Origin: a virus
Reading direction: 5' to 3' (one strand)
Virus record (IMG/VR): IMGVR_UViG_3300036717_000121
Span: 1 to 40,973 of that record
Length of the DNA: 40,973 bases
Each line of letters opens with the position of its first letter. Position 1 is the first letter of the stretch. Of the stretch, positions 1 through 40,973 are shown piece by piece. The notes beneath the pieces were generated by a model, which saw only the letters and a program-made list of their open reading frames with translations, ran no database searches and was not told the DNA's origin. Made by a program: the position numbers and the translations under genes.

Positions 1-743
1 TTAATAAAGTACTTGAATTCATTTCCCGCCTATACGAAGAAAAGAACCAGGCGGTCATCGATAAAATAGAAGCACGACCAAAAGTATATGAGATTGCATA
101 CCGATCAGAAGAGATCAATGAACTGGCTACTGCCTTAGCAAAAGCCCAGGCGGAATTCGAGGTAGCAGGACTCAATAAGAACAATCCCTTCTTTAAATCA
201 CGCTATGCTGACCTTATGGCAGTCGTAACTGCTGCTCGACCTGCACTTTGCAAAAATGGTCTTTCCGTAACCCAAAATATTATATCCCATGTTAATGGTG
301 AAACTATCCTCCATACCATTCTCATGCATTCATCAGGACAGTGGCTAGAATCGCGTATGCGCGTAGTTCCACCAAAGAATGATGTCCAGTCTATGAGTAG
401 CTACATAACGTACCTCAAGCGTGTTTCTTATTCCTCTCTTATAGGTGTTGTAACCGGCGATGAAGATGATGACGGTGAGGTCGCCGTAGCTACTCAACGA
501 GAAACCTTTGCTAAAGGCACTGCACTCAATACCAAATATAATCCTCGAGAAGAAGCAAGCGAAGTCATTACTCGTGAACAGCGAGAAGAATTGGATTATG
601 AACTCACTGAGTACCCAGATATTGCAGAAATGGTCCTCGACGGATTAAAAATACAATCCCTTGCTGATATGCCAAAATCTAAGTTTCATGTATCTGCAAA
701 GAGAATTAGAGATATAAAGAATGCTAGAAATGGCATAAAATAA
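1..743 (+). CDS. erf: ERF-family single-strand annealing recombinase (5' part lies at the other end of the window)
   Basis: The reading frame is open from base 3 and continues the frame that starts at GTG 40831, because the window ends overlap. The joined protein is 252 residues. The core, with AKAQAEFEVAGLNKNNPFFK followed by SRYADLMAVVTAARPALCKNGLS and then VTGDEDDDGE, matches the ERF single-strand annealing family, which pairs complementary strands in phage recombination and replication. The C-terminal part (about 185-252) is charged and less conserved. A small gene follows 9 bases downstream. This recombinase fits with the RusA-like resolvase at 38816-39205. Family assignment is strong; the exact role (circularisation, concatemer formation) is inference. 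Confidence 0.85.
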   Translation, partial: NKVLEFISRLYEEKNQAVIDKIEARPKVYEIAYRSEEINELATALAKAQAEFEVAGLNKNNPFFKSRYADLMAVVTAARPALCKNGLSVTQNIISHVNGETILHTILMHSSGQWLESRMRVVPPKNDVQSMSSYITYLKRVSYSSLIGVVTGDEDDDGEVAVATQRETFAKGTALNTKYNPREEASEVITREQREELDYELTEYPDIAEMVLDGLKIQSLADMPKSKFHVSAKRIRDIKNARNGIK

Positions 744-752
744 GGAGTAGCA

Positions 753-956
753 ATGGAACCAGAAAGTAAAATCATTACAAGAAGCAGTAAGCCGCATAGT
801 TATGATCATGCTGTACGGGGAACAATATGCAAAGTAATAAGACCCTTTGATCCCGTCTGCGATGTCTATCGGCAAATAAGCGCTCATAGTGATGTCCCTA
901 TCTGGGAGTTCATTGGTACTATGAATAAAGACTCGGTTGTCCCTCCTCTCATCTAA
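753..956 (+). CDS. Small hypothetical protein (67 aa) downstream of erf
   Basis: The ATG follows a strong AAGGAG site 9 bases after the erf stop, so it is very likely cotranscribed and translated. The product, MEPESKIITRSSKPHSYDHA..., has no membrane segment and no motif I recognise. It is mildly basic near the N-terminus and contains a single Cys pair spread over residues 26-36. A strong hairpin 40 bases after the stop ends the transcript. Function unknown; position suggests an accessory of recombination or early metabolism. Confidence 0.6.
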   Translation: MEPESKIITRSSKPHSYDHAVRGTICKVIRPFDPVCDVYRQISAHSDVPIWEFIGTMNKDSVVPPLI

Positions 957-995
957 CGCTTACGCGGTTAATAGAGCTGGTTGACACTGCTTGTA

Positions 996-1023
996 GGGGG
1001 CCATTAATGGCCCCCATTTATTT
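996..1023. terminator. Bidirectional terminator between convergent genes
   Basis: A perfect 20-bp palindrome, GGGGGCCATTAATGGCCCCC (996-1015), is followed on the plus strand by ATTTATTT. It lies exactly between the plus-strand erf operon and the minus-strand fibre region, so it can stop transcription from both sides. Confidence 0.8.
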
Positions 1024-1191
1024 ACTTAAATCAACATCTTCAAAACTATCATCACTCAACTCTTTTTCAATAACATCTACAGCCATCTTTTCTACAGGAT
1101 TATTGTCCGGCATATGAAGGATATATTTAGCGCCTGCAGCAGCAAGTATAGCTAATGTTATTATCGCTATTTTTACTAGTGTGGAATTCAT
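1018..1191 (-). CDS. Small single-span membrane protein (57 aa)
   Basis: The start at 1191 is chosen because an ideal AAAGGAGG site lies just upstream; longer extensions of the frame have none. The protein begins MNSTLVKIAIITLAILAAAG, a classical N-terminal membrane anchor of about 18 residues. A soluble, very acidic tail follows (VIEKELSDDSFEDVDLSK). It sits at the end of the fibre operon but appears to have its own promoter (1213-1242). It could be a lysis accessory such as a holin or spanin-like peptide, or a superinfection-exclusion peptide; nothing in the sequence decides this. Confidence 0.65.
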   Translation of the reverse strand: MNSTLVKIAIITLAILAAAGAKYILHMPDNNPVEKMAVDVIEKELSDDSFEDVDLSK

Positions 1192-1212
1192 AAAACCTCC
1201 TTTCATTTGCTC

Positions 1213-1242
1213 ACTATAAATAAAATCGGTCTTATAAATCAA
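1213..1242 (-). promoter_or_regulatory. Sigma70-like promoter for the small membrane protein
   Basis: On the minus strand, TTGATT (1237-1242) and TATAGT (1213-1218) are separated by 18 bp, matching the consensus at 4/6 and 5/6 positions. It overlaps the last codons of the upstream fibre gene, which would let the 57-aa membrane protein be expressed independently of the fibres. Confidence 0.45.
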
Positions 1243-2969
1243 GAAGTTAATCCATAAAGAGAAATTACCGAGGTTACTACACTCGGTCCACCCACCGCAG
1301 TAAAGCTCAATGCATTCACCGGACCTGCTAACGGTCCCGTATAAACACCACTTGCCTGCCATCCCCGAGTAAATCGACCTCCATAATTATAATCGACTCC
1401 AAATCCGCTCATAGACACGGGACCACTACTATTATTAACATTGTAAATATAGTAACTCCCTGAGGCAAACCCGTAAGGTACCACAGGAGTAGTTCCTACA
1501 AGACCCATTAAGAACCCATAATTAGCACTGACATTAACAAAACCTGGAGGTGATATCTGCCTAACATCCCAGGTATTAAAACCTGACAAATAATTAGTGT
1601 TATAATAACTAACTCCGCCATTATCAGAAATGTTACAGGATATATTATAATCACCCGGTCCTAATATAATACCGATTTTTTCTATCACCACTAAAAGCGT
1701 TTTGTAATCAGTAGTAATTCCTGTTGTAAATGCACTGAGGCCACCTGTTGCTATATGGACCCATCCATTGCCCCCTGTTCCTGATTTCGATACAGTAATG
1801 GAATTTGCTGCATTAATAATCGAGATATTAGATCCTGCAGTGAAAGTATTCCAAGTAGGAGCTCCCGTAGTAGAACTTATGAGTGTCTGACCATCGGTTC
1901 CTTCAGAAGAGAATACTGTACCGGAACTATTAGTCTGTACCACCCCTTCTGTTAAGAAACCAAGAGTAGCTGAAGTATTAACAGTAAGATTGGTAACGGT
2001 CAAATTAGTAATTCCTGATAAGGATGTATCAAGGTTAGTGGTAACCACATTTGTAGCGCCTGTGGTATTGATATTTAATCCACCGTGAATATCAAGAACC
2101 TCTCCTGCTGGAACTGCAGTACCTGAATCTGTTTGGAATATAGTCGCAAGACCATTCGATTGGGTAATGTTCACGAGATTGTCTATTGGTGTCCCTTCAG
2201 TCAGTATACCGGTTCCGCCTAGAACAAGAAGGGTATTTCCGGCTCCCGCAGAGACTGCTCCTCCGGTATCTCCCGTCATAGTAGAATCAATTCCAGTGGG
2301 TATAAGAGACATAGTCAACGTTCCCGTTCCGGGAGTCCCCACAATAGTAACCGTGGTTCCATCTCCAACAAAATCATAATTTCCCGAAAGATCAGGAAAG
2401 ACAGGACCACCGCTATTGCCGGTAATAGTAAGATCAACGGGGTTGAGAATTGATGCAGTGAGAGTATTGGTTAAGGGGTTACCGGTGAATGTTATAGTAG
2501 TTCCATCACCTATGATGTTTATATTTCCCGAACTATCAGCAGACACTGATCCACCGCTATTACCAATCAAGTTCTGCCCAAATAAACCACCAACCAAAGA
2601 AAAGGTAAGAGTATTAGTGCCGGTATTTCCCGCAACAGTAATCGTTGTTCCATCTCCAATAACATTAATATTTTGCATAGAATCCGCCGGGACATGTACG
2701 CTACTGTTATTACCGGTCAGTGTAGCAATAATATTTTTTGATATCTGGAGCCATATCGCAATAAGTTGTCCATGATTGGTATTATTACCGGCAAGAGATA
2801 CAAGAATCCACGCTTCTCTTGTTATTTTATTCATCCAGAGATCACCTAAGGATACATTTCGATTGTCAGTCGTGAGGGGATCCCGAGTCCTAATGAACCA
2901 ATTAGGGGGATTAGACGCCTGTGTTCCCCGATACGCCAATGCTGCAGCACTCGATATTCTATTCGACAT
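1239..2969 (-). CDS. Tail fibre / receptor-binding protein, type-A anchor (576 aa)
   Basis: Residues 1-75 form an anchor-like module with LGDLWMNKITREAWILVSL, shared with the products of 2978-4705 and 10954-11835. Four repeats follow (about 80-260), each with a TGN-SGG turn, a GDGTTIT strand and a GN-TNTLT strand, typical of beta-helical fibre shafts. A linker QTLISSTTGAPTW (about 360-375) resembles the QVLTSNGA-ALPTW motif of neighbouring fibres. The last about 170 residues, from GWVHIATGG to the final ISLYGLTS, are a beta-rich tip whose boundaries match those of three neighbours while the interior differs. A membrane anchor or enzyme motif is absent. Role in adhesion is inferred from module structure and position. 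Confidence 0.75.
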   Translation of the reverse strand: MSNRISSAAALAYRGTQASNPPNWFIRTRDPLTTDNRNVSLGDLWMNKITREAWILVSLAGNNTNHGQLIAIWLQISKNIIATLTGNNSSVHVPADSMQNINVIGDGTTITVAGNTGTNTLTFSLVGGLFGQNLIGNSGGSVSADSSGNINIIGDGTTITFTGNPLTNTLTASILNPVDLTITGNSGGPVFPDLSGNYDFVGDGTTVTIVGTPGTGTLTMSLIPTGIDSTMTGDTGGAVSAGAGNTLLVLGGTGILTEGTPIDNLVNITQSNGLATIFQTDSGTAVPAGEVLDIHGGLNINTTGATNVVTTNLDTSLSGITNLTVTNLTVNTSATLGFLTEGVVQTNSSGTVFSSEGTDGQTLISSTTGAPTWNTFTAGSNISIINAANSITVSKSGTGGNGWVHIATGGLSAFTTGITTDYKTLLVVIEKIGIILGPGDYNISCNISDNGGVSYYNTNYLSGFNTWDVRQISPPGFVNVSANYGFLMGLVGTTPVVPYGFASGSYYIYNVNNSSGPVSMSGFGVDYNYGGRFTRGWQASGVYTGPLAGPVNALSFTAVGGPSVVTSVISLYGLTS

Positions 2970-2977
2970 AACGGCTC

Positions 2978-4705
2978 CTAATGGGTTAAACCATATAATT
3001 CTATTGTTCCTGAAATAGCCGCTGTGCCGTTAAATTGAATAAGCATATTGTTAACTGCTACACCACTATTAGGAGGGGTTCCTTGATATGATGCTCCCGC
3101 AGCCTGACCCTGATAGAGATTTGTTGGGTTATAGTTAACAAATTGACCCGTAATATTCTTTGCATAGTTAGTAGTAGTCAGATCATAGAGGAACACAGAG
3201 AAGCTTATATATTGATCAGAGGCGCTCGAGAATATAGGCGCTACAAGAAATACGTTTCCATTATTAACGTTCATATTAGAAAATGATGTTGAACTATAAA
3301 GATTATAAATAAGACCGCAGGTAAATACCCCAGAGAAGAATGTAGCACCATTATCACTTGAAAGCTGGATGGTAACTTGTGCTGCCGATCCTACGGCCGG
3401 TAAGAGTATTTTATCTGCAACCAATAAGTAAGAAGTATAGGTGGAACTGATTGAAGTATTAGTAAAGGCTGCTGAATTTTGACCAATGAGTGACTGACTT
3501 CCCACAAGTACTATTCCCGATCCTGTACCCCCGCCCGAAGCAGCAATGGTAATAGTATTATTCCCGTTGGTTATCGTAACGTTTGCACCCGCTGTAATAT
3601 TTGCCCATGCAGGCGCCCCTGTGCTTGAACTAATAAGTATTTGGCCGTCAGTACCTTTGGTAGAAGACAGATGTCCTGAGCTGTCGGACTGAATGACCCC
3701 TGCAGACGCGAAAGATAATGTCTCAGATGTCGTGGCAGTAAGATTATTCACCGTTAAATTAGTAATACCAGTAATAGTAGTATTAAGGTTTACCGTGACA
3801 GTGTTACCTGATCCTGAAGTATTAATATTGGTACCGCCTGCGATACGCAGTATTCCCGATGAAGGGGTAGCTGTTCCTGAGTCAGTCGTATAACTCGTTG
3901 CAACTTCAGAACCCGTATCTATCGTTAATGTATGAGTGCCGGGGTTACCAGTCACCGTAATAATTCCCGGAGTTCCCAAAAGAAATATATTTCCGGAGCC
4001 ATCAGGATGTACCGCTCCTCCGGTGTTGCCGGTAATAGAATCGATGGTGCCGCCCGATACAATAGATGCAGTAAGGGTGTGCGTTCCTGGATTACCAACA
4101 ATCTCAATAGTTGTTCCATCACCCACAATGTTAAAGTTTCCTGCACTTGCGGATACTGCTCCTCCTGAGTTACCGGTCATGGTAATAGCAAGAGAATTTA
4201 TCACTGATGCAGTGAGGGTATGAGTGCCGGGATTGCCTGCGATGGTTATAGTGGTTCCATCTCCCACCACATGGAAGTTTCCAGAGCCATCAGAAGATAC
4301 AATCCCACCGGTATTTCCTTCCAAAGTCTTAATAACTGCTCCAGGTACCACAGAAGCGGTGAGTGTATGAGTTGCCGCATTGCCAAGAATGGTTATCGTA
4401 GTACCGTCTCCAACCACGTTTATATTATTAGAAACGCTTGGGCCTACTGCCCCTCCTGAGTTACCGGTAAGTGTTTCAACTTCACTCGGCGTTACACCTA
4501 ATTCAACCCATGTTGCAAGACTTGCATTGAGAGCAACGAGCAACCATACCGTCTGATTAATTCTATTGAGCCACAAATCTCCTAGTGAAACATTAGTGCT
4601 ATCATTCTGAGTAGGATTAGCCGTTGCGTATATAAGATTAGGTGGATTAGAAGCATTAGTTCCCTGGTACGCTAGAGAACTGATCCCCGACAATATATTA
4701 CTCAT
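2978..4705 (-). CDS. Tail fibre / receptor-binding protein, type-A anchor (575 aa)
   Basis: This is a full-length paralogue of the 576-residue product encoded just downstream. Both start MSN, contain AY-GT-ASNPPN and the LGDLW-N anchor (residues 40-60), carry four TGN-(S/T)GG repeats (about 78-260), and end in LYGLT plus one residue. The C-terminal tip (about 400-575) diverges strongly, with Asn/Ser/Thr-rich strands. ATG at 4705 is preceded by an AGGAGTAGTA site. Two side-by-side paralogues with different tips suggest hetero-oligomeric fibres or alternative receptor specificities. Confidence 0.75.
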   Translation of the reverse strand: MSNILSGISSLAYQGTNASNPPNLIYATANPTQNDSTNVSLGDLWLNRINQTVWLLVALNASLATWVELGVTPSEVETLTGNSGGAVGPSVSNNINVVGDGTTITILGNAATHTLTASVVPGAVIKTLEGNTGGIVSSDGSGNFHVVGDGTTITIAGNPGTHTLTASVINSLAITMTGNSGGAVSASAGNFNIVGDGTTIEIVGNPGTHTLTASIVSGGTIDSITGNTGGAVHPDGSGNIFLLGTPGIITVTGNPGTHTLTIDTGSEVATSYTTDSGTATPSSGILRIAGGTNINTSGSGNTVTVNLNTTITGITNLTVNNLTATTSETLSFASAGVIQSDSSGHLSSTKGTDGQILISSSTGAPAWANITAGANVTITNGNNTITIAASGGGTGSGIVLVGSQSLIGQNSAAFTNTSISSTYTSYLLVADKILLPAVGSAAQVTIQLSSDNGATFFSGVFTCGLIYNLYSSTSFSNMNVNNGNVFLVAPIFSSASDQYISFSVFLYDLTTTNYAKNITGQFVNYNPTNLYQGQAAGASYQGTPPNSGVAVNNMLIQFNGTAAISGTIELYGLTH

Positions 4706-4725
4706 TACTACTCCTTAATTATTTA

Positions 4726-5421
4726 TTATTCTAATATTCCAAAAAGGGTAAATACTCCCGTAATAGTTCCTGAAGCACCGGCTATTTGTATAGCATTAAC
4801 ACTTGCAGTTCCAGAGGTGCCTCCAAAAGTAAGATTCGCTGCTCCTTTGGAACCTCTTCCACACATGGCAACGTTTGCTCCATTTGTCATATTAAAAAAA
4901 TAGGTACCAGCAGCTGATGCGGAAGGACTAGTAGTTCCGGCCAAAGACCCTATTTTAAAGTGCGCTGTGCTATTTGAACTGGTAAAACCACCACCGCTTG
5001 TGAGATTAATATATCCCGAGAAATAACCCGTTGTAACATAACTTGATCCTCCATTGGTAGAGAGAGTACATATAAGGTCTTGGTCTGCAGTTGTACTTAC
5101 CAAAAGTTTAGAACAAAGAAGATAATAGATATTATAGGTATTCGTTATTCCACTCGTGAAATTTACCGTACTTGCTCCACTTACCGTTTGAGAACTAATC
5201 AATACAAAGTAATTGGTAGCAGGACTAATAAAAGAAGGCGCAACACCTGCGCCATTACTTGTCAAAACAGACCCCGAGGAAGACATTCCGGTAGTTGATT
5301 GTAACGGTCCTGTACTCGTTGTTCCTGCTATAAGAGGAGCATAGGCGGTCGCTGATGAAATGCCTGTTCCCCCCGTTGAAGTGGTAGTAGTAGAAAAATT
5401 ATCAGCATTCTGATTTGCCAT
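4726..5421 (-). CDS. Short fibre/adhesin, type-B anchor (231 aa)
   Basis: The N-terminal 75 residues contain the GGTG-(S)-TAY-PLIAGTTSTGPLQ and SVLTSNGAG motifs that recur in the 240- and 715-residue neighbours. The remaining 155 residues form a tip that begins YFVLISSQTVSGASTVNFTSGI and ends FTLFGILE, clearly related to the end of the next gene upstream. Rich in Ser, Thr and Gly, no Cys motif of note. It is 2 bases from its upstream paralogue, so the pair is translated together. Likely a short accessory fibre or fibre-tip adhesin. Confidence 0.7.
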   Translation of the reverse strand: MANQNADNFSTTTTSTGGTGISSATAYAPLIAGTTSTGPLQSTTGMSSSGSVLTSNGAGVAPSFISPATNYFVLISSQTVSGASTVNFTSGITNTYNIYYLLCSKLLVSTTADQDLICTLSTNGGSSYVTTGYFSGYINLTSGGGFTSSNSTAHFKIGSLAGTTSPSASAAGTYFFNMTNGANVAMCGRGSKGAANLTFGGTSGTASVNAIQIAGASGTITGVFTLFGILE

Positions 5422-5423
5422 AG

Positions 5424-6146
5424 TTACTCCAATACGCCAAAGAGAGTGAATACCCCTGATGCAATATTTCCACTACTCATACTAAATTGAAAGGCATTGA
5501 TTGTTGCTGTTGTAAAATAAAATCCTCCACCTACTCCAAATGCTGTTGTTGCGAGTGCCGTACTATTAAGAGTCATAATAGAATTCTGAAGAGGCACAGT
5601 TCCGGAAGTTATATCTAAGCAATTTATTATACCGGACATACCTGTAGTAGTTGATAAAGCAGGACTAATAAAAAACGAGGTACTTGCGTTAACATTATTA
5701 TTAGTTGTTGAATTATATGCCCAATAATTCATACCAGTACCGAGTGAACTGGTTATATAACTGCTACCTCCATTAATCGAGAAAACAAGTTTGAGTTGCG
5801 CGGTATTTGTTGCAGGAACTACATTACTAAGATAAAAAACATAATTATTATAAGTACTCGTTATCCCACTCGTGAAGGATATCGTTGCTGAAGAACTTGC
5901 CGTCTGAGATTGAATGAGTACTAAATTCCCTCCCCCGCTACCCGCAGCTTGCCAGGTAGGAAGCGCAGAAGCACCATTAGAAGTAAGAACTTGGCCGCTA
6001 CTTCCCAGACCAGAAACGTTTTGAAATACTCCTGTCGATGTCGTTCCGCCTGTAATAACTGCATAGGCGGTAAAGGAACTATCCCCGGTACCGCCTTGAG
6101 AAACTGTTAAAGGATTAGATGTATTCGTTGCATTATTAGTAGCCAT
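5424..6146 (-). CDS. Short fibre/adhesin, type-B anchor (240 aa)
   Basis: Starts MATNNATNTSNPLTVSQGGT and contains one complete copy of the repeat that is tandemly arrayed in the 715-residue gene (TAYAVITGGTTSTGVFQ, then QVLTSNGASALPTWQ, residues 17-70). The tip, residues 75-240, starts LVLIQSQTASSSATISFTSG and ends FTLFGVLE, paralogous to the tips of the downstream 231-residue protein and more distantly of both long fibres. Good AGGAGA site upstream of ATG 6146. Probably a fibre component; receptor unknown. Confidence 0.7.
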   Translation of the reverse strand: MATNNATNTSNPLTVSQGGTGDSSFTAYAVITGGTTSTGVFQNVSGLGSSGQVLTSNGASALPTWQAAGSGGGNLVLIQSQTASSSATISFTSGITSTYNNYVFYLSNVVPATNTAQLKLVFSINGGSSYITSSLGTGMNYWAYNSTTNNNVNASTSFFISPALSTTTGMSGIINCLDITSGTVPLQNSIMTLNSTALATTAFGVGGGFYFTTATINAFQFSMSSGNIASGVFTLFGVLE

Positions 6147-6155
6147 TGTATCTCC

Positions 6156-8303
6156 TTAAACAACCGTTATATTACCGATACTTGAAATTACAATCCATGA
6201 AGTATTAGCAACGTTACATACTAATCTCACTGCGTCATAAATATTTGATGATGAAAGCGACCCGCCAGTTCCCGAAGTCGTGGTAGAAGTTCCAAAGAAT
6301 ATTTGTTGCCCGACATTTTGCGCAATAGTCCATCCAAGCGCAGTATTCATTCCAGTTATTTCAATAAGAGTTCCTACGGCCGCTGTTGTGGGTAGAGTTA
6401 AAACAAGATTGCTTGCCTTATTAGCAATGTAACCATTATTAACTGCGGCATTCTGATTAGCAGTTATAACTGACCACACAAAAGAAGCCCCTGCAGCCTG
6501 CCATGTTGGCAATGCGCCGGCACCGTTGCTGGTAAGTACATTTCCTGAGCTTCCGAGCCCAGAAACATTTTGAAATGCTCCAGTTGCTGTTGTTCCTGCG
6601 CAAAGAACTGAATATGCGGTAAAAGTTGTATTTCCGGTACCGCCATTAGCCACCACTAAATCGCCGCCTAGAGTCTCAGTTGATCCAGCGCCCGCAAAAG
6701 TAAGACCGGTAGATCCACCAGTAAACGTGAAAGAGTTCCCAGTTAATGCTCCACCAGAATCTCCCGTTATACTTATTGAAGACGCCGCAGGAGATGCCCA
6801 TACGGGATCTGCCCCGGTTGCCCCCGTGAGAACTTGTCCCGTGGTTCCTACTGCTAATTGTGTTATAGCTCCCGTACCTGCTCCAACCAATACTCCATGA
6901 TTCGTAAGGGTTGTTCTGCCAGTTCCGCCGTTGGCAACAATTAAGTCACCACCAAGGGTTTCTGTAGAGCCTGCTCCAGCGAATGTTAAACCAGTCGTAC
7001 CGCCTGTAAAGGTAAATGCAGCGCCTATAAGTGCTCCTCCAGAGTCTCCCGTAATAGAGATAGAGCTTGCTGCAGGTGAAGCCCATACAGGGTCAGCGCC
7101 TGTAGCGCCCGTGAGCACTTGTCCCGTCGTTCCTACGGCAAGCTGAGTGATCGCACCTGTACCTGCGCCTACAAGGACACCGTGATTTGTTAATGTTGCT
7201 CTGCCAGTTCCACCGTTACCTACAATAAGAGTACCTGTAAGGGTTTCAGTGGTTCCAGCGCCTGCAAAAGTAAGGCCGGTTGTTCCACCAGTAAAGGTAA
7301 AGCTACCACTCGTTATCGCTCCGCCACTATCACCTGTTATAGATATTGTAGCCCCAGCACCACTTTGCCAGGTAGGTAAAGCAGCTGCGCCATTAGAGGT
7401 AAGAATTTGGCCCGCAGCTCCTAATCCTGATACATGCTGAAATGCTCCTGTAGCCGTAGTTCCTGCTGCAATAAGAGAATAGGCAGTAAAGGTAGTATTG
7501 CCTGTTCCACCGTTAGCCACAACAAGGTCTCCACCCAGGGTTACTGTCGCACCACTTCCGGTGAAAGTAAGACCGGTTGTTGATCCAGTAAGCGTAACCG
7601 TTGATCCGGTAGCCGATCCTGAGTCTCCATCAAGAGTTACAATCCCGCCTGCTGATGCTGTTTGCCACGTTGGTAATGCAGAAGCGCCATTACTGGTAAG
7701 CACTTGACCACTCGTTCCAACACCAGAGACGCTTTGTAGTACTCCTGTCGATGTTGTTCCGCCTGCAATAACTGCGTAGGCGGTAAATGAGTTATCTCCG
7801 GTTCCACCATGAGCAACATTAAGAGTACCGCCTAAGGTTTCTGTAGAACCTGCTCCTGCGAAGGTAAGCCCAGATGCGCCGCCGGTGAAGGTAAATGCAG
7901 CGCCTACAAGAGCACCACCACTATCCCCCGTAATGGATATAGAACTTGCAGGAACAGCTTGCCATGTAGGAAGCGCAGAAGCGCCATTAGACGTAAGAAT
8001 TTGTCCGCTGGTACCAACACCGGATACGTTCTGGAAACTTGCGGTACTGGTCGTTCCTGCGGTAATTAAGCTATAGGCGGTAAACGTACTTCCTCCTGTA
8101 CCACCACCTACCACATTTGCTATGCCAAAAGCCGGATCTGAGGATGATCCTTGGGCTATTAAGGGAACACCGGATACTGATCCGGGTCCTACTGAACTTA
8201 TTGCACTGGTTCCTTCACCAAGAAGGATAGAATGGGCGGTTAATGTTTGAGCGCCTGTGCCGCCTTCAACAACAGGCATAGGGGAGATTCTTTTATAACT
8301 CAT
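6156..8303 (-). CDS. Long repetitive tail fibre (715 aa)
   Basis: The protein is a tandem array. I count seven GGTG copies followed by FTAY or LTNHG, several QVLTSNGA-ALPTWQ copies, and five TGDSG(G/S) copies each followed by FTFTGG-TGLTFAGAG or a variant. The last about 110 residues (from VWSVITANQNAAVNNGYIAN) form a distinct C-terminal domain ending ISSIGNITVV. Such glycine- and threonine-rich repeats are typical of trimeric phage fibres and beta-helical shafts. Two of the modules are identical in protein over long stretches but differ in codons (see findings). The ATG at 8303 overlaps the stop of the upstream gene, so the two are translationally coupled. Confidence 0.75.
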   Translation of the reverse strand: MSYKRISPMPVVEGGTGAQTLTAHSILLGEGTSAISSVGPGSVSGVPLIAQGSSSDPAFGIANVVGGGTGGSTFTAYSLITAGTTSTASFQNVSGVGTSGQILTSNGASALPTWQAVPASSISITGDSGGALVGAAFTFTGGASGLTFAGAGSTETLGGTLNVAHGGTGDNSFTAYAVIAGGTTSTGVLQSVSGVGTSGQVLTSNGASALPTWQTASAGGIVTLDGDSGSATGSTVTLTGSTTGLTFTGSGATVTLGGDLVVANGGTGNTTFTAYSLIAAGTTATGAFQHVSGLGAAGQILTSNGAAALPTWQSGAGATISITGDSGGAITSGSFTFTGGTTGLTFAGAGTTETLTGTLIVGNGGTGRATLTNHGVLVGAGTGAITQLAVGTTGQVLTGATGADPVWASPAASSISITGDSGGALIGAAFTFTGGTTGLTFAGAGSTETLGGDLIVANGGTGRTTLTNHGVLVGAGTGAITQLAVGTTGQVLTGATGADPVWASPAASSISITGDSGGALTGNSFTFTGGSTGLTFAGAGSTETLGGDLVVANGGTGNTTFTAYSVLCAGTTATGAFQNVSGLGSSGNVLTSNGAGALPTWQAAGASFVWSVITANQNAAVNNGYIANKASNLVLTLPTTAAVGTLIEITGMNTALGWTIAQNVGQQIFFGTSTTTSGTGGSLSSSNIYDAVRLVCNVANTSWIVISSIGNITVV
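6640..8110 (-). repeat. Tandem protein-coding repeat modules inside the long fibre gene
   Basis: Modules of roughly 85-100 codons recur across this stretch. Those at about 6720-6930 and 7005-7215 encode the same residues over long runs (GVLVGAGTGAITQLAVGTTG and QVLTGATGADPVWASPAASS). The DNA is not identical: one comparable 78-base stretch differs at 17 positions, all synonymous by my count. Confidence 0.7.
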
Positions 8304-9883
8304 CAGAATACCTCATAATTTGTACTGTTGAAGATGACTTGTACTGCTTCATAGGCGGTGTTCATCACAAAACTTGTGACTCCGTCTATACCAACCGTTC
8401 CACCAACTGTTGTTATGGTAATATTATTTGAAGAACAAAGGCCAAATTTATCTTTAATAACAAAAACACGTCCTGTCGTAGGAGCATTGGGAAGTAATAT
8501 AGTTATTACCCCGGCAGTAACATCACAAGAAATGTAGTAATCGGTAGAAAGAGCTGTATAAGGTGATGCAGCATGAGTTACGGTAACATAATGGCTCGTG
8601 ACAGTAGTACTTGATGAGATAGTTATAATGTTAGCGCCTGAAGTTACTGATATATTTGTTCCACCACTAATAACCGCAGTTCCCAATTGATCACTCGATT
8701 CAACGACTACATTCGCCGTAGACGCTACATCAACGCCTCCTATACCAAGAATATAACAAGCGGCAGTAACCCCTGTATTACCAATACGAGTAGTATCAGC
8801 TTCAGTAGCAGTTGCACCCGTTATATTACCAAGGTAGATATTGCCTGATCCTGATGTTATGGTAGATCCAGCCTGGTATCCAATGGCAGTATTGAGTCCT
8901 CCACTGGTTAATGCAGAAAGTGAACTATACCCTAGTGAAGTATTATGAGTTCCGGTGAGAGAACCATTGCCGGCATTGTTTCCTATAATGGTATTAAGAT
9001 TTGCATCGGTAACTTCCAAAAGCATAGTGCTAATGGTTCCACTGAATATCACTGAAGATCCTGAGGCAATGCCATGAAAGCTCACAGTGCTCCCTGCAAC
9101 AGATCCTACATCACCATCAATTTGAGTAATAGGTACACCACCAACAACACCAATCGTGATAGCATTCGCTGAAGGAGTAATGGTAACACCACTTCCTGCA
9201 GTAATAACAGCCGTCCCTAATTGGTTTGCATTTTCAGTCACAACGGTTACGGTGGATGACCCAACGTTGACTCCGTCTATACCGCATATAAAGGCTTTAT
9301 TCAGTTGTTGAGTTCCGGTTCCCGTCGCTGATCCTATACGTAACACGTTCGATTCTGCTGCAGTACCAGAATTGTTAATAAGAATGTTGTCAGACTCTGA
9401 GCCAGCATAGTTAGAACCAGCATTATATCCCAGAGCAACATTATAGGCGCCATTACAGTTTTCGAGGGTAGAGGTTCCTATGCCAATACTCCTACTTGAA
9501 GTAGAAGATCCAGCACCAAAGCACCCTTCACCAACACCTACACAATCAGAACCACTTGTTATAGTAGATCCTGCACCAAATCCAAACATACAATTGTTAG
9601 ACCCGGTGGTCATATCCTGCAATGCATGGGCGCCAAAAGCGGTATTATCTGTTCCTGAAATTCCACTATTTCCTGAAGATTCACCAAATATCGTATTACC
9701 ATTCAAATCAGTAACGTTCAAAAGCATTAACGTACCAGACCCTGAGAAGAATATAGTAGCTCCCGCCTGCGGGTTAGCTTCAAAGGTTATAATTGCACCT
9801 GATACGCTTCCGATATCCCCGTCTATTTGTTCAACATATTTCCCCGCGGGGACGGTAGGAGTATATTTTCCCGACTGACTCAT
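8303..9883 (-). CDS. Fibre/adhesin with YadA-head-like repeats (526 aa)
   Basis: Two related halves are visible. Each begins with a QIDGD(I/V)GSV segment (about residues 18 and 255), continues through TAFGAHAL or TSLGYSSL and GFGAGSTITSGS or GYQAGSTITSGS repeats, and ends with a GTAVI segment. These NTAxGxxAG repeats resemble the left-handed beta-roll of trimeric autotransporter adhesin heads such as YadA. The C-terminal 95 residues (YTALSTDYYISCDVTAGVIT, then LPNAPTTGRVFVIKD) match a domain common at the ends of phage fibres. It is coupled by overlapping stop/start to the downstream 715-residue fibre. Likely a trimeric adhesive fibre; trimerisation is inferred from family resemblance. Confidence 0.75.
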   Translation of the reverse strand: MSQSGKYTPTVPAGKYVEQIDGDIGSVSGAIITFEANPQAGATIFFSGSGTLMLLNVTDLNGNTIFGESSGNSGISGTDNTAFGAHALQDMTTGSNNCMFGFGAGSTITSGSDCVGVGEGCFGAGSSTSSRSIGIGTSTLENCNGAYNVALGYNAGSNYAGSESDNILINNSGTAAESNVLRIGSATGTGTQQLNKAFICGIDGVNVGSSTVTVVTENANQLGTAVITAGSGVTITPSANAITIGVVGGVPITQIDGDVGSVAGSTVSFHGIASGSSVIFSGTISTMLLEVTDANLNTIIGNNAGNGSLTGTHNTSLGYSSLSALTSGGLNTAIGYQAGSTITSGSGNIYLGNITGATATEADTTRIGNTGVTAACYILGIGGVDVASTANVVVESSDQLGTAVISGGTNISVTSGANIITISSSTTVTSHYVTVTHAASPYTALSTDYYISCDVTAGVITILLPNAPTTGRVFVIKDKFGLCSSNNITITTVGGTVGIDGVTSFVMNTAYEAVQVIFNSTNYEVF

Positions 9884-9891
9884 AGTATCTC

Positions 9892-10239
9892 CTATCCATT
9901 TTTGCCATAAAATATTGTTACAGCAACATATCCCATGGTGGGAGATCCATTAATTGCTTTTACATAGGTACGAGTGCCCGCAGGTACGGAAAGAGCTCCG
10001 CCTGTTAATGTTTTATTAGAAGTAGAATCAAGAAGCAAGAACCCATCATCGGGTAAGGTGAAGTGATCGGTAACTCCATCCCAACTAAAGGTTAATTGGA
10101 CATCAGTAAGATTCTGCACCCAATAAACACGAGCAGGATTAACCGTTGCCGTTCCTATTCCCATATAGGTTCCCGATAAATCAGATGACGTCAATAATCG
10201 TAATGGCTCAGGCCATATCTGAACTGCTAAATTGCTCAT
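9892..10239 (-). CDS. Small virion-associated protein, paralogue 1 (115 aa)
   Basis: The central part, VYWVQNLTDVQLTFSWDGVT followed by a DGFLLLDSTSN turn and VPAGTRTYVKA, reads as an all-beta domain. It aligns by eye with the neighbour at 10256-10603 (IINNSDEDVTVSYDGSTD, then LIPKGTIVYVKGTAG). Both genes are 115 codons, which supports a duplication. No catalytic motif or membrane segment. Small beta-sandwich proteins of this sort in fibre operons usually act as adaptors between tail and fibres; that role is inferred. Confidence 0.65.
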   Translation of the reverse strand: MSNLAVQIWPEPLRLLTSSDLSGTYMGIGTATVNPARVYWVQNLTDVQLTFSWDGVTDHFTLPDDGFLLLDSTSNKTLTGGALSVPAGTRTYVKAINGSPTMGYVAVTIFYGKNG

Positions 10240-10255
10240 TACTACTCTCCTTTAA

Positions 10256-10603
10256 TTAGACGCTCGCTGGAACAGAATAATAGGCGGCTAGATAAACATC
10301 TCCCGTTCCGGCTGTTCCTTTAACGTATACAATAGTCCCCTTCGGTATCAATGCGACATGGTTGCTTGGTTGACTATTGGTCTGCACAGGGAGTTGTAAT
10401 ACGGTATTCTTAGGAACGAAATCTTGGTCGGTAGAACCATCGTAACTTACCGTTACATCCTCATCACTGTTATTGATTATTCGAATCAAAAAACAGGGAA
10501 AGGGAAGACCCTGAGAGTTTATAGACTCATAGGTATCTTCTTCCATAACAGTCGAAGCTATAAAGAATAGCTCAACAGCATTAATACTATTTTTTAAAGC
10601 CAT
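10256..10603 (-). CDS. Small virion-associated protein, paralogue 2 (115 aa)
   Basis: Same length and same strand order as the paralogue at 9892-10239: NNSDEDVTVSYDGSTDQDFV, LPVQTNS turn, PKGTIVYVKG and a closing YLAAYYSV strand. Its ATG overlaps the TAA of the upstream gene by one base (TAATG), indicating coupling. The N-terminal 30 residues (MALKNSINAVELFFIASTVM) differ from the paralogue. Predicted structural or adaptor protein, function not shown. Confidence 0.65.
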   Translation of the reverse strand: MALKNSINAVELFFIASTVMEEDTYESINSQGLPFPCFLIRIINNSDEDVTVSYDGSTDQDFVPKNTVLQLPVQTNSQPSNHVALIPKGTIVYVKGTAGTGDVYLAAYYSVPASV

Positions 10604-10881
10604 TACGCCTCCTCAGGAGACTGCTCTACTACTGGTTGCTCGGTCACTTGAACGTCTTCAACTGCGGGTTCAACTTGTTCAACCGGAACGTCTATTGGTT
10701 CTTGCGCAGCAGCTCTTTCAGCGGCTTGTTTTTCAGAATCTGCGGCAAGGTTAGCAACTGCTTGCGCAAAGAACTGGGTAACTTCTATTGCTTCTGACCA
10801 AGGCGCTCCAATAGGAAGATTGAGAGAATAGACGCGTTCATTAACTTTTTCAGTTAAAACAACAGTGAATATTTGATCCAT
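10603..10881 (-). CDS. Small acidic protein with Pro/Glu/Val-rich tail (92 aa)
   Basis: Residues 1-50 are a compact segment (FTVVLTEKVNERVYSLNLPI, then a helix EAIEVTQFFAQAVANLAADS). Residues 60-92 are low-complexity and strongly acidic, rich in Val, Glu, Pro and Gln (EPIDVPVEQVEPAVEDVQVT). The gene has an AGGAGT site and follows a hairpin that separates it from the 293-residue gene, so it may start a transcript. It could be a chaperone or flexible virion linker; unknown. Confidence 0.6.
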   Translation of the reverse strand: MDQIFTVVLTEKVNERVYSLNLPIGAPWSEAIEVTQFFAQAVANLAADSEKQAAERAAAQEPIDVPVEQVEPAVEDVQVTEQPVVEQSPEEA

Positions 10882-10898
10882 GAGTACTCCTTTAAAAT

Positions 10899-10941
10899 TA
10901 ATATATTTAGCTTCTACAATACATTACACCATTGTAGAAGC
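10899..10941 (-). terminator. Intrinsic terminator or attenuator after the 293-aa structural gene
   Basis: An 11-bp perfect stem pairs GCTTCTACAAT (10910-10920) with ATTGTAGAAGC (10931-10941) around a 10-base loop. On the minus strand it is followed by TAAATATATTAATTTT, an A/T-rich but interrupted U tract. It lies just after the 10954-11835 gene. Confidence 0.6.
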
Positions 10942-10953
10942 CATGTGCAAATA

Positions 10954-11835
10954 CTAAGATATTATCCAGACGCTAATTATGACATTATCTCCACCACCTA
11001 AAGCCCCAACGCCATTATTCGTTGTATTGACTACGATTGATCCAGCAGCTTGAGTAACGCTCACGAGGGACATTTTTGCCCCATTACCGGAAGCGTTAAG
11101 GTTAGCAACACTCACAAAAATAGCTGAGGTAGCAGTTATTTTGTTAGAAGTAATAGTGAATGCCTGGGTCCCTGTTGCAATAGTAGTGAACCCAGTAAAT
11201 ATTGTTTTTATAACGTTAAAGTTCTGTGTAGAAGATGCCGTTGGGGATGCTACAGTAGCAGAAGACGGAACCATAGAAACAAGTCCCGTAGCGCTGATAG
11301 ACATTCCGCCAGTACCCGTAACGAGGGCAAGAGAACTTGCTCCTGTTGCATTACCTATGGTTGTAGCTGAAGCTGTTCCACCAGTACCGATATTAACGAC
11401 AGGTGTTGAATCAATAGTGACCGATGTTACTGCACTAAACTCCAAAGTAGAATCTGAAGAAAAACTCATAAAGCCGCCAATGTTGGAAGCCATAATTATG
11501 CCACCGCTTCCTGAGTTTATGACTACGCCGGTAGCTCCTAAATCGTTACCGATCGTAACCACGGCTCCTGTTGCACTACCCAAGGTACTATTTCCAGTAA
11601 CAGTCAATGTCGTAAATGATCCTGCAGCGCCTGAAATATCGGTCCATGACGCGCTATTAGACACTACCGAGGTTAAAATCCAGGCAGCATTGATTGTTTT
11701 ATTAACCCAGACGGTACCCAGTTGGGCCTTATCAGTCGTTAACGGGGACCGTAAAGAAATGATAGGACTCGGGAAGATCTTCGATAACGGTTGATCAAAC
11801 GAATACGCGATATTTATATTTTGTGACACAGACAT
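10954..11835 (-). CDS. Fibre-like structural protein with type-A anchor (293 aa)
   Basis: Start chosen at MSVSQNINIAY because GGAGAG lies 8 bases upstream; a 12-residue longer frame lacks a site. Residues 25-65 (SPLTTDKAQLGTVWVNKTIN then AAWILTSVV) match the anchor module of the two long fibres at 1239-4705. The rest is Gly/Ser/Thr-rich with repeated TIGN and VNIGTGG motifs (SATGAVVTIGNDLGATGVVI), and a C-terminal strand-rich segment ending NVIISVWIIS. It is the first gene of the minus-strand adhesion cluster and may form the base of the fibre complex. Confidence 0.7.
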   Translation of the reverse strand: MSVSQNINIAYSFDQPLSKIFPSPIISLRSPLTTDKAQLGTVWVNKTINAAWILTSVVSNSASWTDISGAAGSFTTLTVTGNSTLGSATGAVVTIGNDLGATGVVINSGSGGIIMASNIGGFMSFSSDSTLEFSAVTSVTIDSTPVVNIGTGGTASATTIGNATGASSLALVTGTGGMSISATGLVSMVPSSATVASPTASSTQNFNVIKTIFTGFTTIATGTQAFTITSNKITATSAIFVSVANLNASGNGAKMSLVSVTQAAGSIVVNTTNNGVGALGGGDNVIISVWIIS

Positions 11836-11918
11836 GCGTCTCTCCTTTTTAAGGTTTATTAGTACTCTCATTATCTAGTTAAGGGAGTTGCGTATTTGAA
11901 AGCAAATAATTATAAATA

Positions 11919-11951
11919 TTTGTGTACATTTGTGGAAGAATATTGCATAAT
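11919..11951 (+). promoter_or_regulatory. Repeated 19-bp element with promoter-like -10, upstream of the secreted-protein genes
   Basis: TTTGTGTACATTTGTGGAA (11919-11937) recurs exactly at 12731-12749. It contains two TTTGTG units 10 bp apart. TGTACA (11923-11928) and CATAAT (11946-11951) are 17 bp apart, a plausible plus-strand promoter. On the minus strand a TATAAT lies next to the element, so it may also influence the divergent fibre operon. Confidence 0.5.
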
Positions 11952-11995
11952 ATAAATACTACAGTATTTCCTTGATATATTGTGGTGATAATGAT

Positions 11996-12023
11996 GGGAG
12001 CTGCTAACAACCGGCTCCCCTTT
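11996..12023 (+). other. Leader hairpin within a gene-free 320-base stretch
   Basis: GGGAGC (11996-12001) pairs with GCTCCC (12014-12019), followed by CTTT. It lies in the stretch 11836-12155, which has no gene. The stretch also holds the 19-bp element and an imperfect direct repeat (12037-12067 and 12067-12096, GGxGATAAAAxCGxTTAxTT). The hairpin could be an early terminator giving a small RNA from the upstream promoter, or an attenuator. Confidence 0.35.
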
Positions 12024-12155
12024 GCAAGACACAGGGATGGGTGATAAAATCGGTTAGTTCTTTTACACGGGGGATAAAACGTTAATTACTTGTACATTAC
12101 AACAATTCTTTCCTAGCAGTGTTTATATATCGTAGATGTATCATGAGGATATCGT

Positions 12156-12371
12156 ATGTTTAAGGCGTCATTACTTTTTATATTTACATCAACCATGGCT
12201 ATTTGCTCTCAAACCGGTGGCGATGTAACCGGTAAGTATGGGTTTGTTAAGGACGCATTCCATGAAGGACCTATTTATACCAAAGAGAATGAACGACCAA
12301 TGACATATCGAGAACTACTTGAAGAGCGCATGAGAGCACAATTTGTGCCTTACGTTACTCCTCAATCATAA
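12156..12371 (+). CDS. Small secreted/periplasmic protein, paralogue 1 (71 aa)
   Basis: Starts with a Sec-type signal-like segment MFKASLLFIFTSTMAICSQT (positive residue, hydrophobic core, small residues), giving a mature protein of about 50 residues. The mature part opens GKYGFVKDAFHEGPIYTKEN, a motif shared with the next gene. AGGATATCGT lies upstream of the ATG. The gene is plus-strand in a surrounding minus-strand structural region, so it looks like an accessory insertion. Possible roles are envelope modification, superinfection exclusion or an exported effector; no known family recognised. Confidence 0.65.
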   Translation: MFKASLLFIFTSTMAICSQTGGDVTGKYGFVKDAFHEGPIYTKENERPMTYRELLEERMRAQFVPYVTPQS

Positions 12372-12386
12372 TTATTAGGGTTATTC

Positions 12387-12674
12387 ATGTTTAAGAAATC
12401 ATTGATCGCAGTATCATTAATTGTTTCAGCACTATCATTTGCTTCAGAAAACAATAACAACAATGGTAAAAAATACGGTTTTGAAAAGGGTGAACACTCA
12501 GGCCCAATTTATACCGGCAATAACAAAGATTATAGCAGAATAGACGTCAATGCTCAGTGGGGATCTCACGTAAGCGAAGAGTCTAAAATGAGTGACCAGA
12601 TGAAACTGGAAAAAGCACAAGAAATTATGCGCAAACAAACCAATTATTACCAAAATGATTGCGTCATAAACTAA
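12387..12674 (+). CDS. Small secreted/periplasmic protein, paralogue 2 (95 aa)
   Basis: Starts MFKKSLIAVSLIVSALSFAS, a clear signal peptide with a likely cleavage after the SFA-S region. A run of Asn (ENNNNNGKKYGF) precedes the KYGF-K-(E/D)-H-GPIYT motif also present in the previous gene. The C-terminal half is longer, helical and charged (SKMSDQMKLEKAQEIMRKQT) with one late Cys. It follows 15 bases after the first gene and is ended by a strong terminator, so the two form a bicistronic unit. Function unknown. Confidence 0.7.
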   Translation: MFKKSLIAVSLIVSALSFASENNNNNGKKYGFEKGEHSGPIYTGNNKDYSRIDVNAQWGSHVSEESKMSDQMKLEKAQEIMRKQTNYYQNDCVIN

Positions 12675-12697
12675 TTCATACAATTACCCATGTATGA

Positions 12698-12724
12698 GAG
12701 GCCCCTTAATTGGGGTCTTTTTTT
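12698..12724 (+). terminator. Intrinsic terminator after the secreted-protein pair
   Basis: AGGCCCC (12699-12705) pairs with GGGGTCT (12712-12718) around a TTAATT loop, followed by an unbroken T tract to 12724. A strong Rho-independent terminator that separates the secreted pair from the RHH gene. Confidence 0.8.
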
Positions 12725-12730
12725 CATCTT

Positions 12731-12749
12731 TTTGTGTACATTTGTGGAA
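12731..12749 (+). promoter_or_regulatory. Second copy of the 19-bp element, upstream of the RHH gene
   Basis: The same 19 bases as at 11919-11937, with TTTGTG at 12731 and 12741. TGTACA (12735-12740) could be a -35, with TACTAT (12758-12763) as a -10 at 17 bp spacing. Placement directly ahead of a predicted DNA-binding protein suggests an autoregulated operator; this is inference. Confidence 0.5.
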
Positions 12750-12782
12750 AGTTATGATACTATATGAATAGAAAGGATATAA

Positions 12783-12947
12783 ATGACAAAAGAAGTTAGA
12801 GAGAAAAGAGTTAGATTATCAATGGATGTTCCTACGGGATTGCACAGACAGCTCAAAGAGATAGCAATACATCACAATTGTAATATAACATCGTATGTTT
12901 TGAGGGCAATTATAGAGCAATTAAGACAAGAAGAGCAATATAAGTAA
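12783..12947 (+). CDS. Ribbon-helix-helix transcriptional regulator (54 aa)
   Basis: ATG at 12783 follows GAAAGGATATAA. The product is a classical short RHH: KRVRLSMDVPTGLHRQLKEI (strand then helix A) and IAIHHNCNITSYVLRAIIEQ (turn, helix B), with a charged C-terminus. CopG/Arc-type RHH proteins bind DNA as dimers through the N-terminal strand, often at tandem half-sites about 10 bp apart. The 19-bp element upstream has just such a spacing, so this protein may regulate itself and the secreted pair. Confidence 0.75.
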   Translation: MTKEVREKRVRLSMDVPTGLHRQLKEIAIHHNCNITSYVLRAIIEQLRQEEQYK

Positions 12948-12972
12948 AGTTTCGGGAAACTAGGGGGAATTT

Positions 12973-13173
12973 ATGATTAAATACAAAATATCAGAAGATG
13001 ACGTTTTCTGTGATCGCTGTGATGTTAGATTGCACGAGGATACTAATTGGGTAAATGAATGCCAGAATATGGATGGCGACGAGATCTGGTGTGATGCATG
13101 CGGAGCAAAATTAGAAGAAGATGGTGAATTATACTCTGAAATGTGGCTTGAAGAGCATGAAGGGGACGAGTGA
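12973..13173 (+). CDS. Small acidic protein with two Cys pairs (66 aa)
   Basis: Two CxxC pairs, FCDRCDVRL (residues 12-15) and WCDACGAKL (about 40-43), are spaced as in a zinc ribbon or treble-clef knuckle. The C-terminus is strongly acidic (EDGELYSEMWLEEHEGDE). AGGGGG site upstream of ATG. The stop TGA overlaps the next ATG (TGATG), so it is coupled to the small membrane protein. Metal binding and nucleic-acid or protein binding are likely but unproven. Confidence 0.65.
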   Translation: MIKYKISEDDVFCDRCDVRLHEDTNWVNECQNMDGDEIWCDACGAKLEEDGELYSEMWLEEHEGDE

Positions 13174-13328
13174 TGATATATTCAATACTTTTCTTCATCC
13201 TTGCAGGCTATATCTGTATCATGGGATTGACTGCAGCGTATGTACTTTTTATGTCATACGCATGCATTCTTTATGATATCGAAGATGAAATACGGCGCAT
13301 CTCATCTAATTTTTTTGCCCGAAAGTAG
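13173..13328 (+). CDS. Small membrane protein (51 aa), possible holin-like
   Basis: MIYSILFFILAGYICIMGLT and AAYVLFMSYACILYDI give one long or two short membrane segments over residues 2-37. A charged cytoplasmic-type tail follows (EDEIRRISSNFFARK). It is translationally coupled to the preceding gene by TGATG, and its 3' end overlaps the convergent 404-residue gene by 27 bases. Holins are often this small, but no endolysin is next to it, so the role remains open. Confidence 0.55.
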   Translation: MIYSILFFILAGYICIMGLTAAYVLFMSYACILYDIEDEIRRISSNFFARK

Positions 13329-14516
13329 TTCAATCTTTAATCCTGACTTTTTAGGTTTACTGAATTCCGGTTCTTCTTCTCTGAATACCTTCTCAAAGTC
13401 TTCAACAGCCTTTAAGAAAGAAGCAGGATTGTTTTGAGAAGCAGCCTTTGCCATATTGAAATAATGTGATCGAGCAACAGGATGATTGTAGAGATTTTTA
13501 AACAATTTTTCTCCTCCTCCTACTGCCTTACCTATTATATATTTTAATGGTCCTTTAATAAGTGACGTAAACCGACCAAGAAATTTATCAGGTATCTTTT
13601 CTATAAAATCCTGAATATAGGATCGAGTGTTTTTAATTTGAGTGAGTTTATCACCCAACTTAAGATTATTGTAGAAATCAGGGTTCTCAGCGCCATAAAC
13701 GGTAAATAAATCATTTATACCCTTGGTCAAATCATCGAGGTAATGTTGTGCATTTTCAGGAACAGTCTTTCTCAGAGAGTAAAGTTTTTTACGCGCCTCA
13801 AAAAGCTGATTAGGATTTATATCTTTCCCCTGAATAAGATTACCTATTTTGTTTTTTGCGTATTCAATCTTGTTAGTTATCGACTCACTCACTTCGGTAG
13901 ATAAAGAATCTTCGAGCTTATTAAATGTTTTGTTAAGATTAGAAGCCTGAGCTCCTTTCCCTTCTCCAAAGCTCTTTGCTCTCTTATACGCTTCTTTTTG
14001 CTCTCCTTTTAAAGTAGGTACTTTGCCCTTATATATTCCTGCGCCTACTTCGCCTGCTATCTGAGCAATATCTTGCACTAATGGTGAAGCTCCTAAATAC
14101 TGAGCTGCTGTTGCAGGTACCGCGCCTATAGCACTATTAGTCACTGCCCCTAATCCACCAGTCAATGCAGCAGTAGGCGCTAATTTGAGAACTCTTTGTA
14201 AGTATGATTCAGGAGTACTTTGTGGTTCAAATTGCTCTTGGGTAGTTCCCGTAGCCGACTTTAAAACTTCATTTGCTTGAATGGGATTATTTCCAGAGTA
14301 ACCAGTAAGATATTGCAGAGCTTCCGATATGGGAGTAAGTATATCTGGACCTCCTAATCCTTTAGAAATAAGTTTTGTTAAAGGCTGACCGGCTAAGTTC
14401 GATACCGATTGGGCTATTTGGCCCGGCATATCAATGCCTTGTGCAAGAGCTCCTGCAGTGCGTGTACCAAATCCCGCAGGGGACTTCTTTTTACCTTTTA
14501 TAAGTTCTACTCTCAT
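13302..14516 (-). CDS. Putative internal virion/ejection protein (404 aa)
   Basis: The N-terminal 170 residues are Gly/Ala-rich with hydrophobic stretches (ALAQGIDMPGQIAQSVSNLA, ALTGGLGAVTNSAIGAVPAT). Residues 185-300 form long charged helices (NLNKTFNKLEDSLSTEVSES, KLYSLRKTVPENAQHYLDDL). It is the third of three adjacent genes of this composition placed downstream of the tail genes, the position of P22 gp7, gp20 and gp16, which form a channel through the cell envelope. No enzymatic motif is visible. Function assigned by composition and order, not homology. Confidence 0.5.
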   Translation of the reverse strand: MRVELIKGKKKSPAGFGTRTAGALAQGIDMPGQIAQSVSNLAGQPLTKLISKGLGGPDILTPISEALQYLTGYSGNNPIQANEVLKSATGTTQEQFEPQSTPESYLQRVLKLAPTAALTGGLGAVTNSAIGAVPATAAQYLGASPLVQDIAQIAGEVGAGIYKGKVPTLKGEQKEAYKRAKSFGEGKGAQASNLNKTFNKLEDSLSTEVSESITNKIEYAKNKIGNLIQGKDINPNQLFEARKKLYSLRKTVPENAQHYLDDLTKGINDLFTVYGAENPDFYNNLKLGDKLTQIKNTRSYIQDFIEKIPDKFLGRFTSLIKGPLKYIIGKAVGGGEKLFKNLYNHPVARSHYFNMAKAASQNNPASFLKAVEDFEKVFREEEPEFSKPKKSGLKIELLSGKKIR

Positions 14517-14518
14517 TT

Positions 14519-15637
14519 TTATCCCTTATAAACCCATTCGCCGTTTTGTACTATAAATGTAAAACCTCCTGCTTTTAATTCAGATTCTTCTTCGTAATCC
14601 GATGCTGGCTCACTCTCATTCAACTTAGCGATGACTTTAGCAGCCTTAGGAGGCAACGATTTTGCTTGTTCAGATCCATTTTCGTATGAATTAACTTGGC
14701 TAAGTTCAGGATACTGTCGGTCGAGATTAGCTAAGTTTGTTTCTGCTTTTTTCTTATATCTTTCTAATATCTGCCTATTTACTGAAGGACTATGCTTCAA
14801 GGAAGGCTTTTCTTTCTCAATCAGAGAAAGCTTAAATCTACTTGCAGGCCCTTTAATGTCTTGAGACTGTAAATTGATCAAATGTGCTGAATCTTTATCG
14901 AATATCTCAGAATTTTTATCGAGCCACGAAGGCGTGAAGTGGGCAAGACCAGAAGCCCATAGTCCATGCTTTATACCTTTATCAAGCGATCCCAACATAT
15001 CGTTGACGGTCGCTATCGTGTCCTGTAGATTTTCTTTCTGTTTTGCTAGGGCATCATAGTGTTTCGGTTTTACTGAAGATTTATTACCATTTTTGTATTC
15101 TTCTTTTGATCTCAATCCTCTGGACAAATCTTGAGCAAAGTTGCTCTCAATGGGATTTCTCTGCTGCCGTATAGGGTTCTGAGCTTTTTGTTGCAAAGGA
15201 TTAGCTTGTTTCTGTTGATTTCCTAACCCAGCCTGTTGTTGCTGTAAACCTTGCAATTGTAATGCCCCAGGATTGGTTTTAAGCGTATTAAGCAGTTGTT
15301 CTATATTGGGCTGATTTAACTGAGGAATATTCTGTTGGCCTTGTTGTTGTATCGGCTCAAACTGTGATTCTGGATTCTGCTGTTGTTGCATTTGCTGCGG
15401 ATCTTCTTGTCCCTGCGCAAGTGCCATAAGAATTTGGGGGAACTGCTGAGGAAATCGTTCTGCTAATTCAGAAAGTATTTCTTCGTTTCCTCGGTACCCA
15501 CTCTTCCCCAGCAAATCAGCAAAATTAGACTTGTTAACAGACTTCATTTTAGAGTCTATAAGCGCAGCAAGACCTTCTCCCAAACCTGAACCTAAAGATC
15601 TGCCTAGAAGAGAACCTGATGATTCATCTCGTATCAT
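14519..15637 (-). CDS. Gln-rich putative internal virion protein (372 aa)
   Basis: Residues 85-185 are extraordinarily Gln/Pro/Asn-rich (DPQQMQQQQNPESQFEPIQQ, then GNQQKQANPLQQKAQNPIRQ). An N-terminal Gly-rich segment (SLLGRSLGSGLGEGLAALID) precedes it. The C-terminal half is helical and charged, with a long helix region about 200-330. ATG precedes the 404-residue gene by 2 bases. Low-complexity Gln regions plus the gene position suggest an ejected or internal head protein. No homologue recognised by eye. Confidence 0.5.
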   Translation of the reverse strand: MIRDESSGSLLGRSLGSGLGEGLAALIDSKMKSVNKSNFADLLGKSGYRGNEEILSELAERFPQQFPQILMALAQGQEDPQQMQQQQNPESQFEPIQQQGQQNIPQLNQPNIEQLLNTLKTNPGALQLQGLQQQQAGLGNQQKQANPLQQKAQNPIRQQRNPIESNFAQDLSRGLRSKEEYKNGNKSSVKPKHYDALAKQKENLQDTIATVNDMLGSLDKGIKHGLWASGLAHFTPSWLDKNSEIFDKDSAHLINLQSQDIKGPASRFKLSLIEKEKPSLKHSPSVNRQILERYKKKAETNLANLDRQYPELSQVNSYENGSEQAKSLPPKAAKVIAKLNESEPASDYEEESELKAGGFTFIVQNGEWVYKG

Positions 15638-15640
15638 GAC

Positions 15641-16306
15641 TTATCCTTTCGCTTGTTTAGGAGCCATTTTATTCGCTTTGTATTGATTATATATTGCAGG
15701 CCCATGTTCAATAAGTTTAGGAATAGCTTTGCTCTGCAATAGGCTGGCCAATATATTGGTTCCTGTTCCCGGTTGGTTTGCTCTATAATCAGTATTGAAT
15801 GCCGGCTTTAATCCTGTATTCAATTGCTGTAATGCATTTTGTTGATTTTGTTGCCCATATTGAGCTCCTAACGCAGCGAGTGAGGACTCTAATCCTGCTC
15901 CCGCTTGCCCTAATTGTGATGCGAATGATGGAGAACTTAACGCGTTATTCCCTCCTGCAAATGAGGTGAATCGTTCTGCTAAAGAAGGCACCGTATGATT
16001 GGCAAACTGTGTCCTGGCATAATCTTCTAATGGTTTAAATCCCTTTTGAGGATCCTGTAACTGCCCCATGCCATTCTGCAATAAGAAATCTAATATAGAT
16101 TGTTCTTCTTCACTAGCTTCGGTGAGTCGATGATTACCACCTTCTTTACCACCACCACCAAAGAGAGCGGCTAATATACCTGCAAGTCCACCGACTCCTG
16201 CACCAATACCTGTCCCTAATCCAGGATTAATTGATGTCCCTATCGTAGCTCCTGTCCCTGCTCCTGCCAGACCGCCCGCGCCTAAATCGCCCCAATTAAT
16301 AGCCAT
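15641..16306 (-). CDS. Glycine-zipper putative ejection protein (221 aa)
   Basis: Residues 5-52 form glycine-zipper hydrophobic segments (GGLAGAGTGATIGTSINPGL, GTGIGAGVGGLAGILAALFG), typical of proteins that insert into membranes. Residues 60-110 hold a helical charged segment (EASEEEQSILDFLLQNGMGQ). The rest is Ala/Gln/Ser-rich. It starts 9 bases after the fibre-like 171-residue gene stop. Glycine-zipper proteins in this position are plausible envelope-penetration or DNA-ejection components. Confidence 0.55.
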   Translation of the reverse strand: MAINWGDLGAGGLAGAGTGATIGTSINPGLGTGIGAGVGGLAGILAALFGGGGKEGGNHRLTEASEEEQSILDFLLQNGMGQLQDPQKGFKPLEDYARTQFANHTVPSLAERFTSFAGGNNALSSPSFASQLGQAGAGLESSLAALGAQYGQQNQQNALQQLNTGLKPAFNTDYRANQPGTGTNILASLLQSKAIPKLIEHGPAIYNQYKANKMAPKQAKG

Positions 16307-16315
16307 GATTTATCC

Positions 16316-16831
16316 TTAAGTTTTAATATATTCCAATACAACAACTCCATTAGTAAACGTAACACCGCTCGAATTATTTATCACCACTTGAGTACTTGTA
16401 ACGTGGGCATAAATAGCTGCTGAGGGATTAGCGTAGTCAATCGGATAACCCACAAGAGTCGTCTGATTTGTGAGCATTCCATCAAGACTTATCCATGTCC
16501 ATGAACTGGTTACTGCAAGATTATGATTAATACTCGTTACTCCTGCGCCAATAGGTCCAGTATTGACCATTGTCCTGTATCCTGGCCTTTGATCGTTAAT
16601 GCCATTAAACGAATAAATTTGACCGGTAACGAATTCATAGGTCGTATATAATGCACTGTCTTTACCATTGAGTGAAAGAGCGATGTTATTGACCGTTTGA
16701 TAGAGCCTCACGAGAAGCTCTTTAAACTCAGGACTACGAACATCAACTTCCTGTATCTGCTGAACATCCCAGACGTTTGTTGTCGTAACGAATGAACCGG
16801 TGTTGGTAAGTTGTGAAGTAATATATGCCAT
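16316..16831 (-). CDS. Putative tail structural protein (171 aa)
   Basis: The start is taken at ATG 16831, which overlaps the TAA stop of the upstream 827-residue gene by one base and has GAGGTT upstream. A longer in-frame extension exists only inside the upstream gene. A helix at residues 30-55 (DVRSPEFKELLVRLYQTVNN) is followed by a beta-rich region (RTMVNTGPIGAGVTSINHNL, WTWISLDGMLTNQT). Coupling to the 827-residue tail protein indicates a partner in the tail. Confidence 0.6.
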   Translation of the reverse strand: MAYITSQLTNTGSFVTTTNVWDVQQIQEVDVRSPEFKELLVRLYQTVNNIALSLNGKDSALYTTYEFVTGQIYSFNGINDQRPGYRTMVNTGPIGAGVTSINHNLAVTSSWTWISLDGMLTNQTTLVGYPIDYANPSAAIYAHVTSTQVVINNSSGVTFTNGVVVLEYIKT

Positions 16832-19314
16832 TATTGGAACCTCATAGTAGTAGGTTGGGCGTATATGCACATTGCATGCAGTTGAAAATCTTCATCCATC
16901 AAAGCAACATTAGTCATTTGAGCGTCTGTCATAGTAAGTTGCATCTGTATTACCTCACCTTCAGCAAGAAGATAGACAGGATGCCATAGGCGGACCTGAT
17001 TTTGTTCAAATTCAACGGGTGCAGGAACTCCATTAGCCGCAGTGTAAGGAAATGTCTCCAGAACTCCTGTACCTAAGGTGACTCCATTATAAAGACCATC
17101 CTGTAACAAGGGCGAAGTCGATGTTGAGTCATAAAAGTTAACCGTTATTTGCCCTGCGCCTGTCTTATCAACCATGAAATCAACTTTTGAGACGTAAGAA
17201 TTTCTACCCTCTTTGGCATAGAAGTTATATTCCTTCGTCTGAATATCTAATTGGCTTACGCGGGCAACAAGACCACCTCCTGAATAGTTTCCCGTGAAAG
17301 GCGCTATTGGTCCTATTTCTATGTTATTAACATCAATAACTCCAATAACTTGGAATATTTGTCCATTAAGGCCATTACTACTATCACTCCATGAACAATC
17401 GATTATGTAGACAAATTCACCTTGTTCGATGGTATGATTAATAATAGTTAATTGAGTTACCGGATTGGTTATAACATCAGTTATCTGGAGAACTGCAGCG
17501 TTAGAGGTAATATCAGCATCGCATACAAAGGTAAATCCTTCTTGATTACCAGCAATAACCTGCCTAAAGAGAAGTTGTACTTCATCACTATCCCAAGGAA
17601 CCGCATCATCCCATGTAACATCATTGTTAGACCATGTAACGCCGTTTTGTGGATTGAAATAGCCAAAACAGGTTATGCAGTCCCAGTTTAGAGCCCATGT
17701 TCCCGTCTTATAGTTAAATACCAATACTCTATTGGGAAAGTAAGAATCAGTAGAAGTATCAGTACTAGGGTAGCTCCAATATACTTGCTCAACGAAATAG
17801 TCCCTGATGCCATACACACGATAAATGCCATTATTTGCATTCGAGACAGTGAAAACCTGATCTGGAATTTTATCATCAACACGTTCAACGTTAGATCCAT
17901 TACAAGCATGTACTCCAACGTTACCGACACAAAGTGCGACCTTATCGAAAGGAACCACGGAGAATGAAGATTCAGCGCCTAATTCGGTATTAATCTGCTG
18001 CCATACGAAAGGAAGCACTTGGTTTCCTGTGTAAACTACTTCCCAAGTAGATTGCTCAAAGAATACGATAAGTCGATCTTTAACAAACTCTACGGTGTTA
18101 ATAGATTCTACCGTAGGCGCGTCAATCGCTCCTCCCCTTCCCGGTATACTTTGGAGCCATGCAGCAGGATCTAATACGTTCCCTATTTGAGAGAATCTAC
18201 ATCTGTTAACATAAGGCAGTCCATTCTCTACCGTATTAAAGAGCAACAATCGGTTTTTAAATACCACTATAATAGCCGCCGTATTGACGACATTACCATC
18301 AGTAAAATATATTTGGCTCGTTGCAGAAGCGCCAGTAAACGTATAGGCGCCTGTTGATGTGTTAAATGTTCCGGCCCCTACTGCAGCAGAAGAAGTTAAT
18401 GATGCCACAGTCAATGCACCACTCGTAGCAGTCACAGTGAATATAGTATTGCCAATAATAAATGACTCCCCTATAAATCCAGAACCTCCTGCAACAGTGC
18501 CTGAAGCGTTACCTGAACCGTCAGTTATTCCGACAGCAGCTCCTCCAGGAAGAGAAATAGTATCGTAATTAAATATTGCTTGTGCCCATGTGCCCGCAGT
18601 TGTCGAATAGTAACGAATACCGTCAGGCGCATTAAAATTTGTTACAAAGAATACAGTGCTTGAAGCATTAGCAGCAGTCCATGTTGCTCCCCAGAAGAAT
18701 TGGGAGTCATTTCCTGTCCATGTATTTGCACCGGTACTTATATAATTCCAGCCGCCATTATAAAGGTAGGAATAACTTGTATCAAATCCAATAGTAAGTT
18801 GATTATCGACGATAGCCGTTTCATAGGTCAAAAGCCCCATTGCAGGAAATCCAGGATACCAATAAACGACCATGTTGGCTTGAAGCACCGGTATAGTAGC
18901 GTTATTATAGACGGCAGTAAAAACGAACTCTCCGTTAGCGAAGTCAAACGTTGCAGTAGTAGCACTTCCTCCTGATATAAGAAGCGCGCCTGTTGTATTA
19001 ACCGTAAATAGTACTGTTCCTATAGAAAACCATTGTCCTTGTGCACCTACACTGGTTAATGAAGGTCCTGAGACCGGTACGGTTCCACTCAAAGTTCCAC
19101 TACTATTAGTCGATCCAACTCCTACTCTAAAGCGAGATAACAGAGGATTGTCTAAGAACCATCGAGACCCAAATCGTTTTCGAACTCTTCCTCTAAATAC
19201 ATAGGCATTTGTTAAATTGGCAAATGCATCATCAGGAATCAACCATGGCCGTACATTAGTCTGTAGACCAGAGTTTTGATCATAAGGTGCGATAAAAAAT
19301 CGGTCTGTAGCCAT
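16831..19314 (-). CDS. Large tail/DNA-stabilisation-type protein (827 aa)
   Basis: The N-terminus, MATDRFFIAPYDQNSGLQTN followed by RPWLIPDDAFANLTNAYVFR and RVRKRFGSRW, is the pattern seen in packaged-DNA stabilisation or tail-tube proteins of P22-like and crAss-like podoviruses. Long beta-rich stretches follow (about 60-330). A central segment RLLLFNTVENGLPYVNRCRF then VEFVKDRLIVFFEQSTWEVV resembles a beta-propeller repeat. The C-terminal 200 residues are also beta-rich. Size and gene position after the connector protein agree with a protein that closes the tail. Family assignment is by pattern only. Confidence 0.6.
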   Translation of the reverse strand: MATDRFFIAPYDQNSGLQTNVRPWLIPDDAFANLTNAYVFRGRVRKRFGSRWFLDNPLLSRFRVGVGSTNSSGTLSGTVPVSGPSLTSVGAQGQWFSIGTVLFTVNTTGALLISGGSATTATFDFANGEFVFTAVYNNATIPVLQANMVVYWYPGFPAMGLLTYETAIVDNQLTIGFDTSYSYLYNGGWNYISTGANTWTGNDSQFFWGATWTAANASSTVFFVTNFNAPDGIRYYSTTAGTWAQAIFNYDTISLPGGAAVGITDGSGNASGTVAGGSGFIGESFIIGNTIFTVTATSGALTVASLTSSAAVGAGTFNTSTGAYTFTGASATSQIYFTDGNVVNTAAIIVVFKNRLLLFNTVENGLPYVNRCRFSQIGNVLDPAAWLQSIPGRGGAIDAPTVESINTVEFVKDRLIVFFEQSTWEVVYTGNQVLPFVWQQINTELGAESSFSVVPFDKVALCVGNVGVHACNGSNVERVDDKIPDQVFTVSNANNGIYRVYGIRDYFVEQVYWSYPSTDTSTDSYFPNRVLVFNYKTGTWALNWDCITCFGYFNPQNGVTWSNNDVTWDDAVPWDSDEVQLLFRQVIAGNQEGFTFVCDADITSNAAVLQITDVITNPVTQLTIINHTIEQGEFVYIIDCSWSDSSNGLNGQIFQVIGVIDVNNIEIGPIAPFTGNYSGGGLVARVSQLDIQTKEYNFYAKEGRNSYVSKVDFMVDKTGAGQITVNFYDSTSTSPLLQDGLYNGVTLGTGVLETFPYTAANGVPAPVEFEQNQVRLWHPVYLLAEGEVIQMQLTMTDAQMTNVALMDEDFQLHAMCIYAQPTTMRFQ

Positions 19315-19324
19315 GAAAATCTCC

Positions 19325-19942
19325 TTACATTCCTATTGCAGTCCAGAAAAAGTTTATTACGGGCTGCGTTCCCGTAAGGGTTGCTCCTACCGCTGTCCCA
19401 AAAGTTGCCGTTGTTAACGTAAAAGAGTTAACGCGAGATACTGTATTAGATGTACCACTCGGGTCAATTCGTGTAGAAGTAATAGATCCTATAAAACTAG
19501 AAAATCCAGGAAAAGAATTTAATCCACCAGCTGCAGTGCTACCAAAGGTTATAGTAACAACGTTGGCGCTTGTCGTGTTATAGCCACCGATCATTAACAT
19601 TCCTGAAGGCAAGTACGTCCAGAATGTTGCTTGATTGCTCGATATGGTTCCATTAGCAAATCCGGTCATAGGATAAGGAGTTGCAGTTCCTCGAGCAACC
19701 CATATGTCAGACGTGGATGTAGGAACAGCATTCTGGTTGAAAAGTCCCATTTCTCCTGCTAAAAAAGCAGGCGCTGATCCCTGTACAGGAAACGTTATTT
19801 TATTATGCTTACCTTGACCTGCTGCTCCATAGTCCACATGGTCCACGATAAAAGAATTTTCTAGGGTCAAAAAATTCTGTCTGATTGGGTTTTGAGTTGC
19901 ACCTAGGGTTTGTCCTGATTGAGGTACATCATTTAATGCCAT
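19325..19942 (-). CDS. Putative virion structural protein (205 aa)
   Basis: The N-terminus contains QSGQTLGATQNPIRQNFLTL and DHVDYGAAGQGKHNKITFPV, a sequence pattern that I associate with podoviral tail or fibre-attachment proteins. The remainder is Gly/Thr/Ser-rich beta strand. It lies between the connector-like gene (19984) and the 827-residue tail gene, each with an AGGAGA site. Probably a minor tail protein. Confidence 0.6.
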   Translation of the reverse strand: MALNDVPQSGQTLGATQNPIRQNFLTLENSFIVDHVDYGAAGQGKHNKITFPVQGSAPAFLAGEMGLFNQNAVPTSTSDIWVARGTATPYPMTGFANGTISSNQATFWTYLPSGMLMIGGYNTTSANVVTITFGSTAAGGLNSFPGFSSFIGSITSTRIDPSGTSNTVSRVNSFTLTTATFGTAVGATLTGTQPVINFFWTAIGM

Positions 19943-19983
19943 TACTAATCTCCTTAATTTTTAAATATTATTGTGTGCCAACA

Positions 19984-21045
19984 TTATTGCGTACCGCCTC
20001 CAGAAAAAAAGCCGGGTCCATAAGCCCCTGCAGTGCTCGACTGGTCAGTGTAAATAGTTGAAGTTCTTTGACTTGTTTGTTGAACAATAGATCTTCTTAA
20101 GCACAGACGCTCTTGCATCTTAAATTCAGGCATAATTGATTGCACTGAATCAAGATCCATACGATCCTCGAATATCTTTTTTGACGCTCCATAGGCTATA
20201 TATTGCCACCATTCTTGAAGATCAGGACTTTGGCCACTAGAAAGGAGTTCAGTAGGTTGCGTATACACTTCCATATTTATTTTGTATGGCTGATCAGGAA
20301 CAGGGCGAACGATAAACTTACCGTCATAAAATAGGAGCGCCTGAGGAAGTGATATCTGTAAAGGCACTGTCTGGCTATTAATCATGGTTCCTATGCCGGG
20401 AGGAGCAATAAAGGTAACGACGTACTGTCCTGTAACATAGTTAATATAGTTATTAGGATCCTGAACGGTTGTTGAGGTTGGGGTTCCACCGGGAACATAG
20501 AGATTACCTATCGAAGCACTGATAGGAAAATCGATCATTGCAAGACCATTATCGTTGGTATCAACGGAGCTAAACAGTACATTGTTACGAAGCAGTGCGG
20601 TCTGCTGGGTACTTCCCGGTGGATTAATCGCTTGTTGAGAATTTATAACTCCTGAAAAAGAAGTGGTTGAGCCATCTCCATCTATACCAATAGATGAAAT
20701 AGAGTTCACAAAAGGATAAATCCCAAAGAATTGTTCTCTATCTTCAAAAAACTGTGATTGAAATCCTGCTATATAAATAGGAGGGTGCACAGTAATATAT
20801 TTATTAATAAAATTATAGAGAGGTGAAGTCGTATCAGTGCTTGTTGTATACACATCGATATAGGGTTCCGTATAAAAGCTAAATGTTGTTCTTAAGTTAA
20901 GAAGTCTTATCTGTTCAGGGAAATCATACAGAACAAAAGTGTTTATGTACTGATTAAGTTGCGCAGTAGTCAGTAATGCTTCAGAGTTACTCCGCGTTAA
21001 TCTTCGTACCTTTTGCTGTATGGCAACTAACGTAGAATCTGCCAT
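19984..21045 (-). CDS. Head-tail connector-like protein (353 aa)
   Basis: The first 60 residues, VAIQQKVRRLTRSNSEALLT then TAQLNQYINTFVLYDFPEQI, form helices characteristic of adaptor or tail-stub proteins (P22 gp4-like or crAss-like stub). RTTFSFYTEPYIDVY leads to a beta region. The C-terminal helix LQEWWQYIAYGASKKIFEDR then RMDLDSVQSIMPEFKMQERL is also typical. Placed between head proteins and tail proteins, as expected for a connector. Moderately confident. Confidence 0.65.
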   Translation of the reverse strand: MADSTLVAIQQKVRRLTRSNSEALLTTAQLNQYINTFVLYDFPEQIRLLNLRTTFSFYTEPYIDVYTTSTDTTSPLYNFINKYITVHPPIYIAGFQSQFFEDREQFFGIYPFVNSISSIGIDGDGSTTSFSGVINSQQAINPPGSTQQTALLRNNVLFSSVDTNDNGLAMIDFPISASIGNLYVPGGTPTSTTVQDPNNYINYVTGQYVVTFIAPPGIGTMINSQTVPLQISLPQALLFYDGKFIVRPVPDQPYKINMEVYTQPTELLSSGQSPDLQEWWQYIAYGASKKIFEDRMDLDSVQSIMPEFKMQERLCLRRSIVQQTSQRTSTIYTDQSSTAGAYGPGFFSGGGTQ

Positions 21046-21059
21046 TACTATTCTCCTTT

Positions 21060-21425
21060 TTATACTGCGTTATAGGGCAGTACATTTTGGGTGGCCCCTT
21101 CAAGCTGCGAGGCAATCTCAGCTATCGGAACCACCTGTGCGTATTGCTTATTATCAGGAAACGTAGACGCTGCATTAAATGCATCAAAATTGGTTGAATC
21201 TATGGGCATCGTGAACGTCGTCAGTCCCGTTACGGTAATAGGCGCATACATTTGGTTAATTTGTTGCATGCCAAATCCAAGAGGTATAACAAGACGAACG
21301 ATCTCACCTGATTGATATTGGTGATTAAAGGTTGTTGTTATTTGAGCTTGGGGTGCCTGCGATATGGTTGATATTATCCGCATCGCCCTCTGAAAAATAG
21401 GAAATGGAAATGCAAGAATTGCCAT
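21060..21425 (-). CDS. Small structural protein with beta domain (121 aa)
   Basis: Residues 15-75 (QITTTFNHQYQSGEIVRLVI, then ITVTGLTTFTMPIDS) match the small beta-barrel pattern found in phage head and tail accessory proteins, in which an AHGxxxG-type loop binds beta strands. The same loop pattern recurs in the 408-residue head protein (VAHGLTPGQEVRFSI). No enzymatic motif. Likely head completion or a decoration/neck component. Confidence 0.6.
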   Translation of the reverse strand: MAILAFPFPIFQRAMRIISTISQAPQAQITTTFNHQYQSGEIVRLVIPLGFGMQQINQMYAPITVTGLTTFTMPIDSTNFDAFNAASTFPDNKQYAQVVPIAEIASQLEGATQNVLPYNAV

Positions 21426-21426
21426 A

Positions 21427-21822
21427 TTACACCGCCGCTTCTACTGCTTTAAAGTCATTGCTCACATCATCAATATCAATAAACTCTAAGCTCTGGAAAC
21501 TGCATCGGCGTACTTTTTTAGTGATTTTTGCAATGTTTTGCATTATTCCACCATCATCAGTTTTCACATAGTCATATTCAGGGTACCAGCAGTTCTTATT
21601 GAGATGCTTTGCAACGCCGAGTGGTACTGTTTTTATTTCACCATCTTTGAGCGTATAGGTTTCAACCTGGTCACCTTTATGGATTTTTAGGCTAAAGCTC
21701 ATCTCTCCCCCCGGTACTTCATGAAATCTAAATATGCCTTTTACTGGCTCTTTATCTTTGTCACGTTGATAATTTAAATTTACTTTTGGTTCTTCTTTTT
21801 TAACGACTTTTTGTGCTTCCAT
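21427..21822 (-). CDS. Conserved-looking virion-region protein of unknown function (131 aa)
   Basis: Opening 30 residues are highly charged (VVKKEEPKVNLNYQRDKDKE). The middle is a beta fold with VKGIFRFHEVPGGEMSFSLK, then a YTLKDGEIKTVPLGVAKHLN helix-turn and CWYPEYDYV. The C-terminus holds a RRCSFQSLEFIDID segment. Follows the hairpin at 21903-21937 and precedes the 121-residue gene by 1 base. Likely a small virion protein or assembly factor; no family recognised. Confidence 0.6.
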   Translation of the reverse strand: MEAQKVVKKEEPKVNLNYQRDKDKEPVKGIFRFHEVPGGEMSFSLKIHKGDQVETYTLKDGEIKTVPLGVAKHLNKNCWYPEYDYVKTDDGGIMQNIAKITKKVRRCSFQSLEFIDIDDVSNDFKAVEAAV

Positions 21823-21902
21823 TGCAATCCTTTTTTAAGGGTGTTAATCTTTGTGTGAATAATATGATGATTTCTATCCATCATTTTATTTCCTTTTTTT
21901 GT

Positions 21903-21937
21903 AAAGGCTGTAGTCCTCATGCTACGGCCTTTTTTTA
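21903..21937. terminator. Strong hairpin at the end of the head-gene block
   Basis: An 11-bp stem pairs AAAGGCTGTAG (21903-21913) with CTACGGCCTTT (21922-21932), followed on the plus strand by an uninterrupted T tract to 21936. It overlaps the stop codon of the minus-strand 408-residue gene. It would terminate antisense transcription efficiently. On the minus strand the downstream U tract is weak, so it may only attenuate or stabilise the capsid mRNA 3' end. Confidence 0.55.
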
Positions 21938-23161
21938 TAGTCCGCCGTACGTAGACTTACCTGCTACCCAATACATAGTGTCACCTGTTGGAGCATTACC
22001 CGCCGACCATGCTATTGATCCAGAAGGTCCAAGAATTGGCGTAGTAAGAGCAAGTCCAGCCCCACCATTTCCTAAAATCATTCCGAGATACCCAGTATTC
22101 ACTGTTGCATCAGCAAGAAGTCCGGTATTGGTATTAAAGATCTGCTGACCATTAATAGTAGGAACTTGCGCTCCAAGGACTGAAAGTGATGTCGCAGTAT
22201 CTTCACCAAAAGGAATCACGAGAGGGAATGAACTTGGTTGTTGAGCAATAGTTGGATACGTGAACGCAGTGTATGCTGTGGTATTAATATTGATAGTAAA
22301 GCTATAGTCATCTATCACCGTCAATACAATAGCGCCTACTGAGCTATTAGCAGGGAAATAACTATTCAATATCTGTGGATTTAACTGAGTCATTCCAGAA
22401 ACATCAGGAATACTAAATCTAACTTCTTGTCCTGGAGTTAACCCATGTGCCACAGAAGTAGAAACAACGGCATTAGCCGCTTGAGTAATATTGGTAATAA
22501 CCCTTCTTCTTGGATAGAAGAGAGCGCTGTTACCGTTATATACAATTCTATAGAATCCAGCACCACCGATAGCTCCAGGAGCTGTAGCGAGAGCTGATCC
22601 TGCATTACCCGTTAAAGTAAAGCTTGTATTAAGAGTTACCGCACCAACAACAAAGTCGATACCATTGATGTCACTTTGTGCAGTATTACTTAAACGAACC
22701 ACGGTCCCCACAGATATTCCTGCAGTTGAAACAGTTGATACTACTGGTCGTGTTGCATTAGTCGTTGCAGTCGTTGCAACAGCAGGTCCAAGAAGTGGTT
22801 GAGCGCCTGTTGATACTCCTGATGGATCATAAAGAGTGAACCCACCGGAAGCAATAGTATCGCCCGAAAGAACTCCTGAAGCAGCTCCTTTATAGGTAAC
22901 AATTGCAGCGCCGGCAGCCATACCACGTTGCCAATAGAATTCTTGACCATTAGAAGCATTGGCTGTTCCATTAAAGTAAGCGCCTGTTGTTCCCACAGTA
23001 CCGTATTGAGTGAAGTTTCTTACTATCATCCAATCAGCGCTTGAAGGAATCTGGATAATCGTCGCATTCGCTTGACCAATAGAAGCATTACCCGCATTGG
23101 GGTTAGTAATACCTGTAGAATTTGCTACAAAGGTACCTTGACCTAATATAGTTCCGTCCAT
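21935..23161 (-). CDS. Putative head fibre/decoration or minor capsid protein (408 aa)
   Basis: The gene directly follows the MCP (9 bases). The protein is beta-rich, with TIIQIPSSADWMIVRNFTQY, a FYWQRGMA segment, and two VxRLS-type modules (SVGTVVRLSNTAQSDINGID; STSVAHGLTPGQEVRFSIPD). Such modules occur in head-associated proteins of crAss-like and related podoviruses. The C-terminus (ILGNGGAGLALTTPILGPSG) is glycine-rich. A structural head role is suggested by position and folds. Confidence 0.6.
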   Translation of the reverse strand: MDGTILGQGTFVANSTGITNPNAGNASIGQANATIIQIPSSADWMIVRNFTQYGTVGTTGAYFNGTANASNGQEFYWQRGMAAGAAIVTYKGAASGVLSGDTIASGGFTLYDPSGVSTGAQPLLGPAVATTATTNATRPVVSTVSTAGISVGTVVRLSNTAQSDINGIDFVVGAVTLNTSFTLTGNAGSALATAPGAIGGAGFYRIVYNGNSALFYPRRRVITNITQAANAVVSTSVAHGLTPGQEVRFSIPDVSGMTQLNPQILNSYFPANSSVGAIVLTVIDDYSFTININTTAYTAFTYPTIAQQPSSFPLVIPFGEDTATSLSVLGAQVPTINGQQIFNTNTGLLADATVNTGYLGMILGNGGAGLALTTPILGPSGSIAWSAGNAPTGDTMYWVAGKSTYGGL

Positions 23162-23170
23162 GATTTCTCC

Positions 23171-24889
23171 TTAAGCGAGTGTCGCACGTAAGTTGAGTAC
23201 CCAAAGATCGTTCGTAATACGTGGAACCTCTGCGAATTTGTACCCAACAGAAGCATTCAACGCTAATGGACCATCATAGATAGGCGGTCTATAAATGAAG
23301 GCTGCAGAATAACCATCTTGTTCGATACATGCATATGCTTCCATACCAACACAGAAGATGTTATATACGGTGTTACCGTTAGCAGATGCGTTTGCTACAG
23401 AAGAACCGATAGATGAAATAAGGAACCGAAGGTTACCTATTGCACCCCATTCTGACTGTAATGCGTTCATAGGCGCTGGATACTGGTTTACTTGTATAAA
23501 GCCAGAAACTGCGTCTAAGTTACCCGTTAACTGCGTAGAGCAGAGAGCGAAATAAGCATTACGTACAGGAGCTGTACCAAATTTATCTGCCCCTTCGATG
23601 TTATCCATAATTGTGTATGCATTATTATTAAGTAATGCACGAACAACTGTGTCCACATCAGAACGAGTAATTTCGGTAGGGTTATCACCATTCACACCGC
23701 CAGTACAGTTAATGAATGACGCGGTAGACGCCAACATATCACGGGTTAACTGATCTTCAGTTTGTCGTAAAGATACACCAAGACGTGCTGCGCATTCGTT
23801 TAATCAGTTCTGTTACTTTTATGACCTATTGCTAGGCGGGCAAACCTCTTCGGATTCGCCTCTCTATCTTTCGAATAGAGTTCAGACTATCGCATCCACT
23901 TTCGTGGCCTTCTCGTTTAGTCGTTCAGCGTGGACTTTTTCATTAATTACAGTATAATAGTTAATGAAAGGATTCATATGGGTAAAATTGTTAACTTTAA
24001 GACTAATCATTCTATTGCAGAAATCGCTTATCTCGCTGGCCTTATAGACGGTGAGGGATGTATATATATTGGCCATACAAAACAAGGAAAATATGGTAAC
24101 GGCTATCAATGGCATTCTATGCTCAAGATTACAAGCTGCGATGAAGAGCTCGTAGTATGGCTTGAGAATACTTTTGGCGGATCCAAAGACTCGCGCTATA
24201 GATGGACGAGCAAAAAGAAATTCACTCGACCTGTTTATAACTGGCAAGCAACTGGTCCCATGTTGGATTATTTGTTGCCGATAGTTAAACCATATTTGAT
24301 TATCAAAAAGAAACAGTGCGATGTTATGATTCGCTACAGACTCACTTCCAAGAATATTGGCAGCAAGAGACTTCCGCCCGAAATTACTGAGCAGCGCCTG
24401 ATGCTGTTGAGTGAGTTGAGAAATCTTAATTCGCGTTTCCATGATCATCCTCTTAAAAATCCTTCGCCCTTGTTACCATAGCTTTCGCCGTAGGCTTCCA
24501 AGTCAATTAGAGAAGGTTTTAATCCCGCATTAAACTTTACGGGATCCTGATTCTGGAGTGTAACTTGTTCATTAAGTTGCACATAGGTCAAAGTTCCAGA
24601 ACCAGACATACGGCACCTACGCTTTACCGTAAAAACTGATCTTAGCATCGATATCAACTGCAGTAAGATTCTGTGGTGGTGGCGTAACACCAGAATTTCC
24701 TAGTGGAACCATCGCAGTGTTAAGAGGGTTATAACGACGCATACGCAGTGTTGTACCACCATTACGGGGCATATTCTTACGCATCGCAGGTATTTTGTGG
24801 ATCATATTTGGAACCGGAACAGATAAGAGTTTATAACTAAAACTCTGCTGCACCGGAGCAGGTAATGAACTCGTAGTAGTAATTGACAT
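23171..24889 (-). CDS. Major capsid protein, N4-gp56-like, interrupted by two insertions (315 aa after removal)
   Basis: Coding parts on the minus strand are 24889-24626, 24588-24539 and 23804-23171. Joined they give 948 nt, an exact multiple of three, and 315 residues with no internal stop. The N-terminus (MSITTTSSLPAPVQQSFSYK, then RKNMPRNGGTTLRMRRYNPL) and the segments AVDIDAKISFYG, TYVQLNEQVTLQNQDPV and LNECAARLG match the N4-gp56 capsid family pattern, in which a YG-Y-turn leads to a DPVLNE-type helix. The C-terminal part (RSDVDTVVRALLNNNAYTIM) contains the P-domain-like region. The start ATG 24889 has AAGGGAATACT upstream; a longer frame to 25060 begins inside the tRNA and is rejected. 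Without removal, stops lie in both interruptions. Confidence 0.85.
23931..23958 (+). promoter_or_regulatory. Intron-internal promoter for the antisense endonuclease
   Basis: TGGACT (23931-23936) and a perfect TATAAT (23953-23958) are 16 bp apart on the plus strand. It is 20 bases before the endonuclease ATG with AAAGGA between. The promoter lies inside the intron and runs opposite to the capsid gene. Confidence 0.65.
23978..24481 (+). CDS. LAGLIDADG homing endonuclease, antisense in the intron (167 aa)
   Basis: Start at ATG 23978 because AAAGGA sits 8 bases upstream and a sigma70-like promoter lies ahead. The motif IAYLAGLIDGEGCIYIGHTK (residues about 14-33) is a single LAGLIDADG motif with the catalytic Asp/Glu, as in one-motif enzymes that act as homodimers. 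KSYxxW-type strands follow (SMLKITSCDEELVVWLENTF, NWQATGPMLDYLLPIVKPYL), typical of this family. It is on the strand opposite to the capsid gene and its 3' end overlaps the 5' core of the intron. Such enzymes cut intronless alleles so that the intron spreads. Confidence 0.9.
   Translation: MGKIVNFKTNHSIAEIAYLAGLIDGEGCIYIGHTKQGKYGNGYQWHSMLKITSCDEELVVWLENTFGGSKDSRYRWTSKKKFTRPVYNWQATGPMLDYLLPIVKPYLIIKKKQCDVMIRYRLTSKNIGSKRLPPEITEQRLMLLSELRNLNSRFHDHPLKNPSPLLP
24589..24625 (-). other. 37-nt capsid-gene insertion with group I P1/P10 hallmarks but no core
   Basis: Starts AAAG and ends G like the large intron. The exon end UACGGU (24631-24626) pairs with GCCGUA (24614-24609) with U.G at the junction. 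UAGGU (24619-24615) pairs with the 3' exon ACCUA (24588-24584). It contains an in-frame TAG (24619-24617). Only 37 bases lie between the exons, too few for any ribozyme. Removing it gives TTT TAC GGT ACC TAT GTG, in frame and as expected for the capsid family. Could be a deleted intron, a bypassed segment or an assembly gap. Confidence 0.75.
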
Positions 24890-25054
24890 AGTATTCCCTT
24901 GAACAAGGGTTGATACGCGGGTTTGCAAGTAGGTCGATTCTTGCGTACTGACGCCTGTGAGCTGAGCGATGGCTCTATTGACGCTCTGAAGGGAGCGATC
25001 CTTCTTAGACGCTAAGGATAGTATAGGACGAGTGCGAAATTGAATGCAAGTAAA

Positions 25055-25131
25055 TGGCATCCGTGGAGAGAATCGAACTCATCATTTTCAGGTTGAAAAC
25101 CTGAGGTCCTAACCATTTAGACGACACGGAC
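25055..25131 (-). tRNA. trnE(ttc): tRNA-Glu (anticodon TTC), CCA encoded
   Basis: On the minus strand the acceptor GTCCGTG pairs with CACGGAT (one G.U). A D-arm with AAATGGTTAGGA, an anticodon stem CAGG/CCTG around TTTTCAA (anticodon at 25095-25097), and a T-loop GTTCGATTC are all present. The discriminator G is followed by encoded CCA. It lies 166 bases upstream of the capsid start, in the same transcription direction. The gene reads GAA and perhaps GAG codons. Confidence 0.9.
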
Positions 25132-25139
25132 GGGTAAAT

Positions 25140-25343
25140 CTATTGTCTTTCTGATGGATCAATATTAGTCAATTCTATTCCATTCTTAGGAAAAGACTCT
25201 TCTTTGCCGATAACATAATCATTATTGCAATCATCACAAATTATATAACGTTGCCCATCAGAATCAGAAATAACAAACATTTTTATTTGAACGCCTGATG
25301 GCATATTACTCATGTGAGTACAATATAAAGATTTTTTTCTCAT
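25140..25343 (-). CDS. Small Cys-containing hypothetical protein (67 aa)
   Basis: Start at ATG 25343, which overlaps the TGA stop of the scaffold-like gene (TGATG) with GGAAGGATT upstream. A 12-residue longer frame has no site. Residues 5-8 (LYCTHM) and 37-42 (IICDDCNNDY) provide Cys/His ligands for a possible zinc knuckle. The C-terminus is hydrophilic (IELTNIDPSERQ). Coupled to the scaffold gene and followed directly by the tRNA. Unknown function. Confidence 0.6.
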   Translation of the reverse strand: MRKKSLYCTHMSNMPSGVQIKMFVISDSDGQRYIICDDCNNDYVIGKEESFPKNGIELTNIDPSERQ

Positions 25344-26263
25344 CAATAATCCTTCCTTGCCTGACTCATCTCTTTCCACATCTGCTCTTGAAGTTCCTTG
25401 GTTAACCCATTCGCAAAAGCATTAGCTCGTGACATTGGACTATCACCCTGCTGTGGAGCAACACTTGCCAAAGGACGCGGTTTAGCTGCATTCTTCTTGG
25501 CAATCTCTTTTTCAGCATTGAATCCGGGTTCTTGATAGACGCCGAACTTCTTGATCATTGTATAGGCGGAAACTGCCTTCGTATAGATATCTTTGGTTGA
25601 ATCTATCGTAGAAGCAAGCTCAGGATAGGCGTATTTAAACGTTTCTATGTTGTCTGGTGTAAGTACCTTATCGAGGTCAGGAAACTGCGCCTTGAGGCGT
25701 GCTTCGGTGGTGCTCATATAGTTTTGATTTTGAGCAGCATCAAGTTGTTGCTTAAGCGCTTTTATCTCACGAGCTACTTTACTCAGATGTTTTCCTTCAA
25801 CAAGATCATCGGGATTCATACCAAAAGTATCAACTTCTTCAGGCTCCTGGGGCTCTGGTTTTAAAGCTTCTTGTTGAGCAGCTAATTTTTTAAGAAGCTT
25901 AAGGGCTTCATCGCGCTCACGCTCTGCAGCTTCAGCTTTTCTTTTCATAGCTCTAAAATTAGTAACTTGCTCGGCTTCAACTACTCTCTTTTTTACCTCT
26001 CTTAAATCAACTTCTTCATCTTCACCTGATATTTCGGACTGGGGCTCCGGATTTTCAGGGTAATTTGTGGGTTCTTGATCCACAGTTTCTTGTACTTCCT
26101 GAAATACTGGCTCTTCATGCTGCTGCAACATAGGATTAAGTTTAGGTTGTACTACTGGTTGCTCATCAAGGCCGGGAACTTTACCAAATTTCTTATCAGC
26201 TTCACGTTGCATTGCGTCTATAACGTGTGTTGGTACTGGTGGTAATGAGTTAATATCGTTCAT
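25343..26263 (-). CDS. Putative scaffolding protein (306 aa)
   Basis: Highly charged and Pro/Glu/Gln-rich in residues 30-80 (EEPVFQEVQETVDQEPTNYP). Residues 85-145 form a strong coiled-coil (RVVEAEQVTNFRAMKRKAEA then ERERDEALKLLKKLAAQQEA), and a helical segment follows at 165-220 (HLSKVAREIKALKQQLDAAQ). The C-terminus is basic (GLTKELQEQMWKEMSQARKD). This composition, size and location directly upstream of the capsid gene are the usual signs of a podoviral scaffold that directs capsid assembly. Identity is inferred from these, not from homology. Confidence 0.7.
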   Translation of the reverse strand: MNDINSLPPVPTHVIDAMQREADKKFGKVPGLDEQPVVQPKLNPMLQQHEEPVFQEVQETVDQEPTNYPENPEPQSEISGEDEEVDLREVKKRVVEAEQVTNFRAMKRKAEAAERERDEALKLLKKLAAQQEALKPEPQEPEEVDTFGMNPDDLVEGKHLSKVAREIKALKQQLDAAQNQNYMSTTEARLKAQFPDLDKVLTPDNIETFKYAYPELASTIDSTKDIYTKAVSAYTMIKKFGVYQEPGFNAEKEIAKKNAAKPRPLASVAPQQGDSPMSRANAFANGLTKELQEQMWKEMSQARKDY

Positions 26264-26267
26264 ACTA

Positions 26268-26750
26268 CTATCCTTTCACGATCAAAGGTGATTTTTCTTC
26301 TTCATTATTAAGCTTTTTGCACAGTTTATAGAGCGTCCCATCTGCAAATTCAAGAATAAATGTAAGCAGTTGCCGCTCTTCAGGCGCTACGTGGATAGCA
26401 TTATCTTTTAAGTGATGACAAACTTCCCTTGTAGGAACAGTCCATAGATATTCAATAGCATCATTAGCTCGATGATACATAAACACTGATTGATCATAGT
26501 CTGGAGTGGGACACGATTGCCGTGCGGAGAAGTAGTTTCTAAACACATTGGGCATAAGCTTCTCATTCTTAGTGATAACTACTAAAAAGAAATTGCCTAT
26601 AAGTAATGGTTTGTGAATATTAACACACTCTATGAGCTCTTTGAGATACTCTTTTTGCATTTCTCGTTCTATCTCGATTGGACTACGAGATTCAGGAGTC
26701 TTTTGCATCAAATCAAGCGCAACGGATCCAACCGTCTGTTTTTTTTTCAT
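26268..26750 (-). CDS. Hypothetical protein upstream of the scaffold (160 aa)
   Basis: Four bases separate its stop from the scaffold ATG. The protein has a basic start (MKKKQTVGSVALDLMQKTPE), a mixed helix-strand core with VNIHKPLLIGNFFLVVITKN and YFSARQSCPTPDYDQSVFMY, and two conserved-looking Cys (about 82 and 111). No known motif. A terminator-like hairpin lies upstream, so this may be the first gene of the head operon. Could be an assembly cofactor. Confidence 0.6.
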   Translation of the reverse strand: MKKKQTVGSVALDLMQKTPESRSPIEIEREMQKEYLKELIECVNIHKPLLIGNFFLVVITKNEKLMPNVFRNYFSARQSCPTPDYDQSVFMYHRANDAIEYLWTVPTREVCHHLKDNAIHVAPEERQLLTFILEFADGTLYKLCKKLNNEEEKSPLIVKG

Positions 26751-26815
26751 TGTATTCTGCCTCTTTTGTGATAATCTTACATGACGTTCCCTTAAAAGAA
26801 CTTCTATTACTTTTT

Positions 26816-26856
26816 TAGAAAAGGATAGCGATCCTAATGCGCCGTCCTTTTCTATT
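26816..26856 (-). terminator. Terminator-like hairpin between small basic gene and head operon
   Basis: AGAAAAGGA (26817-26825) and TCCTTTTCT (26848-26856) form a long stem; within it AGGAT-CGCT-ATCCT makes a shorter hairpin followed on the minus strand by TTTTCT. It overlaps the 3' end of the DUF6496-like gene. The stretch 26751-26815 carries no gene. Confidence 0.45.
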
Positions 26857-27055
26857 TATTCTTCTTATGCTTTTTCTTTTTCTTCTTAGACTGTCCGCTT
26901 TCAGAAAGAGCAATTGCAATTGCTTGCTTAGGGTTTTCTACAACAGGCCCCTTTTTAGAACCAGAGTGTAGTTTTCCTTCTTTAAACTTGTGCATTTCTT
27001 CTTTAACGCGTTTCTTTTTTGCCTTTTTAGGGGCTGTAGGCTTAAGTTTTGGCAT
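26852..27055 (-). CDS. DUF6496-like small basic protein (67 aa)
   Basis: Start at MPKLKPTAPKKAKKKRVKEE with GGAGATAATT upstream; the 34-residue longer frame has no site. The core MHKFKEGKLHSGSKKGPVVE then NPKQAIAIALSESGQSK matches the DUF6496 pattern, found in many phages and bacteria. Both ends are Lys-rich (KKKKKKHKKNK), net charge very positive. Probably binds nucleic acid; the family has no established function. Confidence 0.75.
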   Translation of the reverse strand: MPKLKPTAPKKAKKKRVKEEMHKFKEGKLHSGSKKGPVVENPKQAIAIALSESGQSKKKKKKHKKNK

Positions 27056-27170
27056 AATTATCTCCTTTTTGGTTAAAAATCCACCCAGATTTGTGTAACT
27101 TATGGTCGAAATACAAGGTACGCACATAAGAAGTGGCGCTATTTTCACAAACGCCACCTATCGCTAATAA

Positions 27171-27227
27171 CTACTTACTTTTGCACTTGCATGGTGCTTT
27201 TTTGCACTTGTGACACATTGCTTTCAT
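27171..27227 (-). CDS. Possible 18-residue Cys/Lys micropeptide
   Basis: The frame reads MKAMCHKCKKAPCKCKSK, with four Cys as CxxC and CxC and six Lys. The ATG is 2 bases after the stop of the 76-residue gene, and that gene's last codons provide AAGGGA. Composition suggests a metal-binding knuckle. Very short, so chance cannot be excluded. The stretch 27056-27170 is otherwise without a gene and contains a GTGGCG/CGCCAC hairpin (27133-27157). Confidence 0.4.
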   Translation of the reverse strand: MKAMCHKCKKAPCKCKSK

Positions 27228-27229
27228 AA

Positions 27230-27460
27230 TTATCCCTTTCTTGCAGTGCGACGGGGAGAAGGTCCTACCTCGTCATCACCAAATGGTGGCCTATCAAAAC
27301 TTCCTGGATCAAACATTCGCTGGAACCCTTTAGTGGGCAAGTTAGACATCGCCTGTTGATCCTCTTGGATCATACGAGAGTCTGCTACTTCCTGCCGCCT
27401 ACGAGGCGTAATATTGTCGTAGAATGTTCCCGAAGCAAACTTTACGCTAAAATTATCCAT
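27230..27460 (-). CDS. Small protein, paralogue of 27675-27950 product (76 aa)
   Basis: Residues 14-50, RRRQEVADSRMIQEDQQAMS then NLPTKGFQRMF, align with RRHQEMQDAGMIREDHSAIA and NLPQEVMIKSW of the neighbour, so the two are duplicates. The C-terminus is Pro/Arg-rich (PPFGDDEVGPSPRRTARKG). Probably a minor virion protein or a portal-proximal assembly factor given the location; no known function. Confidence 0.65.
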   Translation of the reverse strand: MDNFSVKFASGTFYDNITPRRRQEVADSRMIQEDQQAMSNLPTKGFQRMFDPGSFDRPPFGDDEVGPSPRRTARKG

Positions 27461-27469
27461 AATTGTCCT

Positions 27470-27619
27470 TTACCTTATGCGAGTGGTTTCTTGGAACAAT
27501 AACTGCTTATCAATCTCTTTCTTTTTGCCCTTAGGCTTATAGAGTAGATTTTCGGGTGTTCCCAAAAGTTTGAACGCAATTTTAGCTCCTTTCTTACTAA
27601 ACCGTGGCATTGCTGGCAT
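27470..27619 (-). CDS. Small basic protein (49 aa)
   Basis: Too short for the usual cutoff but well supported: an AAGGAG site 7 bases before ATG 27619 and tight packing (9 bases after its stop the next gene starts). Product MPAMPRFSKKGAKIAFKLLG then TPENLLYKPKGKKKEIDKQL is Lys/Arg-rich and likely helical. Could bind DNA or RNA in the capsid, or be an assembly factor. Confidence 0.6.
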   Translation of the reverse strand: MPAMPRFSKKGAKIAFKLLGTPENLLYKPKGKKKEIDKQLLFQETTRIR

Positions 27620-27641
27620 AGTCACTCCTTATAAAAACAAG

Positions 27642-27673
27642 CTGCCGACAAACTGTCGACAAGTTGTCGACGC
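27642..27673. repeat. Three 11-bp repeats containing (G)CCGAC/GTCGAC
   Basis: CTGCCGACAAA, CTGTCGACAAG and TTGTCGACGC follow one another with the GxCGAC core at 27644, 27655 and 27666. The last two also form an inverted pair (GTCGAC-AACTT-GTCGAC). It lies between two small genes, upstream of the 49-residue gene. Confidence 0.55.
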
Positions 27674-27674
27674 T

Positions 27675-27950
27675 TTAGTATTTATGGGGACGTTCGTGTT
27701 TGCTACGTTTAGAACCATCTTCATGCATTTGACGATCAATGCCTTTTGCGGTGTCATCAAGGTTCTCGGGCGTATACATTTCACGAGCTTCCCAGCTTTT
27801 TATCATCACTTCCTGAGGAAGATTAGCAATTGCTGAATGGTCTTCGCGAATCATACCTGCGTCTTGCATCTCTTGATGACGACGACCTGCATGACCCTCG
27901 TAATGACCTTCCATTTTGTGTTTCATGTGACCGTGGTGTCTTTTAGCCAT
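27675..27950 (-). CDS. Small His/Arg-rich protein, paralogue of 27230-27460 product (91 aa)
   Basis: N-terminus is His/Lys/Gly-rich (MAKRHHGHMKHKMEGHYEGH), the middle has the shared RRHQEMQDAGMIREDHSAIA motif, and a PENLDDTAKGIDRQMHEDG segment follows. I have the impression of similar small proteins in other phage genomes but cannot name the family. Follows the portal gene by 53 bases that include a GGGTTT-GTGT-AAACCC hairpin (27984-27999). Probably virion-associated. Confidence 0.65.
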   Translation of the reverse strand: MAKRHHGHMKHKMEGHYEGHAGRRHQEMQDAGMIREDHSAIANLPQEVMIKSWEAREMYTPENLDDTAKGIDRQMHEDGSKRSKHERPHKY

Positions 27951-28003
27951 TGTGGCTCCTTAGTTACTGCAGCATTACCTGCAGGGTTTGTGTAAACCCC
28001 TAA

Positions 28004-30052
28004 CTACTTGTTAGTGGCATTCTTTGGAACTTGTTGTTTCATTGCTACCTGCTCTTCATCAAGGCGTGTCTGATCCTTAATAGAGTGCGAAATAGCGATC
28101 AATTTCTCTAACTGCTCAATGTCCATGTGGTCCAGCTCTTTTAACGCTTTTACGATGTTAACGAGCGTAACTGCATGATCCTTCTCAGCTTCAGCTCTTC
28201 GTTCAACAGCCAATGCTTGGTTTTCCTGAACCCGACTCGCACGTTCAAGACCCAATCCTTCATCTGCCACTGCACGAGCTTTGTTGAGTTCAGTTTGCGC
28301 CTGTAACTGTTCAAGCTGCGCCTGCATCTGCATTTGTTGCATCTTCTGTTGCTGCTCTTGGTTCTTCTGTAACGTCTCAATGAGTTGTTTCTTGTTCTGT
28401 ATAGTGGTTGCTTCTAAGAGCACATCATCAGGAATAGGAATACCCGCTGCTCTCAGATCCATCAACTGAGCAAACTGCATTTGCTTTTGAGTTGTAGTAT
28501 TAAGACCTTCTTCAACAGCAACATGATATCGCCCAAATGCTTTAGAATAGAACTCTTTAGTCGGTTGTTGCCCTTCTAAGAACTTCTGTATCTTACCCGG
28601 AGTGTAATTCACCCTTAGAACATCTAAGATGAGCTCACCAGTAATCTGCATAGCCCTATCAAGTTGATCAAAAAGACTTTGTAATGTTGTGGTACTGGCA
28701 CTCAGTTTTAATGCTGCATGGAACCCAGAAAGAGTATCCTTGTTATCAAAGCCCATAAGCTCTTCTGATACACCGCTAATTTCGTTTATTTCTTTGCCCA
28801 GGATCTCCGAAAGCTGAATAGTAGATGGTGGTATAGCAGGAGCAAGAATCTGTTGCACATCGGTCATCTGTGCTTCTTCTTTAAGAGCCAGTCCACGACC
28901 TTGCCCGCTCAAGAACACATCCTTAGGATTTACGAGTGCGTTCTCTTTATAGATCCACCCTGAGTTAATCTGGCTTTCCAGTATGTCAAGTTCGATTGCT
29001 TTTCTACGGTTATATAAATACTGACTGTCACGTAGATTACGCACAACACCCTGTATACGCCACGGGAAATATGGCAGTTCAGGCGCATAATAAGTAAGCA
29101 CAGGAACAAAAGGATATTTATCAATTCCCAGAGGATTTGGTCCATCATAGAACACCTTCCCTTGCACAACAATTGCCAAGTTAACGGTTGGAATTTCCTG
29201 TTCTATGATCGTGGTATTGGGATATGCCTGCATGAAAAGTTTTAGCTTCTCATCATCCGTGGATTTCCATTCAATTTGTTCTCCCGTTTCAGTATCGGCG
29301 AGCATTCTCTGCGTGCGATAATCACGATAATAGAACTCATCGTAGGTTAAGAGGTTTTTGAGGCCAAAATTGTAAGACTCAGGCATAAACTGGAACTTAC
29401 CATCTCTGCCTGTTCCACTGTCCGTGCCAATAAGCCCCAGGATCTCATCTGCTTTATCAGGTAAAAGGGATACTACTTCTCGTTTGGTGAGAAAAGATCG
29501 CTTCCAAATTGCATTACAGTCAGAAAGATCTGGCTTACGAAAATAGGGATCAATAAGAAAGCTATTATAGCTACACTTATCAAGTTTAATATCGCCCGAT
29601 ATAACATCGCTTCTGTAGTCCACCCAGACTTGTAAAAGATTCATACCCGTTACTAATGATCCCTCAAATGCTTCTGAAATAGTTTCAAGCATTCCTTCAT
29701 GACGCATCATACTCATGAGCACTTTAGTCATTTGATCGGCCGTTTCAGAATCTCCATTTTCTCGTGGAGAGACAATCAAAGACTTTCTATTACGTCTTTG
29801 ATGACCGCTAATCATATTAACAACACGACGGATTCTATTAAAAGTGAATTGCCTGCGTCTATTGGCAGGGAGGTTGCCATACAGATCATTCCATAAGGTT
29901 TGATCTCCTACAAAGAATCGTGTATCGGTATCAGCTTCTCCCCAGAAAGATTGGTTAATTGTAATGCTTTCTGCATAGAAAGCTTCCATTCTTCCCAGGA
30001 TGCCACGATCACGTTCATCATAGTATTGAGGGCCAAGTTGGGGAAACAACAT
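28004..30052 (-). CDS. Portal protein, P22-like (682 aa)
   Basis: Residues 80-175 contain RRQFTFNRIRRVVNMISGHQ, RRNRKSLIVSP and NLLQVWVDYRSD, the pattern of P22-family portals. Next come DPYFRKPDLSDCNAIWKRSF and a central PYFPWRIQGVVRNLRDSQYL then YNRRKAIELDILESQINSG. The C-terminal 130 residues are a long helical, Gln-rich coiled coil (QEQQQKMQQMQMQAQLEQLQ), matching a barrel or ejection-assisting extension. Length is usual for the family. ATG has AAGGAGAGTGGA upstream. The gene begins after a strong terminator, so it is the first gene of the structural transcript. Confidence 0.85.
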   Translation of the reverse strand: MLFPQLGPQYYDERDRGILGRMEAFYAESITINQSFWGEADTDTRFFVGDQTLWNDLYGNLPANRRRQFTFNRIRRVVNMISGHQRRNRKSLIVSPRENGDSETADQMTKVLMSMMRHEGMLETISEAFEGSLVTGMNLLQVWVDYRSDVISGDIKLDKCSYNSFLIDPYFRKPDLSDCNAIWKRSFLTKREVVSLLPDKADEILGLIGTDSGTGRDGKFQFMPESYNFGLKNLLTYDEFYYRDYRTQRMLADTETGEQIEWKSTDDEKLKLFMQAYPNTTIIEQEIPTVNLAIVVQGKVFYDGPNPLGIDKYPFVPVLTYYAPELPYFPWRIQGVVRNLRDSQYLYNRRKAIELDILESQINSGWIYKENALVNPKDVFLSGQGRGLALKEEAQMTDVQQILAPAIPPSTIQLSEILGKEINEISGVSEELMGFDNKDTLSGFHAALKLSASTTTLQSLFDQLDRAMQITGELILDVLRVNYTPGKIQKFLEGQQPTKEFYSKAFGRYHVAVEEGLNTTTQKQMQFAQLMDLRAAGIPIPDDVLLEATTIQNKKQLIETLQKNQEQQQKMQQMQMQAQLEQLQAQTELNKARAVADEGLGLERASRVQENQALAVERRAEAEKDHAVTLVNIVKALKELDHMDIEQLEKLIAISHSIKDQTRLDEEQVAMKQQVPKNATNK

Positions 30053-30136
30053 TCCACTCTCCTTTTTAAAAGTTTAATGCCTCAGCACTAACTCTATAAA
30101 GGAGGAGATTCGTAATCAAGTATTTGTTACAAACAT

Positions 30137-30161
30137 AAAAAAACCTCGGTGTTACCCGAGG
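30137..30161 (-). terminator. Rho-independent terminator ending the early small-gene operon
   Basis: On the minus strand CCTCGG (30161-30156) pairs with CCGAGG (30149-30144), followed by a run of seven T. It lies 37 bases after the 107-residue gene and 85 before the portal start, dividing early from structural transcription. Confidence 0.85.
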
Positions 30162-30197
30162 CGATAAACGAATAAATTAGGGGGATGAGAACTTCGT

Positions 30198-30521
30198 CTA
30201 ACGTTTTACGGCGTATGGCTTAGAAACAATCTTATCAGGTTCTCTATCAAAGCACACTCTCTTCTTACACGCAAAGATGTCTTCACAAGTACCTGAATGG
30301 GGTTTCATAGAATTTGTTTTCAATTCACTCATAACAGACTTTTTTACCTGTCTTATTGTTGCGCGAGGCCTATTGATCTCTTTCTGAATCACCGATTGTG
30401 GTGTTAGATCTACAGGAGTACTGTCTAAAATTATTGATTGGGTAGTATCACTCTGATTGCTCTGATACCACAGGTTTTTTATCCACGAAACTACGGAGGA
30501 GAATATCCCACTTCTCTTCAT
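30198..30521 (-). CDS. Small basic hypothetical protein (107 aa)
   Basis: Start at MKRSGIFSSVVSWIKNLWYQ, with AAAGGATCTGTCTG upstream, overlapping the previous gene by 74 bases. The N-terminal 20 residues could be amphipathic (SSVVSWIKNLW). The C-terminal half is Lys/Arg-rich with a possible Cys-containing hairpin (GTCEDIFACKKRVCFD). Last gene before the terminator. Unknown function. Confidence 0.5.
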   Translation of the reverse strand: MKRSGIFSSVVSWIKNLWYQSNQSDTTQSIILDSTPVDLTPQSVIQKEINRPRATIRQVKKSVMSELKTNSMKPHSGTCEDIFACKKRVCFDREPDKIVSKPYAVKR

Positions 30522-30972
30522 CAGACAGATCCTTTCTTTGTGCTTGTATATAGATACTATCATAGTCTAGATCTTTTGAGCTTCCTTCGTCAACAGAATA
30601 CGATTCAGTGGACACAATAGTACTTACTTGGTCTTGTTTCTTAGTGGCTCGCTGTAGATTTGCTATGTTTATCCAGACAAATGTAAGTAGACCTTCTAGT
30701 GTAGGTCCGCTTCTTATATTCGAAGTTTCAGCATATGAAGTATTAATAAGCTTTTCGAGAGCATCCTTTAAGAGAGCAGTAGTGGCATTATGTTTATTCC
30801 TATCCATCTCATACTTCTCTTCCTGGGTCAAAGGCGCCCAAAAGTCAAATACTTTATCCTGAAACTCAATCTTATAGTCCATATCCTCTTGATTGAGCAT
30901 CTCAATCATAGACGCATAGAGCTCACGGACTGCTTTGTCAACGTTCATTATCTTCTCAACAAGGCTATTCAT
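30448..30972 (-). CDS. Hypothetical helical protein (174 aa)
   Basis: Predominantly helical and acidic: MNSLVEKIMNVDKAVRELYA, then EFQDKVFDFWAPLTQEEKYE, and a C-terminal DEEKWDILLRSFVDKK helix. ATG overlaps the upstream DUF551 gene with GGGACCTGATA upstream. No motif recognised. A regulatory or host-interaction role is typical of this region but unproven. Confidence 0.55.
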   Translation of the reverse strand: MNSLVEKIMNVDKAVRELYASMIEMLNQEDMDYKIEFQDKVFDFWAPLTQEEKYEMDRNKHNATTALLKDALEKLINTSYAETSNIRSGPTLEGLLTFVWINIANLQRATKKQDQVSTIVSTESYSVDEGSSKDLDYDSIYIQAQRKDLSDEEKWDILLRSFVDKKPVVSEQSE

Positions 30973-31321
30973 TATCAGGTCCCTTCGGTAATGGCATCCA
31001 ATAAGTTACTACATCAATTCCATAAGAAGGTATTAAAAGAGATATCTCATAATCTTTTTCACAACAACTAATACAATGATTGCCACATGACTTCTTAGTT
31101 TCGCATTCATCGCATGAGTTATCTTCTAGCCATATACAAGGAGTAAAGTATCGCCATTTAACATAGTTTCTCTTAACGCCCTTAAGGTCCTCATTCCAAC
31201 TTTCTCTAGCATGAAAATAGCCCATCATAATCTTATTATTAACGAGAGCCAAAACAGTCTCTTTTGAATCATTAGGCAATCGATCTTTTACACTAATCCA
31301 AGTCATTGGAATCCAGTTCAT
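30965..31321 (-). CDS. DUF551 protein (118 aa)
   Basis: The segments WISVKDRLPNDSKETVLALV and VTYWMPLPKGP bracket the protein exactly as in DUF551 (PF04448), where an N-terminal WISVxDRLP and a C-terminal HWMPLP are the signature. Between them is an inserted Cys-rich loop (DNSCDECETKKSCGNHCISC), unusual for the family, perhaps zinc-binding. ATG 31321, 31306 or GTG 31327 could start; 31321 is taken since MNWI matches the paralogues. DUF551 function is unknown; it is common in phage accessory regions. Confidence 0.8.
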   Translation of the reverse strand: MNWIPMTWISVKDRLPNDSKETVLALVNNKIMMGYFHARESWNEDLKGVKRNYVKWRYFTPCIWLEDNSCDECETKKSCGNHCISCCEKDYEISLLIPSYGIDVVTYWMPLPKGPDNE

Positions 31322-31460
31322 TTTCACTTTTACTTATCTTTACTCTCTTGAGCTCGTTCCTCTCTTCGACATATTTTTCTACGTGAGTTTTGCAGCAAAA
31401 AGTTTTCATCCCTCTTTCCCAATTCCATACTACATATTTATTTTTGCACTCTTCAAGCAT
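31293..31460 (-). CDS. Small hypothetical protein (55 aa)
   Basis: ATG 31460 overlaps the TGA of the preceding 47-residue gene. Sequence begins MLEECKNKYVVWNWERGMKT, then FCCKTHVEKYVEERNELKRV, with three Cys and a His that could form a metal site. A charged helix makes the C-terminus. It overlaps the DUF551 gene by 29 bases. Short, so moderately supported. Confidence 0.5.
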   Translation of the reverse strand: MLEECKNKYVVWNWERGMKTFCCKTHVEKYVEERNELKRVKISKSENELDSNDLD

Positions 31461-31603
31461 CACAACCCCCACAAAATACTCAAATCATCATTTACATACA
31501 TAACTACATGCAAACCGCAGAGATTTGTCGCGATAGTATAACTAGTACCAAGAACGATAGCTCCACTTAGTGGAAGCCGATCTTTTACACTAATCCAATT
31601 CAT
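31460..31603 (-). CDS. DUF551-like short paralogue (47 aa)
   Basis: Starts MNWISVKDRLPLSGAIVLGT, the DUF551 signature, but ends after 47 residues with LSILWGL and lacks the usual HWMPLP end. It is either a minimal member or a truncated copy. ATG overlaps the TGA of the upstream gene (ATGA), showing translational coupling. Confidence 0.55.
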   Translation of the reverse strand: MNWISVKDRLPLSGAIVLGTSYTIATNLCGLHVVMYVNDDLSILWGL

Positions 31604-31824
31604 AGAATTCCTAGACTATCAAGGCTTATATAATATATCTTTCCCGTTTCCTTACCTATAACACTTATGACTGAATAATATTTTCTGGGTATTATTATCT
31701 CAAGTAACATGGGCTCAAGAGGTATATTTATAAACCCATCGATAAGATTGCATGGTTCGTCTATTAAAAGATCGTTATCATTAAGTTTTTCTAATATTTT
31801 ATCTTTAACACTAATCCAATTCAT
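31600..31824 (-). CDS. DUF551-like paralogue with degenerate signature (74 aa)
   Basis: Starts MNWISVKDKILEKLNDNDLL, where the LP of the DUF551 signature is lost. The rest (IDGFINIPLEPMLLEIIIPR then KYYSVISVIGKETGKIYYIS) is strand-rich. ATG 31824 overlaps the preceding TGA, chosen because paralogues begin with MNWI. A member of the local paralogue family that is diverging. Confidence 0.55.
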   Translation of the reverse strand: MNWISVKDKILEKLNDNDLLIDEPCNLIDGFINIPLEPMLLEIIIPRKYYSVISVIGKETGKIYYISLDSLGIL

Positions 31825-32018
31825 CATTCCATAATCCCATAATCCATGGGAATATCGCTTCTCTTCCAATCCTCTGAAAAAGCCTTCGCTCTATCATACA
31901 TACCAACGCCGTACTTTGCGTCGGCGTCCTTTCTTCCCATTATCATTATCATTCTCAAATGAGGATTCTGAGTCTTTGTCTGTTTTATTATGATATGACG
32001 AGTGTTTCTTCTAGCCAT
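31824..32018 (-). CDS. Small basic hypothetical protein (64 aa)
   Basis: Sequence begins MARRNTRHIIIKQTKTQNPH, then GRKDADAKYGVGMYDRAKAF, strongly basic at the N-terminus. ATG follows AAAGGAAAGAAGAA, and the gene overlaps neighbours on both sides by a few bases. No motif recognised; a nucleic-acid-binding role would fit the charge. Confidence 0.55.
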   Translation of the reverse strand: MARRNTRHIIIKQTKTQNPHLRMIMIMGRKDADAKYGVGMYDRAKAFSEDWKRSDIPMDYGIME

Positions 32019-32262
32019 TTCTTCTTTCCTTTAAATACTCATCCCATTGAGCCTTGGTGTACTTCTTATCGTTCTTATAACGAATTATGCGTTCCCTTTC
32101 TTCAGTGAGCTCATACCCTTCTTCGTCAACAAGACCACGCGCTGCAAGGTCATCAAAGTATTTCTTATCATCGATGGACTCCTGAGGAGACTGTATACTA
32201 AAACTAACCTCATGTTTTCTTATTTTCTTATATGCATAGGCAATCGGAAAATCGGAAATCAT
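32011..32262 (-). CDS. Small charged hypothetical protein (83 aa)
   Basis: Starts MISDFPIAYAYKKIRKHEVS with AGGATATTAG upstream. The centre contains YFDDLAARGLVDEEGYELTE, and a Lys/Arg/Glu-rich C-terminus forms a probable helix (RIIRYKNDKKYTKAQWDEYL). Resembles small phage inhibitors by size and charge but no family is recognised. Confidence 0.55.
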   Translation of the reverse strand: MISDFPIAYAYKKIRKHEVSFSIQSPQESIDDKKYFDDLAARGLVDEEGYELTEERERIIRYKNDKKYTKAQWDEYLKERRNG

Positions 32263-32270
32263 CTAATATC

Positions 32271-32879
32271 CTAGTAATGATTTGGAACGGGGTACCATGC
32301 GTCAACTAGTGATCCATTAGGCGCTATCCATGGGCTACATGTCTTCTGCTCATAACGACAAAGCCAAACACCGTCTTTATTCGCAACAACATAGACACCG
32401 TCTTCTATGGGTTTTCTATCTGATATCTGTATAAAGTAAGGGCTTTCTCCTCGTGCTTTTTCTATATCTTTTCTTGTTTTAGCAATCATAATGCCTTTTT
32501 TATACTGCTCAGAATGTATGATCATTCTTTTAGACTCTTCTATGTTAATATGAGTCCACGCAGGAAGGGACTCGAAAGGAATCCACGCAATAATCATGTT
32601 TTCCATTCTATAGGCGCCATGTCCATGGTAATAACGGTCTGCGTCTTCTTCTTGATACGAATGCCACCACTCAAAGAAATACTTGCCGCCTCCCTCTGGA
32701 AATCCCTTATGCGTAATTTCAGATGCTTCAACAACTCCATACATATCTATAGATGCTTTACATATCTTAGCACTTGCAGAAGGAAATCCGTTTTGCTCGC
32801 CAGCTCTATTCTCTATAAAGAGTGCCCATATAAGCTGTTCATCTACGGGGAGTTTGTGTCTTGGGTTAATCCAGTTCAT
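32271..32879 (-). CDS. Two-domain DUF551-like protein (202 aa)
   Basis: Start at ATG 32879, overlapping the TGA of the upstream membrane protein (ATGA), with AAAAGGAATTCG ahead; a longer frame has no site. The N-terminal half reads MNWINPRHKLPVDEQLIWAL to AWIPFESLPAW, and the C-terminal half ISDRKPIEDGVYVVANKDGV to DAWYPVPNHY. Each half has the opening W/I-S-(D)R-P and closing (W/A)W-P-P of DUF551, so this may be a tandem duplication. A GGGKYFFEWWHSYQEEDADR insert is in the first half. Confidence 0.6.
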   Translation of the reverse strand: MNWINPRHKLPVDEQLIWALFIENRAGEQNGFPSASAKICKASIDMYGVVEASEITHKGFPEGGGKYFFEWWHSYQEEDADRYYHGHGAYRMENMIIAWIPFESLPAWTHINIEESKRMIIHSEQYKKGIMIAKTRKDIEKARGESPYFIQISDRKPIEDGVYVVANKDGVWLCRYEQKTCSPWIAPNGSLVDAWYPVPNHY

Positions 32880-33040
32880 CGAATTCCTTTTCTTGTTTCG
32901 TATTCTATTATAAAGCAATAAACTACGAGGACGATCAGCGTTACCATCATTGAGGCATAACGCATCCAAAAAAGAGGTGCATGGAATGACAGAAGAGCGA
33001 AAATTATAAAGTTTATGACTATAAAATCATCGATTTTCAT
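32876..33040 (-). CDS. Small two-span membrane protein (54 aa), holin candidate
   Basis: Residues 5-25 (DFIVINFIIFALLSFHAPLF) and 28-46 (YASMMVTLIVLVVYCFIIEY) are membrane segments joined by a short loop, with a charged tail ETRKGIR. This is the class-II holin topology and size. It lies immediately after the terminase stop (33041) and is coupled to the next gene by ATGA. A holin is a reasonable guess, but no endolysin has been found in this phage. Confidence 0.55.
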   Translation of the reverse strand: MKIDDFIVINFIIFALLSFHAPLFWMRYASMMVTLIVLVVYCFIIEYETRKGIR

Positions 33041-34411
33041 TTAGTATCCTATATCGTCTCTAAACACACTCGGCATTCTACTATTCGTTCCATACATTGC
33101 TTCCTGATACCGCTTTTCAAGATCTTCAGGGCTCGAACCAGAGCGACATTTGGGCAGTGCAGCGCACATATACCGCATAGAATCGCTCGCGTGACTAGAC
33201 CAATCGTGTAATGGTTTACTCTTATATCTCTTAATCTTATCGTCCCACTCATAGCGATAGTTCTCTAGCGCCTTAATCAGCTGCTTACAATTCTTCTCAT
33301 CGAGCCACATCTTACTAAACGTCCTTCTTACAAGCTCTATTCCATCTTCGATATCAATGAGAACTGGCTCGGTGAATTTGATCCCGAGCTCCTTGTACAT
33401 CTCACGCTTAGTAAGCCCACGAGCAGACTCGCGAGCCATGATATCATGAGGAGGAAAATGCCCATTCGTAGCATAGACATACGGTTTCTCCATCACTATT
33501 TTGGCAAAATGATCCATCGCTCTATCCGATTGTTCATAATAATCTATAACTCTAACCAACTCGCCAATTACTTGGAAGAAAATTATACAAGTTGGATCAG
33601 CAATGCCAAGATCCCAGCTAGTATAAACCTTGTGATAAGGCTCCCATGGTACGATGCCAATACGACCATCAAGGCGCATTTTATCAATATATTTAGCATA
33701 AAGTGACCCTTCCTGTCCCATTTCAAAGCTGCAATAATATTCTTGGCGTGCCATATCGGGGCTTATCTCACCCCGCTCAATATCCCTCTTAATCTCTTCT
33801 ATATCAATGTGCTGAGTTTCTTCAACTGTCTGAAAATAAGTGAACCATTCAGGGCTATTCTTTGCTATCTCAAACAGCTCATACATATGATTCTTGCCAC
33901 GAGGGGTAGATATCATTACCACAATGCCGTTATTGGCCCTTAATATGGGCATAGCAGCAAGTTTATAAGCATTCTCATCTGCTAGTGCGTACTCACTAAA
34001 AACGATCATCTTGGGGTTAGATCCAATGATACTGGTATCATAAGAGTCTGATCCTATAAGCTTGATCTGTGATCCATTAATCAGCACTATCTGCATCGTG
34101 TCATTCCTGATCTTTGCAATGATCTCTTTTGGAATGAAGTCTAAGAACTTCTGGCCATCGTTAGTAATAGAATCCCATATTACTGTTCGCGCCTGTGCAA
34201 ATGTGGGCAAGCAATAAAAGTAATTTCCTACCTCTTTCAGCGCTGCTCTAATTACCAGATTCCATAACAGAACATCCTTACCTGCCCGCCTGGGCAATAC
34301 ACATATCAACTTTCTATACTTACCACCCTCAGACGCTATCGCCTTACAAATCGGCACCTGATATGCTCGTGGTTTGAACTTATTCAGATGAATCGTTGTC
34401 TCTACGTTCAT
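33041..34411 (-). CDS. terL: Terminase large subunit (456 aa)
   Basis: ATPase motifs: Walker A in LICVLPRRAGKDVLLWNLVI (about residue 36-55), Walker B in MIVFSEYAL with the catalytic Glu, and a coupling motif VVMISTPRGKNHMYELFE. The nuclease domain shows TSWDLGIADPTCIIFF (first Asp) and HDWSSHASDSMRYM (late acidic and His residues). It packages DNA through the portal. Length is normal. It sits inside the early-region operon rather than next to the portal, and its 5' end is duplicated at 34822-34893. The small subunit is at 38213-38812. Confidence 0.92.
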   Translation of the reverse strand: MNVETTIHLNKFKPRAYQVPICKAIASEGGKYRKLICVLPRRAGKDVLLWNLVIRAALKEVGNYFYCLPTFAQARTVIWDSITNDGQKFLDFIPKEIIAKIRNDTMQIVLINGSQIKLIGSDSYDTSIIGSNPKMIVFSEYALADENAYKLAAMPILRANNGIVVMISTPRGKNHMYELFEIAKNSPEWFTYFQTVEETQHIDIEEIKRDIERGEISPDMARQEYYCSFEMGQEGSLYAKYIDKMRLDGRIGIVPWEPYHKVYTSWDLGIADPTCIIFFQVIGELVRVIDYYEQSDRAMDHFAKIVMEKPYVYATNGHFPPHDIMARESARGLTKREMYKELGIKFTEPVLIDIEDGIELVRRTFSKMWLDEKNCKQLIKALENYRYEWDDKIKRYKSKPLHDWSSHASDSMRYMCAALPKCRSGSSPEDLEKRYQEAMYGTNSRMPSVFRDDIGY

Positions 34412-34466
34412 TACTACTCTTTCTATTTCTTAAATAAAAAAACTAAAAAAAGCGGGAGATGAAAAA

Positions 34467-34838
34467 TTAATCCTTCAAATCTTCCATACCTTCTAATTCG
34501 CCTCTAAAAAACTGCATTAGGACTTTATGAATAAATGTCTTCGAAAACAAATCTACGTCGTTCTGAATAATTTCTACTATTCCCTCTTTTTTCATATGTA
34601 CCCCGAATTTTGAAAAAAGAACTTCAATAAAAATACCACGCCATTCAGGTTGATCTATATGAGCAAAGTGAAAATATGATTCTAAATAACTCTTCTCTAC
34701 TAAATCCAGATAATACTCAATCAATTCATCCTTATCTTTTCCCGGCAATAGTTGCTGAATTAAATGCATTTCTTCAGTAAAATGCTTTAGTTTTAATAAG
34801 AATAACTGAAGTAGTTGTGGATCAAGCTTTAAGCTCAT
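34467..34838 (-). CDS. Hypothetical helical protein (123 aa)
   Basis: Mostly helix: LDPQLLQLFLLKLKHFTEEM, then IQQLLPGKDKDELIEYYLDL and KTFIHKVLMQFFRGELEGME. Acidic, no Cys. It lies between the terminase and a fragment resembling the terminase start. Its ATG overlaps the 3' part of that fragment in another frame. Function unknown. Confidence 0.55.
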   Translation of the reverse strand: MSLKLDPQLLQLFLLKLKHFTEEMHLIQQLLPGKDKDELIEYYLDLVEKSYLESYFHFAHIDQPEWRGIFIEVLFSKFGVHMKKEGIVEIIQNDVDLFSKTFIHKVLMQFFRGELEGMEDLKD

Positions 34839-34893
34839 TTATGCCTCTTTCATTGCTGAACTTGTTCAGATGAATTGTTGTTTCTATGCTCAT
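34822..34893 (-). pseudogene. Duplicated fragment of the terminase 5' end, 23-codon reading frame
   Basis: The frame starts MSIETTIHLNKF, against MNVETTIHLNKF at the start of the terminase, and about 50 bases around it match the terminase start including the ATTACTACTCT leader. It then diverges (SNERGINELKA) to a stop. The upstream leader with its ribosome site is retained, so it may serve as a coupling peptide for the 123-residue gene that overlaps it. Confidence 0.6.
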
Positions 34894-34909
34894 TACTACT
34901 CTCTATTAC

Positions 34910-35338
34910 TTATTTTTTCTTATTGGGGACCATGATTCTATATGGCTCTTCATCCATACTGCAGTAAATAACAGCAAAGTTAGTAAGAGAATTAGACTCT
35001 ATGTATTCACCAAGATCTTTGAGCGTCTTAGCCGAAGTATCAGCGTGACTATGCGATCTAAAGAGCACTGAGTTATACATATAATTTAAACTATCTGGCT
35101 CATAGCCATTTGGATCCCTATTTCTTAATATGCTGAATACCTCTTCCTTGTGATTGGGTCTATGCCATACATATAACTCTTCTTCTCTAGGCCAACCTTG
35201 AATGAGGAATTCCCATTCTTTCTTAGTCAGAACTTCCGCAGACGTTGAACCCATCTGTTCGTGGGTGTTTAAAAGGACATCGTGAATAAATATGTCAAAG
35301 TTAATATTAGTTAGCTTCTTTTTCTTCGTGGTATTCAT
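34910..35338 (-). CDS. Hypothetical protein (142 aa)
   Basis: Starts MNTTKKKKLTNINFDIFIHD, basic, then EQMGSTSAEVLTKKEWEFLI and YVWHRPNHKEEVFSILRNRD. Gene overlaps the upstream 123-residue gene by 32 bases. No motif recognised. Preceded in the operon by other small genes with the same lack of homology. Early region accessory. Confidence 0.55.
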   Translation of the reverse strand: MNTTKKKKLTNINFDIFIHDVLLNTHEQMGSTSAEVLTKKEWEFLIQGWPREEELYVWHRPNHKEEVFSILRNRDPNGYEPDSLNYMYNSVLFRSHSHADTSAKTLKDLGEYIESNSLTNFAVIYCSMDEEPYRIMVPNKKK

Positions 35339-35678
35339 TAATGAACCCTTCTACATTATGTATTTTTAATTTTTTAAGTACTTCGTGCGATAGATCAAAC
35401 AAAAAGGCCGCTAACTTTTTCTCCGCGCCTATTATTTTAATCACGGTGCTTATTTCAGCTGTTATTCCGGCATAGGTTTCATGATCTTCAGGCTTATTAA
35501 AAGCAACCTTTTTAAGAAAATTATTAAGAGCTTCAATCTTTTGATCAGTAGGTACACACGCTTCTTTTTTACCCGTCACTATAAAATGATAAAACATTTC
35601 ATCAACTATCGCGTTTAACACTTTTAGAATAAGATATCTGACGGTTTCATCTCTAACGGATATCGTTTTTATCTTCAT
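35307..35678 (-). CDS. Hypothetical helical protein (123 aa)
   Basis: A helical sequence with KTISVRDETVRYLILKVLNA, DEMFYHFIVTGKKEACVPTD, ITAEISTVIKIIGAEKKLAA and LFDLSHEVLKKLKIHNVEGF. Weak AGAAAG site upstream. Length equals the 34467-34838 product and is similar to 36953-37330, but alignment by eye is not convincing. Early-region gene of unknown function. Confidence 0.55.
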   Translation of the reverse strand: MKIKTISVRDETVRYLILKVLNAIVDEMFYHFIVTGKKEACVPTDQKIEALNNFLKKVAFNKPEDHETYAGITAEISTVIKIIGAEKKLAAFLFDLSHEVLKKLKIHNVEGFINEYHEEKEAN

Positions 35679-35700
35679 AATTTTCTTTCTTTCTATTTAC

Positions 35701-35714
35701 GCAGCAGCTGCTGC
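35701..35714. repeat. Palindrome GCAGCAGCTGCTGC, copy 1
   Basis: A perfect 14-bp palindrome in the gap between the 88-residue gene (stop 35719) and the 123-residue gene (start 35678). An identical copy is at 36921-36934. Flanks GTAA occur on one side of each, in opposite orientation. It lacks a following T tract, so simple termination is unlikely. Confidence 0.7.
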
Positions 35715-35718
35715 ACAA

Positions 35719-35985
35719 TTAGTCTAATGGCTCATTCACAACACAAAAATGGGTATAGCAGTTAATAACGTCTTCGTCATCATATTCATATACCTGACCA
35801 CACTTATAACATGCGTGATGAACCATGCTATACCAAAAACTCGGTATCCCATCCTGTACATCTTCCTTAAAAAAAAGTATCAGATCATAGGGGAATTCTT
35901 TATCGTTGGGGTTGCCTACTAAAATATAGCTCTTGATAGCTTTAAGCCCCTCAAGAGAATCTTTATTTAATTTCTGCCAGTTCAT
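35719..35985 (-). CDS. Small Cys-containing protein, possible DUF551 relative (88 aa)
   Basis: Begins MNWQKLNKDSLEGLKAIKSY, weakly reminiscent of the MNW start of local DUF551-like proteins. Residues 50-80 hold HHACYKCGQVYEYDDEDVIN then CYTHFCV, a HxxCxxC plus CxxxxC pattern that may bind zinc. Overlaps the upstream gene by 23 bases. Unknown function. Confidence 0.55.
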   Translation of the reverse strand: MNWQKLNKDSLEGLKAIKSYILVGNPNDKEFPYDLILFFKEDVQDGIPSFWYSMVHHACYKCGQVYEYDDEDVINCYTHFCVVNEPLD

Positions 35986-36424
35986 CTCTTATATCCTCTA
36001 ATCTTTGCCAATAAAGCACTTGTTCCCAACAGAACATAGGTGGAGAAGTAAATATTTCTGATTTACCAGCCGTTAAAATGTTGCCAAGATCAAGCTTTCC
36101 CAATAAAATATCATGGTCTTCACCATATGCATCAAATCCTTTAGACACTTTGCATCCACAGAGACAAGAAATGTCTTTTATAAAGCATCCCTCCAAGCTT
36201 ATAGGTCGGATATTCAGAGGACTTTTATTGGTAAAAAGATAATATTCCATACCTATGTGCTTTGTTTCTTCAAATTTCTCTTTCATATTCTTCAAAGTGA
36301 TAAATGTTCGGAGTCTAAAAGGTTCTTTAAGCTCCAAATTCATCATTCCGTGAACTACTATTACGCCTTTATGACTCGCGCCTGGGAAATAGTCATCAGT
36401 ATTAATCCATGCTGAATTACTCAT
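35963..36424 (-). CDS. DUF551-like divergent protein (153 aa)
   Basis: Start at ATG 36424, overlapping the TGA of the preceding gene (ATGA), rather than 36439, which has no site. AWINTDDYFPGASHKGVIVV and the closing VLYWQRLEDI echo the two ends of DUF551. A central SLEGCFIKDISCLCGCKVSK Cys cluster is similar in character to the insert in the 30965 gene. Probably a diverged paralogue. Confidence 0.5.
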   Translation of the reverse strand: MSNSAWINTDDYFPGASHKGVIVVHGMMNLELKEPFRLRTFITLKNMKEKFEETKHIGMEYYLFTNKSPLNIRPISLEGCFIKDISCLCGCKVSKGFDAYGEDHDILLGKLDLGNILTAGKSEIFTSPPMFCWEQVLYWQRLEDIRDELAEIK

Positions 36425-36882
36425 AATATATGTACCCATTCAATTATATCATCAGTCTCAAAATGCTTATTTTCATCGCTATCAACAAGGAATAGGCGAG
36501 CTTTTTCTGCAGTAAAAGTACCAAAAATATTTGAATCTATCGTTGATCTCTTGATGCCTTTATCAGGATTATAATCTTTGCGAGGTATCGTTTTCCCTTC
36601 ACAAACCGAATACCAACTGCCGATAAAAACTCCATTAAGGGGATAATATTCACTCCATCCAAATGATATTACTGCATAAAATTCTATAACAATCTTATCC
36701 TCAACCCCATACGGAGTTTCAGGAAGCATATTGGCAGGCTTATAAAAAATCGGCTCATTCAAACAAACTCTAGTCGATCCCCTAACTAAAATAGGAATCT
36801 GGCTCTTACCGGGTCTGAAGGCTGTAATACGTACCCAGTTAAGCTTCTCTACTTCTCTCGTGAACCATTTTTTCTCTTCCAT
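36421..36882 (-). CDS. DUF551-like divergent protein (153 aa)
   Basis: KLNWVRITAFRPGKSQIPIL then VRG near the N-terminus (residues 14-36) and FIGSWYSVCEG near the middle resemble the opening and closing motifs of DUF551. An additional 55-residue C-terminal part (KGIKRSTIDSNIFGTFTAEK) follows. Start ATG 36882 has AAAGAGAC ahead. Same length as the next gene downstream, suggesting duplication, but similarity is weak. Confidence 0.5.
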   Translation of the reverse strand: MEEKKWFTREVEKLNWVRITAFRPGKSQIPILVRGSTRVCLNEPIFYKPANMLPETPYGVEDKIVIEFYAVISFGWSEYYPLNGVFIGSWYSVCEGKTIPRKDYNPDKGIKRSTIDSNIFGTFTAEKARLFLVDSDENKHFETDDIIEWVHIL

Positions 36883-36920
36883 CTATGTCTCTTTCACAGT
36901 AAAACTGAAAATCTCAACCT

Positions 36921-36934
36921 GCAGCAGCTGCTGC
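36921..36934. repeat. Palindrome GCAGCAGCTGCTGC, copy 2
   Basis: Exact copy of the palindrome at 35701-35714, in the 70-base gap between 36882 and 36953. The shared 18-base core GCAGCAGCTGCTGCGTAA appears in opposite orientations in the two copies. Confidence 0.7.
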
Positions 36935-36952
36935 GTAATTGTCCTTTAAGTG

Positions 36953-37330
36953 CTAGTTCTTAGTTCGATTATTATCATACTTCACTAAAACCTCATGAAT
37001 TTTCTGAGTTTGCTCATCGGTATATATCTCTATTTGAACAACTATATCTTCAATCTTATGACGGCCATTTTCTATAAGGTGCACCACAAGAAGCCCTACG
37101 TTTTCTTTAAGAAATGCAACTGAAGAATCTCTTATTTTTGAATCTATGTCGTATTTTCCTATCGACTTCTTCAGTTGCATTTCTAAGTTCTCTAAAACTT
37201 TTTTTTCGAATCCTTCTTTTCCTTCTGTCTCGGCAAAAAATATAGACATCAAAACAGAGCTCACAAATGGTCTTAATATGCGATCTCTAACAATCTCTAA
37301 CTCTGTTTGGGTAAAGAATGTATCTTCCAT
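36953..37330 (-). CDS. Hypothetical helical protein (125 aa)
   Basis: Start at MEDTFFTQTELEIVRDRILR with GAGGACTGAA upstream, a site also used by the next gene upstream. Mostly amphipathic helices (FEKKVLENLEMQLKKSIGKY, then ENVGLLVVHLIENGRHKIED). One base after the 82-residue gene's stop. Unknown function. Confidence 0.55.
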   Translation of the reverse strand: MEDTFFTQTELEIVRDRILRPFVSSVLMSIFFAETEGKEGFEKKVLENLEMQLKKSIGKYDIDSKIRDSSVAFLKENVGLLVVHLIENGRHKIEDIVVQIEIYTDEQTQKIHEVLVKYDNNRTKN

Positions 37331-37331
37331 T

Positions 37332-37580
37332 TCAGTCCTCGCTTTGCACACAATCAAATTGAAATTCTGCCTCGCCATCACCTTTTATGAATCGGCTAAT
37401 TTCTTTCTTATTGAGATATACTCTTTCTAGGAAAATATCTCTCTCTTGCTTAGATAAATCAGCTATATTTATAAATTTATCAAGATCAGCAGCAAAAATA
37501 GCACATAGACGAGCAAGTGTTTTGCGGTCTTGCTTCAAAAAGTACTTTTGTAGTTTAGAGATCACTTCTTTATAGTTCAT
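37332..37580 (-). CDS. First gene of the early minus operon, helical hypothetical protein (82 aa)
   Basis: Helical: MNYKEVISKLQKYFLKQDRK, TLARLCAIFAADLDKFINIA, DLSKQERDIFLERVYLNKKE. Ends in acidic GDGEAEFQFDCVQSED. AGAGGACTGAA before the ATG. It is the first gene of the minus early operon and lies directly opposite the HTH protein at 37718, so it is probably under that protein's control. Confidence 0.6.
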   Translation of the reverse strand: MNYKEVISKLQKYFLKQDRKTLARLCAIFAADLDKFINIADLSKQERDIFLERVYLNKKEISRFIKGDGEAEFQFDCVQSED

Positions 37581-37717
37581 TTCAGTCCTCTTTTCGTATC
37601 GACTCCGATAACTGTTCTAAATTTCTATTATTGTTACTATTAAAGATTTATACCAATCTTTATACTTTAGAGTAACATTTGGTATACTTTTCGTAAACAT
37701 TCCAAAGAGGATTACGT
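37581..37717. promoter_or_regulatory. Divergent early control region with operator-like repeats
   Basis: AAAGATT (37642-37648) and AATCTTT (37655-37661) are an inverted repeat with a 6-base spacer; TATACTTT occurs at 37661 and 37683. TATACT (37683-37688) is a plausible plus-strand -10; on the minus strand TATAAA and AATAAT are possible -10 elements. Geometry (HTH gene on one side, early operon on the other) is that of a phage switch. Confidence 0.55.
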
Positions 37718-37921
37718 ATGGATTTTAACACTAAATTAGTAAATGACGTTTGCCGCATAAAAGAGAATAAGCTTTGTACGTGGAAAGAGGTTGCTCGTGA
37801 TATAGGCATATCGCAGATGCAACTGATAAGAATAAAGAATGGCCCACAGCCACCTTCTCTGCATATTATGACTAAGAGAAAGCTGCGGGATTATATCACT
37901 AAGAATCAGGAATATATATGA
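37718..37921 (+). CDS. Cro/CI-type HTH regulator (67 aa)
   Basis: TWKEVARDIGISQMQLIRIK (about residues 22-41) is a typical helix-turn-helix: a first helix, the IG turn and a recognition helix with Q-x-QLIRI. NGPQPPSLHIMTKRKLRDYI follows as in small Cro-like proteins. CAAAGAGG lies upstream of the ATG. Divergent from the early minus operon and preceded by operator-like repeats. Its ATG-TGA junction (ATGATGA) couples to the next gene. Confidence 0.75.
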   Translation: MDFNTKLVNDVCRIKENKLCTWKEVARDIGISQMQLIRIKNGPQPPSLHIMTKRKLRDYITKNQEYI

Positions 37922-38133
37922 TGACTATTAACGATATTATAAGTAAATCTATTGTAGAAGCGGCCAAATTCAGTAAAGGGGATATTACGATAGATTTCGA
38001 TATAGCAATAATTCCCGATGGTAAATTTATAGTAATTGATGGGAAAATAACCAGTGATGTAGAATGGAGGGTCGTTGTTGATCCGAGTCCAGGTCAACAT
38101 TCAAGCAGAATGAGATTTTCTATCACTATCTAA
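37918..38133 (+). CDS. Small beta-rich hypothetical protein (71 aa)
   Basis: Starts MMTINDIISKSIVEAAKFSK, then DITIDFDIAIIPDGKFIVID and SDVEWRVVVDPSPGQHSSRM: a helix followed by alternating strands. The ATG overlaps the TGA of the HTH gene. Ends just before a hairpin. Could be an antirepressor or co-regulator given its place; unproven. Confidence 0.55.
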   Translation: MMTINDIISKSIVEAAKFSKGDITIDFDIAIIPDGKFIVIDGKITSDVEWRVVVDPSPGQHSSRMRFSITI

Positions 38134-38143
38134 TAATAAATAG

Positions 38144-38164
38144 GACCGGAGTACGCCTCCGGTC
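38144..38164. terminator. Convergent terminator
   Basis: GACCGGAG (38144-38151) pairs with CTCCGGTC (38157-38164) across a TACGC loop, a perfect 8-bp stem. On the minus strand it is followed by CTATTTATTATTAGA. It separates the plus-strand regulator pair from the convergent minus-strand gene at 38213. The 48 bases to 38212 hold no gene. Confidence 0.65.
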
Positions 38165-38212
38165 AGTCAGTGATGAAGCATGAAGCGGGAGATTAAAACG
38201 TTATAGAAGATA

Positions 38213-38812
38213 CTATCTTCGTTTGCGATGATGATCAATATTTTTTCCTATACACCCATTACGGGCTTTACGAGCAACTTGTTCAGGGGTAGGTGCATCG
38301 GGGGTAAGTGGGGTAGGTTCATCTAAGGGTTCATCAAGTGGGGTAGTTGGTGGATTATACTGTTCCATGACAATAATCTTTGTTTCTGGTCTATTATCAT
38401 TGTCAGATTTGAGCTTAGCATACCATTCTGCTAACTCTTTCCACTCAATGTCATAACGACACATGGATTTAACCACGATACCGGCATCCAGCTTCCTTTT
38501 CAGGCCGCCTATCTCTCTTCTATTACCAATAAGGATAAGTGCTGCTTCTTTGGCTGTTTTGAGATGCTCATGGGTTTGGCACCATCTATCAAAATCACGA
38601 TAGTGTATACCCCGCTCTAGATAAAATTGTGACATCTTATATGCTTCTTCATTATCACGAGCCCATAAAAAGAGCTCTTGAGCGAGTGCATCTTTCCAAT
38701 TATCAGTAACAGGGACATCTTGCCACGTATGAAGACTTTTATAGAAATCGAATTTTTGTGCTGGTTTCTTCTTATCGTTTCTTTCCATGTCACGCTTTTC
38801 TTTATTCTGCAT
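38213..38812 (-). CDS. terS: Putative terminase small subunit (199 aa)
   Basis: The core (residues 45-110) has LFLWARDNEEAYKMSQFYLE, RGIHYRDFDRWCQTHEHLK and a basic AAALILIGNRREIGGLKRKL-type segment, resembling TerS proteins with an HTH that reads pac or cos DNA. A flexible Pro-rich segment (PTTPLDEPLDEPTPLTPDAP) and a basic tail (NGCIGKNIDHHRKRR) follow. Codes next to RusA and the initiator-like gene, not next to terL. Assignment by pattern; alternative is a general HTH protein. Confidence 0.65.
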   Translation of the reverse strand: MQNKEKRDMERNDKKKPAQKFDFYKSLHTWQDVPVTDNWKDALAQELFLWARDNEEAYKMSQFYLERGIHYRDFDRWCQTHEHLKTAKEAALILIGNRREIGGLKRKLDAGIVVKSMCRYDIEWKELAEWYAKLKSDNDNRPETKIIVMEQYNPPTTPLDEPLDEPTPLTPDAPTPEQVARKARNGCIGKNIDHHRKRR

Positions 38813-38815
38813 GCA

Positions 38816-39205
38816 TTATTCCTGGTTTAGGGTATAGAGGGAAAACTCGATACGTGGCTGTGAATCATAGTGTTTTGATGCAGCAATAGAAGCGATGAGT
38901 GCATCATCCTCATACAATATTCCCGAACCAACATCCTCAATGAGTTTGATGAGATTTGACAGGTCAGGTTTGTAGTGGTGAAACTCACCGGCTTTCTTTT
39001 TGCTGCTTCGAGGGATAGTAAAATAGAATTTGATCTCTAGATGAAGGGGTCCGACTAATAAGGGCTCATCATTGTGTTGTTGTCGAACATACATGCCATA
39101 TTGAAATTTGATGTGTTTCTGAGTGTCCCACATACGCCCTCTATAAGGGGAAGGGCGAGCCCATGCTACAGGATTACCATGCAGGACATACACCTTGTGC
39201 TTCAT
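38816..39205 (-). CDS. rusA: RusA-like Holliday-junction resolvase (129 aa)
   Basis: FHHYKPDLSNLIKLIEDVGS then ILYEDDALIASIAASKHY (about residues 75-112) is the catalytic motif region of RusA, with the Asp residues that bind magnesium (PDLSN, EDDALI). The N-terminal VLHGNPVAWARPSPYRGR matches the family start. Length is typical. It resolves recombination intermediates before packaging. Stop is 3 bases before terS; its start overlaps the end of the upstream gene. Confidence 0.88.
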   Translation of the reverse strand: MKHKVYVLHGNPVAWARPSPYRGRMWDTQKHIKFQYGMYVRQQHNDEPLLVGPLHLEIKFYFTIPRSSKKKAGEFHHYKPDLSNLIKLIEDVGSGILYEDDALIASIAASKHYDSQPRIEFSLYTLNQE

Positions 39206-40340
39206 TACTCTCTCCTAAGATATGCAAACAATCAATTGGCCAGCCGCATACCTCTTTTAATAGTTCACAGTAGCACGAATCATTAAAGGATAAAAGATCG
39301 ATTGTATTCTTTTGTGTTTCAAGAGAATAGTTTCTCATTAAAGAGATGATAAAAGAGTTTTTTGTTTGCAGAGCGTTGATGATAGGCAGCCTGAGAGCAG
39401 CGGAATCTTTTGCTACTCGAGGGGCCTCAGTATGACCCTTCCATTCGGTCTTTTCGACATACTCTTTAGAGGTTGCATTCACCAAAGGAACATGTGAAGT
39501 TTTGTCACGGGTTGGATATCTGTTTTCAGGGCGTACCGTTTTGTCACGAACTGCTGGTGCTGATATCCCAATCATAGGCGCTGAAAGGGAGATTTTGTAC
39601 TTATCTACTAAAGCATGCATAAACGACCAATCTGGGTCAATTTCATTGCGTTTACAGTACTCTAGACAGAGTTTAAAGAACCATCCAAAGGGATCCTTCA
39701 CCTTTTTGGCATACTTGAATGCATTTGCTGCATCCAGAATAGCCTCATCAGGAAATGCTGAAAGCTTTATTTGCCCTGCTCGGGTGAGATTGAGTGTCTT
39801 CAATCCTCTTATCGCTTCAGACACCGGCTTTTCACCATGATATTTTTGGGTAAACTGCATACTACTCTCATCGGTCTGTCGTTTAACTATAAGGTTAGTT
39901 AAATTCTTATTTAACTTATCAATATATTGTGTCACATCACTGGAAATAGAACACAGGAGCCCTAATGAGAGGGCCCTTAGCGGCCTGAATATGTGTCGTA
40001 GACGGGATTGGATCGAGGGAGTAAAGAAGAAAGAAGAAAGTGTGTAATGACAGGACAGTTTATGACGATATTCAGATACTAAGAGCCCACAATCTCTCAT
40101 CCATTGAATAAGTCTGTTACAATGCTGTCGTGATATTTTAAGGATAGATGCCACCGTATCTTGGCGGAAATAGACATGTTTATATTTTAAAGACCACCGT
40201 ATAAGTATTTCTATAAGATTACGTTGGGTACGTGTCAGATTTCTAAAAAAGAATTCAGGATCCTGTGAAATAATATCATTCGGCCAACATTGTTGACTTG
40301 TGGATTTATTTCGTTTATAATTATTTTCAGAAATTGACAT
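39174..40340 (-). CDS. Replication initiator-like protein with winged helix (388 aa)
   Basis: Start at MSISENNYKRNKS, ATG 40340, with AAAGGAAGAGGA upstream; the longer frame overlaps the previous gene. Residues 27-100 contain LTRTQRNLIEILIRWSLKYK, VYFRQDTVASILKISRQHCN and RLIQWMRDCGLLVSEYRHKL, a winged-helix arrangement seen in replication initiators and phage O-like proteins. The middle (DEAILDAANAFKYAKKVKDP then FGWFFKLCLEYCKRNE) resembles the second domain of such proteins. The C-terminus is low complexity, then helical. The likely origin is in or near this gene. Confidence 0.6.
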   Translation of the reverse strand: MSISENNYKRNKSTSQQCWPNDIISQDPEFFFRNLTRTQRNLIEILIRWSLKYKHVYFRQDTVASILKISRQHCNRLIQWMRDCGLLVSEYRHKLSCHYTLSSFFFTPSIQSRLRHIFRPLRALSLGLLCSISSDVTQYIDKLNKNLTNLIVKRQTDESSMQFTQKYHGEKPVSEAIRGLKTLNLTRAGQIKLSAFPDEAILDAANAFKYAKKVKDPFGWFFKLCLEYCKRNEIDPDWSFMHALVDKYKISLSAPMIGISAPAVRDKTVRPENRYPTRDKTSHVPLVNATSKEYVEKTEWKGHTEAPRVAKDSAALRLPIINALQTKNSFIISLMRNYSLETQKNTIDLLSFNDSCYCELLKEVCGWPIDCLHILGESNEAQGVCPAW

Positions 40341-40536
40341 TCCTCTTCCTTTCGGGGTGTACATTCTTCACTTCGGTGAGTTTGTACTGTTTTTCAATAA
40401 TCGATGTTCGCGCTGAGATAATTGATATTGCTCTTGCTTTCGCTGGAAGTTGGGTGGAAATTTTTACCAAACGCATGAAATGATAAATCGCTGTCAGGAG
40501 CTTTTTTCTTTGAGTGATTTTGGGACTATTCTTCAT
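40327..40536 (-). CDS. Small basic protein preceding the initiator (69 aa)
   Basis: Basic, helical start (MKNSPKITQRKKLLTAIYHF then MRLVKISTQLPAKARAISII). Its stop lies 14 bases inside the initiator gene's 5' end, as in coupled genes. CAGGAATAC upstream of the ATG. A competing plus-strand frame here starts with TTG without a site and is judged a shadow. Possibly regulates the initiator. Confidence 0.5.
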   Translation of the reverse strand: MKNSPKITQRKKLLTAIYHFMRLVKISTQLPAKARAISIISARTSIIEKQYKLTEVKNVHPERKRNVNF

Positions 40537-40830
40537 GTATTCCTGAATACTTTAGAGTTGTTAGCGTTTACTATGGCGCAAGTATGTGAGGCATTTGGTG
40601 AAACAGATGCCTTTTGTATTTCTTCCACTATAAAGATTATCTTTCTTCCCGTCTATTATTTTCCCAAAAAACCCCTATGATCGTTTTATATACGTACGGC
40701 CTTCTCGCTGAGGCATCTCCTTTTTTCAATGGGGCTCTTGCATGGGAGCCCTGTTCTGTATCTGTTGACTAAATGTTAGTATAATGTATACTTAATGTTA
40801 GTTACAACACTCATACTATAAGAGGATTCT
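40537..40830. other. Gene-free stretch with hairpins and promoter, possible origin/control region
   Basis: No gene is visible across 294 bases. AGGCAT/ATGCCT (40589-40612) with a T tract and GGGCTC/GAGCCC (about 40732-40752) are hairpins. Downstream is the erf promoter. The stretch lies between the divergent minus-strand initiator operon and the plus-strand recombination operon, a common place for a phage origin; no iterons are obvious. Confidence 0.4.
40765..40802 (+). promoter_or_regulatory. erf promoter with duplicated AATGTTAGT operator-like motif
   Basis: TTGACT (40765-40770) and TATACT (40787-40792) are 16 bp apart, each matching the consensus at 5/6. AATGTTAGT occurs at 40772-40780 and 40794-40802, flanking the -10, 22 bp apart. 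GTATACTT is shared with the HTH-gene control region at 37682-37689. Confidence 0.65.
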
Positions 40831-40973
40831 GTGGAAAATCTAGAACTTAATAAAGTACTTGAATTCATTTCCCGCCTATACGAAGAAAAGAACCAGGCGG
40901 TCATCGATAAAATAGAAGCACGACCAAAAGTATATGAGATTGCATACCGATCAGAAGAGATCAATGAACTGGC
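40831..40973 (+). CDS. erf: ERF-family recombinase, 5' part (continues at the window start)
   Basis: GTG 40831 follows AGAGGATTCT. The encoded start MENLELNKVLEFISRLYEEK then NQAVIDKIEARPKVYEIAYR runs into AYRSEEINELATALAKAQ when the overlap is removed. Together with 1-743 it makes one 252-residue protein. The last 127 bases repeat window bases 1-127. Confidence 0.85.
   Translation, partial: MENLELNKVLEFISRLYEEKNQAVIDKIEARPKVYEIAYRSEEINEL
40847..40973 (+). repeat. Terminal direct repeat identical to bases 1-127
   Basis: Both ends of the window carry the same 127 bases. Since the repeat falls inside a reading frame that becomes intact on joining, it shows a circular or circularly permuted molecule. 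A 127-base overlap is also a usual k-mer size of assemblers, so it is probably not a true terminal redundancy. Confidence 0.9.

What the first reader, a model, noticed from the sequence alone, without database searches (positions are those of the whole stretch)
24589..24625. A 37-nt interruption of the capsid gene with perfect group I P1 and P10 pairings but no ribozyme
Seen: exon UACGGU pairs with GCCGUA with U.G at the junction, and UAGGU immediately before that guide pairs with the downstream exon ACCUA. The insert starts AAAG and ends in G exactly as the large intron does. It shifts the frame and holds a TAG. Its exact removal restores the expected FYG-TYVQLNEQ. Known: group I introns need about 200 nt of core. 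Inference: (a) a coreless intron spliced in trans by the neighbouring intron's ribozyme; (b) a ribosome bypass, since the GGT before it has a matching GGT 22 bases later in the right frame, with a hairpin at the take-off as in T4 gene 60; (c) loss of the core by deletion or assembly collapse. If (a) or (b) holds, this would be a new way to keep a capsid gene split.
Basis: partly seen in the sequence, partly recalled or inferred. Interest (0 to 1): 0.92.

Follow-up and report, generated by a model that had tools for sequence, protein, structure and literature searches.

The report
Ribozyme-less mini-introns in phage capsid genes
A phage capsid gene is interrupted by a tiny 37-base intron that has group I splice signals but no catalytic RNA of its own; at least 69 different versions (28-59 bases) occur at the same place in related viruses, each pairing with the RNA beside the next intron's splice site, which suggests that one self-splicing intron removes two introns.

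Summary
The 37-nt insert (24589-24625, minus strand) is one of at least 69 distinct inserts of 28-59 nt at exactly the same codon boundary (FYG|T) in IMG/VR relatives. All have a group I P1 with a terminal U.G and a 3'-terminal G. All have a P10 guide complementary to the first downstream codon, in all four ACN codons and in one virus with CAA instead. None is long enough to hold a ribozyme core. Every mini whose contig continues is followed within 26-86 nt by a complete 195-1215-nt group I intron, at one of three sites. New finding: the rest of each mini pairs 7-15 bp (usually 9-12) with the exon, abutting the 8-bp P1 of that neighbouring intron (7-9 nt from its 5' splice site in 68/68; 11% expected). 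This helix shows strong compensatory change. Bypassing, assembly loss and reading through the insert are rejected. Best explanation: a coreless, non-autonomous group I-type mini-intron tethered by an "anchor helix" to the neighbouring ribozyme, whose active site splices both. Shown: splice-site architecture, covariation, coupling. Inferred: splicing itself and its catalyst. No RNA or biochemical data were available.

The parts
24626..24889 (-). capsid gene exon 1 (start codon at 24889; ends ...FYG, last codon GGT)
   Evidence: ORF; relatives align from about residue 58 of the longer ORF, i.e. this ATG; PHROG 1357 major head protein
24626..24631 (-). P1 exon strand UACGGU of the mini-intron (U.G at the splice junction)
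24589..24625 (-). mini-intron, 37 nt, coreless, in-frame TAG, ends in G
   Evidence: 69 distinct homologous inserts of 28-59 nt
24615..24619 (-). P10 guide UAGGU
   Evidence: pairs with ACCUA at 24584-24588; the base opposite codon position 3 is complementary in 68/68 minis with all four pair types
24609..24614 (-). internal guide GCCGUA (P1 intron strand)
24595..24605 (-). anchor strand CUGGUUCUGGA in the tail of the mini-intron, 3 nt after the guide
   Evidence: pairs with 24547-24557 (11 bp, one G.U)
24539..24588 (-). exon 2 (50 nt, TYVQLNEQVTLQNQDPV)
   Evidence: contiguous in intronless relatives
24584..24588 (-). P10 exon strand ACCUA
24547..24557 (-). exon strand of the anchor helix UCCAGAAUCAG
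   Evidence: ends 8 nt before the helper 5' splice site
24539..24546 (-). P1 exon strand GAUCCCGU of the helper intron, directly next to the anchor helix
   Evidence: 8-bp P1 in all 64 helpers examined
23805..24538 (-). helper group I intron, 734 nt, IGS GCGGGAUU at 24521-24528, ends ..AGUAACAGAACUG
   Evidence: RF00028 14.9 bits, below the gathering score
23930..24481 (+). LAGLIDADG homing endonuclease ORF inside the helper intron, on the opposite strand
   Evidence: PF00961 E 9e-7; PHROG 5046
23171..23804 (-). capsid gene exon 3

Best explanation
The insert is a non-autonomous mini-intron that uses group I splice-site chemistry but carries no ribozyme. Its RNA forms P1 with exon 1 (U.G marks the 5' splice site), P10 with the first bases of exon 2, and ends in the omega-G. 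Its tail forms an 'anchor helix' with exon 2 that abuts the P1 helix of the complete group I intron immediately downstream. This helix places the mini-intron's P1 at the base of the helper's P1, so that the helper's catalytic core can accept it. The core first cuts after UACGGU with guanosine and then joins exon 1 to exon 2 at omega-G. The helper then splices itself out as usual (or does so first and acts while still bound to exon 2 by its guide). One ribozyme thus removes two introns. Shown by sequence: the recurrent site, P1/P10/omega-G, anchor helix, fixed spacing to the helper, and helper co-occurrence. Inferred: that splicing happens, that the helper's core is the catalyst, and the order of events.
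For: 69 distinct inserts of 28-59 nt at one codon boundary, while most relatives have none. P10: the guide base opposite codon position 3 is complementary in 68/68 (GC 47, AU 9, UA 7, CG 5); permutation of the 30 inserts first collected never reached the observed value in 100,000. In L316 the codon is CAA and the guide UUG, so all three pairs are compensated. Formal count on 41 distinct rows: 95.8% of cells paired, 106 cells changed on both sides against 35.7 +/- 5.1 in shuffles and at most 23 in slid controls. Anchor helix ends 7-9 nt from the helper 5' splice site in 68/68 (53 exactly 8), 11% expected from shuffled tails, although the helper sits at three different sites (26, about 50 or 86 nt downstream). 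Helper P1 is 8 bp in all 64, so the two helices are contiguous on the exon strand. Co-occurrence in unbiased sets: mini with helper 19, mini alone 0, helper alone 20, neither 68, Fisher p 1.3e-10. All minis whose contig continues have a complete helper ending AGUAACAGA-like. Helpers carry P7 strands ACGACU/AUAGUC. 67/69 minis have an in-frame stop and lengths are not fixed modulo 3, so the insert must be removed for a full capsid protein. The chemistry is known to be possible: engineered trans-excision ribozymes remove up to 28 nt using P1, P9.0 and P10, and spliceozymes remove 100 nt (PMC4094466).
Against: No RNA-seq, RT-PCR, protein or in vitro data. No spliced cDNA found (one search gave only empty sites). 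Rows are related by descent, so the shuffle and Fisher values overstate independence; on the tree only 5 well-supported independent pairs exist, with helper going the same way in 3.7 and the other way in 0, p 0.125. The P9.0 contact expected for omega-G docking was not demonstrated. A second, unlinked ribozyme or a protein cannot be excluded as the catalyst.
Confidence: 0.82

Rival explanations
1. The mini-intron is excised by another catalyst (an unlinked group I ribozyme in trans, or a protein nuclease plus RNA ligase), and the neighbouring intron is only genetically linked.
For: The mini carries its own P1, P10 and omega-G, and engineered trans ribozymes can excise such segments (PMC4094466). 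Homing could make the two travel together.
Against: Does not explain why the tail pairs at a fixed 8 nt from the helper's 5' splice site at three helper positions, nor why minis never occur without a helper.
Confidence: 0.09
2. The mini's P1 is an alternative or regulatory 5' splice site for the helper: exon 2 can be skipped or helper splicing delayed, and the anchor helix is a switch controlling capsid expression.
For: Exon skipping between tandem group I introns is known around 23-34-nt exons (Twort orf142, Coxiella 23S rRNA; PMC10136302). The anchor helix touches the helper's P1.
Against: P10 and omega-G define a 3' splice site at the end of the mini (68/68). Exon 2 encodes conserved capsid residues, and skipping the 26-, 50- or 86-nt exon 2 would shift the frame. 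It could still be an added function.
Confidence: 0.05
3. Ribosomes bypass the insert in translation, as in T4 gene 60.
For: In the window GGT recurs 22 nt later in the right frame, with a hairpin near the take-off codon.
Against: A matching GGT landing codon exists in only 7/69 inserts and any GGN in 10/69; L025's 29-nt insert has no GG at all. Covarying P10 and anchor pairs are not needed for bypassing.
Confidence: 0.01
4. The capsid protein is made as two pieces: translation stops in the insert and restarts at a start codon in it.
For: 67/69 inserts have an in-frame stop, and 34/69 have an in-frame ATG, GTG or TTG open to exon 2; in the window AGGUG lies upstream of ATG.
Against: Half of the inserts lack any such start; the exon beyond is again split by the helper; intronless relatives make one chain. 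P1 and P10 covariation is unexplained.
Confidence: 0.02
5. Remnant of a full intron whose core was lost in assembly or by recent deletion.
For: Splice signals are group I-like.
Against: 69 different sequences under strong compensatory selection in separate contigs; no full-length intron at this site in any locus examined. As a remote evolutionary origin it remains possible.
Confidence: 0.01

Closest known systems
Group I introns (e.g. phage IA introns such as T4 td and Twort orf142)
   Same: P1 with terminal U.G, IGS, P10, terminal G, phage structural gene, in-frame stop near the 5' end.
   Different: 28-59 nt, with no P3-P9 core and no P7 guanosine site; depends on a neighbour.
Trans-excision-splicing ribozymes and spliceozymes (engineered; PMC4094466)
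   Same: A group I core recognises P1 and P10 (and P9.0) on another RNA segment and removes it; up to 28 nt or 100 nt.
   Different: Engineered. Here the substrate carries its own IGS and an anchor strand, and is natural and linked in cis.
Exon skipping by tandem group I introns (Twort orf142, Coxiella 23S rRNA; PMC10136302)
   Same: Two splice units flank a very short exon; cooperation between units.
   Different: There both introns have complete ribozymes.
Group III and mini group II introns of Euglena chloroplasts
   Same: Degenerate introns assumed to use catalytic parts supplied in trans.
   Different: Group II lineage; about 90-120 nt (own knowledge); no guide helix tied to a neighbouring intron is known to me.
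T4 gene 60 bypass and mitochondrial byp elements
   Same: Short in-gene insert that leaves the protein intact.
   Different: Tolerated in translation, not spliced; need matching take-off and landing codons, absent here in 59-62 of 69.
Naturally split trans-spliced group I introns of mitochondria
   Same: Splice site and core on different segments.
   Different: There one intron is cut in two; here two introns share one core.

Membership tests
Group I intron (self-splicing) | P1 with U.G at the 5' splice site formed with an internal guide | tested here: met
   41/41 rows, with the compensatory UA pair in L167; unbiased set 16/16
Group I intron (self-splicing) | P10 pairing of the guide region with the 3' exon | tested here: met
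   68/68 complementary with four pair types plus L316
Group I intron (self-splicing) | Terminal omega-G | tested here: met
   16/16 in the unbiased set; 30/30. Later sets required G in the search expression
Group I intron (self-splicing) | Catalytic core P3-P8 with the P7 guanosine site | tested here: not met
   28-59 nt in all, almost all of it used by P1, P10 and anchor; no Rfam match at the insert
Group I intron (self-splicing) | Excision and exon ligation in RNA | not testable with these tools
   no RNA data; one search found no spliced cDNA
Helper intron as group I intron | P1/IGS, P7 strands, omega-G | tested here: met
   P1 8 bp in 64/64; ACGACU/AUAGUC in compact helpers; L115 RF00028 40.1 bits, E 9.5e-7, others weaker
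T4 gene 60-type bypass | Matching take-off and landing codons | tested here: not met
   GGT landing 7/69, GGN 10/69
Trans-excision splicing / spliceozyme | Excision of a foreign segment by a group I core | not testable with these tools
   architecture is consistent; catalysis not shown

The most novel reading that the evidence does not exclude
A natural one-ribozyme, two-intron system: group I-type mini-introns without any catalytic core persist in phage capsid genes because a guide strand anchors them against the P1 helix of the adjacent group I intron, whose active site splices both. This would be a natural counterpart of engineered spliceozymes and a group I parallel to the step from self-splicing introns to introns served by a separate catalytic RNA.
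Probability: 0.78. Interest if true: 0.97.

Novelty: categorically new. Interest (0 to 1): 0.95.

Why it matters
Natural group I introns are defined by carrying their own ribozyme. These elements keep only the splice sites and lean on a neighbour, which in a simple bacterial virus mirrors the step proposed for the origin of spliceosomal introns: introns lose the catalyst and a shared RNA serves them. They would be the smallest introns known to me that use group I splice signals. They make 'one core, two substrates' testable with transcripts of about 300 nt (compact helpers are 195-225 nt), and they offer a naturally optimised template for RNA excision tools. They also show that short frame-breaking inserts in phage genes can be introns that gene callers and Rfam miss.

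Tried and rejected
Bypass, assembly collapse, stop-and-restart and reading through the insert were each tested and rejected or judged unlikely. Rfam at the gathering score finds neither the mini nor most helpers. A first IMG/VR pattern was mistyped and found nothing; the corrected one gave 82 stretches. A scan for spliced-looking alleles gave 7 empty sites only. De novo scans with the full signature over 1.8 and 3.2 Mb found minis only at this capsid site; terminase relatives gave none, though the scan is tuned to this helper family. Annotated phage records hold only distant capsids at 22-29% identity, so no cultured carrier is known. Genome contigs gave five MAG hits with doubtful binning, none shown to carry a mini. 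One sub-analysis (counts by P162 guide and 'unbiased' counts) was spoiled by overwritten duplicates and a narrow expression and is not used; only its 46/46 tally for V154 introns is. Literature searches found no coreless or mini group I intron; only open-licence papers are held.

Full report
WHAT IS THERE. The window is a 40,973-bp IMG/VR virus record. It encodes a P22-like portal (PF16510) and a large terminase and a capsid protein of PHROG 1357, so it is a tailed phage. The capsid gene on the minus strand is split into exon 1 (24889-24626), a 37-nt insert (24625-24589), exon 2 (24588-24539, 50 nt), a 734-nt intron (24538-23805) with an oppositely oriented LAGLIDADG ORF, and exon 3 (23804-23171).

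RECURRENCE. Searching IMG/VR with exon 3 alone gave 80 relatives. Most have no insert at the FYG|T boundary; 16 of the parsed ones have one, with different sequence and length. Pattern scans and a search from a more distant capsid raised the total to 69 distinct inserts of 28-59 nt, median 34. Sixty-seven have an in-frame stop, and the lengths fall in all three classes modulo 3, so the insert cannot be read as codons. L001, nearly identical to the window (99.98% over 6.2 kb), is a second record of the window's insert.

P1 AND P10. Exon 1 ends in TAYGGT in every carrier, while empty sites use GGA, GGC, GGG or GGT freely. The guide is GCCGUA. In L167 both the exon (UAUGGU) and the guide (GCCAUA) have changed; in L071 a G.U replaces one pair. 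The three bases before the guide pair with the first codon of exon 2: ACC with GGU, ACU with AGU, ACA with UGU, ACG with CGU, 68 of 68. Permuting the first 30 inserts never reached the observed agreement in 100,000 trials. In L316 the codon is CAA and the guide UUG. These features are those of group I splice sites, whose 5' site is set by P1 and 3' site by P10 (PMC3984707). The insert always ends in G; the sets and the unbiased set (16/16) did not require this.

THE ANCHOR HELIX. After the guide and usually three unpaired bases, the rest of the insert pairs with exon 2 by 7-15 bp, usually 9-12. The place of pairing depends on where the next intron lies. With the next intron after V154 it covers exon positions 10-18; with the intron after P162 about positions 31-42; with the intron after S174 about 68-78. 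In all 68 cases tested the helix ends 7-9 nt from that intron's 5' splice site (53 exactly 8), against 11% for shuffled tails; mean pairing score is 21.9 against 13.1. The next intron's own P1 is 8 bp in all 64 cases examined, so the anchor helix and the helper P1 are contiguous on the exon strand. On 41 distinct rows of the V154 class, P1, P10 and anchor together give 95.8% paired cells and 106 doubly changed cells, against 35.7 +/- 5.1 in shuffles and at most 23 when the partner is slid. Single pairs show up to five pair types (e.g. UA 21, CG 8, GC 5, UG 5, AU 1). RNAfold of the window finds P1, the anchor and the helper P1 as its minimum-energy fold.

THE HELPER. Every mini whose contig runs on is followed by a complete group I intron of 195-1215 nt with an AGUAACAGA-like 3' end. 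Compact helpers align over a conserved core with P7 strands ACGACU and AUAGUC; one scores 40.1 bits (E 9.5e-7) with RF00028, the others less. In two search sets chosen without regard to the mini, the counts were mini with helper 19, mini alone 0, helper alone 20, neither 68 (Fisher 1.3e-10; a few intronless rows were counted as 'helper', which is conservative). On a tree of 132 distinct exon-3 proteins the counts were 47, 0, 18 and 67, with about 31 changes of the mini's presence on a weakly supported tree. Only five well-supported independent pairs exist, all that differ going the same way, p 0.125, so the phylogenetically corrected test is not significant by itself. The fixed anchor geometry is the stronger argument. 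All 46 distinct introns at V154 in hand carry a mini; introns after GACCCT mostly do not, though L155, L206, L285 and L313 do.

MECHANISM. The insert must leave the RNA for a capsid protein to be made, and it has both group I splice sites but no core. The anchor fixes it to the base of the helper P1; this makes sense only if the helper is present when the mini is removed, because once the helper is gone the position of its splice site has no meaning. The simplest model is that the mini P1 replaces the helper P1 in the helper core, two transesterifications remove the mini, the anchor falls away, and the helper then removes itself. Engineered group I ribozymes excise up to 28 nt with P1, P9.0 and P10, and 100 nt in the spliceozyme design (PMC4094466). 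Splicing, catalyst and order are inferred.

RIVALS. Bypassing fails on landing codons (7 of 69 with GGT, 10 of 69 with GGN). Exon skipping is known for tandem group I introns with 23- and 34-nt exons (PMC10136302), but here it would break the frame in most loci and would not need P10 at the mini's end. Another catalyst in trans cannot be excluded but leaves the anchor unexplained.

NOVELTY. I found no report of coreless group I introns among the open papers held. The element fails the core test for group I introns and so is not filed as one; it works like the substrate of a spliceozyme. The chemistry is known; the natural arrangement is, as far as I could check, not.

Noticed in passing
L012, L025, L028, L057 and other V154 introns, about +25 to +40 of the intron: V154 helpers with a roughly 40-nt 5' extension carry CUUGGUUUUGUAA-like sequence complementary (10-12 bp, by eye) to their own 3' exon at about +5 to +17, a second intron-exon anchor of the same style.
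   Followed up: partly
all 46 distinct V154 introns in hand: No V154 intron was seen without a mini, so mini and helper may move together, perhaps by homing with co-conversion of the exon.
   Followed up: partly
L206, L221, L246, L313, L316: Longer minis (51-59 nt, by eye) carry an extra hairpin in the P1 loop.
   Followed up: no
L014, L025, L118, L139 capsid genes: Up to four or five inserts in one capsid gene; some carry mini, V154 intron and P162 intron in a row.
   Followed up: no
window 23930-24481 (+): The LAGLIDADG ORF lies on the strand opposite to the capsid gene.
   Followed up: no
window 25055-25131 (-): tRNA-Glu (TTC) directly upstream of the capsid gene, overlapping the start of the longer ORF reading.
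   Followed up: no
Rfam scans: Helper introns fall below the RF00028 gathering score, so this phage intron family is probably under-annotated.
   Followed up: partly
L201-L205: Relatives of this capsid in MAGs labelled Parachlamydiaceae, Simkaniaceae, Thermotoga and Lokiarchaeota; the host is unknown and the binning doubtful.
   Followed up: no

Follow-up and report, generated by a model that had tools for sequence, protein, structure and literature searches.

A 37-nt core-less mini-intron in a viral major capsid gene as a probable satellite of the neighbouring group I intron

Results

The capsid gene and its two insertions

The window, that is, the whole stretch of DNA analysed here, comprises 40,973 nt (positions 1 to 40,973 of IMG/VR virus record IMGVR_UViG_3300036717_000121). 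Its minus strand carries a major capsid gene divided into three exons by two insertions of 37 and 734 nt (Table 1), and PHROG 1357 (major head protein) matches the gene on both sides of the longer one. The shorter insertion, below the mini-intron or mini, lies 50 nt upstream of the 734-nt intron, below the partner, and the two flank the 50-nt exon 2. The original prediction of two insertion points 50 bases apart in one capsid gene thus proved correct. It had also proposed that splicing of the 734-nt intron, joining DPV to LNECAARLG, gives an unbroken protein of 315 residues. The length is right only when both insertions are removed: the DPV/LNECAARLG junction alone leaves the 37-nt insertion in place, with its frame change and in-frame UAG, and the product stops at 90 aa. 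In intronless relatives, a single 315-aa capsid protein is made. Exon 2 is constrained as coding sequence and is retained in the protein: among mini-bearing loci, its first nine codons have a pN/pS ratio of 0.145.

Directly upstream of the capsid gene is a tRNA-Glu (UUC) gene (25055-25131, minus strand), and a tRNA gene is likewise found upstream of the capsid gene in a related contig (L133, 8059-8132, plus strand). Further along the minus strand, at 1239-9883, there is a series of long repeat-rich paralogous proteins with the motifs TGNSGGAV... and GGTGxxTFTAY..., which are probably tail or adhesion proteins. Two close capsid relatives, L299 (PLSG01000101) and L300 (JANQJL010000105), lie on contigs assigned by binning to Parachlamydiaceae and Simkaniaceae; the capsid gene of L299 is interrupted by an intron at site 144. 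The binning of these contigs is a weak hint at environmental chlamydiae as hosts.

Table 1. Coordinates of the capsid gene, its two introns and their pairing elements in the window
Feature	Position	Strand	Remarks
Capsid exon 1	24626..24889	-	MSITTT...KISFYG, 88 codons, 3' end UACGGU; spliced alignment to intronless relatives
Mini-intron, 37 nt, core-less	24589..24625	-	AAAGCGTAGGTGCCGTATGTCTGGTTCTGGAACTTTG; terminal G (omega-G); absent from intronless relatives
P1' exon strand UACGGU	24626..24631	-	last U forms the U.G pair; pairs with GCCGUA, 24614-24609
Mini IGS', P1' strand GCCGUA	24609..24614	-	pairs with the end of exon 1
Mini IGS', P10' strand UAGGU	24615..24619	-	pairs with the start of exon 2, ACCUA (24588-24584)
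Helix X, mini linker strand	24595..24606	-	UCUGGUUCUGGA; pairs with 24557-24546
Helix X, exon strand	24546..24557	-	UCCAGAAUCAGG; ends at -8 from the 5' splice site of the partner
Capsid exon 2	24539..24588	-	50 nt
Complete group I intron (partner)	23805..24538	-	734 nt; nhmmer with family alignment, structure, boundaries
Partner P1 exon strand AUCCCGU	24539..24545	-	pairs with IGS GCGGGAU, 24528-24522
Partner P10 strand UUUAAU	24529..24534	-	pairs with 3' exon AUUAAA, 23804-23799
P3 5' strand CCUUCUC	24510..24516	-	pairs with GAGAAGG, 23914-23908; family covariation
LAGLIDADG homing endonuclease ORF (putative)	23978..24481	+	167 aa, antisense to the capsid gene, in the P6 loop
P7 5' strand GACUA	23918..23922	-	pairs with UAGUC, 23889-23885
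P8, CCAC-GAAA-GUGG	23896..23907	-	family alignment and position
P9	23862..23880	-	CUCUAUUCGAAAGAUAGAG; family alignment and position
Capsid exon 3	23171..23804	-	A TTA AAC GAA TGC ... stop; PHROG 1357

The 734-nt intron

Protein-to-DNA alignment with intronless relatives places the junction at GATCCCGU / A...ACUG / AUUAAAC, the last base of the intron being the G before AUUAAAC. The same junction is found in other contigs bearing the same intron (L001, L010, L043, L147, and L151), so that the boundaries originally given for it are exact.

The check suggested with the original prediction, a covariance-model search, gave RF00028 at 14.9 bits (E 0.68), under the gathering score of 50, and this was the sole match in Rfam scans at both gathering and relaxed thresholds. 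At the gathering threshold, Rfam also found nothing in six loci with compact relatives of 195-250 nt. As RF00028 misses these ORF-less introns as well, the lack of a match has no power to refute the intron here; the gathering score is a threshold of the model and not a defining property of group I introns. Since Rfam misses the family, we took 28 introns without an ORF, about 200 nt in length and from many positions in this capsid gene, aligned them, and added the P7 pseudoknot by hand to their consensus fold. The resulting consensus has 43 pairs in the canonical order P1-P3-P4-P5-P6-P7-P8-P9. Standard pairs occupy 97.0% of the pair cells compared with 71.7% after shuffling, the covariation score is 0.66 compared with 0.19, and 288 cells are changed on both sides compared with 85; when the paired strands are slid by one base, pairing falls to about 40%. 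In P7 all cells are paired, and two of its five pairs show changes on both sides.

The 734-nt intron matches the family alignment in two pieces (nhmmer, E 3.5e-32 and 2.1e-17), the split being due to the endonuclease ORF in the P6 loop. P1, P10, P7, P8 with its GAAA loop, and P9, all named in the original prediction, are present, and the call of a group I intron in the major capsid gene is borne out by the family core and by the flanking PHROG 1357 matches. Judged by its sequence, the insertion is a normal group I intron with a P3-P9 core including the P7 pseudoknot, and it is predicted to self-splice with guanosine as the initiator.

The ORF inside the intron encodes a LAGLIDADG protein with a single motif, with matches to PF00961 (LAGLIDADG_1, E 9.4e-07) and PHROG 5046 (E 5e-24). 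With this ORF, the intron would count as a mobile group I intron, the endonuclease being putative. Among relatives, an antisense ORF is the rule at capsid sites 97, 105, and 117 (31, 6, and 4 cases, respectively), but not at site 12/13, nor always at site 104. In the intron at site 12 of L143, the ORF matches DUF551 (PF04448, E 2.6e-06) rather than an endonuclease.

Taken by itself, this is a known kind of phage intron, the same as those of T4 (td, nrdB, and nrdD), SPO1, Twort, and the capsid gene of Tuc2009 (listed in PMC3706429), although RF00028 misses its family, whose members are spread over about 30 sites of a single gene. In mycobacteriophage LittleE, too, a group I intron interrupts the major capsid gene, and its excision was demonstrated by RT-PCR (PMC3706429). 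Like the present intron, it has boundaries of the U/G type and a LAGLIDADG-like endonuclease on the opposite strand; on the other hand, LittleE has one intron and no reported mini (PMC3706429), and nhmmer detected no sequence similarity between the LittleE intron and the present family.

An intron-rich gene

Several features of the locus go beyond the original prediction, namely the antisense LAGLIDADG ORF, the mini, which is not an ordinary group I intron, and the roughly 30 positions at which complete introns interrupt the 945-bp capsid gene in 198 distinct relatives, all found on viral contigs from metagenomes. The maximum is reached in L014, where one copy of the gene has four complete introns and a short insertion. 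At every site where boundaries could be set, they go from U to G. Within the fetched loci (L001-L318), the flanking genes are almost free of introns of this family (nhmmer).

Some sites have peculiarities of their own. Near position 5470 on the minus strand of L090, site 118 contains a 4-nt insertion (CACUCCGU/UAUG/CAAACA). The introns at the same site in L071, L113, and L046 start with U, and that of L071 ends in AUG; the UAUG of L090, which would disrupt the reading frame, may be the scar of a deletion. Introns at site 97 (e.g., in L028, L032, and L057) have an extended P1 loop with the conserved stretch UCUUUGAAAUUUCUUGG, which is missing from the compact site-97 introns of L014, L133, and L145.

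The mini-intron

Minis were gathered by capsid similarity, by a pattern search, and by a search for the neighbouring intron that was not conditioned on the presence of a mini; five matches elsewhere (L094, L097, L115, L123, and L152) were excluded as chance occurrences of the pattern. This yielded 70 distinct versions of 28-56 nt, all at one codon boundary, which in other relatives reads as uninterrupted GGN/ACN. The mini has the guide features of a group I intron: pairings with both exons equivalent to P1 and P10, here P1' and P10', the U.G pair, and the terminal G. The minis obtained without conditioning on their presence likewise have P1' with its U.G pair and end in G. What is absent from all 70 is the P3-P8 core, as the stretch between the internal guide (IGS') and the terminal G consists solely of a linker that pairs with exon 2.

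The exon pairings are maintained by sequence changes on both sides. UACGGU precedes 67 of the 70 minis, while the same codons are used in just 13 of 121 mini-less relatives, and two of the exceptions (L310 and L311) have UAUGGU:GCCAUA, with UAU:AUA in place of UAC:GUA. In P10', 70 of 70 minis have a Watson-Crick match to the third base of the codon that opens exon 2, with C-G in 48, A-U in 8, U-A in 7, and G-C in 7, and the type of this pair has changed about 16 times on the tree of 62 capsid genes. In L222, three P10' pairs have changed together, the first exon-2 codon being CAA and the mini having UUG.

An in-frame stop is present in 69 of 70 minis, including all 17 with a length that is a multiple of three, compared with 63% in shuffled sequences. 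In the window, the stop (UAG, 24619-24617) falls within the P10' strand. Such stops, together with the hairpin at what would be the take-off codon, are also features of programmed ribosomal bypass. In gene 60 of T4, a short insertion with a stop and a hairpin, associated with a homing endonuclease, stays in the RNA and is hopped over by the ribosome. If the minis were never removed from the RNA but bypassed in the same way, their link to homing-endonuclease elements would also fit, as in the case of T4 MobA/byp. However, bypass in gene 60 requires matched take-off and landing codons, whereas in the minis the triplet before landing is NNG, and a glycine codon matching GGU occurs there in 0 of 70. 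Moreover, the stops are at variable positions, from 3 to 48 nt, and neither the covariation of P10' with the 3' exon nor the register of helix X (see below) agrees with a hop. We regard bypass as very unlikely.

Still less probable, in our estimate, is a split gene, in which only the 734-nt intron is spliced and translation stops and restarts at an AUG within the mini, giving two capsid polypeptides. The mini of the window does contain an in-frame AUG (MSGSGTLTYVQL...), as do 22 of the 70 minis, but 35 of 70 have no in-frame start before exon 2. The intronless relatives make one protein rather than two, and restarting would leave the P1' and P10' covariation and helix X unexplained.

Association with a downstream intron

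In 145 distinct loci chosen regardless of the mini, a complete downstream intron at sites 97-117 is present in 15 of 15 loci with a mini and in 22 of 130 without it (p 1e-10, a value inflated by linked sequences and uncorrected for relatedness). In all 190 distinct loci, 60 of 60 mini-bearing ones have the downstream intron, and the pattern search returned no mini without it wherever the contig was long enough, the intron being the first insertion after the mini. None of these 190 loci has a full-length intron at the site of the mini that could represent its ancestor. In the window, nhmmer detected a single core belonging to this group I family.

The dependence is one-way, of the mini on the partner, as site-97 introns exist in L306 and L312 without a mini. 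For the site-97 class, this rules out the idea, which we had considered for the 97- and 105-class introns, that the partner requires the mini. Introns of the 104 class are mostly mini-less. We also considered that the mini supplies a stop that is missing from the partner, but, as seen by eye, 104-class introns likewise have no early stop. Co-conversion during homing of the partner may well help to hold the two together.

Helix X

In 67 of 67 minis, the linker that separates IGS' from the terminal G has a complement in exon 2, and we call the resulting pairing helix X. Its mean duplex energy is -12.4 kcal/mol, compared with -6.4 kcal/mol for shuffled linkers. The linker sequence varies with the class of the partner, and within two of the classes linkers pair better with their own exons than with permuted ones: -11.2 versus -6.6 kcal/mol (sd 0.28) at site 97 and -15.4 versus -11.9 at site 105, neither value being reached in 5000 permutations (0/5000 in both cases). 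At site 117, where the sequences are too few for this comparison, 87 of 5000 permutations did so. The E-values and permutations are only partly corrected for shared ancestry, and the counts of changes on trees are a better guide. In helix X, pairs 4 and 7 show at least 13 and 8 double changes, respectively, with the pairing kept.

About 3 nt separate IGS' from the start of helix X, whose exon strand extends to about -9 relative to the partner 5' splice site. This register is held at four partner sites, 97, 104, 105, and 117, where exon 2 is 26, 48, 50, and 86 nt long, respectively. As the register is constant across different sites and exon lengths, helix X follows the partner and not the mini. 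Energy folding of the window sequence places P1', helix X, and the partner P1 side by side (z -4.4). The fold of 24515-24640 also has a predicted outer helix, in which exon-1 UUUU pairs with a conserved AAAA after the partner IGS and closes the P1'/X/P1 junction. A P9.0-like contact between the mini and the partner core could not be demonstrated. The stretch GUAACAG of some minis is similar to AGUAACAG, which is conserved close to the 3' end in full introns, but it occurs in 97-type minis only and is explained by helix X.

These observations bear on the possibility of an autonomous mini, a group I intron reduced to the extreme, which would splice without its neighbour and accompany it through homing co-conversion only. 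The distance of 26-86 nt to the partner is within the reach of co-conversion, and there are precedents for small introns. Fungal rRNA gene introns of 56-81 nt (Phialophora) retain P7 and a terminal U, and such introns, with P1, P7, P10, and a pairing of the middle of the intron with the 3' exon, have been reported to splice in vitro, among them a 67-nt rDNA intron with little core (PMC3160393). They resemble the mini in having P1 with the U.G pair, P10, few core helices, and a middle part that pairs with an exon, but they reside in nuclear rRNA genes, and no partner intron has been described (PMC3160393). By contrast, the minis are 28-56 nt long, end in G, reside in a protein gene of a phage, and have a register set by a neighbouring intron. 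P7 was not found in any of the 70, and with a terminal G rather than U they fall outside the definition of the degenerate fungal introns. Furthermore, 28 nt is too short for P3-P8, and no trace of these helices was seen; minis without a downstream intron number 0 of 60; and the position of helix X is tied to the partner 5' splice site, not to the mini 3' splice site, a fixed register that co-conversion leaves unexplained. An autonomous mini is therefore unlikely in our view.

Discussion

We propose that the two linked introns share one ribozyme, and that the 37-nt mini is a core-less satellite of the 734-nt intron. The pairings, their covariation, and the fixed register of helix X make this the probable reading. 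More generally, it seems likely that the locus represents a natural system of one ribozyme and two introns, in which introns down to 28 nt in length have kept nothing but the guide, the splice sites, and a docking helix, and rely on the catalytic core of their neighbour for excision.

The following sequence of events would account for the anatomy of the mini. By pairing the linker with the exon directly upstream of the partner P1, helix X would bring P1' to the base of P1. P1' could then dock in the partner core, replacing P1, and guanosine would attack at UACGGU; after that, exon 1 would attack at the terminal G of the mini. With the exons aligned by P10', exon 1 would be joined to exon 2, that is, UACGGU to ACCUAUGUG. 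Loss of the mini would also abolish helix X, and the partner would then be free to self-splice. Excision of the mini before the partner fits this scheme, because splicing of the partner would take the core away from helix X. The in-frame stop in the mini may hold ribosomes off the partner until splicing is complete. The sequences of the metagenomic contigs directly show the anatomy of the mini, the covariation, the restored frame, the coding constraint, the association with a downstream intron, and the fixed register of helix X; excision, the involvement of the partner core, the sequence of steps, and the function of the stop are inferred from them.

Such chemistry in trans is feasible, as engineered group I ribozymes remove core-less inserts in trans; trans-excision ribozymes have removed up to 28 nt in vitro (cited in PMC4094466). 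These ribozymes and the Tetrahymena spliceozyme are similar to the proposed system in that a core removes a core-less insert with guide helices at both splice sites (PMC4094466). They are, however, laboratory constructs that carry the guide themselves, while here the system would be natural and act in cis, with the guide within the excised piece.

A related possibility is that a group I core does excise the mini, whose main role, however, is to regulate or time the partner, or to mark and disrupt the target of the endonuclease and thereby make the mini-bearing allele immune. The prevalence of in-frame stops (69 of 70, and 17 of 17 at lengths that are multiples of three) would suit such a role, as would the position of helix X, which abuts the partner P1 and covers the adjoining exon. 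Still, the site-97 introns of L306 and L312 live without a mini, which means that regulation is not obligatory, and we consider it quite unlikely that this is the main function. The shared ribozyme remains our preferred interpretation.

The novelty of this locus lies in the mini and its coupling to the partner; we found no report of a natural core-less group I intron served by its neighbour in the open-access literature. A group I intron is assumed to bring its own catalyst. Dependence on an external catalyst is a proposed step in the origin of spliceosomal introns, and to our knowledge it has not been seen for group I. A capsid gene with about 30 intron sites provides rich natural data on how introns spread. 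If the interpretation is true, few known introns would be shorter than the mini, which would be nature's counterpart to the engineered trans-excision ribozymes and would show how an intron can come to depend on a catalyst outside itself. Within group I, the mini and its partner would then parallel the way in which spliceosomal introns leave catalysis to a shared catalyst.
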